33,544 nucleotides of DNA from Eubacteriales bacterium (GTDB taxonomy: Bacteria; Bacillota; Clostridia; Christensenellales; MB2-83), in the NCBI GenBank assembly GCA_018385275.1, contig JAHAZM010000067.1:1-33544 (forward strand). The letters run 5' to 3'. The notes below the pieces were generated by a model that made no database searches, had not been told where the DNA came from, and saw only the letters and a program-made list of their open reading frames with translations. Positions 1-33,544 of the stretch are shown here, one piece after another; position 1 is the first letter of the stretch; each line of letters starts with the position of its first letter. Made by a program: the position numbers and the translations under genes.

Positions 1-32
1 CATCTAAGCGATACGAAAAGGATATCGCCACA

Positions 33-59
33 AAAAACCTCGATTTTATCGGGGTTTTT
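33..59 (+). terminator. Intrinsic terminator at the window edge
   Basis: Twelve-base inverted repeat (33-44 and 48-59, one G-T wobble) with a TTT loop. The right arm ends in a T run. It probably ends a gene lying before the window; the A-rich left arm makes it usable on both strands. Confidence 0.6.
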
Positions 60-156
60 CGTGTTTTTAGGGGGCAAAAATCACTCTGACTTGGAACGAT
101 TATCTTTGCCTCAAAGAGAAAGACAAAGAATTACAAAAGAACAGGAGTGAAAGAGC

Positions 157-1051
157 ATGAAGATCAAGATTTATCAGATTGACGTTGACCGTGACGAGGA
201 TGACGTTGCCTTTGCTTCGCTTGATGAAACCATCATGCGGCAAGGCGAGAGTAGGATCAACAGCGAGATCTATGACAAGAGATTGACTCTGACGTGCCAC
301 CCGTACGAGCCGTGCCTGTATATCACCGAGGAGGACGGCTGCAAGACGGCTGTGCACAACGCTTTCGATCCGTTCGACGTTCTGGGCGCTTTCAGCAGAG
401 GCGAGACCATCAGCTCGATCACGGGCAGAGAATACGGCGCGCTTGATTTCTGCAGAATGGTCGAATACGCCGCCGGTATGTCGGATATCGGCATAAACGA
501 CGCGGAAGTTGTGCTCGGCTCTGACAAAAAGCGGAAAGAGACTGTTAAAAAGAATGAAGAAAAAGAAAATTCAAAGAGTGAGCCGTTTCATCCCGAAGCG
601 ACGCGCGTCATATACGACGATCCGGCGTACGGCGTCATCAACGAATACCCGGACATAGTTGTAGAGTACTGCATTGTCAAAAACGAACATATCGCAAGCG
701 GACGAAACGCGCATTGGTACGCGTTGATGTGGGCGAGCCGGGAGCTGTTCTTCGACGGCGGGGAACAGATATGGAGCTACGGCTGCGGCGACGCGGAAGG
801 AAAGCGGATCACCGCCGACGCTTTCTTTGCCGCCGCAAACGAAAAACGCGGATCGAATTACCGCGGCGCGTTCTTATATCCGCCGCACGGCGGTTGGTTA
901 AAGAACAGGGATTTCGACCGTGTGAACGCCGCTCTGTTTCCGAACGGGACGGAGGGGCTTGAAGTTTATGAATGGACGACCGACTGGTCGGAGTTCTTCG
1001 ACGACGGTCACGAGTGGTGGGGTGCGCTGTGTTTTACCGTTTACGACAAAA
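157..1051 (+). pseudogene. YodL-like accessory protein, C-terminally truncated
   Basis: About 298 recognisable residues. The first ~120 resemble the YodL-like domain found in large proteins of integrative elements of Clostridia. After a Lys/Glu-rich linker (about residues 125-145), the second half resembles a conserved accessory-region domain with the hallmarks [24 protein letters not shown] and EWWGA. Homologues I recall continue beyond the point reached here (VYDK) for another 15-20 residues. Instead the DNA changes at about 1050 into the 3' end of cysK. The open frame then runs on to 1173 as an Arg-rich nonsense tail. The ATG at 157 follows AGGAG. Codon use is more AT-rich than downstream, which fits acquired DNA. 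Family assignment is from remembered motifs and the molecular role is unknown. Confidence 0.6.
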
Positions 1052-1219
1052 CTGCTGGCCAGGCGCGAAGGCATCTCGGTCGGCATTTCGTCGGGCGCGG
1101 CGCTGCACGCGGCTCTGCTGCTGGCCGCCAGACCGGAAAACAAAGGCAAGACGATCGTCGCGCTTCTGCCTGACAGCGGCGACCGGTATTATTCGACTCC
1201 GCTGTTTGCGGAAAACTGA
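1052..1219 (+). pseudogene. cysK: Cysteine synthase 3' fragment (last 55 codons)
   Basis: The frame offset by one from the preceding gene encodes [17 protein letters not shown], then [18 protein letters not shown] and STPLF. This is the classic C-terminus of O-acetylserine sulfhydrylase (CysK), the PLP enzyme that makes cysteine from O-acetylserine and sulfide. The other ~250 residues, including the PLP lysine, are absent upstream. The fragment ends at TGA 1217-1219 and keeps a perfect terminator. It has no ribosome site of its own and cannot be an active enzyme. Either a deletion or insertion destroyed cysK here, or the assembly joined two unrelated pieces. Confidence 0.85.
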
Positions 1220-1232
1220 CGCGGGTAATAAG

Positions 1233-1270
1233 CAAGGCCCCCTTTTGCCGACGGCAAAAGGGGGCCTTGT
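1233..1270 (+). terminator. Intrinsic terminator of the cysK fragment
   Basis: Perfect 17-bp stem (1233-1249 with 1253-1269) and a 3-base loop, 13 bases after the cysK stop. The T run after it is weak, but the stem is very stable. Confidence 0.75.
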
Positions 1271-1350
1271 CTGTTTCGGCAAGAGAGGGACCCGGCGGAT
1301 TGACAAAAGGACCCGGTAACGTTTCCGCCGCGGTATGGGTAATCTCACGA

Positions 1351-1379
1351 TTGACGAATTCCGCGGGGGTTTTTATAAT
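1351..1379 (+). promoter_or_regulatory. Promoter of the DUF3784-like gene
   Basis: TTGACG at 1351-1356, 17-base spacer, TATAAT at 1374-1379. Transcription would begin near 1386. This rules out the upstream ATG at 1335 as the start of the next gene. Confidence 0.75.
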
Positions 1380-1406
1380 AAATTGAGAAGGGGGGGGGAA
1401 AAACGA

Positions 1407-1730
1407 ATGATCGTTTACGCTGTGCTCCTGTTTGCCGCAGCGGCCCTGATCCTGGGCATAGCGGCGGCGATATACCGGGGAAACACGCGCCTGATCCATG
1501 ATTATCATCAGAAGAACGTCGCGGAAGACAAGCGTCGGGACTACGGCCGGGCTTTTGCCGGAGGGCTGTTCGTCGCCGGCGCGGCGTTGGTTATCGGCGG
1601 TGTGATCGCGCTGTTTGGCGAGAGTCCCGCTCTCGTCGCTTCGGCCGTTGGCGTTCCGATCGGAGGACTGATCGGTTCGGTCGTCGTGCTGCTGCTGGTA
1701 CAAAAAAAGTATAACGGAGGGCTGTTCTGA
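1407..1730 (+). CDS. DUF3784-like small membrane protein
   Basis: A 107-residue integral membrane protein of unknown function. It has a hydrophobic N-terminal segment (about residues 3-22), a polar middle (YRGNTRLIHDYHQ, then charged residues), and two more membrane segments (about 50-70 and 77-99). Length, the three-helix plan and the polar stretch after helix 1 fit DUF3784. The start is ATG 1407, preceded by a run of eight or more Gs acting as ribosome site and lying 28 bases after a near-consensus -10. It stands alone between its own promoter and the next transcription unit. The family call rests on pattern only. Confidence 0.65.
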   Translation: MIVYAVLLFAAAALILGIAAAIYRGNTRLIHDYHQKNVAEDKRRDYGRAFAGGLFVAGAALVIGGVIALFGESPALVASAVGVPIGGLIGSVVVLLLVQKKYNGGLF

Positions 1731-1838
1731 GTGACGGCTTTGGCCCTGCGGAAACCGAACCGGCAGGGAGAACTGTCATGGCTGTGGGAACGGAGAGACT
1801 GCCGCGAACCAGGGGACATGAAAATTTGTAAAAAAGTA

Positions 1839-1868
1839 CTGACAAATCGACGTTATTTTTAATACTAT
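1839..1868 (+). promoter_or_regulatory. Promoter of the riboswitch leader
   Basis: CTGACA at 1839-1844, 18-base spacer, TACTAT at 1863-1868, in AT-rich DNA. Transcription from about 1875 would give a leader of about 220 bases containing the aptamer at 1918-1985. Confidence 0.5.
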
Positions 1869-1917
1869 ATTTTAAAATAAGGACTCTATCTTCATATTTG
1901 TCGATTTTACTGCTATT

Positions 1918-1985
1918 TTGGGGCAAAACCATCGTAAGGTGGCGACGCAAAACTATGGGGGCTCTATGAGTCAGCCAGTTGCATT
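1918..1985 (+). ncRNA. Cyclic di-GMP-I (GEMM-I) riboswitch aptamer
   Basis: The RNA has the GEMM-I layout. A 5' GGGGCAA (from 1920) pairs with TTGC at 1979-1982 (P1). P2 is CCATC/GGTGG capped by a GUAA tetraloop. The conserved GACGCAAA follows, then a short P3 arm (from ACTATGGG to ATGAGT), then the conserved CAGCCAGTTGC 3' strand. It lies in a leader upstream of a surface-protein gene, a common GEMM-I target, and is followed at once by a terminator that reuses the 3' P1 strand. In the sequence alone the ligand could be c-di-GMP or, for a variant subclass, cGAMP; c-di-GMP is far more likely in Clostridia. Confidence 0.87.
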
Positions 1986-2008
1986 GCAACGGGCTGGCTT
2001 ATTTTTTT
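1973..2008 (+). terminator. Riboswitch expression-platform terminator
   Basis: GTTGC-ATT-GCAAC, extended by AGCCA/TGGCT with a bulge, followed by a seven-T run at 2002-2008. The left arm contains the 3' P1 strand of the aptamer, so P1 and terminator are mutually exclusive. This predicts that ligand binding favours read-through (an ON switch); that direction is inferred. Confidence 0.75.
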
Positions 2009-2094
2009 ACAGGAAACTGTTCCAAACAGACGGTATTCGGGTCCGGAACTGAACAAGGACCCTCAGCAAAAAAAAGAGAAAGGAGAAGAAGGAT

Positions 2095-4026
2095 ATGGTA
2101 AAAATCCGGCGTAAGCGTGCGATCCTTGTCCGCAGCGCCCTTCTTCTTGTTCTTTCTCTGATTGTCGTCGTGTTCGCGGTAGTCGTGGACTCGAATCTTT
2201 CCTGGGGATGGTTCGCCAGCAACTCGAGCGTAACGGGAAACGATCTGCAGGTCGCCGTCAGAGCAGAAAACTGCGACCTGCTGGTCAGCCGCACCACGGA
2301 ATACGACCGTATGAAAGGAACGTCGCCGCTGACGCCCGTGCCGGTTTATACGGGCGTGCCCGAGCTGAAGACCGACTTTACGACGAACGGTTACAGCTTA
2401 ACGGCCGATTCGACAAGCGTGTCGCCCTTGGCCTTTGAACGGATCAACGAATATGAGGTCAACGAGCGCGATACGTATACCAATCAGATGCTCTCTACGC
2501 GGTTCCTGATGCCCGGCGCGTACGGAAAGCTGGAATTCTATCTGCGGCCGTGTCATCGCCGGATACACTTTCCGCGAGACGAGCGTCTATGCCGTGATGT
2601 CCGCGTTCAGCAACGGTACGAAAAACTACGTGATCTCCGATCTGAATCCTTCTCTGGCAAAGCTGTCGATCACGGACTCCAGCAGCCAGTATACCGTCAC
2701 CCTTCCCAACGGGCAGGCTGTGTACGTGCTGGGCGCGATCGTCAATTCCGGCGCGGCCGGCGCTTATGTGGCGCTGACGAATTTCTGGCAGGCCTACCGG
2801 GCTCATACGACGGTGCGCGGCGGCGCGGCGTATACGGGCGTGGGCACGGCTTCCGCGGGATCGGCAGTATCTACTCGGACGCGACGACGAAATATGCCGA
2901 CGACCGGGTCCATCTGAGGATCGATTCCATGACCGGGACCGGAAATCCCGCGATCGTTCTTCATATGAGTTTTACCGAGTATAACACTTCGTCTTACCGG
3001 GCGCAGTCCGGGAATACGCACGCTCCCAATACCCAATACGAGCCCAACATAAAATTTGCGAGCAACGCCGGCTACGGCTTGTTCAACCGTCTCGTTCAGA
3101 CCGGCTCCGACGGATACATCGAAGGGTTCATCCTCACCGGCAGCTATAATACCGATTACGTCCTGAACAGGACCGCCGACACAGCGACGACGGCTTACGC
3201 CGCGGCCGATATTCATGTCGCGCAGAGCTTTGCCGAGTTTGTTTCGGGAAATCTGGGAAGCGCGTTTGCCGAGGAGGGGAAGGATAAGTTTGAAATCAGC
3301 GCCACCGTCCGGCTGCTGTACAGAACGGCCGGCGCGGTTCCCGCGCAGTTCCCGGGCAGAAACAGCGACGAATTCAACCGTGATAACGGCGTGACGGTCT
3401 CGGCCGCGTCCAACATCGCGTTCTCCTCGACGACGACTTACAGTAAAAACTCGATCAATCTTGATGAAACGCCGTCCAGGTCGTATTATTCCGAAACCGA
3501 AATCGAAAGCGCGATGTTGAATCTGAACCCCATCGGGGATAGTATCGGCGACTTTACGGAGTTGGGTATCAACGCGCTGAACAATCCGCCGGAGCAGATC
3601 GATCTGCTGGCGGTTCTGGACATCACTTCGATCATCAGACAGATCGATTCGTACGATAACGCGTACGTGACGATCAAACTGCTGCAGAAGCAGAGCGACG
3701 GAACATACGGCAGCGAGCTGCCGATCGCCGATTATATCCCGACCCTGAAGGTCGGCGCCAATGACGCGACTAACGCAGGGACTTACTATTACGCGGTTGT
3801 CGACGACGACGATTTGGAGGATAACGGCGTCGAGATCACGCTCCCCGAGCTGCATCTGACCGTGCTGACGGGCGACGATTTTCAGACTGCCGGTTATACC
3901 TACGGAAACTTCCGCGTGGTGGTGTCGGTCGTTCTGCGCGACGGCACGAGCGAATGCGCGATTTCGCTGGCCACGAACTACGTCATCTATACGAACGCCA
4001 AGGTCTTCCCGAGCTACATTTCCTGA
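2095..4026 (+). CDS. Membrane-anchored surface protein with paired internal frameshifts
   Basis: Starts at ATG 2095 after AAAGGAG and reads 643 codons to TGA. The N-terminus is a basic stretch, a hydrophobic helix (about residues 11-31) and a WGWFASNSSVTGNDLQV motif like those after SipW-type signal sequences (TasA/camelysin-like). The rest is Ser/Thr/Asn/Tyr-rich and beta-like, typical of exported surface proteins. From about 2550 to 2860 the sensible protein (VIAGYTFRETSVYAV, then ISDLNPSLAKL, then AVYVLGAIVNSGAAGAYVAL) lies in the next frame, while the annotated frame gives Arg/Cys-rich nonsense for about 103 codons; at 2860 it returns. So there are two compensating indels, real or from sequencing. 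Expression is under the c-di-GMP-I riboswitch. The exact role (fibre, adhesin or pseudopilin-like) is not determinable. Confidence 0.75.
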   Translation: MVKIRRKRAILVRSALLLVLSLIVVVFAVVVDSNLSWGWFASNSSVTGNDLQVAVRAENCDLLVSRTTEYDRMKGTSPLTPVPVYTGVPELKTDFTTNGYSLTADSTSVSPLAFERINEYEVNERDTYTNQMLSTRFLMPGAYGKLEFYLRPCHRRIHFPRDERLCRDVRVQQRYEKLRDLRSESFSGKAVDHGLQQPVYRHPSQRAGCVRAGRDRQFRRGRRLCGADEFLAGLPGSYDGARRRGVYGRGHGFRGIGSIYSDATTKYADDRVHLRIDSMTGTGNPAIVLHMSFTEYNTSSYRAQSGNTHAPNTQYEPNIKFASNAGYGLFNRLVQTGSDGYIEGFILTGSYNTDYVLNRTADTATTAYAAADIHVAQSFAEFVSGNLGSAFAEEGKDKFEISATVRLLYRTAGAVPAQFPGRNSDEFNRDNGVTVSAASNIAFSSTTTYSKNSINLDETPSRSYYSETEIESAMLNLNPIGDSIGDFTELGINALNNPPEQIDLLAVLDITSIIRQIDSYDNAYVTIKLLQKQSDGTYGSELPIADYIPTLKVGANDATNAGTYYYAVVDDDDLEDNGVEITLPELHLTVLTGDDFQTAGYTYGNFRVVVSVVLRDGTSECAISLATNYVIYTNAKVFPSYIS

Positions 4027-4044
4027 CGGATCGGATTCTTGCAA

Positions 4045-4081
4045 GAAAAAAGCTTTCCCGTTTATCGGGAAAGCCTTTTTT
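4045..4081 (+). terminator. Bidirectional terminator between convergent genes
   Basis: GCTTTCCCG (4052-4060) pairs with CGGGAAAGC (4066-4074), flanked by A and T runs. It serves the surface-protein gene and the minus-strand SGNH gene that ends at 4101. Confidence 0.8.
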
Positions 4082-4100
4082 GCGTTTCAAGCGGATCGGG

Positions 4101-4898
4101 TCACCATTTATAATGGATATGATGGACGCCGTCCTGCGGCAGGAATGCCACCTGCGTGAAATCTTCGGGCGAGCGGCGGATCAGATAATCGATATACGAC
4201 ATAATCATCTGCGCCGTCAGCCGGTAGCCCATGGCGTTGAGATGACCTCCCATATAGAAGGTCTTACGGAAACGCGCGTCGTACACGGGTCCGTACCGGA
4301 ACAGATCGATGACGTAGGTGTTTTCGAAAACCTCTGCCAGTCGGTACAGCAGGTCCGTCATTTCGGCGGCCAGAACGGGATCCTGAAACTCGCAGTGAGG
4401 GAAGCCTACCAGGAAGAATTTTGCCTTGGGCGCGATTTTCTTATAGCGCTGGATCACGCGGGCGTACCAGCCGGCGAAGGTGGGGGCGTTATTTTCCGGA
4501 TCGTTCAGATCAACGTCGTCGACGGAGCCGAGGGGCATATGCAGATTGATCAGATCGTTGACGCCGAGCGCGATGATATACGCCTGACAGGCCAGCGCCG
4601 GATCCCAGAAACCGTTAGCTTCGGCAAAGCTGCGGCAGTATTCCTCGGCCGTCATGCCGCCGCGTGAGAAATTCAGCACCTTGACGCCGGCCGCGCGGGC
4701 CATAAACTGCCCCCAGGAATACTCAAACATGTCGTGGTAGCCGACGTTCCCCGCCTCGTCCAGCGACTCCATTTCGCCGGAAGAGAGGCTGTCGCCGACA
4801 CAGGCCACGGTACGGAAAATACTGAAAAAGCCCCCGTCGGGATGAAGAACGTCGAGGGGTTTTTCGCCATCCCGTAAATAATACTGATTGATATCCAT
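4101..4898 (-). CDS. SGNH/GDSL-family hydrolase
   Basis: A 265-residue cytoplasmic-looking protein with no signal peptide. SGNH blocks are visible: GDS at residues 35-37 (Ser nucleophile), SRGG at 78-81 (oxyanion Gly), GVND at 112-115 (oxyanion Asn) and GGHLNAMGY around His219. The Asp that normally sits three residues before the catalytic His (DxxH) is Met here (MGGH), so the triad is either a dyad or uses another acid. Family members are esterases or lipases acting on acyl or acetyl esters; no substrate can be named. ATG at 4898 follows AAGGAG and has its own extended -10 promoter. It is divergent from the sirtuin gene. Confidence 0.85.
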   Translation of the reverse strand: MDINQYYLRDGEKPLDVLHPDGGFFSIFRTVACVGDSLSSGEMESLDEAGNVGYHDMFEYSWGQFMARAAGVKVLNFSRGGMTAEEYCRSFAEANGFWDPALACQAYIIALGVNDLINLHMPLGSVDDVDLNDPENNAPTFAGWYARVIQRYKKIAPKAKFFLVGFPHCEFQDPVLAAEMTDLLYRLAEVFENTYVIDLFRYGPVYDARFRKTFYMGGHLNAMGYRLTAQMIMSYIDYLIRRSPEDFTQVAFLPQDGVHHIHYKW

Positions 4899-4928
4899 AC
4901 GAACGACGCTCCTTTATTATTTTATTCT

Positions 4929-4957
4929 ATTATATCATAGGATAGGATGAATAGCAA
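4929..4957 (-). promoter_or_regulatory. Promoter of the SGNH hydrolase gene
   Basis: On the minus strand: TTGCTA (4957-4952), 17-base spacer, TATAAT (4934-4929), with an extended TGA just before the -10. Confidence 0.75.
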
Positions 4958-4973
4958 CACCGGGTTGGGGAAA

Positions 4974-5002
4974 TTGCGGAACGCGCGGAAATATGTTATA
5001 AT
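4974..5002 (+). promoter_or_regulatory. Promoter of the sirtuin gene
   Basis: TTGCGG (4974-4979), 17-base spacer, extended -10 TGTTATAAT (-10 hexamer 4997-5002). It lies back to back with the minus-strand promoter, with 16 bases between the two -35 boxes. It also shows that the open frame from 4947 is not translated from there. Confidence 0.75.
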
Positions 5003-5060
5003 GAATAAAAAGGCTTTCCGTGCGATCCGCGCGGGAGCGCGGACGATCGGAGGGAAAAAG

Positions 5061-5822
5061 ATGGACGACAAGATCGCGCGCCTGAAAGAGATCCTGGACG
5101 ATTCGGAAAACGTCGTTTTTTTCGGCGGGGCGGGCGTTTCGACGGAGAGCGGCGTCCCGGATTTCCGCTCAAAAGACGGTCTGTATAATCAGCACGACGT
5201 GCGCTTTGAGCGCTACCGGCCGGAGTATCTGCTGAGCCACAGCTGCCTGGTCGACGAACCGGAGGTGTTCTTCGAGTTTTATCGGCAGAAAATGGACACG
5301 CGCGCCATCGAGCCCAACGACGCGCACCGCGTTCTGGCAGAGATGGAGAAGAGAGGACGCCTCCGCGCCGTCGTCACGCAGAACATCGACGGTCTGCATC
5401 AGAAAGCCGGCAGCCGTGTCGTTTACGAGATCCACGGCAGCACGCTCCGCAATTACTGTATGCGCTGCGGCCGCGTCTACGACAGCGACGCGATTTTTCG
5501 CTCGACCGAAAGGGTGCCGCACTGCGCCTGCGGCGGCGTGATCCGCTGCGACGTGACGCTGTACGAGGAGGCGCTGCCGGAAGAAGCGGTCGCCGGCGCG
5601 ATCGGCGCGATCCGCCGGGCCGACACGCTGATCATCGGAGGAACGTCCCTGACCGTCTATCCCGCCGCATCTTTTATCGGCTATTTTCACGGCAAGCATT
5701 GGGTCGTCATCAATAAAGAACATCTCGATTTGCCGCTGGATCCGGAGTCGGATCTGGAGATCAACCGACCGATCGGAGAAGTTTTCCGAGCGATGGCTCA
5801 GGCGGAAAACAAAAGGAGTTGA
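5061..5822 (+). CDS. Sirtuin (NAD-dependent protein deacylase)
   Basis: A 253-residue Sir2-family enzyme, which removes acetyl or longer acyl groups from lysines using NAD+, giving nicotinamide and O-acyl-ADP-ribose. Visible motifs are GAGVSTESGVPDFRS (residues 23-37, NAD-binding Rossmann loop), TQNIDGLHQKAG (106-117), catalytic His125 in EIHGS, a zinc site CMRC/CAC (Cys133, 136, 155, 157), and GTSLTVYPA for the nicotinamide/ribose loop. The second zinc pair is Cys-x-Cys rather than Cys-x2-Cys, as in many bacterial members. ATG 5061 follows CGGAGGG and lies downstream of the promoter. Single-gene unit ended by a bidirectional terminator. Acyl preference cannot be read from the sequence. Confidence 0.93.
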   Translation: MDDKIARLKEILDDSENVVFFGGAGVSTESGVPDFRSKDGLYNQHDVRFERYRPEYLLSHSCLVDEPEVFFEFYRQKMDTRAIEPNDAHRVLAEMEKRGRLRAVVTQNIDGLHQKAGSRVVYEIHGSTLRNYCMRCGRVYDSDAIFRSTERVPHCACGGVIRCDVTLYEEALPEEAVAGAIGAIRRADTLIIGGTSLTVYPAASFIGYFHGKHWVVINKEHLDLPLDPESDLEINRPIGEVFRAMAQAENKRS

Positions 5823-5824
5823 AT

Positions 5825-5854
5825 AAAAAAAGCGCCCGATCGGGCGCTTTTTTT
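5825..5854 (+). terminator. Bidirectional terminator
   Basis: Perfect palindrome centred at 5839/5840 with seven As on one side and seven Ts on the other. It ends both the sirtuin gene (+) and the DUF4886-like gene (-). Confidence 0.85.
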
Positions 5855-5860
5855 AATTCG

Positions 5861-6682
5861 TTACGCTGTGACGGCGAGCGGACTGGCCGCCGCGTCCTCC
5901 ACGGAACGGACGATCGCCTGCGAGAGGGCGGGCGAAACGTCCAGCCCTTCGGGACGGAACGGCGTTCCGGCAAGCGGGAGACCGGTCAGGGCGCGGAGCC
6001 ACATGTGTCCGGCCGCGAAACAGCCGAGCGTGTTGAGGTGATAGCCGTCCGCGTTCAGCGTGTCGCCCACAAAGGTGCCGCGCAGGTTCTGGAGCGAGGT
6101 GCCACAGGGAATGAGGATATCGTAAAGCCCGGACGAGAGCACCTGATCGCGGACCGCTTCGCAGATGGCGGCGTACATGCGCATCTGATCGCAGCCGTAC
6201 CGGCCGAAAGCCGGATGATCGGCATTACGGGCGAACGCCCAGGTCATATGCCAGGCCAGCAGGCCGTCTTTTTTCGTTCTCATGCGGCGCAGATGCTCGG
6301 TCATGGAGAGAAAATCCGCGCCGTAGGTTTCAGGCAGTCCGCTGTCGGGACTGCACTGCTGCAGCGTGATGACGTCCCAGTCCTCGTCCGCGACGCCCTC
6401 GGCCAGCGACGCGGGCCGCATCGTCCAGGTTCCGGCGGTGTTTTTGTAGTATTCATACGCCTGTTCGGACGAGCCGACGTTGTCGAGATGCCGCCGGATG
6501 GAGCAGCCGCCGATGTAGAGATCGCCCAGTACGATTTGCCTCACGCCGGCCGCCTCCGCGATCTGATAAAGATACTGCATGGTATTGACGCTGAAACTGT
6601 TGCCTACGGCCAGTACCTTCAGCGTGCCGTCAAAACGTCTTTTTCCCGTCAGGTTCGTGTTGTCGTGGCGAAAATCGCTCAT
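5861..6682 (-). CDS. DUF4886-like SGNH-fold hydrolase
   Basis: A 273-residue protein with the DUF4886 signature KVLAVGNSFSVN near residue 30 (Ser nucleophile in GNSFS), VITLQQCSPDSG in the middle, and a canonical DGYHLNTLG block near the C-terminus (Asp and His of the triad). It has no signal peptide, so it is probably cytoplasmic. Family members are uncharacterised SGNH hydrolases thought to act on carbohydrate esters. I chose ATG 6682 because a promoter lies 65 bases upstream; the open frame reaching 7096 runs back through that promoter and the next gene. This is the second SGNH protein within 3 kb, but the two are not close copies. Confidence 0.8.
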   Translation of the reverse strand: MSDFRHDNTNLTGKRRFDGTLKVLAVGNSFSVNTMQYLYQIAEAAGVRQIVLGDLYIGGCSIRRHLDNVGSSEQAYEYYKNTAGTWTMRPASLAEGVADEDWDVITLQQCSPDSGLPETYGADFLSMTEHLRRMRTKKDGLLAWHMTWAFARNADHPAFGRYGCDQMRMYAAICEAVRDQVLSSGLYDILIPCGTSLQNLRGTFVGDTLNADGYHLNTLGCFAAGHMWLRALTGLPLAGTPFRPEGLDVSPALSQAIVRSVEDAAASPLAVTA

Positions 6683-6746
6683 AGAGAGCCATGCCTTTCT
6701 ATTGCTCGCGCCTTTGTGAGAAGACGCGGCGAAAAACTCTGGTCTG

Positions 6747-6775
6747 ATTTTACCACGAAACGCTCCGTTTGACAA
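6747..6775 (-). promoter_or_regulatory. Promoter of the DUF4886-like gene
   Basis: Minus strand: TTGTCA (6775-6770), 17-base spacer, TAAAAT (6752-6747). Confidence 0.65.
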
Positions 6776-6850
6776 GCCCGGGGAGGGGCAGAAGAGGGGT
6801 ATCCTTCTATAGAAGATATTTAAAGAATATAGGGAAGCCTTCGCGTCGCG

Positions 6851-6879
6851 TTGCCAAAAGCGGGTTTTCGTTGTATAAT
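6851..6879 (+). promoter_or_regulatory. Promoter of the lone FakA-domain gene
   Basis: TTGCCA (6851-6856), 17-base spacer, TATAAT (6874-6879). Confidence 0.8.
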
Positions 6880-6907
6880 GAAAAGCAATGAAAAGGAGGA
6901 ATGCAGC

Positions 6908-7201
6908 ATGGAGTACGCCAACAGCATCGATGCGGAGGACGATCAGTTCGCTTGCCGTTACGACACGCAGCTTCTGATCGATCGTCGGGATCAGGATCTG
7001 GACGAAACTGCGATCACGGATTATATCGCTTCTCATTTTGAGGGCAATTCCCTGATCGTAGTCGGAGACGCGGACCTGATCAAGATCCATTTTCACACTA
7101 ACGAGCCGTGGCGCATCCTGGAGTACGGTGCTTCCGTGGGGGAGATCTACGATATCGTCGTGGAAGATATGATCCGTCAGTCCAACGGACTCGACGGCTG
7201 A
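6908..7201 (+). CDS. Stand-alone FakA middle domain (DAK-associated)
   Basis: A 97-residue protein matching only the middle domain of fatty-acid kinase FakA. Compare LIVVGDADLIKIHFHTNEP here with the corresponding SIVVAQEGTRVKVHIHTLHP stretch in the full-length FakA of this window. The kinase (DhaL) domain and the C-terminal DegV-like domain are absent. ATG 6908 is 8 bases after AAGGAGG and downstream of a near-consensus promoter, and a strong terminator follows, so this is a deliberate single-gene unit and not a gene scrap. The role is unknown; a decoy or regulatory partner for FakA or DegV proteins is one possibility. The Cys of FYC/FAC-type zinc-site patterns is present once (FAC). Confidence 0.7.
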   Translation: MEYANSIDAEDDQFACRYDTQLLIDRRDQDLDETAITDYIASHFEGNSLIVVGDADLIKIHFHTNEPWRILEYGASVGEIYDIVVEDMIRQSNGLDG

Positions 7202-7220
7202 ATCACATCGGTCGTTCCGG

Positions 7221-7255
7221 CCCGCCGCATCGCCTCAGGCGTGCGGCGGGTTTTT
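7221..7255 (+). terminator. Intrinsic terminator
   Basis: CCCGCCGCA (7221-7229) pairs with TGCGGCGGG (7242-7250), with an inner CGCC/GGCG stem, then TTTTT. Confidence 0.85.
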
Positions 7256-7587
7256 GCTGCCGCGGACAGAACGGAGAAAGACCGCCGGAGTTTATAATTA
7301 TGCAAATATACAGAAAAAGTGCATAGCGTGGTTTTCATTTGACCGGGTCGTCCGATATTTTGCGGCTTTGTTTACTGCCGTCCACGACCGATGGTGGGGC
7401 GGACGGAAGGGTCGATAAATTTTTTCGCGGGGGACGGGGGCGCGCGTCCGGGCAGGAGAACCATATCTTGCGGTGCCGGAGATTTTCCCCACAAGTGATG
7501 GGCTTTTTGAATGGAAATGTATAAAAAATGCATAAGCGATCCTAACAAAACGATCAATCGGCGACCGGTTTTGATTGGAATTGCCGA
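7256..7587 (+). other. Intergenic region without a recognisable gene
   Basis: About 330 bases. No frame on either strand has a convincing protein, and no RNA family is recognised. It holds an isolated TATAAT (7293-7298) without a -35, an inverted TATGCA/TGCATA pair (7299-7304 and 7320-7325), a GC-rich stretch near 7385-7455, and an AT-rich run around 7515-7535. Confidence 0.5.
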
Positions 7588-7590
7588 TTG
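7555..7590 (+). repeat. Inverted repeat overlapping the -35, candidate operator
   Basis: CAATCGGC (7555-7562) and GCCGATTG (7583-7590) are exact inverted copies 20 bases apart. The right arm overlaps the -35 at 7588. GCGACCGG also occurs twice (7561-7568 and 7595-7602). It could be a repressor site for the downstream operon; no cognate regulator is present in the window. Confidence 0.4.
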
Positions 7591-7616
7591 CGTCGCGACC
7601 GGAACAGTGCTATAAT
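7588..7616 (+). promoter_or_regulatory. Promoter of the toroid-SipW-EAL operon
   Basis: TTGCGT (7588-7593), 17-base spacer, extended -10 TGCTATAAT (hexamer 7611-7616). Transcription would start about 25 bases before ATG 7647. Confidence 0.75.
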
Positions 7617-7646
7617 ACTAATATTAAATATTCTGAGGTGGCAACC

Positions 7647-9155
7647 ATGAGCATTCAGATCAAACCCGAAGATACCGCCGTTCCCGTTCGTCCCGCGCTG
7701 ATCAACGGTCAGCCGTTTTGGAACGGGAACGTTATGTTTTTCTTATACGTCCCTTCCTTTGATTTTGCCGAGGTGCCGGGCGCCGCGTCGTACCGCTATG
7801 AGGTCGTCGACGATCTGCACACGCGTCGTGTCTTCACGGCCGACGGGCCGCACGCGTTTCTGACGCCGGTCTGGAACGAGCTCCCCGCCGGTTTCGTCAG
7901 CGTCACGGTCTACGGGCTGGACGCCTCCGGCGCGCTGATCGCCGAAGCCGGCCGCCGCGTGTTCGTGAAAAAAGCCCCGTTCCGTCCCGGCGCATATCCG
8001 CCGGCCAAACGCGATTACGCGGAAACGGCGCGCATGATATTTGAAAACCGCTTTTCCATGCCCGAGGTCCGGGCGCTGATGAAGGGCAAGGAGCCCAAGG
8101 GCTTTAATTTCATCACCAAACAGCTCAGCGCGCTGATTGTCGGCGCGGCGCGCCGGGTGAAATCCTGCCCCGAAAAGAAGGAAGAATCCCTGAAACTGAT
8201 CCGCTGCGCGGCGGACTATCTGATATCGACGATGCTGCCGGCCGACGGACCGCTGCCGTATTTGACGCCGACGTACAACGCCGACGAAACCAATCCCGCC
8301 TGGGTCGGCACGATCATGCTGACCGAGCCGGTGACGGCCTGCAACGCGTATATCGACGCCTATCAGGCCACGGGCGATGAAAAATACCTCTCCGCCGCCG
8401 TTTCCGGCGCCGACACGTTGGTGCGCCTGCAGGGCGACGACGGCAGTTGGCCGCTGAAATTTTCCCTCGACGGCAAAGTCCTCGCGCCCAACCGCTGCCA
8501 GACGACGAATTTCTTCATGATGTTCGAGAAGCTCTACGGCGTGACCGGCGACGCGCGTTACCGGGAAACGGCGGACCGCGCGTTTGCCTATCTGGAGAAC
8601 GGGCCCCTGAAGGACTGGAACTGGGAAGGGCAGTTTGAGGATACGCCCGCGACCGCGCCGTATATGAATCTGACCAAGCACGACGCTTGTTCGACGGCGA
8701 TTTATATCCTCAAGCGCTATCCGGGCGATAAAAAACGTCTGGCGCAGGCGCGGGAACTGCTTCGCTTCGCCGAGGACGTGTTCGTTTTCTGGGAAAATCC
8801 CTTTACCGCCGGACGCGTGATCCGTCCGGAAAAGGGCAAAGGCTTCTACGATCATTATTGGGATCAGACGGGCTGGATCACGCCCGCCGTGGTCGAGCAG
8901 TTCGGCTGCTTCACGCCCGTCGACGCTTCCGCCGCCAAGCTGATCCGTACTTATTTGGCGCTCTATCAGGCCGAGCACAATCCGTTGGATCTGGCCAAAG
9001 CCCGCACGCTCGGCGACGCGGTGACGCGCATGACAGACGACGACGGACTGGAATCCACCTGGTGGTGTACGCCGCAGCTGCGCTTTGATATCTGGACCAA
9101 CTGCATGCTGGCTGTCGAGCAGGCTCTGGAAGAATTGATTGCGATTAAAGACTGA
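7647..9155 (+). CDS. Alpha/alpha-toroid (six-hairpin glycosidase-like) protein
   Basis: A 502-residue protein without a signal peptide. The first ~110 residues look like a beta-sandwich (FWNGNVMFFLYVPS, then YRYEVVDD, then SVTVYGLDASG). The rest is a series of helical hairpins with a LQGDDGSWPLKFS motif and Trp/Tyr-rich loops (WNWEGQFED, YDHYWDQTGW, TWWCTP). This is the look of alpha/alpha-toroid enzymes such as unsaturated-uronyl hydrolases, polysaccharide lyases and terpene-cyclase-like proteins. No catalytic residues can be assigned with confidence. ATG 7647 follows GAGGTGG. It is first in an operon, 15 bases before the SipW fusion, so a role in processing a surface polymer is plausible but inferred. 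Confidence 0.65.
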   Translation: MSIQIKPEDTAVPVRPALINGQPFWNGNVMFFLYVPSFDFAEVPGAASYRYEVVDDLHTRRVFTADGPHAFLTPVWNELPAGFVSVTVYGLDASGALIAEAGRRVFVKKAPFRPGAYPPAKRDYAETARMIFENRFSMPEVRALMKGKEPKGFNFITKQLSALIVGAARRVKSCPEKKEESLKLIRCAADYLISTMLPADGPLPYLTPTYNADETNPAWVGTIMLTEPVTACNAYIDAYQATGDEKYLSAAVSGADTLVRLQGDDGSWPLKFSLDGKVLAPNRCQTTNFFMMFEKLYGVTGDARYRETADRAFAYLENGPLKDWNWEGQFEDTPATAPYMNLTKHDACSTAIYILKRYPGDKKRLAQARELLRFAEDVFVFWENPFTAGRVIRPEKGKGFYDHYWDQTGWITPAVVEQFGCFTPVDASAAKLIRTYLALYQAEHNPLDLAKARTLGDAVTRMTDDDGLESTWWCTPQLRFDIWTNCMLAVEQALEELIAIKD

Positions 9156-9170
9156 CGACGGAGGGTTCTT

Positions 9171-10424
9171 TTGGATCTGAGTATTTATTTCCACAATGAG
9201 TGCATCGCCATATGTATGTTGCTCCTTATCATCCTTTTCGTACTGGAAGCCGGTAACCGCCGCGGTTCGGAATGGAAGCGCTATATTCCCGCGCTTTATA
9301 TTGTCGTACTGCTTTTCCTCACGATCGACGCGACGGTCTTCATCATTGACGGCGACGCGAATCTGATCGTTTTTCACAAGGTGATCCGGAGTATTTATCT
9401 GATCGGGCTCCCGGTCTTCGGGTGGCTTTGGCTCCGCTACTGCGCCGTGCGTCTGAAAAACCTGCGTTTCCTGCACGCGCCCGTGATGAAGGCCCTGCTT
9501 GCGCTGATCCTGACGGCTAACGCCGCGTTCGTCATCCTGTCGTGGCAGAGCGGCGACGTTTATTCCGTGACGGACAAGGGAGTGCACGTCCCGGGGACGT
9601 GGATCTGGCTTCCGACGATGCTGATGTATGGGCAGATGTTTTTCGCCGCGATCTGTTCGCTGATCGGAGCTTACCAGGCTAAAACGGTCACCGAGCGGCA
9701 CACGCTGCTGATGCAGGCGCTCCACATCGTCCCGCTGTTTGTGACGGGGTTTGTCCGTCTGCTCCTTCCGTCGGACATGATCGTGGTGCATTTCGGGTTC
9801 GTCGTGACGGCGCTGTTGGCGTTGTTTGTGGCGGGCTTTATCTCCAACCGCGTCAAAGGCAAGCCCATGTTTGTCTTCGGGTACTCCTGGATATGGGTGG
9901 AGACCGGCAGCATGGAGAACACCATTCCGGCGCGCAGCTACATCCTGATCAAAGCGCCCGATGACGCAGCGCATCTGGAGAAGGGCACGGTCATCACTTT
10001 CACCTGCAACGACAAATCTTCTGAGGTCTACGGTCAGTACGTGACGCACCGGATCGACGAGGTGGTCGCCGACGGATACAAGACCAAGGGCGACAACGTC
10101 ATCAGCGTTCAGGACAAATGGACGGTACATCCGGAGGACGTCCTTTCCGTGTATGTCGGGAATCTGCCGGTACTGACTTTCATGGGCCGGCTGCTGATGT
10201 CCGAGATCGGTTTCGTCGTCATCGTTATGGCGTTCCTGTTCATTTGCGCGTTCATTTATATCCCCGACATTATTAAAGCGGCCAAAGAGGGCAAGGAAGA
10301 GCCCGCCGCGGAAGCATTGAGCCAGGAAGAACTGGAGAGGCGTATCGCCGAGGAAGTCGAAAGACTGAAGAAACAAAACGACCTTTCCGCGCCGCCGGAG
10401 TCCCCGGACGGACGGGACGGATGA
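9171..10424 (+). CDS. 7TM sensor module fused to SipW-type signal peptidase
   Basis: A 417-residue protein starting at TTG 9171, six bases after GGAGGG. Residues ~10-226 form seven membrane helices with the pattern of the 7TM input module usually attached to GGDEF or kinase domains (YFHNECIAICMLL at the start; GDVYSVTDKGVHVPGTW before helix 5). Residues ~236-335 are an S26B (SipW/ER-type) signal peptidase: TGSMENTIP with Ser247, VTHRID with His293 instead of the bacterial Lys, and TKGDN at 305-309 with Asp315. One more helix (~346-366) and a Glu/Arg-rich coiled tail follow. SipW peptidases cleave TasA-like fibre proteins. Positive residues after helices 1, 3, 5 and 7 predict those loops inside, which would put the peptidase domain on the wrong side unless the topology differs from prediction. 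Confidence 0.82.
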   Translation: MDLSIYFHNECIAICMLLLIILFVLEAGNRRGSEWKRYIPALYIVVLLFLTIDATVFIIDGDANLIVFHKVIRSIYLIGLPVFGWLWLRYCAVRLKNLRFLHAPVMKALLALILTANAAFVILSWQSGDVYSVTDKGVHVPGTWIWLPTMLMYGQMFFAAICSLIGAYQAKTVTERHTLLMQALHIVPLFVTGFVRLLLPSDMIVVHFGFVVTALLALFVAGFISNRVKGKPMFVFGYSWIWVETGSMENTIPARSYILIKAPDDAAHLEKGTVITFTCNDKSSEVYGQYVTHRIDEVVADGYKTKGDNVISVQDKWTVHPEDVLSVYVGNLPVLTFMGRLLMSEIGFVVIVMAFLFICAFIYIPDIIKAAKEGKEEPAAEALSQEELERRIAEEVERLKKQNDLSAPPESPDGRDG

Positions 10425-10435
10425 TGGGAGGCCCT

Positions 10436-10663
10436 ATGTTCAGAAAGCTTACCCTGAAAAGGAACATCAGAAATTGCAAAAAGCGCATTGAGGCGCTTGA
10501 ATTCAAGCGCTCCCGGTCTCAGGCCGCGCTTGTCGAGGCGATCCTGACCCACACGACGCCGTCGGATCAGGAAACGGACTTTTTTAATAAATATACCGCC
10601 TGCATCGACGCCGAGCGTCAGCGCATGCATCGCTACATGGAGGAACTGGAAGCTGTTAAGTAG
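10436..10663 (+). CDS. Small coiled-coil protein
   Basis: A 75-residue, highly charged, fully helical protein (KKRIEALEFKRSRSQ; AERQRMHRYMEELEAV). I chose ATG 10436 because GGGAGG lies just before it; an in-frame ATG at 10421, overlapping the SipW stop as ATGA, is an alternative. It sits between the SipW fusion and the EAL gene in the same operon (22 bases before the latter). I do not recognise the family. It may be a small adaptor that binds one of its neighbours. Confidence 0.6.
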   Translation: MFRKLTLKRNIRNCKKRIEALEFKRSRSQAALVEAILTHTTPSDQETDFFNKYTACIDAERQRMHRYMEELEAVK

Positions 10664-10685
10664 TTTCTGACGGAACGGATCGGAC

Positions 10686-12962
10686 ATGAAGATTTTCTTG
10701 AGCAAACACGGCAAGGAGCTGATCCTTGGCGTCATCATACTGGTATGCTTTATCTGCTTGATCAACGTCGTGGCGCACGTTCAGAACTATACGAGTTCGC
10801 TGGACACCCAGTCGGTGGAGAAGGCGTCTTTTTACGCGTACGCGCAAAAAGCTCGTTTGAACAATAACGTCGAACGGCTCTACGATATGGCCAAGGTCAT
10901 CCGGCACAGCATCGAAGTCTGCCGTGATTATGAATCGATGCAGAACGCAGTGCGCGCCGTTCCCGATATCATCGGGCGCGACAACGCGGATTACGTCGGA
11001 CTTTGCTATTTCCACAACGGGCAGCTGTATGATTCGGACTTTGAAAAATACGCCGGTTATCCGGAGCTTCTGGCGCTGGAGACGGCGGAAGAAGACGCTA
11101 CGTCGAATCTTTTCCAGTATAAGGACCGCATCATGTCCATCGGCGTTTCCGTTCCGGTAGAAAGCCCGTATATGGACAGACTGGTGCTGATTTACGGACG
11201 GACCGCGCTTTCCGATTTCATGTACGACGATCCGTCGCAGGTGACGGAAAGCTGCCGTTATTCGGTTTTCACTCTTTTCTGCAAGCATGACGGCGTGATC
11301 CTGGAGCGCGTCGTCAACCGGGACATCTTCCGCATCAGTACGGAGGCCGTGCAGGAGGGCGTTCTCCGCGACCTCATCACCGGCAACAGCGATTATAAAA
11401 CCGCCACTCAGTTTATCAATACCGGCACATCCGGCAGTCTCGAGCTTCATATCGACGGCGTCTCTTATGTGCTGATCGTGGAGAGCATGGGCGCGCAGAG
11501 CGGAAACGTGTTCGTTCTGAATCTGTTCCGCCTGTCGGATATGTATCTGGACGGATACAACCTGGTCAATCTGATCTGGGGCACGCTCTGCGTATTCTTC
11601 GCGCTGCTGGTCATCCTGAGCATTTATTTGCTCGTGAGTCAGCTGAGCATGCACCGCAAGATCTTTGATCTGAGCACGATCAACAAACAGCTCAACTGCC
11701 CGACGCTTGTCAAATTCGAGCGCGACGCGGGCGAGATCCTGACGGCTAACAAAGCGACCCGTTTTGCCATCATCATCGCCCGGTTCAAGAATTTCAGCTA
11801 CATCAACGAGCGCTTTGGAGAGGATATGTCGTTGGCGGTACTGAAATACGGCAACAATATCATCAAAGGCAGCTTGTCTCTGAGCGAGACGTACGCTTAC
11901 GGCTCCGACGGCGAGTTTTATCTGCTTTTCCATTACCGCGAGCAGAAAACGCTGGTCGACCGCCTGAACGGGCTTTGCCAGCGCGTGGCGAAATTCCCCG
12001 ACTTTGACGATAAAAACTATAAACTCGATATGGTCATGGACGTATACGAGATCGAGCGCGACGTCAATCAGTCCGTTCAGATGATGCTCAACAAGGTCGT
12101 GACGGTCCGCAACATGGCGATCAACAACGCCGGCGCGAAGAACATCACGTTCTATACCGAGATTTCCCGCGACACCTACCTCAAGAAGGCCGAGATCGAG
12201 GGTACGATGGAGCAGGCGCTGCGCGACGCGGAATTCCATATCTTCTATCAGCCCAAATTCAACTTTGAGCGAAAGACCGTCGACGGCAGCGAAATCCTGG
12301 TCCGTTGGTTCGACGCCAAAAACGACCGCTACCGTCAGCCCGACGTGTTCCTGCCCATTTTCGAAGAAAACGGCTTTATCGTCAAGATGGACCATTTCGT
12401 CTTCTTTAAAGCATGCGAAAACGTCATCTATTGTCAGAACAACGGCGTGCCGGTTTATCCCATCAGCGTCAACGTGTCCCGCGTGACGGTCATGCAGCAG
12501 GATTTCGTCGAATACTACACGCGTATCAAACAGAAGTTCAATATTCCGAACGGGTTTGTGACGCTGGAGTTTACCGAAAGCTTTGCCTATGAAAACTACG
12601 AGTATCTGGCCACGATGGTCGACCAACTGCACCGGGCGGGCTTTATCTGTTCGCTGGACGACTTCGGCACGGGTTACTCGTCCTATAACATCCTCAAGAC
12701 GCTGGACATGGACGAGATCAAGCTGGATCGCTTCTTCATCGGCAAGGGATTGTCCGACGAGCGCGACCGCGTGATCCTGGACGGCGTGATCAAGATGATC
12801 AAAAACCTCGGCATGAAGGTCACGCAGGAAGGAGTCGAAACCAAGGAAGACTACGAGAAACTGCATAAACTCGGCTGCGATACCATCCAGGGATACTATT
12901 TCGCTAAGCCGATGAAATTCGTCCATTACTGCGAATTTGTGGCGACGAACTTCCCGAAATAA
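10686..12962 (+). CDS. Membrane EAL-domain c-di-GMP phosphodiesterase with degenerate GGDEF
   Basis: A 758-residue protein. Helix 1 (about 11-30), an extracytoplasmic Cache-like sensor region (about 31-290), helix 2 (about 293-316), a GGDEF-type domain (about 335-490), then an EAL domain (about 500-755). The GGDEF signature is SDGEF (407-411), so cyclase activity is unlikely. The EAL domain keeps its metal and catalytic residues: EIL at 536-538 in place of EAL, Asn596 in NVS, Glu628 and Glu631 in EFTE, DD at 658-659 in LDDFGTGYSS, Lys679, Glu715/Glu718 in EGVE, and Gln735. It should therefore hydrolyse c-di-GMP to pGpG. Last gene of the operon. It may set c-di-GMP levels sensed by the riboswitch at 1918, but that link is inferred. 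Confidence 0.93.
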   Translation: MKIFLSKHGKELILGVIILVCFICLINVVAHVQNYTSSLDTQSVEKASFYAYAQKARLNNNVERLYDMAKVIRHSIEVCRDYESMQNAVRAVPDIIGRDNADYVGLCYFHNGQLYDSDFEKYAGYPELLALETAEEDATSNLFQYKDRIMSIGVSVPVESPYMDRLVLIYGRTALSDFMYDDPSQVTESCRYSVFTLFCKHDGVILERVVNRDIFRISTEAVQEGVLRDLITGNSDYKTATQFINTGTSGSLELHIDGVSYVLIVESMGAQSGNVFVLNLFRLSDMYLDGYNLVNLIWGTLCVFFALLVILSIYLLVSQLSMHRKIFDLSTINKQLNCPTLVKFERDAGEILTANKATRFAIIIARFKNFSYINERFGEDMSLAVLKYGNNIIKGSLSLSETYAYGSDGEFYLLFHYREQKTLVDRLNGLCQRVAKFPDFDDKNYKLDMVMDVYEIERDVNQSVQMMLNKVVTVRNMAINNAGAKNITFYTEISRDTYLKKAEIEGTMEQALRDAEFHIFYQPKFNFERKTVDGSEILVRWFDAKNDRYRQPDVFLPIFEENGFIVKMDHFVFFKACENVIYCQNNGVPVYPISVNVSRVTVMQQDFVEYYTRIKQKFNIPNGFVTLEFTESFAYENYEYLATMVDQLHRAGFICSLDDFGTGYSSYNILKTLDMDEIKLDRFFIGKGLSDERDRVILDGVIKMIKNLGMKVTQEGVETKEDYEKLHKLGCDTIQGYYFAKPMKFVHYCEFVATNFPK

Positions 12963-12971
12963 AAGAAAGAA

Positions 12972-13022
12972 GACTTTGCTTTGACGCGGAGCGGATTGCT
13001 CGGCGAAGCAAGGTCTTTTTTT
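12972..13022 (+). terminator. Probable intrinsic terminator
   Basis: AGACTTTGCTT (12972-12982) pairs with AAGCAAGGTCT (13007-13017; one G-T pair) across a 24-base loop, followed by a T run. Confidence 0.6.
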
Positions 13023-13047
13023 CGGCAAAAGAAAGGAGAAGAAGGAA

Positions 13048-13458
13048 ATGACGGAACAGAACGTACCGGTCGACCCGGGATCGGACCGGCAGCAAACAGG
13101 GCAATACCGCAAAACTTTTATCACGTCTTGTGTTTTTTCCGCACTGACGGTGCGGAGCTGCCGCTCGCTCCTGCTGATGGTTCTGACGGGCGTTTCCCTC
13201 TTTGCCGGATGGATCCCCGGTTTCGAATCGATGAGAGGGATCGTCCTCGGCGTCTGGGCAATGTTTCTGGTTGCCGCCGCCGCGGCCGTGGCGGCGGTAT
13301 CGGCCGTACTCGGCTTTGCATTCTCGCTCGTTTCGCTGTGCCGCCGGCCGCCCCGTACGGTCCGCACTGTCTGCCTTGTTTTTGCGATCCTGTGCGTCGT
13401 TTGCTTCGCCGTGTTGCTGCTTCTGTTCGTACCGTTGCTAAGCGCGGCGAGAATCTGA
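13048..13458 (+). CDS. Small membrane protein, first of a tandem paralogous pair
   Basis: A 136-residue protein: a polar N-terminus of about 22 residues, then three or four hydrophobic segments (about 27-55, 65-95, 105-130). It follows AAAGGAG. The FITSCVFSALT start of helix 1, the PPRTVR loop and the ILCVVCFAVLLL tail match the next gene, so the two are paralogues. Function is unknown. I found no promoter close upstream, so it may depend on read-through past the weak terminator at 12972-13022. Confidence 0.7.
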   Translation: MTEQNVPVDPGSDRQQTGQYRKTFITSCVFSALTVRSCRSLLLMVLTGVSLFAGWIPGFESMRGIVLGVWAMFLVAAAAAVAAVSAVLGFAFSLVSLCRRPPRTVRTVCLVFAILCVVCFAVLLLLFVPLLSAARI

Positions 13459-13483
13459 GCGGCGGAAAGAGAGGAACGGGAGC

Positions 13484-13873
13484 ATGAACGAAATCACGGA
13501 TCCGGCCGTCTCCGAAGCGGCGGTCCCGGAGAAAAAGAAAAAATATCGCGCGCTTTTTATTACATCCTGTGTTTTTTCCGTTCTGACGGCGGTGGCCGTC
13601 GGCATGGAGTTGTATATGAAACTGTCTGTCCAGCCTCTGCTTGACGGCGCATCCGGCGCCGAAGCGGTGGGCGCGGTCATCGGAGCGGTCTTTCTGCTGG
13701 TGTTGGTCATTTGCTTCGGGATCGCCGCGGCGGTGTTGGCGATTCCGGGTTTTGTCTGCGCGCTCGTCGCGCTGCGCCGCCGGCTGCCCCGCCCGGTCCG
13801 CGTTATCAGCCTGGTTCTCGTCATCCTGTGCGCCGCTTGTTTTGCCGCGGCGCTGCTGTTGATTTTTATCTGA
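13484..13873 (+). CDS. Small membrane protein, second of the pair
   Basis: A 129-residue paralogue of the preceding protein, 25 bases downstream. The N-terminus is charged (PEKKKKYRALF), followed by FITSCVFSVLT, a middle hydrophobic stretch (about 62-90), a basic RRRLPRPVR loop and a final helix ILCAACFAAALLL. The nucleotide sequence over the shared helix 1 is also similar. The ATG follows GAGGAACGGGAG. Unknown function; the plan resembles small DUF4190/DUF4064-type membrane proteins, but I cannot make a firm assignment. Confidence 0.7.
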   Translation: MNEITDPAVSEAAVPEKKKKYRALFITSCVFSVLTAVAVGMELYMKLSVQPLLDGASGAEAVGAVIGAVFLLVLVICFGIAAAVLAIPGFVCALVALRRRLPRPVRVISLVLVILCAACFAAALLLIFI

Positions 13874-13900
13874 AGCGCTGTTTTGACTCCGGAGTCGGAA

Positions 13901-13924
13901 GGCTCTTTTTGTTGAAAAAGAGCC
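13901..13924 (+). repeat. Hairpin between the tandem membrane protein and GT2 genes
   Basis: GGCTCTTTTT (13901-13910) pairs perfectly with AAAAAGAGCC (13915-13924). No T run follows on the plus strand, so it is a doubtful terminator. A 12-base palindrome, GACTCC/GGAGTC, lies just before it (13885-13896). Confidence 0.5.
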
Positions 13925-13928
13925 CGGC

Positions 13929-13957
13929 TTGACGGAAGAAGCATAATGTGGTATTCT
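13929..13957 (+). promoter_or_regulatory. Promoter of the GT2 gene
   Basis: TTGACG (13929-13934), 17-base spacer, TATTCT (13952-13957) with an extended TGG in front. It places the start codon at 14003 and not 13946. Confidence 0.7.
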
Positions 13958-14002
13958 AAAAGTCAATGCGCGGAATCGACAGGAAGGCAAAAGAAGCATA
14001 TC

Positions 14003-15337
14003 ATGCAGAATGTCTTGACAATTATCTATTATATCCTTTTTGCCGTCGTAGAGATTTATATTCTTTCGACGGGAATATTGGCGATCATCGGCTTGTTTCC
14101 GCATCGGCAGCGTTATGCCATGCGGGCGGATGAAACGCGCTTCTGTGTCTTTATTCCCTGTCATAACGAAGGAGCCGTCATCGCCTCCACCGTGGCCGAT
14201 CACGCCCGTATCTGCTATGACGCGGACAAGTTCGATCTGTATTATATTGCCGATAACTGTACGGACGATACCGCCGAGCATATCAAGGACGCCATCGCCC
14301 TTACCGGGCGGACGAATCTGCATCTGCTGGTGAGGACGGAGACCGATCCGACGAAGCGCGGGAAGCCGCACGCTCTGCGTTGGGCGATGGACAAGCTGGA
14401 AGAGGAGGGCGGCTTCTACGGTCGCTACGATATGTTCATGATCCTGGACGCGGATAATTTTGCCGATAAGGATATCCTGCGGCATATCAACAGCCAGGCT
14501 CTGAGCTACCCGGCCGAAAAACGCCCCGCCGTGATCCAGGCGTATCTGGACAGCAAAAACTGCGACAGCCTCGTAGCCCGCGGTTATTATACCGGCTATC
14601 GGGTCTCCAACCGCTGCGCACAGGCGTCGAGACATTTCCTCGGGCTCAATCCGGCCGTCGGCGGCACGGGTTTTGCCTGTTCCACGGCGTTTCTGCGGAA
14701 AATGGGCGGATATACCTGCCGCTCGCTGACGGAGGATCTGGAGCTTCAGACCATTGCCACCCTGATGGGAGAGCGGATCGTCTTCAACGGGAATACCCGT
14801 GTTTACGACGAAAAGCCCACGCGTTTCAAGCAGTCGCTGATCCAGCGGATCCGCTGGTCGCAGGGACACTGGTATAATTTCTTCAAATACGGCGGACGGA
14901 TGCTGATCCGGGCTTTCGATCCGCGTCGGCCGCGCGCCATGGGCCGTCGCCTCGATATGGTCGTCTATCTGGCGACCATGCTGGTGGTTTTCCTGACCGT
15001 GCTGATGCCGCTGTACACGGGACTGCTGATGCTGCTGGGTTATCCGATCCCGCCGATCCCGGAACCGTTAGGGACGGTAAATCTGGTGCTGGGCGCCGTT
15101 ACGGCGGTGCTGGTGATTCCCGTTACGGCGCTGTATGACGGAACGCAGCGGGAGAAGCGCCGGATTCTGATCGATTTTCTTCCCAACGTCCTGGCTGTAC
15201 TGCTCCTGTCTGTCATTGTGACGATCGCGGCCGTTGCCGGGCTGTTTTTGTGCGGCAATCAGAAAACTTGGCGCAAAACGTCGCATTGTGTCGTGAGCAT
15301 GGAGCGACCGATGGTTGCCGCAGAGCAGAACAAGTGA
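14003..15337 (+). CDS. Membrane glycosyltransferase, family 2
   Basis: A 444-residue protein with an N-terminal helix (about 8-30), a GT-A catalytic domain and three or four C-terminal helices. Motifs: FIPCHNEG (50-57), ADNCTDDT (83-90) for UDP-sugar binding, LDADN (148-152; the DxD metal motif), LTEDLELQ (242-249) carrying the acceptor-side acid, and QRIRWSQG (281-288), the Q/RxxRW signature of processive enzymes such as cellulose, hyaluronan and poly-GlcNAc synthases. No PilZ domain is present. It probably polymerises or transfers a sugar at the membrane for an envelope polysaccharide or glycolipid. Start ATG 14003 lies downstream of a good promoter. Sugar and product cannot be read from sequence. 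Confidence 0.85.
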   Translation: MQNVLTIIYYILFAVVEIYILSTGILAIIGLFPHRQRYAMRADETRFCVFIPCHNEGAVIASTVADHARICYDADKFDLYYIADNCTDDTAEHIKDAIALTGRTNLHLLVRTETDPTKRGKPHALRWAMDKLEEEGGFYGRYDMFMILDADNFADKDILRHINSQALSYPAEKRPAVIQAYLDSKNCDSLVARGYYTGYRVSNRCAQASRHFLGLNPAVGGTGFACSTAFLRKMGGYTCRSLTEDLELQTIATLMGERIVFNGNTRVYDEKPTRFKQSLIQRIRWSQGHWYNFFKYGGRMLIRAFDPRRPRAMGRRLDMVVYLATMLVVFLTVLMPLYTGLLMLLGYPIPPIPEPLGTVNLVLGAVTAVLVIPVTALYDGTQREKRRILIDFLPNVLAVLLLSVIVTIAAVAGLFLCGNQKTWRKTSHCVVSMERPMVAAEQNK

Positions 15338-15363
15338 CATATCGGCAGGTAAAAAGATCGGAC

Positions 15364-15397
15364 GCAAGGGTCGATTGCGAACCCTTGCTTTTCTTTT
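15364..15397 (+). terminator. Intrinsic terminator of the GT2 gene
   Basis: GCAAGGGT (15364-15371) pairs with ACCCTTGC (15381-15388), followed by TTTTCTTTT. The stretch 15398-15540 after it shows no convincing gene on either strand. Confidence 0.75.
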
Positions 15398-15540
15398 ACC
15401 GGGGCCGGCTGCTTTTCCGGGCGTGCGTCGCCTTTTTCAGCGCGATAAACGGCGCTTCCGCCGGTTTGAGCCCTTCTATGACGATTCGTTCTCTCGCAGA
15501 CTGCCGCAATTGCCCGCGGCGGTCTTTTTTGCGGTTTTTG

Positions 15541-15569
15541 TTTACAACTGGTCTGGGATATGTTAATAT
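15541..15569 (+). promoter_or_regulatory. Promoter of the 12-gene acyl operon
   Basis: TTTACA (15541-15546), 17-base spacer, TAATAT (15564-15569) with an extended TGT. The start would be near 15576, giving a leader of about 46 bases. It is the only clear promoter seen before 27907 on this strand. Confidence 0.65.
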
Positions 15570-15621
15570 AAATAATATATTTAAAATCAACTTTTATATC
15601 TTTTGGGATTTTCGACAGACG

Positions 15622-17574
15622 ATGAAGAGAATGACCGGTTTGGGACAATACAAAAGCGTCGACAGTTTCGTCAAGGATAAACTGGCGGTTTTTGACGTTG
15701 CGAACAAAGATTTTGCCGCGCTGTTTGAACTGATGTTCCGCGAAAAAGAGAACGTCATGTACGAATACAGCAGCGGCTATCGTATTATCAAAAAGACTTA
15801 CGCGGAGGTATACGACGAACTCCTGCGCCGCGCCGAAACGCTGCGCCTCCGCTTGTCCGATCTGCCGGCCGGTTCCGTCGTCGGTTTGTATATGGACAAT
15901 AGTCTTCTCTGGATCGAACTGTTCTGGGCGATCCTGTTGTGCGGTTACGAGCCGCTCCTCCTCAATCTGCGCGTCAGCGACGAATTGCTTGCTCGGGCGA
16001 TTGCCGACGGCGGCGTGCGGGCCGTTGTTTCGGACGGCCGTGATTTTGCGCCTTTGCCGACGCTTTGCGCTTCGGAGATCGCGCCCGCGGACGCGCCGCT
16101 CCAAAGGATTACGCCGGGGCAATTCGTTTGGGTCATGTCGTCGGGTACGTCCATGAGCCTCAAGCTCTGCGCTTACGGAGCAGAGGAGTTCTATTATCAG
16201 ATCTGCGGGAGCATGGAGATTATCCGCCGCTGTCGGGCCATCAAATCCCATTGCGACGGAGAACTCAAACTGCTGACGTTCCTGCCGTTCTATCACGTCT
16301 TCGGCCTGATCGCCGTCTATATCTGGTTTGCGTTCTTTTCGCGGACTTTCGTTCAGCTCAACGATATGGCGCCGCGCACTATCCTCAATACCGTCAAGCG
16401 TCATAAGGTCACGCATATTTTCGCCGTCCCCCTGCTGTGGCAGACCGCTTACGAGCAGACGATGAAAACCGTTCGCGGCCGGGGCGAAAAGACGATGAAA
16501 AAGTTTCGCCGCGGCCTGGCCGTTGCGGAAGCGCTGCACGACGTCCCCTTTCTCGGGCCGCTCTTTTCGCGCGTCGCTTTCCGCGAAGTGCGCGCCGGGC
16601 TTTTCGGCAAGAGCATCCGTTTCCTGATTACCGGCGGGAGCGGGATCTCCCGTCAGACGCTGGCGTTTTTCAACGCTGTCGGTTATCGGCTGGCCAACGG
16701 CTACGGCATGACGGAGATCGGGATCACTTCGCTGGAATTGAGCCGCCGGAAAAAATATCTGCTCGAGGGATACGTCGGTTCTCCCATCACGAATGTGGAA
16801 TACCGTCTTAACGAAGACGGAGAGCTGCTGGTTCGCGGCCGCGCTACCGCGCGCATCATCGTGGAAAACGGCGTGCGCAGCGTGCGCGCGCAGGACGACT
16901 GGTATGACACGCACGATTTGGCAGAGGAAAAAGACGGCCATTATCGGATTCTGGCGCGCCGGGACGACGTCATCGTCACGACCAACGGCGAAAACGTCAA
17001 TCCCTTTTTCCTCGAGCCCGCCTTTACGATGCCGCACGTCCGCGGCGCCTGCCTGATCCGCAGTCGTACCGACGACCGTGTTACGCCTGTGCTGCTGGTT
17101 TCCGTAGAACGGTTCCTCGGCCGCGAGGCGCTGGCGGTCCTGCGCGAGCGGGTCGACGCCGTCGCGGTCTTACACGGTTTCCCGCACGACGGCCGCATCG
17201 TCCTGATCACGGATCCGCTGCTGGCTGAGGGCGAATTCAAGATCAATCGCCGACGCCTGGCCGACGATTACGATTCCGGACGGCTGCACACGGCACAGGC
17301 CGGGAACACCGGAACGGGCGAGACCGTCGACGATCCGCTGTTCAGAGAATTGAGGCTGTTGTACGCGATGGCGCTGGAACGCGACGAACAGAACGTCGGT
17401 ACGGAAACGGACTTTTTCCTGGAAGAGAACGGCACGAGTCTGGCATGGTTCGCGTTGGAGGCGCAGATCCGCGACGAGATCGGCGTCGACGTGGGCGGGC
17501 GGAACCTGCGCAGTCTCATGCAACTCTACCATTTTGTCAAAGAGGAAAGGAACCGTGTGGATACGGCTGTTTAA
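15622..17574 (+). CDS. AMP-forming acyl ligase fused to a carrier domain
   Basis: A 650-residue protein with an adenylate-forming (ANL) domain (about 1-565) and a C-terminal acyl/peptidyl carrier domain (about 568-650) whose NGTSL motif offers Ser~605 for phosphopantetheine. ANL motifs: GYGMTE in the middle, YDTHDL (usually TGD), and GEFKINR carrying the catalytic Lys. The ATP P-loop is degenerate: SSGTSMSLK (173-181) instead of SSGTTGxPK. FLPFYHVFGL and the long insert resemble long-chain acyl-CoA/acyl-ACP ligases. It probably activates a fatty acid or aromatic acid and loads it on its own carrier domain, unless the P-loop changes abolish activity. I chose ATG 15622; 15631 is the alternative and neither has a strong ribosome site. 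First gene of the operon. Confidence 0.8.
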   Translation: MKRMTGLGQYKSVDSFVKDKLAVFDVANKDFAALFELMFREKENVMYEYSSGYRIIKKTYAEVYDELLRRAETLRLRLSDLPAGSVVGLYMDNSLLWIELFWAILLCGYEPLLLNLRVSDELLARAIADGGVRAVVSDGRDFAPLPTLCASEIAPADAPLQRITPGQFVWVMSSGTSMSLKLCAYGAEEFYYQICGSMEIIRRCRAIKSHCDGELKLLTFLPFYHVFGLIAVYIWFAFFSRTFVQLNDMAPRTILNTVKRHKVTHIFAVPLLWQTAYEQTMKTVRGRGEKTMKKFRRGLAVAEALHDVPFLGPLFSRVAFREVRAGLFGKSIRFLITGGSGISRQTLAFFNAVGYRLANGYGMTEIGITSLELSRRKKYLLEGYVGSPITNVEYRLNEDGELLVRGRATARIIVENGVRSVRAQDDWYDTHDLAEEKDGHYRILARRDDVIVTTNGENVNPFFLEPAFTMPHVRGACLIRSRTDDRVTPVLLVSVERFLGREALAVLRERVDAVAVLHGFPHDGRIVLITDPLLAEGEFKINRRRLADDYDSGRLHTAQAGNTGTGETVDDPLFRELRLLYAMALERDEQNVGTETDFFLEENGTSLAWFALEAQIRDEIGVDVGGRNLRSLMQLYHFVKEERNRVDTAV

Positions 17575-18205
17575 CGCTTTTACCAAAATTACCGCCTGGC
17601 CGCTGCAGAAGCTGATTTTCCGCACGCGTATCCTGTATGAGGACAAATCCGTACAGTCCCGCCGCATCCGAGGCGCGGCCATGCTGATCTCCAATCATAC
17701 GTCGGTGTTCGACTACGCGATCTGGCTCTTCGTTTTCTGGAGTCGTACGTTGCGCGTTCAGATGGCCGAGGTATTGTTCCGCCGCAAACTGCTGGGGCTG
17801 TTCCTCCGGCAGATGGGAGGGATCTACGTCGATCGCGACGGGCGAGATCTGTCGTTCGTCGCCAAATCCGTGGACATCCTCAACGCCGGCGGCGTGGTCG
17901 GAATTTTTCCGGAGGGACGTCTGCCCCGGCCGGGAGAAGAAAGACCGCTGCCGTTCAAAACCAGCGCCGCTTATATCGCCCTGCAGACGGGATGTCCGAT
18001 CATCCCCGTTTACACCGACGGGTCGTATTTTTGCCGGAAACGCGCTTCCGTCATCATCGGGACGCCGATCCTGCCGGAGGAAGCCGTCGGACAGACGGAT
18101 GAGGAAAAGATCGTTTCCCTGACCGGGATTTTTCGCGCCCGTATCGTGAAACTGGGAGAAGAATTGCATGAGTCGCTCGGAAATCAACGCCAAAAGTCCG
18201 CATAA
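17555..18205 (+). CDS. PlsC-like acyltransferase 1
   Basis: A 216-residue member of the lysophosphatidate acyltransferase (LPLAT/PlsC) family, which moves an acyl group from acyl-ACP or acyl-CoA to a lysolipid at the inner membrane face. Block I NHTSVFD gives the HX4D catalytic pair, block III FPEGRLPR binds phosphate, and block IV is PIIPVY. A hydrophobic N-terminal segment (about 8-25) suggests membrane association. Start is GTG 17555 after GAGGAAAGG; the gene overlaps the ligase by 20 bases, indicating translational coupling. It is short of the ~240 residues common for PlsC. The acceptor may be lysophosphatidate or another lipid. Confidence 0.88.
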   Translation: MWIRLFNAFTKITAWPLQKLIFRTRILYEDKSVQSRRIRGAAMLISNHTSVFDYAIWLFVFWSRTLRVQMAEVLFRRKLLGLFLRQMGGIYVDRDGRDLSFVAKSVDILNAGGVVGIFPEGRLPRPGEERPLPFKTSAAYIALQTGCPIIPVYTDGSYFCRKRASVIIGTPILPEEAVGQTDEEKIVSLTGIFRARIVKLGEELHESLGNQRQKSA

Positions 18206-18803
18206 TTATATATTCTACTATTTCGTCAAGTATACCGCCGCGCTGCCCGGTTTGATCTGGATGCGGCCGAAGATCCTTTTCGAAAGCGAAGCGGCCGCTG
18301 AGCGCATCAGGGGCGGCGCGATCCTCATCGCCAATCATATGGGGTTTTTCGATCCTGTCTATATGATGTTCGCCGTGTGGTATCGCCGTCAGCATTTTGT
18401 CTGCCTGAAAAGCTTTTTTGAGGGCAAGGCCGGCTGGCTGTTCCGCCAGTTCCATTGTATCCCGATCGATAAAAACAATTTCGGCATGGGTTCGTTCCGC
18501 GCCATCATCGACGAGCTCAAAAAGGACGAAGTCGTGTCCCTGTTTCCGGAAGGGAAAGTCAACGACGGCAGCGGCGAGCTGGCTGCTTTCAAGTCCGGCG
18601 TGGTGCTGATGGCGCTTCGCTCGGGCAAACCCATCATCCCGATTTACGTAAGACCCAAAAAGCATTGGTACGAGCGCCTGCGCGTGATGATCGGAGAACC
18701 GATCCGGGTAGAAATGCCCGCGGTGTCTTTTCAGAAGATCGACGCGTTTGCCGCTCTGCTTCACGATAAAGAAGAACGTTTAAAAGAATTGACGGGAGGA
18801 TAA
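18168..18803 (+). CDS. PlsC-like acyltransferase 2
   Basis: A 211-residue paralogue of the preceding gene, overlapping it by 38 bases. Motifs are NHMGFFD (HX4D), FPEGKV and PIIPIY; HCIPIDKN replaces the GGIYVDRD of the first copy. The two proteins differ through most of their length, so they probably act on different acyl chains or positions and are not a recent duplication. Start ATG 18168 follows GGGAGAAG. The tandem pair could acylate both positions of one lipid backbone. Confidence 0.88.
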   Translation: MSRSEINAKSPHNYIFYYFVKYTAALPGLIWMRPKILFESEAAAERIRGGAILIANHMGFFDPVYMMFAVWYRRQHFVCLKSFFEGKAGWLFRQFHCIPIDKNNFGMGSFRAIIDELKKDEVVSLFPEGKVNDGSGELAAFKSGVVLMALRSGKPIIPIYVRPKKHWYERLRVMIGEPIRVEMPAVSFQKIDAFAALLHDKEERLKELTGG

Positions 18804-18808
18804 CGATC

Positions 18809-20308
18809 ATGCAGACGCCAGGCAGAGAGATTTTCCGCAAGTATACGACAGAAGAAACTTTCGAGCTCATCAAGGAGTACGACACGGTCGCGCAGATGTG
18901 GGCGCATTGCGCCGAAAACTACGCCGATCGCACCGCGATCATCGACGAAGGCACGGAGTACAGCTTTGCCCGTCTGGATGCGGACGTGAGCCGTTTCCGG
19001 TCGGCCGTCGCCGCTGCGCTGCCCGGCCTGACCGGCGCGCGTATCGGCATTTTCGCGCCCAATTCCTATGATTTTGTCAAAGCCTTTCTGGCGGTGACGA
19101 CGCTGGGTCATACGGCCGTTGTCCTGCCGCCGCAGCTGCCGCCGCCTGCCGTCGCGGGCTGCGCCGCGAAATTCGGTCTCAAAGCGCTGGTCTGTTATCC
19201 GGGCCCGGCCGCCGAAAGCGTCGGCTGTCCCTGCGTGGACATCTCCTCTTTGCCGGACGCGCCGACGCCGGCCGCGGAATGCCGCGCCGAGACGCCCTGC
19301 GTCATCATGATGACAGGCGGCACGACCGGAAAGAGCAAGGGCGCGCTGCTGTCCAACGGCGCGGTCCTGCAGGGAACGGTCAACGGCTGCTACGGGTATC
19401 GGGACGTCTTCGGCCAGCGCTATCTGCTGATCCTGCCGCTGTCCCATGTTTTCGGCTTGATCCGGAATCTGATGACCTCGCTCTATACGGGCAGCACGCT
19501 GATCGTTTGCCGCAACAACAAGGATATGTTCAAGGATATCGCCGTTTACAAGCCTACGATCCTGGTCATGGTGCCGGCGCTGGCTGAAATGGCGTTGATG
19601 CTGTCGAAAAAGTTCGGGCGTAATATGCTCGGGGACAGCTTGAAATATATCATTTGCGGCGCCGCGGCGGTGTCGCCTTATCTGGTGAGCGAGTATCATA
19701 AACTCGGCGTCGCTCTGTTCCCCGGCTACGGTCTGACCGAGTCGGCCAACCTGGTTTCGGGCAATCCCGAGATGATGATCCGGCCCGAATCCGTCGGCCT
19801 GATGTACCCGCATCAGGAGTACAAAGTCGTCGACGGCGAGCTTTGGCTGCGCGGCGCAAATATGCTCCTCGATTACGTGGGAGAGCCGGAAGCGGCTTAT
19901 ACGCCGGACGGCTGGTTCCGCACCGGCGACCTGGTCCGCTTCGATGAGGACGGATTCCTGTATATCGTCGGCCGCATCAAGGAGATCATCGTTCTTTCCA
20001 ACGGCGAAAACGTCTCGCCCGCCGAGGTCGAGGCTCATTTCAACGCCGTATCCCTCATCCAGGACAGCCAGGTCTTTGAGGACGTCGCCGAGAACGGCGC
20101 ACACATTCTGGCGCTGGAGGTCGTTCCCCGCGTGACGGAGATCGCCGGCCTCGCTCCGGAGGAAGCCGGCCGCCGTATCATGGAAGCGCTTCAGAAAGTC
20201 AATAAGGAACTGCCTGCCTATCAGCAGGTTCAGCGCATCACCATCCGGCAGAGCGACTTTGAGCGCACGCCGAGCATGAAGATCGTGAGATATAAAAAAT
20301 GCAACTGA
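18809..20308 (+). CDS. AMP-forming acyl-CoA/acyl-ACP ligase
   Basis: A 499-residue ANL enzyme, five bases after the preceding gene, with GGGAGGA before ATG 18809. It is canonical where the first ligase is not: MTGGTTGKSKG P-loop, GYGLTES, GWFRTGDLV, GRIKEII, NGENVSPAEVE, and SMKIVRYK at the C-terminus with the catalytic Lys. It forms an acyl-adenylate and transfers the acyl group to a thiol. The gene for a free acyl carrier protein overlaps its 3' end by 10 bases, so that carrier is the likely acceptor. The chain or acid recognised is unknown. Confidence 0.9.
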   Translation: MQTPGREIFRKYTTEETFELIKEYDTVAQMWAHCAENYADRTAIIDEGTEYSFARLDADVSRFRSAVAAALPGLTGARIGIFAPNSYDFVKAFLAVTTLGHTAVVLPPQLPPPAVAGCAAKFGLKALVCYPGPAAESVGCPCVDISSLPDAPTPAAECRAETPCVIMMTGGTTGKSKGALLSNGAVLQGTVNGCYGYRDVFGQRYLLILPLSHVFGLIRNLMTSLYTGSTLIVCRNNKDMFKDIAVYKPTILVMVPALAEMALMLSKKFGRNMLGDSLKYIICGAAAVSPYLVSEYHKLGVALFPGYGLTESANLVSGNPEMMIRPESVGLMYPHQEYKVVDGELWLRGANMLLDYVGEPEAAYTPDGWFRTGDLVRFDEDGFLYIVGRIKEIIVLSNGENVSPAEVEAHFNAVSLIQDSQVFEDVAENGAHILALEVVPRVTEIAGLAPEEAGRRIMEALQKVNKELPAYQQVQRITIRQSDFERTPSMKIVRYKKCN

Positions 20309-20556
20309 GCAGAACTCAAATCATTGAAAAACTCAAGGAGATCCTGATCTCCGCCGACGAGCGGAACGGCGCGCTGGCGGCGCGCGCGGAGGAAAGCGCA
20401 TCGCTGCGCGGCGACTTCGGCTTTTCTTCCGTCAATATGCTCTACCTTGTCATCGCCATTGAGGAATCCTTCGGGATCGAGTTTGACGACGTCTCCATGT
20501 CGGATTTTGAAACGCTGGGCGACGTAGTCGATTATATCGCGGGGAAACTCGGATGA
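20299..20556 (+). CDS. Acyl carrier protein
   Basis: An 85-residue four-helix carrier: LRGDFGFSSVNMLYL matches the LGxDSLxxxEL region, with Ser44 as phosphopantetheine site and Ser replacing the usual Asp43. Helix 2 continues IEESFGIEFDD, typical of ACPs. The start overlaps the ligase gene and the stop overlaps the LRAT-PPTase gene (20553), so all three are coupled. It is a dedicated carrier and not the housekeeping AcpP, which would normally keep DSL and sit among fab genes. Confidence 0.88.
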   Translation: MQLSRTQIIEKLKEILISADERNGALAARAEESASLRGDFGFSSVNMLYLVIAIEESFGIEFDDVSMSDFETLGDVVDYIAGKLG

Positions 20557-21581
20557 ACTGGCAGCCGGGAGAATGCCGATCCGGCGACATGATCCGCGTC
20601 CGGCTCGGTTCGATCTGGCACTACGGTATTTTCGTTTCGGAAACCGAGGTCATTCAGTTCGGACTTCCGCCTGTGCCCGCTTATGCCGTCCCGCCGGCCG
20701 ACGTCCGCGTCTGCGCGTCGGATATCGACGTATTCTCCTGCGGCAATATCGTGGAAGTCGCGTCTTTCAGCGCCAAAGAGAATCGCGCCCGCTTTTCCGC
20801 GCCGCAGATCGTAGCCCGCGCCCGCGCCCGGATCGGGGAGGGCGGTTATCATTTGATCCACAATAATTGCGAGCATTTCGTCAACGAATGCGTTTTCGGT
20901 ATTCATCGCAGCGAGCAGGAGGAGGAAGCCCGCCGTCGTTGGCGCGAACGCCCCATCCTGGACGTATACTGGATGCCGATCGCGGAGAATACGCGCGTGA
21001 CTTTCGCTTCCCGTGAACGCAACCGCGCCATCGCCGCCTGCCGCAGCGAGGATCTGGCGGCGGCCAAGCGCGCCGATTGGGCGCTGCTGGAGATCGCGCT
21101 GCAGCATTCGTTGGGGCTGGAGCCGGATAAAATGCGTTTTCATTGCCGCCGCAGCGGGAAATGGGTTTGCCGTGAGGCTGAGTTTTCCCTTTCTCATACG
21201 GAAAAGTACGCGGTCGCGGCGGTTTCGAATCGACCGTGCGGCGTAGATGCGGAGAGCCTTACCACCTTTGACAAGAAATTCTCCGCGGCGCTCCAGGATG
21301 CGGTCAGGCGCAAGGCCCTGCATCCGAACGAGCCGGAGGATATGTCCACCATCGAGCTGTGGAGCCGGAAGGAAAGCGCCTATAAATATCTCGGGAAAGG
21401 TCGTTTCTTTTTGCCGGGCCGTCTGGACACGACGCAGATGCCTCTGTCGACGGCGGTGATCAAACCGGCGGAGCTCATAGTCTCCGTCTGCGGCGAAAGC
21501 CGCGCAGCGATCCGGTTTTTCTCGGCGGACGCCCGATCCGTGCGTCTGCTCGGCTCAGATGAACTGGAATGGCGGGATTGA
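20553..21581 (+). CDS. LRAT-like acyltransferase/hydrolase fused to 4'-phosphopantetheinyl transferase
   Basis: A 342-residue two-domain protein. Residues ~8-115 look like an LRAT/NlpC-P60-related domain: GDMIRVRLGSIWHYGIFV with His23, then HNNCEHFVNEC with Cys106 in the diagnostic NCEHF motif; Gln35 occupies the likely third polar position. Residues ~165-342 are an Sfp-type phosphopantetheinyl transferase: FSLSHT (211-216), CGVDAES with Asp232/Glu234 for Mg2+, and WSRKESAYK (270-278). The second domain should convert the apo carriers encoded next door to holo form. LRAT-family enzymes use the Cys to move or release acyl chains. The start overlaps the ACP stop by four bases. I know of no described protein with this pairing. 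Confidence 0.85.
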   Translation: MNWQPGECRSGDMIRVRLGSIWHYGIFVSETEVIQFGLPPVPAYAVPPADVRVCASDIDVFSCGNIVEVASFSAKENRARFSAPQIVARARARIGEGGYHLIHNNCEHFVNECVFGIHRSEQEEEARRRWRERPILDVYWMPIAENTRVTFASRERNRAIAACRSEDLAAAKRADWALLEIALQHSLGLEPDKMRFHCRRSGKWVCREAEFSLSHTEKYAVAAVSNRPCGVDAESLTTFDKKFSAALQDAVRRKALHPNEPEDMSTIELWSRKESAYKYLGKGRFFLPGRLDTTQMPLSTAVIKPAELIVSVCGESRAAIRFFSADARSVRLLGSDELEWRD

Positions 21582-21582
21582 T

Positions 21583-22509
21583 ATGGAATACTTTCTTTGG
21601 GCGGTGGGAGCCGCGGTCGTTCTCTATCTGCTTTTCATCATTCTTCCGGCCGTGATCTCGGCGCTGGTCCTTGTCGCGCCGCAAAAGACGGTTTCGCCTG
21701 AAATGGTCGATTACGACGGATCCTATTACGGCGAATTCCGCGAGCGGATGATTTCTTCGGTCGAGAAGCTGTCCGCGCGCAGGCACGAAACCGTGCACAC
21801 GCGCTCGAGCGACGGGACGAACCTGACGGCCGATCTTTATCCGAACGGCCGCAGAGCGGTACTGTTTTTCCACGGCTTCCGCGCCGATCCGATGACCAAT
21901 TTTGCCGCGCAGGCATTGTTTTTCCATGACCTCGGCTTTACGGTCCTGCTCGTGCGTCAGCGGGCGCACGACGGAGAGGCGGGACGTTTCGTCGGGATGG
22001 GACTGTTGGAAAAAGAAGACGTGCGCGCGTGGTGCGACTGGATGAGAGCGCATACGGAAACCGACGGCGCCATCCTGTACGGCGTTTCCATGGGCGCGGC
22101 CTCCATCGGTTTTGCCGCCGATATGCTGCCGACCGATTACGTCAAGGGACTTGTTCTGGACTGCGGTTTTTCGCGCCCGAGCGAGCAAATGCGCCGCGAG
22201 TGCGTGAAACGTCATCTGCCGACAGCGCTCTTTATGCCCGTCGTGGTGGCGACCGTGAAACTGACAGTGGGCGTGGATCTGCGCCGCGACGTGGCTGAAA
22301 CGCTTTCCCGTACGACGATCCCGCTGCTGTTCCTGCACGGAAAAGAGGACGAGTCCGTTCCGTGGCAGGAGTGTGCGACTGTTTATGAAAGATGCCCCGG
22401 GCCGAAGCGGCTGCTGCTGGTTGAGAAAGCGGGTCATACCGTGTCCTTTCTCAAAGGCGGTCCAACGGTCGAAGAGACGCTCCGGGCGTTTATCAATGAT
22501 ATTTTTTAG
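21583..22509 (+). CDS. Membrane-anchored alpha/beta hydrolase (Ser nucleophile)
   Basis: A 308-residue protein with an N-terminal membrane helix (about 4-31) and an alpha/beta-hydrolase domain. HGF (97-99) forms the oxyanion turn, GVSMG holds Ser169, HGKEDESVP carries the Asp, and KAGHT the His. It resembles the FrsA/YtaP-like and BAAT-related hydrolases that act on esters or thioesters. The start at 21583 is one base after the preceding stop, six bases after GGCGGG; the ATG at 21559 would need a 23-base overlap. Role in the operon: release or transfer of acyl chains, inferred. Confidence 0.85.
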   Translation: MEYFLWAVGAAVVLYLLFIILPAVISALVLVAPQKTVSPEMVDYDGSYYGEFRERMISSVEKLSARRHETVHTRSSDGTNLTADLYPNGRRAVLFFHGFRADPMTNFAAQALFFHDLGFTVLLVRQRAHDGEAGRFVGMGLLEKEDVRAWCDWMRAHTETDGAILYGVSMGAASIGFAADMLPTDYVKGLVLDCGFSRPSEQMRRECVKRHLPTALFMPVVVATVKLTVGVDLRRDVAETLSRTTIPLLFLHGKEDESVPWQECATVYERCPGPKRLLLVEKAGHTVSFLKGGPTVEETLRAFINDIF

Positions 22510-22518
22510 GAGGAAACT

Positions 22519-23457
22519 ATGGGGAAATTCGTAATCGTCGCCGATGCGACTTGTGACTTGAACGAGGCGTTTCAGACTAAGTATGACGTCAGGATCATTC
22601 CGGGACACATCGTTTTGCCGGATAAGTCCGACAATCTTTCGTATCCGCGCTGGGAGCTTTTTACCCGTGAAGAGTTTTATGCCGATCTGAAAAAGAATCC
22701 GTCCGGCTATACGACCTCTCCGGCCAACGTCGAGGAATTTACCAAGGAGTTTGAAATCCATGCCGCTCAGGGAGTCGACATCCTGGTCATGACCATTTCC
22801 AGCGGCATCAGCGGCGCATTCGGATTTGCCAGCGTAGCGGCGCAGAACGTCGGCAAAAAGTATCCCGGCGTAAAGATCCGCTGCATCGATTCGCTGCGCT
22901 TCGGCCCGGGCTTCGGTCTGATGGTCGTTCACGCCGCCATGCTGCGTGACGAGGGAAAAACGCTCGACGAGGTGGCGGAATGGCTGGAGAACAATAAAAA
23001 CCGCTTCCGTCAGGCGGGTTGGCTCGACGATCTGTCCTTCGTCGCCAAAAAGGGCCGCATCACGCATCCGAAAGCGTTTTTCGGCACGCTGGCCGGCATC
23101 AAGCCGATCGGGGAATTCGACTATAACGGCCTGACCACCGTACTCGGCAAGGTCAAGGGCGCCAAAGCCGCGTATTCGCTCCTGATCCATTATATCGAAC
23201 AGACCATCGAGGATCCGTCCGAGCAGATTATTTTTATCGCGCAGACTAATCGTCTGCCGCAGGCGGAGGAGTATAAAAAGCTCATTGAAGAGCGTTTCCA
23301 TCCCAAAGAGATCTATATCAACGACGTGTTTCCGGCCTGCGGCGTCAATATCGGCCCGGGTCTGATGGCGGCGTATTATATCGGCAAACCGATTTCCGAG
23401 GATCTTTCTGTCGAAAAGGGGATCGTCGATACATATCTGAATGCGGAGGGAAAATAA
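22519..23457 (+). CDS. DegV family (FakB-like) fatty-acid-binding protein
   Basis: A 312-residue DegV protein. In the FakAB system such proteins hold a fatty acid while FakA phosphorylates its carboxylate. Visible: VIVADATCDL at the N-terminus, YTTSPAN around residue 70, MTISSGISGAFG (residues ~92-103) forming the carboxylate-binding Ser region, and the second domain with KGRITHPKAFFGTLAGIKP. The usual signature is SSxLSGTY, so SSGISGAFG is a variant. A strong AGGAGG precedes the ATG. The fakA gene is two genes downstream in the same operon, which supports a FakB role. Confidence 0.9.
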   Translation: MGKFVIVADATCDLNEAFQTKYDVRIIPGHIVLPDKSDNLSYPRWELFTREEFYADLKKNPSGYTTSPANVEEFTKEFEIHAAQGVDILVMTISSGISGAFGFASVAAQNVGKKYPGVKIRCIDSLRFGPGFGLMVVHAAMLRDEGKTLDEVAEWLENNKNRFRQAGWLDDLSFVAKKGRITHPKAFFGTLAGIKPIGEFDYNGLTTVLGKVKGAKAAYSLLIHYIEQTIEDPSEQIIFIAQTNRLPQAEEYKKLIEERFHPKEIYINDVFPACGVNIGPGLMAAYYIGKPISEDLSVEKGIVDTYLNAEGK

Positions 23458-24819
23458 ATGAAAGTCATCAGCAAGAAGCCTCAACTGATTCTGTATGCCT
23501 TGGCGGGTATGGGCGTGAACATGCTCAACCTCATGATGGGCTCGTATCTCTGCAGCGCCATCATCGCGCAGGGATTTACCGCGGAAGCGGCCGTAAATCA
23601 GACTTTCCAGCAGACAGACCTGGTTATCGTGGCGGTCTGGGCGATTTTCGGCGTGATCGCGAAAGTCCTCGACGGCATTATCGACGTGCCGATGGCTTCG
23701 TTTGCCGACAATCTGCGGACGCGCTTCGGTCGTCGCCGCCCGGCGATCCTGATCGGCATGATTCCCATGATCGCGGCGTATCTGCTGTTCCTCGTTGTGC
23801 CCAATCCGGCTCAGGCGACCCTGCTCAATACCATTTACCTCGGCGTCATGCTCTGCATTTTCTACAGCTTTTATACGCTGACGATGGTGACGTACTACGC
23901 GACGTTTACCGAGATCGTCGACAATACCAAGGATCGCAACTTCCTCTCCAACGTCAAGTCCTTCTTTGATATCGTCTATTTCATTCTCGGCTACGTGGGC
24001 GTGCGCGCCATGCTCAACGGCATGAATATCAGCACGGTGGCCCTCATCGTCCTGCCCATTTCCCTGACCATGATTATTCCGCTTTTCATGATCAAAGAGG
24101 GCGACAACCGGAAATCGGCCGTCGAGACCGTGAAAAGTATCAGTCTGATCGAGTCGATCCGCTATACGTTCCGCAACCGCACCTTCATCATCTGGATGGT
24201 GGTTTATGCGTTCATGACCTTCGGCGTTCAGCTTTTCCTCAGCGGCATCAACGAGTATTTTGCCGATACGGGACTGAACATGATTATCGTCATGATGGGA
24301 TCGTTCGCGCCCGTGCCTTTTACGCTGATCCTGTATAACAAGCTCTTCCGCAGCCGCGGATTCGGCTTTGCCTTCCGCTACGTGCTGATCTGCTACGGCC
24401 TTGGCATGCTGATGATGTTCGGCACGTCTTTCCTGCCCAATACGATCATGCGCACGGTCATGGCCATCGTGTCCGGTCTGGTCTGTTCGCTGGCCGTCGG
24501 CGCGCTGTTCTCCGTGGCTTATTCTATCCCGTCTCAGTTGGCTGCCGATGAAGAAAAGAAGACCGGCGTGTCCAACTCCGCGATGTATTTCGCCGTGCAG
24601 GGCTTGTTCTCCGGCGTGGCCACCGCCATCGGCTCTTTCGTGGTGCTGAACGCTCTCAAGGATGTTTCCGGCAAGATCACAGATCCTTATACGTTCAATC
24701 CGATGTATTGCCTGACCCTGATTTGCGCCGTCGGTATGGCGATCTCGTTTGCCCTGACGTTTGCGCTTCCCAAATCCCTGCTGCAGCTCGGAAAGGAAAC
24801 GAAAACAGACAAATCATGA
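23458..24819 (+). CDS. GPH-family (MelB-fold) sodium symporter-like transporter
   Basis: A 453-residue, roughly 12-helix transporter starting directly after the DegV stop. The GPH signature is clear: AKVLDGIIDVPMASFAD, then RTRFGRRRP, with the two acidic residues used for cation coupling. GPH proteins usually carry sugars, but the same fold includes the lysophospholipid carrier MFSD2A. Its place between fakB-like and fakA genes makes an acyl or lysolipid substrate worth considering. Substrate assignment is inference; the family assignment is firm. Confidence 0.87.
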   Translation: MKVISKKPQLILYALAGMGVNMLNLMMGSYLCSAIIAQGFTAEAAVNQTFQQTDLVIVAVWAIFGVIAKVLDGIIDVPMASFADNLRTRFGRRRPAILIGMIPMIAAYLLFLVVPNPAQATLLNTIYLGVMLCIFYSFYTLTMVTYYATFTEIVDNTKDRNFLSNVKSFFDIVYFILGYVGVRAMLNGMNISTVALIVLPISLTMIIPLFMIKEGDNRKSAVETVKSISLIESIRYTFRNRTFIIWMVVYAFMTFGVQLFLSGINEYFADTGLNMIIVMMGSFAPVPFTLILYNKLFRSRGFGFAFRYVLICYGLGMLMMFGTSFLPNTIMRTVMAIVSGLVCSLAVGALFSVAYSIPSQLAADEEKKTGVSNSAMYFAVQGLFSGVATAIGSFVVLNALKDVSGKITDPYTFNPMYCLTLICAVGMAISFALTFALPKSLLQLGKETKTDKS

Positions 24820-26462
24820 ATACCAGAAGAATAGACGGCGTCCGGCTTGACGCGCTGCTGCGCAGCGGTTTGGCGCTTTTGCAGCAGCGCGAAGAGCAGA
24901 TCAATGCCCTCAACGTGTTTCCCGTCGCGGACGGAGACACCGGCACCAATATGTTTCATACGCTGGAAAACGGTCTTTCCGTCGTGACGCCCGTTTCCCA
25001 TCTCGGCCAGTATCTGAAAGGCCTCAGCGGCGGGATGCTGCTGGGTGCGAGAGGAAACTCCGGCGTGATCTTGTCCCAGTTTTTCAAGGGCATGTCGGTG
25101 GAATTGAGCCGCCGCGAGCTGCTCGGGCCCGGAGAACTGCGCAACGGTCTGGTCGCCGCGTACCGCGCGGCCTATCAGGCGGTCCTGCAGCCGGTCGAGG
25201 GCACCATGCTCACCGTGGCGCGCGAAGGAATTGAAAACATCCGCCGCCAGATTACCCGCAATTCCTGCATCGAAGACATTCTTTCAATGTATGTGGCGGA
25301 GATGAAAAAGACTCTGACCTTTACGCCGGAAATGCTTCCCGTGCTGAAGGAAGCCGGCGTCGTCGACAGCGGCGCCGTGGGTCTGATCGCCGTTTTCGAA
25401 GGCATGCTCGCCTGCTTGTACGGGCAGGAGTTCACGCTTCAGGAGAGCGCGGACAAACCGGCGCGTCCGGCGCCGGCTGACGACGGCCTGTTCAACGAAA
25501 ACAGCGCGTTTGACGACGGCTACTGCGTCGAATTCATCCTGCAGCTCATGAAAACGGGCAAATACAATCCTCGTTTCACCGTTGAGAAATTCTCGGAGGA
25601 TCTGCGGCTGTTCGGCTCGTCCATCGTCGTCGCGCAGGAAGGCACCCGCGTTAAGGTGCACATTCATACCCTGCATCCGGCCAGAACGCTTTCTCTTGCT
25701 GAAGAGTACGGCGTGTTTGTGGATTTCAAACTGGAAAACATGCAGATCCAGCATAACGAACGCGACCGGATGCTGCAGTCAAAATCAGAGCCGCTCAAAC
25801 CGTTGGCGATCCTGACCGTGGCCGACGGAGAGGGGATGAAAGAACTCTTTTCCGGGCTCGGCTGCGACGCCGTGGCAGACGGCGGCAAAACCGTCAATCT
25901 CTGCACCGAGGACTTTTTAAAGGAATTTGCCAAGCTGAAGGCCGAGCGCATCGTGGTGCTGCCCAACAACGGCAACGCCGTCATGGCCGCCGAACAGGCC
26001 GCCGGCATGTACGAATCCGCGGCGGTGACGGTGGTCCGGACGCACGACATGGTCGAGGGGTATTTCGCCGTGGCGATGGACGTCGCGGACAGCGAGGACC
26101 CGGAGCGCCGCATCCAGCAGATGACGCAGGGGGTAGAAGGACTTCAGGTTCTGGCCGAAACCACGGCGGTGCGTGATTATGTCATTGACGGGATCGACGG
26201 TCACAGCGGAGAAAGCGTCGTTCTGCTCAACGGGAATATCGTCGCCGGCGGGAAAGACGTCGTGGAGAATATCCTCCTGGGTCTGGCCCGCGCAGAAGAT
26301 GTGTCCGACAAAGAAACCTGCGTCATTTTCACCGGCGCGGACGCCGACGAACAGGAGACCGAGCGCCTTGTCGAGCGCTTGCAGGAGATCTATCCGCTTC
26401 TGGAAACCAACGTGCTGGCCGGCGGCCAGAAGCTTTATCGTTATTTGATCGGAGTGTTGTGA
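24816..26462 (+). CDS. fakA: Fatty acid kinase FakA
   Basis: A 548-residue protein of the usual FakA length. The N-terminal DhaL kinase domain shows NVFPVADGDTGTNM (nucleotide and Mg2+ Asp residues), GARGNSGVILSQF and PVEGTMLTV. The middle domain contains DDGYCVEFILQL and RVKVHIHT. The C-terminal DegV-like domain contains LPNNGNAVMAAEQA. FakA phosphorylates fatty acids bound to a DegV-type FakB, giving acyl-phosphate for PlsX/PlsY. ATG 24816 overlaps the transporter stop as ATGA, so translation is coupled. The open frame extends upstream into the transporter gene, but that is not used. Confidence 0.94.
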   Translation: MNTRRIDGVRLDALLRSGLALLQQREEQINALNVFPVADGDTGTNMFHTLENGLSVVTPVSHLGQYLKGLSGGMLLGARGNSGVILSQFFKGMSVELSRRELLGPGELRNGLVAAYRAAYQAVLQPVEGTMLTVAREGIENIRRQITRNSCIEDILSMYVAEMKKTLTFTPEMLPVLKEAGVVDSGAVGLIAVFEGMLACLYGQEFTLQESADKPARPAPADDGLFNENSAFDDGYCVEFILQLMKTGKYNPRFTVEKFSEDLRLFGSSIVVAQEGTRVKVHIHTLHPARTLSLAEEYGVFVDFKLENMQIQHNERDRMLQSKSEPLKPLAILTVADGEGMKELFSGLGCDAVADGGKTVNLCTEDFLKEFAKLKAERIVVLPNNGNAVMAAEQAAGMYESAAVTVVRTHDMVEGYFAVAMDVADSEDPERRIQQMTQGVEGLQVLAETTAVRDYVIDGIDGHSGESVVLLNGNIVAGGKDVVENILLGLARAEDVSDKETCVIFTGADADEQETERLVERLQEIYPLLETNVLAGGQKLYRYLIGVL

Positions 26463-26463
26463 A

Positions 26464-27411
26464 ATGGGCCCCGTTTTGACCGCTGTTCTGATCGCTCTCG
26501 GCGCGATCCTTGTTTTGGGCGTCTTTCCCACAATGCTGTTCTCTTTCGGGATTTACACGGTCCTGCTGGTGAGAAACAAGCCGGAGAAGTGGCAGCGCGG
26601 CTGCAGTTTTCCCGAGGATGAAGAATACGTGCGGATGTATGAAAAGGGCTTGGCATGGAACGCTGTTTACAAGGAACGCATGCGCCCGGTCAGCGTGACG
26701 AGCGACGGTCTGAAACTACAGGGCGAGTACTTTGATTTCGGCTCGGACAAAGCCGTCATCATCGTCGCCGGCCGCACCGAGACCGTGCCTTACGCGTATT
26801 TTTTTGCCGAACCGTATCGCAAAGCCGGCTATAACGTGCTGGCCATCGACAACCGCGCTCACGGGCTTTCCGAGGGCAAGCGCTCCTCGCTGGGTTTCAA
26901 AGAATGGCGTGATCTGCTTGCCTGGGGCCGTTTGCTCCATGACGAGCTGGGCGTGCGCGCCGTCGTTCTTCATGGTATCTGCATCGGCGCGTCCGCGTCG
27001 CTCTTCGCCCTGACGGATCCGTCCTGCCCGGATTATTTTGCCGGCCTCGTGGCCGAGGGCATGTACGCCCGTTTCTATGATTCGTTCAACAATCATATGA
27101 TCGAAGATAAGCATCCGATCTTTCCGTTTTCGATTGAGACCATGCTCTGGATCCGGCTGCTTTCCGGCGCCAAACCCGTGACCGACGGTCCGTTGCGGCG
27201 TATGGAAAAGCTGACCAGACCGGCGCTGTTCCTGCACAGTCACGAGGACACCTTTTCGACGCCGGAGCGTTCGGCCGAGGTCTACGCGAAATGCACCTCT
27301 CCGCATGAGCTCGTTTGGTTTGACAAAGGCGCTCATTCCCGTATCCGCATCAATAATACCGAGGCGCACGATCAGGCGGTAACGGGATTTTTGGAAAAAT
27401 ATATTCATTGA
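26464..27411 (+). CDS. Alpha/beta hydrolase with Cys nucleophile
   Basis: A 315-residue membrane-anchored protein: helix ~6-32, then an alpha/beta-hydrolase domain. The nucleophile elbow reads HGICIGAS, so Cys173 replaces the usual Ser. The His (KGAHSR) and Asp (SHEDTFSTP) positions are present. A Cys nucleophile in this fold occurs in BAAT-type acyl-CoA acyltransferases and dienelactone hydrolases and often favours acyl transfer over hydrolysis. The start is one base after fakA. The other two alpha/beta hydrolases in the window have Ser, so the change is specific to this gene. Confidence 0.85.
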   Translation: MGPVLTAVLIALGAILVLGVFPTMLFSFGIYTVLLVRNKPEKWQRGCSFPEDEEYVRMYEKGLAWNAVYKERMRPVSVTSDGLKLQGEYFDFGSDKAVIIVAGRTETVPYAYFFAEPYRKAGYNVLAIDNRAHGLSEGKRSSLGFKEWRDLLAWGRLLHDELGVRAVVLHGICIGASASLFALTDPSCPDYFAGLVAEGMYARFYDSFNNHMIEDKHPIFPFSIETMLWIRLLSGAKPVTDGPLRRMEKLTRPALFLHSHEDTFSTPERSAEVYAKCTSPHELVWFDKGAHSRIRINNTEAHDQAVTGFLEKYIH

Positions 27412-27443
27412 ACTGCGGAGCTTCCGCAGGAAAGGAGACTTTT

Positions 27444-27875
27444 ATGGTATGCAAAAAATGCGGCGCTGAATTGCGCGATCAGGATCGGTTTTGTCCGCAG
27501 TGCGGCGTATCCGTGGCGGTCGAACACGTCACGGCCGAGCCCGTCGAGCAGACGCCGGCGGACAAAAAACCGTCCGACGAGACGCTCAACAACAATCCCA
27601 TCCTCGTCCGGGGCATTCTGGCTGTGGCTTTTGCCTGCACTTGGCCGGTGGCGTTCCTCGGCATCATCTTCGGCATACAGACCAAAGGTTTGCTGGATGC
27701 GTTCTTAGCCAAGGGCGGGCAGTTGGCCGGCCGCGCCAAGGTCGGCGGCATTCTCGGCAAAGTCGGTTTCTGGCTCGGGATCGGTATAACGATCCTTGTT
27801 GCGATCTACATCACGTGCTTGGTGATACTGCTGGCGCTCGGACTGATGAAAAACGTTTCCGTTTCGATCCGTTAA
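27444..27875 (+). CDS. Zinc-ribbon membrane protein
   Basis: A 143-residue protein. It begins with a zinc ribbon (CKKCGAE, then CPQCG; four Cys), followed by an acidic linker and two hydrophobic segments (about 58-78 and 105-135) of the small zinc-ribbon/DUF4190-like membrane type. AAAGGAG precedes ATG 27444. Last gene of the acyl operon, 32 bases after the Cys hydrolase, ended by a terminator. Such proteins are of unknown function. Confidence 0.8.
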   Translation: MVCKKCGAELRDQDRFCPQCGVSVAVEHVTAEPVEQTPADKKPSDETLNNNPILVRGILAVAFACTWPVAFLGIIFGIQTKGLLDAFLAKGGQLAGRAKVGGILGKVGFWLGIGITILVAIYITCLVILLALGLMKNVSVSIR

Positions 27876-27907
27876 GCAAAAAAGACCGCTTTGCGCGGTC
27901 TTTGCTT
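27874..27907 (+). terminator. Terminator of the acyl operon
   Basis: AAAGACCGC (27881-27889) pairs with GCGGTCTTT (27895-27903), with flanking AAGCAAA and TTTGCTT extending the symmetry. It immediately follows the stop codon. Confidence 0.85.
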
Positions 27908-27955
27908 ATTTACGAATGAACCGCCGCGGTTCGGGAAAGAATGAGAAGAGAGACT

Positions 27956-28876
27956 ATGAACAAACGTTCTTGCAAAAATAACGTAACAAAGGTCGGAGTC
28001 ATTCTGCTGATCGTTCTTTTTTCCTATACGCTTCTTTCGCTGATCGCCGCCGCGGCGGTCTGCGGAGCGATATTCGAGCGCGCCGCCGCGCCCGGGCCGG
28101 CGCCGGCGTCCTGTCCGCGGCAGACGGTGACGCTCGACGGCGGGGTGACGGCTTATCTGTACGGAGAACCGTCCGCCGCGCACGGCCTTCTGGTGCTGAC
28201 GTACGGCCTGAGGAGTTTGCCGGACGATCACATGGCCGAGATCCTGTTTTTTGCCCAAAACGGCTGGGCGGTCCTGCTGCCGGACGCGGCCGCGACGGCC
28301 AAAGGCTTTCCGGCCTATACCGCCGCCGTGATCGCGGCCGTCGGGTATGCGCGCCAAACGTCGGCGCTATCGTCGCTGCCGCTTGTGATGTACGGGCATT
28401 CCGCCGGCGGGTACGGCTCCGTCGGAGCGTTGTCGCGCGTGACAGGCGTGCGCGCCGTGGTCGCCGCCGCGGCTTTTGATCGTCCGATTGATCTGATGAC
28501 GGCGACTGCCGAAAGCACCGTCGGTCCTCTGGCCGATCTGCAGGTTCCGTTTTTATTCCTGTATCAAAGCATGCTTTTCGGCGCGGATGCCAATGCCTCG
28601 GCCGCGGAAGCCGCATTGAGCTGCGACGTACCCATTTTGCTCATTGAAGGGGAGCGCGACGAGGCGGTGCCGGGTCGTCTCGGTTTGGGAGCGAAACTGG
28701 CCGGCGAAAAGAACGTCTCGTGCCTGCTCCTGCCGGAGCGTGGGCATACCGACCTGCTTCTGACCGACGCGGCCGTCGCCGACCGGGCCGGCACGCCGCG
28801 CCCGGCCCGATCCGACGAGCTGAACGCCGCCCTGATGGCACAAATCCTCGCTTTCTTTGAAGAACACATCCGATAA
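27956..28876 (+). CDS. Membrane-anchored alpha/beta hydrolase
   Basis: A 306-residue protein with an N-terminal helix (about 12-36) and an alpha/beta-hydrolase domain: YGHSAGGYG (Ser nucleophile), IEGERDEAVPG (Asp) and PERGHTD (His). It resembles small esterases of the dienelactone-hydrolase/peptidase S9-like group. I preferred ATG 27956 over 27941, where the possible ribosome site is only 2-3 bases from the codon. It lies after the operon terminator, and I found no clear promoter of its own, so some read-through is possible. Confidence 0.78.
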   Translation: MNKRSCKNNVTKVGVILLIVLFSYTLLSLIAAAAVCGAIFERAAAPGPAPASCPRQTVTLDGGVTAYLYGEPSAAHGLLVLTYGLRSLPDDHMAEILFFAQNGWAVLLPDAAATAKGFPAYTAAVIAAVGYARQTSALSSLPLVMYGHSAGGYGSVGALSRVTGVRAVVAAAAFDRPIDLMTATAESTVGPLADLQVPFLFLYQSMLFGADANASAAEAALSCDVPILLIEGERDEAVPGRLGLGAKLAGEKNVSCLLLPERGHTDLLLTDAAVADRAGTPRPARSDELNAALMAQILAFFEEHIR

Positions 28877-28885
28877 AAGCAAATC

Positions 28886-28917
28886 GCGGAGAGATTTCGT
28901 CTCCGCTTTTCTTTTTG
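28886..28917 (+). terminator. Intrinsic terminator
   Basis: GCGGAGA (28886-28892) pairs with TCTCCGC (28900-28906), followed by TTTTCTTTTT. Confidence 0.75.
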
Positions 28918-28926
28918 CCCGGGTTG

Positions 28927-28935
28927 TGATATGAT
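28927..28935 (+). promoter_or_regulatory. Extended -10 promoter of the phosphatase gene
   Basis: TGATATGAT with the -10 hexamer at 28930-28935. The -35 (TTTTCT, 28907-28912) is poor, as is common with an extended -10. Confidence 0.5.
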
Positions 28936-28972
28936 GGAGACGGAAAACAATCACCCAAAGGAGTTCATTGCT

Positions 28973-29695
28973 ATGCGCATCCTCTTGATCCGTCACGCCG
29001 AACCGGATTACGCGCTCGATTCGGTTACGCCGAAAGGCCGCCGCGAGGCCCTTTTGCTGGCCGACCGTCTGGTCCGCGAACCGGTCGAGGACTATTACGT
29101 TTCTCCTCTGGGGCGCGCCCGCGATACGCTTCGTCCCACGCTCGAGCGCCTCGGCCGCGAGGCGACGGTCCTGCCGTGGCTGCGGGAGTTTCCCGGTCGG
29201 CGCGCCGATCCGGTCACGGGAGAAACGCTGCACACCTGGGATCGTCTGCCCGACGACTGGACGCGCTTTGAGGAAAACCTTCACCCCGAGCGCTGGCTGA
29301 GCGAGCCGACCTATGCCGCCGGCGACGTTGCCGAATGCGCACGCGCCGTGACCGACGGCCTCGACGCGCTGCTCGGCTCCTACGGCTACGTGCGCGACGG
29401 CCGCGTTTACCGCGTCGAGCGGGAATCCCACGCCACGGTGGCGCTGGTCTGTCATTTTGCCGTCGGCTGCGTGATCCTCGGGCATCTGATCAACGTCTCC
29501 CCCGTCGCGCTCTGGCACGGGCTGGTGGCGCTGCCGTCGTCGGTGACGACGCTGGCGACCGAGGAGCGCGTGCGCGGACTCGCGGCCTGGCGCTGCAGTT
29601 CTTATGGGGATCTGTCGCACTTGTACGCCGCGGGAGAGGAGCCGTCGTTCATGGCCCGCTTCTGCGAGACTTTTTCCGATGAAACGAGACATTGA
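28973..29695 (+). CDS. Histidine phosphatase (phosphoglycerate-mutase-like) family protein
   Basis: A 240-residue protein. RHAEP at residues 7-11 carries the phospho-accepting His8 (RHG in most members), SPLGRARDT is the second Arg motif, and VCHFAV holds the second His. Family members dephosphorylate sugars, nucleotides or other small molecules; some are mutases. ATG 28973 is nine bases after AAAGGAG and downstream of the extended -10. It is followed at once by tcdA, nine bases later. Confidence 0.85.
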   Translation: MRILLIRHAEPDYALDSVTPKGRREALLLADRLVREPVEDYYVSPLGRARDTLRPTLERLGREATVLPWLREFPGRRADPVTGETLHTWDRLPDDWTRFEENLHPERWLSEPTYAAGDVAECARAVTDGLDALLGSYGYVRDGRVYRVERESHATVALVCHFAVGCVILGHLINVSPVALWHGLVALPSSVTTLATEERVRGLAAWRCSSYGDLSHLYAAGEEPSFMARFCETFSDETRH

Positions 29696-29703
29696 GGTGA
29701 CCT

Positions 29704-30408
29704 GTGTTGGATGAAAAAACGATCCGTACCCGCGCATTGATCGGAGAAGAGGGCACGTCCCGCCTGAACGCTTCTCACGTCCTGCTGTTCGGACTCGGCG
29801 GCGTCGGCGGTTATACGGCCGAAGCGCTGCTGCGCGCTGGCGTTGGCCGTCTGACGGTCTGCGATTTTGACGTCGTCAGCCTCAGCAACTGTAACCGTCA
29901 GCTTCTGGCGACGCTAGACACGGTGGGTCGGCTTAAGACCGAGGTTTTTCGTGCTCGCGCCGCCTCCGTTTTTCCCGAAACCGAGGTCACGGCGCTGTCC
30001 GAGCGTTTTACGGCGGCGACGAGCCTCGACTTTTCCGCGTTCGACTTTGTGGCCGACGCGGTCGACGACGTCGCGGCCAAAACCGAGATCATCTGCCGCG
30101 CCCGTGCCGCCGGTACGCCCGTTGTCAGCTGCATGGGGACGGGCAATAAGCTCGACGCGACGCGCCTGCGCCTGGCGGATATTTCCCGAACACATACCTG
30201 TCCGTTGGCCAAAAAAATGCGCCTCGAGCTACGCCGCCGCGGCGTGGAAAAGGGCGTAACGGTCGTCTTCTCCGACGAGGAGCCGCGCGTGCGCAGGACG
30301 CCTCCGGCCAGCATCAGCTATGTGCCGGCGGCGGCGGGCCTGCTGATGGCTCAGCATATTCTGACCTCTCTGCTGGCGGCATCCCCGCCGGCGTTGCGGA
30401 AGGAATAA
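29704..30408 (+). CDS. tcdA: tRNA threonylcarbamoyladenosine dehydratase TcdA
   Basis: A 234-residue ThiF/E1-like protein. TcdA uses ATP to cyclise t6A to ct6A at position 37 of tRNAs. Visible: FGLGGVGGYTAEAL (nucleotide loop), CDFDVVSLSNCNRQ (Asp and Arg of the adenylation site), KTEV, and the typical tail CPLAKKMRLELRRRGV, then VVFSDEEP and SISYVPA. Starts at GTG 29704 (or TTG 29707), with GAGGTG at 29694-29699. Confidence 0.92.
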   Translation: MLDEKTIRTRALIGEEGTSRLNASHVLLFGLGGVGGYTAEALLRAGVGRLTVCDFDVVSLSNCNRQLLATLDTVGRLKTEVFRARAASVFPETEVTALSERFTAATSLDFSAFDFVADAVDDVAAKTEIICRARAAGTPVVSCMGTGNKLDATRLRLADISRTHTCPLAKKMRLELRRRGVEKGVTVVFSDEEPRVRRTPPASISYVPAAAGLLMAQHILTSLLAASPPALRKE

Positions 30409-30449
30409 ATAAACGGCAGAGATAACCTCCTTTGCTCCTATACGGCAAT

Positions 30450-30480
30450 AAAAAAGCAGACCCCGAGGGCTGCTTTTTTT
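30450..30480 (+). terminator. Terminator of tcdA (hairpin 1)
   Basis: AAAAAAGCAG (30450-30459) pairs with CTGCTTTTTT (30470-30479). First of five hairpins in a row. Confidence 0.8.
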
Positions 30481-30500
30481 GATTGCAAAAAACAGAGCAG

Positions 30501-30542
30501 GGAATGATCCCTCTTTGCCTGTTTCATCGCAAGAAGCAGGCG
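30501..30542 (+). repeat. 42-base direct repeat, copy 1
   Basis: Identical at 40 of 42 positions to 30616-30657, which starts 115 bases later. The copy contains TGCCTGTTTCATCGCAAG and ends inside the next hairpin. Confidence 0.85.
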
Positions 30543-30559
30543 AACGCCTGTTTCTTGCG
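30528..30559 (+). repeat. Hairpin 2
   Basis: Fifteen-base stem (30528-30542 with 30545-30559; one G-T) and a two-base loop. No T run follows. Confidence 0.75.
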
Positions 30560-30564
30560 GAATA

Positions 30565-30598
30565 AAAAAGCAGCAGACCGAAGTCTGCTGCTTTTTGG
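30565..30598 (+). terminator. Terminator-like hairpin 3
   Basis: AAAAAGCAGCAGAC (30565-30578), CGAA loop, GTCTGCTGCTTTTT (30583-30596): a perfect 14-base stem. Confidence 0.75.
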
Positions 30599-30615
30599 AT
30601 AATGGAAGACGGCAA

Positions 30616-30657
30616 GGAATAATCCCTCTTTGCCTGTTTCATCGCAAAAAGCAGGCG
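30616..30657 (+). repeat. 42-base direct repeat, copy 2
   Basis: Second copy of the repeat at 30501-30542, with two G-to-A differences. Like copy 1 it runs into a hairpin. Confidence 0.85.
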
Positions 30658-30671
30658 TTCGCCTGCTTTTT
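30646..30671 (+). terminator. Terminator-like hairpin 4
   Basis: AAAAAGCAGGCG (30646-30657) pairs with CGCCTGCTTTTT (30660-30671) over a TT loop. Confidence 0.75.
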
Positions 30672-30680
30672 GGGTAATAA

Positions 30681-30709
30681 GAAACCAGCAGGGGTTGCCT
30701 GCTGGTTTC
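30681..30709 (-). terminator. Terminator-like hairpin 5
   Basis: GAAACCAGCAGG (30681-30692) pairs with CCTGCTGGTTTC (30698-30709). It lies just downstream of the minus-strand peptide gene and probably ends that transcript. Confidence 0.65.
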
Positions 30710-30717
30710 GTTTACTC

Positions 30718-30834
30718 TTACCAGACCACTTTGGAACCGGAACCGGTGCCGCCGTTGGTCAGCGACGTCGTGATGACGTCTTCCGTTTCAAAGGTGATGA
30801 CCTCAAGCTCGGGAGCGGTAAAAAGTTCTTTCAT
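30718..30834 (-). CDS. 38-residue peptide gene downstream of the secreted protein
   Basis: A short frame (ATG at 30834, TAA at 30718-30720) preceded on the minus strand by AAAGGAGGG, eight bases from the start. It begins MKELFTAPELEVITFETEDV, continues with ITTS, and ends in a Gly/Ser-rich stretch and Val-Val-Trp. The leader-like pattern (basic start, APELEVI, acidic EDVITTS, Gly-rich core) recurs in small Clostridia peptides I have seen annotated only as hypothetical. It begins 14 bases after the stop of the large secreted protein, so the two form one transcript. No modification enzyme is near in the window. Function is unknown. Confidence 0.7.
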   Translation of the reverse strand: MKELFTAPELEVITFETEDVITTSLTNGGTGSGSKVVW

Positions 30835-30848
30835 CTTCGTTCCCTCCT

Positions 30849-32492
30849 TTAATGGAACCATTCAACGGAGTCGATCACGCCGTTGATGCAGTGGACGACC
30901 ATTTCCTGAGAAGTCACCCAGTTGGCCGGATCCGCTTCGCTGGCGGAAATCATATGAACGGCAATGTCGATCGCGCCGGTGGCCGGGATGCCCTGAATGG
31001 TCAGCGCCGCGAAGTAGTTATAGCCGTAATCGGCCGCCGCATCGTCGGCAAAGCCGTCGACATGGATCGCCTCGTAAACTTCCGTGACCGCGCATTGCTG
31101 ATAGTCGGCCCAATGGTTTACGCTGTTCTCGGTCGCGTTGTACTCAAACAACAGGCTGTTGAAGGCCAGATCGTCCAGACCGGCGACGATACGGACGTCA
31201 AAGGTGCCGTTGGAAGCAGCGGATTCCTGAACGCCGACGATCTGAGCCATTTCGGGCTCGGCGCTGTAATAACCGAAGTTGTCGAAATCACACGTGGCGC
31301 CCGTTTCAGCACCGAACCAGTATATGAAGGACGCAAGGTCGATGCTGCTGCGCTGCGCGTCCGTGATCGGATAATAGGCATATCCGGTGAAGTTGGCCGG
31401 GATCGTCAGCGAGTTGTCCAGCACGCCGACGTACAGTCCGGTCTCGGTGTAAAGTCTGCCGCTGCTGAACAGACTGCCGCCTTCGGGCGTCTGGAACTGC
31501 CAGAAACTGATGGGCTTGTCGCCGGTGCGGATCATGAAACCGATGGCTACGGCCTCGTCGTCATACTGGGCGACGGGCTTGTCAAAGCCGACGCAGCAGA
31601 GTCTGCTGAGGTTGTAGCCGTCTTCCGTCATGGTTATGCGGAGCGCTTTGTCGCCGGTCGCGACGTCGACGATTTCACCGGTGCCGTTGGTGCATCCGGC
31701 GGCCGCGTACGGAATCAGCGTCGGAGACGCCAGATCCGCGTCGGTCAGCTCGTTCAGACCGTTGACGACTGTGAAATTCAGCGTGTTGGACGGAAGATTA
31801 TTGGCCGGGGCAAAGCTCAGTTCGCCGCTGACCAGAGCGGTTTCGCCGAAATAGACGTCGCCGCTGACGGTCCAGTTGCAGTTCATACGGGAAACGCTGG
31901 TCGGATCATAGTAGTGGTCGGGGCCGTAAATCCCTTCGGGACCGAGGACCGGGGTCGTGTCGTTTTTGTCGCGGGAGCCCAGTGCGCCGCCCTGCCAGGT
32001 CCAATGGGTCAGTCCGATGTACAGATAGCCGTCGAAATCCGCCGGGATCGCCGCGGAATAAGCCGCGGTGGAGGCGACGAGAGAGCCACCCAGATCGACG
32101 AAGTAGAAGCGATCGTACAGGACGTTGCCGCCGATTTCGCAGCCGCCGGCCATGCCCGTCCCGCTGGCGCCGGCCGCCGTCTTCAGACGGATGCGGTAGA
32201 AATCGTATCCGACCGTATTGGCGCGGCTTTCCAGACCGGCGTCAGAGGTGAGATTGAGACGGAAGTTGATGGTGCTGCTGAAATCCGCTTTCAGCAAGCG
32301 CTCGCCGTTGACTTCGACGTTCTCAAACTCGATGTTGTTTGTGTGTGAGAAGTAGTCGAGCGTGGCAGTAGTGGACGAAACGACTTTGACCGTGTCTTCA
32401 TTGGAGACAAACATGACCTTCGCTTCGGAGATCGCCGCAAAACCAATGCACAGGGCCAGTATTACGGCGACCAAAGAAATTGTTTTCTTCAT
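30849..32492 (-). CDS. Secreted beta-rich surface protein
   Basis: A 547-residue exported protein. It has a Sec signal peptide (KKTISLVAVILALCIGFAA, cleavage near ISEA), then Gly/Asp/Tyr/Trp-rich beta-sandwich regions with FDGYLYIGLTHWTWQGG, and a C-terminal domain beginning IVGVQESAASNGTFDVR. No LPxTG or S-layer domain is visible. ATG 32492 follows AAAGGAGA and its own promoter; the 24-codon upstream extension is not used. A divergent paralogue starts at 32790, with the GYLY, LTHWT, QGGA, RDK and VYFGE..LV motifs conserved. It is cotranscribed with the 38-residue peptide gene. Probably binds surface polymers, but no function can be assigned. Confidence 0.85.
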   Translation of the reverse strand: MKKTISLVAVILALCIGFAAISEAKVMFVSNEDTVKVVSSTTATLDYFSHTNNIEFENVEVNGERLLKADFSSTINFRLNLTSDAGLESRANTVGYDFYRIRLKTAAGASGTGMAGGCEIGGNVLYDRFYFVDLGGSLVASTAAYSAAIPADFDGYLYIGLTHWTWQGGALGSRDKNDTTPVLGPEGIYGPDHYYDPTSVSRMNCNWTVSGDVYFGETALVSGELSFAPANNLPSNTLNFTVVNGLNELTDADLASPTLIPYAAAGCTNGTGEIVDVATGDKALRITMTEDGYNLSRLCCVGFDKPVAQYDDEAVAIGFMIRTGDKPISFWQFQTPEGGSLFSSGRLYTETGLYVGVLDNSLTIPANFTGYAYYPITDAQRSSIDLASFIYWFGAETGATCDFDNFGYYSAEPEMAQIVGVQESAASNGTFDVRIVAGLDDLAFNSLLFEYNATENSVNHWADYQQCAVTEVYEAIHVDGFADDAAADYGYNYFAALTIQGIPATGAIDIAVHMISASEADPANWVTSQEMVVHCINGVIDSVEWFH

Positions 32493-32508
32493 GAGAAAAT
32501 CTCCTTTC
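32422..32508 (-). repeat. 87-base inverted repeat, left arm
   Basis: Read on the minus strand it differs from 32774-32860 at about 10 of 87 positions. It covers the ribosome site and signal-peptide codons. Most differences are clustered in the middle of the signal sequence. Confidence 0.85.
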
Positions 32509-32523
32509 CTAATGATAAAATTT

Positions 32524-32552
32524 ACCTTAGTCTCTTTTTTTCTTTTTGTCAA
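32524..32552 (-). promoter_or_regulatory. Promoter of the minus-strand secreted protein gene
   Basis: Minus strand: TTGACA (32552-32547), 17-base spacer, TAAGGT (32529-32524). The spacer is A-rich. Confidence 0.65.
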
Positions 32553-32717
32553 TCGGCGCTGCAAACAAACATGTTAACAAAATATTACGAATTGTTAATT
32601 TTTTAATATCTCCGCGGTTTTTTGTATATGGGTATAAGGTCTTTATAAATACTTAATTTTTTACCGAAAAACAGGTTGTTTTGGCTCGGGAAAACGTAAA
32701 AACGAAATAAACTTTTC

Positions 32718-32738
32718 GCAATTATCTATTGCAATTAT
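32718..32738 (+). repeat. GCAATTAT direct repeats at the -35, candidate operator
   Basis: GCAATTAT occurs at 32718-32725 and 32731-32738, a 13-base period, overlapping the -35 (32729-32734). Confidence 0.4.
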
Positions 32739-32757
32739 TTTAAATTAGGATTATAAT
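32729..32757 (+). promoter_or_regulatory. Promoter of the plus-strand secreted protein gene
   Basis: TTGCAA (32729-32734), 17-base spacer, TATAAT (32752-32757). Confidence 0.75.
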
Positions 32758-32773
32758 AAACATACATTTTTAA

Positions 32774-32860
32774 GAAAGGAGTTTTTCTCATGAAGAAAAC
32801 AATTTCTTTGGTCGCCGTGCTGCTGATCCTCTGCGTCGGCTTTGCGGCGATCTCCGAAGC
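32774..32860 (+). repeat. 87-base inverted repeat, right arm
   Basis: Partner of 32422-32508; about 77 of 87 positions identical after inversion. It spans the ribosome site and first 24 codons of the plus-strand gene. Confidence 0.85.
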
Positions 32861-33544
32861 AGTCACGACGTTTGTCGCTGACGGCGAAGCGAAAATCCTG
32901 AAAACGGTTACGGATGGCGAGACGATCGCGGAATACTTCACGTCGGCCGCCGTCAAAGGGACATCCCAGGGCTGGGGCGACGCGGTAGACCCCGCGGCGG
33001 AGAACGTGGAAGTCGACGGCGAGCGTTTCCTCAAGATCACGCTCGACAACCAGAACTTCAACTTCCGTCTTACCCTTGATTCGGATCCGGCTCCGGAGAC
33101 TGTGGCCAACATCGTCGGCTACGGTTACCTCCGGCTTCGCGTCAAGGTGGAGAACGCCATGACGCTCAGTCTCGGCATCGATGATGGCAACACCGAGGCG
33201 ATCCTGGACCGCTTCTGGCTTGTCAGCAAGGACGGCGAGCTGGTCGCGACCGGCAGCACCTACAACGGCGTGGATGCGCCTGCCGGCTTTGACGGCTATC
33301 TGTATGCTTCTCTGACGCACTGGACGTTCCAGGGCGGCGCGCAGGGCACCCGCGACAAGGATTCTTCTGATCCGGTCGCGAACCCCAACAACGAGAGCGT
33401 TATACTTGATCCGACCGCTGTCAGACGCGGCAACCAGGTCTGGAGCGGCACCGGCGCGGTTTACTTCGGCGAACTGGCTCTGGTCAACGGCGGCGTTCAG
33501 GAGCTGATCCCCAACAAGCCCGGCGATCATATGAACTTCGTCGT
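32790..33544 (+). CDS. Secreted beta-rich surface protein paralogue, partial
   Basis: Runs off the window end with 251 codons visible and no stop. ATG 32790 follows AAGAAAGGAG. The signal peptide MKKTISLVAVLLILCVGFAA is nearly identical to that of the divergent gene. The mature part shares the pattern FDGYLYASLTHWTFQGGAQG, then TRDK, DPTAV and VYFGELALVNG. It lacks the Cys pair and some loops of its partner. Divergent paralogues behind similar signal sequences suggest a surface-protein family; the far end cannot be judged. Confidence 0.88.
   Translation, partial: MKKTISLVAVLLILCVGFAAISEAVTTFVADGEAKILKTVTDGETIAEYFTSAAVKGTSQGWGDAVDPAAENVEVDGERFLKITLDNQNFNFRLTLDSDPAPETVANIVGYGYLRLRVKVENAMTLSLGIDDGNTEAILDRFWLVSKDGELVATGSTYNGVDAPAGFDGYLYASLTHWTFQGGAQGTRDKDSSDPVANPNNESVILDPTAVRRGNQVWSGTGAVYFGELALVNGGVQELIPNKPGDHMNFV

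Follow-up and report, generated by a model that had tools for sequence, protein, structure and literature searches.

Signal peptidases are generally regarded as constitutive enzymes. The locus described here raises the question of whether such an enzyme can be placed under the control of a membrane receptor, and on which side of the membrane it would then work. The window that was analysed is a 33,544-nt stretch of DNA from the draft genome of an uncultured Clostridia bacterium, and one of its open reading frames (ORFs), at 9171-10424, had been read in an initial annotation as a signal peptidase fused to a seven-helix (7TM) module of a type normally found with signalling outputs. Our analysis has confirmed that the ORF encodes a 7TM sensory module (residues 1-220) and a SipW/S26B signal peptidase (residues 204-404), and homology searches with controls bear out both halves. 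The start codon is TTG, located 15 nt beyond the preceding gene and with GGAGGG upstream of it, and the 3′ end overlaps the next gene (Table 1). An AlphaFold2 model shows seven helices followed by a beta-rich peptidase domain, an eighth helix (TM8) and a tail helix, with a mean pLDDT of 77.4 and a pTM of 0.58; its confidence is low around the seventh helix (TM7), where alignment depth is lacking.

Table 1. Positions of the features discussed, numbered from the first letter of the window
Feature	Position	Strand	Basis
7TM-SipW fusion ORF, 417 aa	9171-10424	+	single uninterrupted reading frame
7TM sensory module, residues 1-220	9171-9830	+	sequence homology, 7TM profile, AlphaFold2 helices
Shared hybrid helix, about residues 204-224 (sensor TM7 = peptidase TM1)	9780-9842	+	overlap of two profile alignments
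SipW2-type S26B signal peptidase, residues 204-404, including TM8 and conserved charged tail	9780-10382	+	NCBIfam, orthologue profile, tree
80-aa basic coiled-coil-like protein	10421-10663	+	RSQAALV.AIL motif; between SipW2 and EAL genes
Membrane sensor, degenerate GGDEF + EAL	10686-12962	+	Pfam EAL 3e-54, GGDEF 5e-4; synteny
Candidate SipW-type substrate, TasA-like export signal ending SWGWFASNSSVTGNDLQVAV	2095-4026	+	N-terminal pattern, BLASTP

Pfam gave no match to the N-terminal half, even at E=10, and homology was therefore tested with purpose-built profiles; a sequence search of the PDB gave no useful match. A sequence search of 396 genomes of the order recovered proteins of 370-390 aa that share the 7TM region and continue into GGDEF, with direct homology to the 7TM part at an E-value of 7.7e-8 (G166). 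The best match in the class search (E 2.6e-13, G504) was to a protein with a GGDEF domain, while one order-level relative has a Cache-like region together with GGDEF and another relative of the module has a SpoIIE/PP2C output. A profile made from eleven 7TM relatives, with the query left out, scored the query at 96.7 bits over residues 7-220, spanning all seven helices. The controls, comprising 400 shuffles (half of which preserved helix and loop compositions separately), the reversed sequence and four other proteins of the window, scored at most 7.2 bits. Based on these comparisons, the module is a homologue of the 7TM region found at the N-terminus of 7TM-GGDEF, Cache-like-GGDEF and SpoIIE-type proteins. 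The initial annotation was thus correct about the type of module and its usual outputs, and the N-terminal half does match a 7TM sensor profile, although not one of Pfam's. In a fold search, all of the matches listed (50 from the PDB) were 7TM receptors or GPCR-like bundles; the best E-value (2.7e-3) was weak, and TM-scores of no more than about 0.36 (query) and 0.48 (target) are of weak significance. The nearest known systems on this side are the 7TM-GGDEF diguanylate cyclases of Bacillota (e.g. L071, L026 and L029), which share the N-terminal module with its length, loop charges and conserved positions; however, their output is a GGDEF domain and that of the window protein is a peptidase.

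The C-terminal half matched the NCBIfam SipW model NF046067 (E=4.4e-19, residues 211-375) and TIGR02228, the archaeal/ER-type signal peptidase I (E=4.8e-13), in both cases below the curated cut-off, and Pfam Peptidase_S26 left only a trace (0.071). A SipW2 profile made from eleven standalone SipW orthologues gave a domain score of 188.8 bits over residues 204-404. Ser247, His293 and the TKGDN motif had been placed correctly in the initial annotation, and the catalytic set is conserved, with Ser247, His293, Asp308 (within TKGDN, 305-309) and Asp315 invariant among the relatives in the alignment. Since the 7TM and SipW2 alignments have one helix in common, a single segment serves both as TM7 of the sensor and as TM1 of the peptidase, a feature that had been overlooked. 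The protein shares with SipW/ER-type signal peptidase I (MEROPS S26B) the Ser-His-Asp site, sequence over the whole peptidase domain, the C-terminal helix and the tail. It differs in its sub-threshold family scores, in the 7TM module that stands in place of a single N-terminal helix and in the reversed charge bias of the first peptidase helix. Because seven helices precede the peptidase domain and the charge bias predicts the opposite orientation, we class the protein as SipW-derived and not as a standard SipW. A separate LepB-type signal peptidase is encoded elsewhere in the genome, and the fused enzyme thus need not be the housekeeping signal peptidase.

The fusion is a derived form. A maximum-likelihood tree built from 51 SipW sequences places the peptidase of the window within a 12-member clade (support 100/99), the SipW2 clade, whose other 11 members are all standalone. 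No fusion was found in 61 relatives, in 396 genomes of the order (searched with the N-terminal half) or in 391 genomes of the class and 398 of the phylum, sets that overlap in part and among which no genome of the same family was drawn. A scan of a contig collection covering genomes of 84,980 species with the fused protein alone gave no fusion, and a second scan of that collection recovered ten standalone orthologues of the peptidase half and again no fusion; both scans require short near-exact peptide matches, by which distant fusions could be missed. The possibility that this architecture is the norm for SipW in the clade, which would have refuted the initial annotation, is accordingly rejected. 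Long-ORF SipW matches in L066, L067 and L068 were ordinary SipW proteins, and L124 carries a different multi-helix S26 fusion, a reverse-strand ORF of about 400 aa in which about eight helices (by eye) are joined to an S26-like peptidase domain. Our literature searches, which covered open-access papers, turned up no description of a 7TM module fused to a signal peptidase. The fusion is known from a single draft genome in 80 contigs that is 87% complete.

Four further candidates (L122, L123, L126 and L127) proved to be fusions of another kind, in which a receiver domain precedes SipW. This is clear for L122 (Response_reg 1.2e-8, SipW 8.1e-45) and by inspection for L123, while L126 (6.5e-4) and L127 have weaker receiver-like starts. 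They share with the window protein a regulatory domain at the N-terminus of a SipW peptidase. In contrast to it, they place a soluble cytoplasmic receiver ahead of TM1 and raise no conflict of topology. Judging from these proteins, a regulatory module has been joined to SipW more than once, and independently, in Bacillota.

The gene also has an identity that the initial annotation had missed: it is the SipW2 of a conserved SipW-McrB-DUF2357-SipW-EAL operon. Around the standalone orthologues, the conserved order is SipW1, a McrB-like AAA protein, DUF2357, SipW2, the 80-aa protein and the EAL sensor. In 10 of the 11 orthologous loci SipW2 comes directly after the McrB-like AAA and DUF2357 (McrC-like) genes and before the neighbouring EAL sensor gene. 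McrB was assigned from a weak NCBIfam match (3.1e-5) and DUF2357 from Pfam; the McrB-like proteins of these loci have an N-terminal hydrophobic/coiled-coil part. The second SipW is found upstream wherever the contig reaches, those of L137 and L139 starting too late to tell. Operons of this conserved type, with 80-aa and EAL genes, lie in L072 (81-8570), L134-L141 and L143, and the 80-aa ORF is conserved in L073, L136, L137, L139, L140, L143 and L077. The window retains SipW2, the 80-aa gene and the EAL gene in the conserved order, and the DDFGTGYSS and QEGVET motifs of the EAL protein look intact by eye. Neither a McrB-like AAA gene nor a second SipW was found in the 87%-complete genome, and both have likely been lost from it.

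These operons resemble CoCoPALM systems, in which McrBC homologues occur with signal peptidase family proteins and whose study their authors left for later work (eLife 2024, PMC11090510). The transmembrane/coiled-coil McrB and the signal peptidase neighbours are shared with the SipW, McrB-like, DUF2357, SipW operons of the standalone orthologues, whereas the window's genome differs from CoCoPALM in that no McrB-like or SipW1 gene was found there. The term "c-di-GMP" is absent from the main text of that paper (PMC11090510), and the EAL and 80-aa members of CoCoPALM-like operons may be unreported. Our results link an EAL sensor and a small protein of coiled-coil-like character with operons resembling CoCoPALM, a type of system whose function is unexplored, and they place a TasA-like secreted protein near such operons.

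A candidate substrate is encoded in the window itself. The export signal at the start of the 2095-4026 protein ends in SWGWFASNSSVTGNDLQVAVRAENCDLLVSRTTEYD. In L135 and L138, proteins encoded roughly 4 kb downstream of the peptidase gene have SFAWFSMNSSVDHSGMQVVVSSDAVDILIERSSSEYD and SFAWFSSNRAVRQSGMNIIVSTESIDLLVDRNDEYE, respectively, which by eye is a clear match. BLASTP related the 2095-4026 product to a substrate-like protein of L074 (3e-4), and no curated family model of NCBIfam or Pfam recognises it. SipW peptidases typically act on the signal peptides of TasA/camelysin-like proteins. TasA, which has an aromatic residue after its cleavage site, is processed by SipW (PMC10269814), and in C. 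perfringens secretion and polymerisation of the BsaA filament need SipW (PMC7395162). Around 2480-2900, the 2095-4026 ORF is arginine-rich and unlike its flanks, while an ORF in another frame (2594-2917) reads as a normal secreted protein; the region has the look of two frame changes that cancel each other, whether genuine or introduced during assembly.

With these observations in hand, the explanation that we favour, with evenly balanced confidence, is that the fused protein is a signal peptidase coupled to a sensor and acting on TasA-like secreted proteins, with the signal relayed through the shared TM7. The short lysine-rich cytosolic N-terminus of SipW2 and the first part of its TM1 would have been replaced by a module from the 7TM-GGDEF family. 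The sensor would bind a signal, either within the membrane or outside it, and its movement would be transmitted by TM7 to the catalytic serine, which lies about 20 residues beyond that helix. Maturation of secreted filament or matrix subunits, such as the 2095 product, would then depend on the signal through gated cleavage. The 7TM module may substitute for the McrB/McrC-like input found beside this peptidase in other lineages, and the EAL sensor encoded nearby points to coordination with the control of matrix formation by c-di-GMP. In favour of this explanation we count the domain homology with its controls, the invariant active site, membership of the SipW2 clade, the conserved gene order, the candidate substrate, the presence of LepB, the recurrence of regulatory inputs to SipW and the use of the same module to drive GGDEF and SpoIIE-type outputs. 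Signal-controlled processing of exported proteins, as first suggested for this ORF, gains support from the candidate SipW-type substrate in the window and from the receiver-domain-SipW fusions in other Bacillota, and is plausible, though we infer it. If true, it would connect a signal from outside directly with the maturation of matrix or filament proteins. Counted against it are the occurrence of the fusion in one genome, a lack of support for selection on the fused form and for a ligand site in the 7TM module, and the charge pattern of that module together with the loss of positive charge ahead of the first peptidase helix. The shared TM7 poses a sharp question of topology.

TM1 of SipW crosses the membrane from the inside to the outside, as is established for signal peptidase I. 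From the cytoplasmic output domains of the sensor family we infer that its TM7 runs from the outside to the inside. As the two directions are opposite, one of them must have changed in the fused protein. Loops 1-2, 3-4 and 5-6 of its 7TM part carry 4, 3 and 2 Lys/Arg residues (nine in total), and the N-terminus and remaining loops carry 0, 1, 1 and 0 (two in total), a bias close to that in six 7TM relatives and an N-out pattern. In addition, the stretch of up to 15 residues before TM1 has a net charge of +4 to +8 in ten SipW2 orthologues (the eleventh, L139, was left out of the count) versus 0 in the fusion, and the 15 residues after TM1 have 0 to +2 versus +3. Because of the loop charges and this lost positive cluster, the charge pattern predicts a peptidase domain in the cytoplasm, contrary to what is usual for the family. 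The NRVKGK stretch right after TM7 was considered as proof of orientation and rejected, since the standalone orthologues are also positive after TM1. In contrast to the 7TM part, the charged tail (EEVERLK, within a conserved E.V.RLK pattern) and the residues flanking TM8 resemble those of the SipW2 orthologues, where the tail should be cytoplasmic. The positive-inside conflict noticed in the initial annotation is therefore real and can now be expressed in numbers, but it goes beyond what sequence can settle. From the cytoplasm, a peptidase would be unable to cleave signal peptides at the outer leaflet; for the fused enzyme to act as a signal peptidase, its catalytic domain must lie outside, contrary to the bias of its 7TM loops.

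Accepting the charge pattern as it stands leads to a tentative second explanation, that of an inner-leaflet protease with its N-terminus outside and under the control of the sensor. The enzyme would then have ceased to be a signal peptidase, and its target would be either itself or a partner in the cytoplasm or at the inner leaflet, with the 80-aa protein and the EAL sensor as possible candidates. The nine-to-two bias and its counterpart in the relatives, the missing N-in cluster before TM1, the parity of seven helices and the cytoplasmic nature of the GGDEF and SpoIIE outputs of the same module are all consistent with this explanation. The family pattern of TM8 and the tail argues against it, as do the TasA-like candidate substrate and the conservation of the Ser, His, Asp and other peptidase residues as in ordinary signal peptidases. 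To our knowledge it is also without precedent, as we know of no cytoplasmic S26B protease. That a 7TM receptor fusion with inverted topology turned an export enzyme into a receptor-gated intracellular serine protease is a somewhat more doubtful proposition still.

It is unlikely that the 7TM part is a mere membrane anchor or remnant, with the peptidase either constitutive like any SipW or decaying after loss of the McrBC-like genes. The restriction of the fusion to one genome and the missing McrB-like and SipW1 partners would fit such a reading. However, the protein retains all seven helices, conserved 7TM positions such as D53 and a complete catalytic set, without stops, and a plain anchor would not need seven helices instead of one. 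An assembly chimaera, in which two genes of a metagenome-assembled genome were joined in frame, is very improbable: one draft genome of 80 contigs without a second example could be so explained, but the join is in frame, mid-contig and within aligned helices of both families, GC is steady at 0.52-0.59 across the gene, and spacing to both neighbour genes is tight.

Two other parts of the window may be mentioned. The protein encoded directly upstream of the fusion (7575-9155) weakly matches pectate lyase (Pfam 1e-5) as well as other sugar-active enzymes. Further downstream, at 15250-20308, two AMP-ligase-like and two acyltransferase-like proteins, recognised by reading only, are encoded in a row and perhaps form a lipid or arylpolyene-like pathway.
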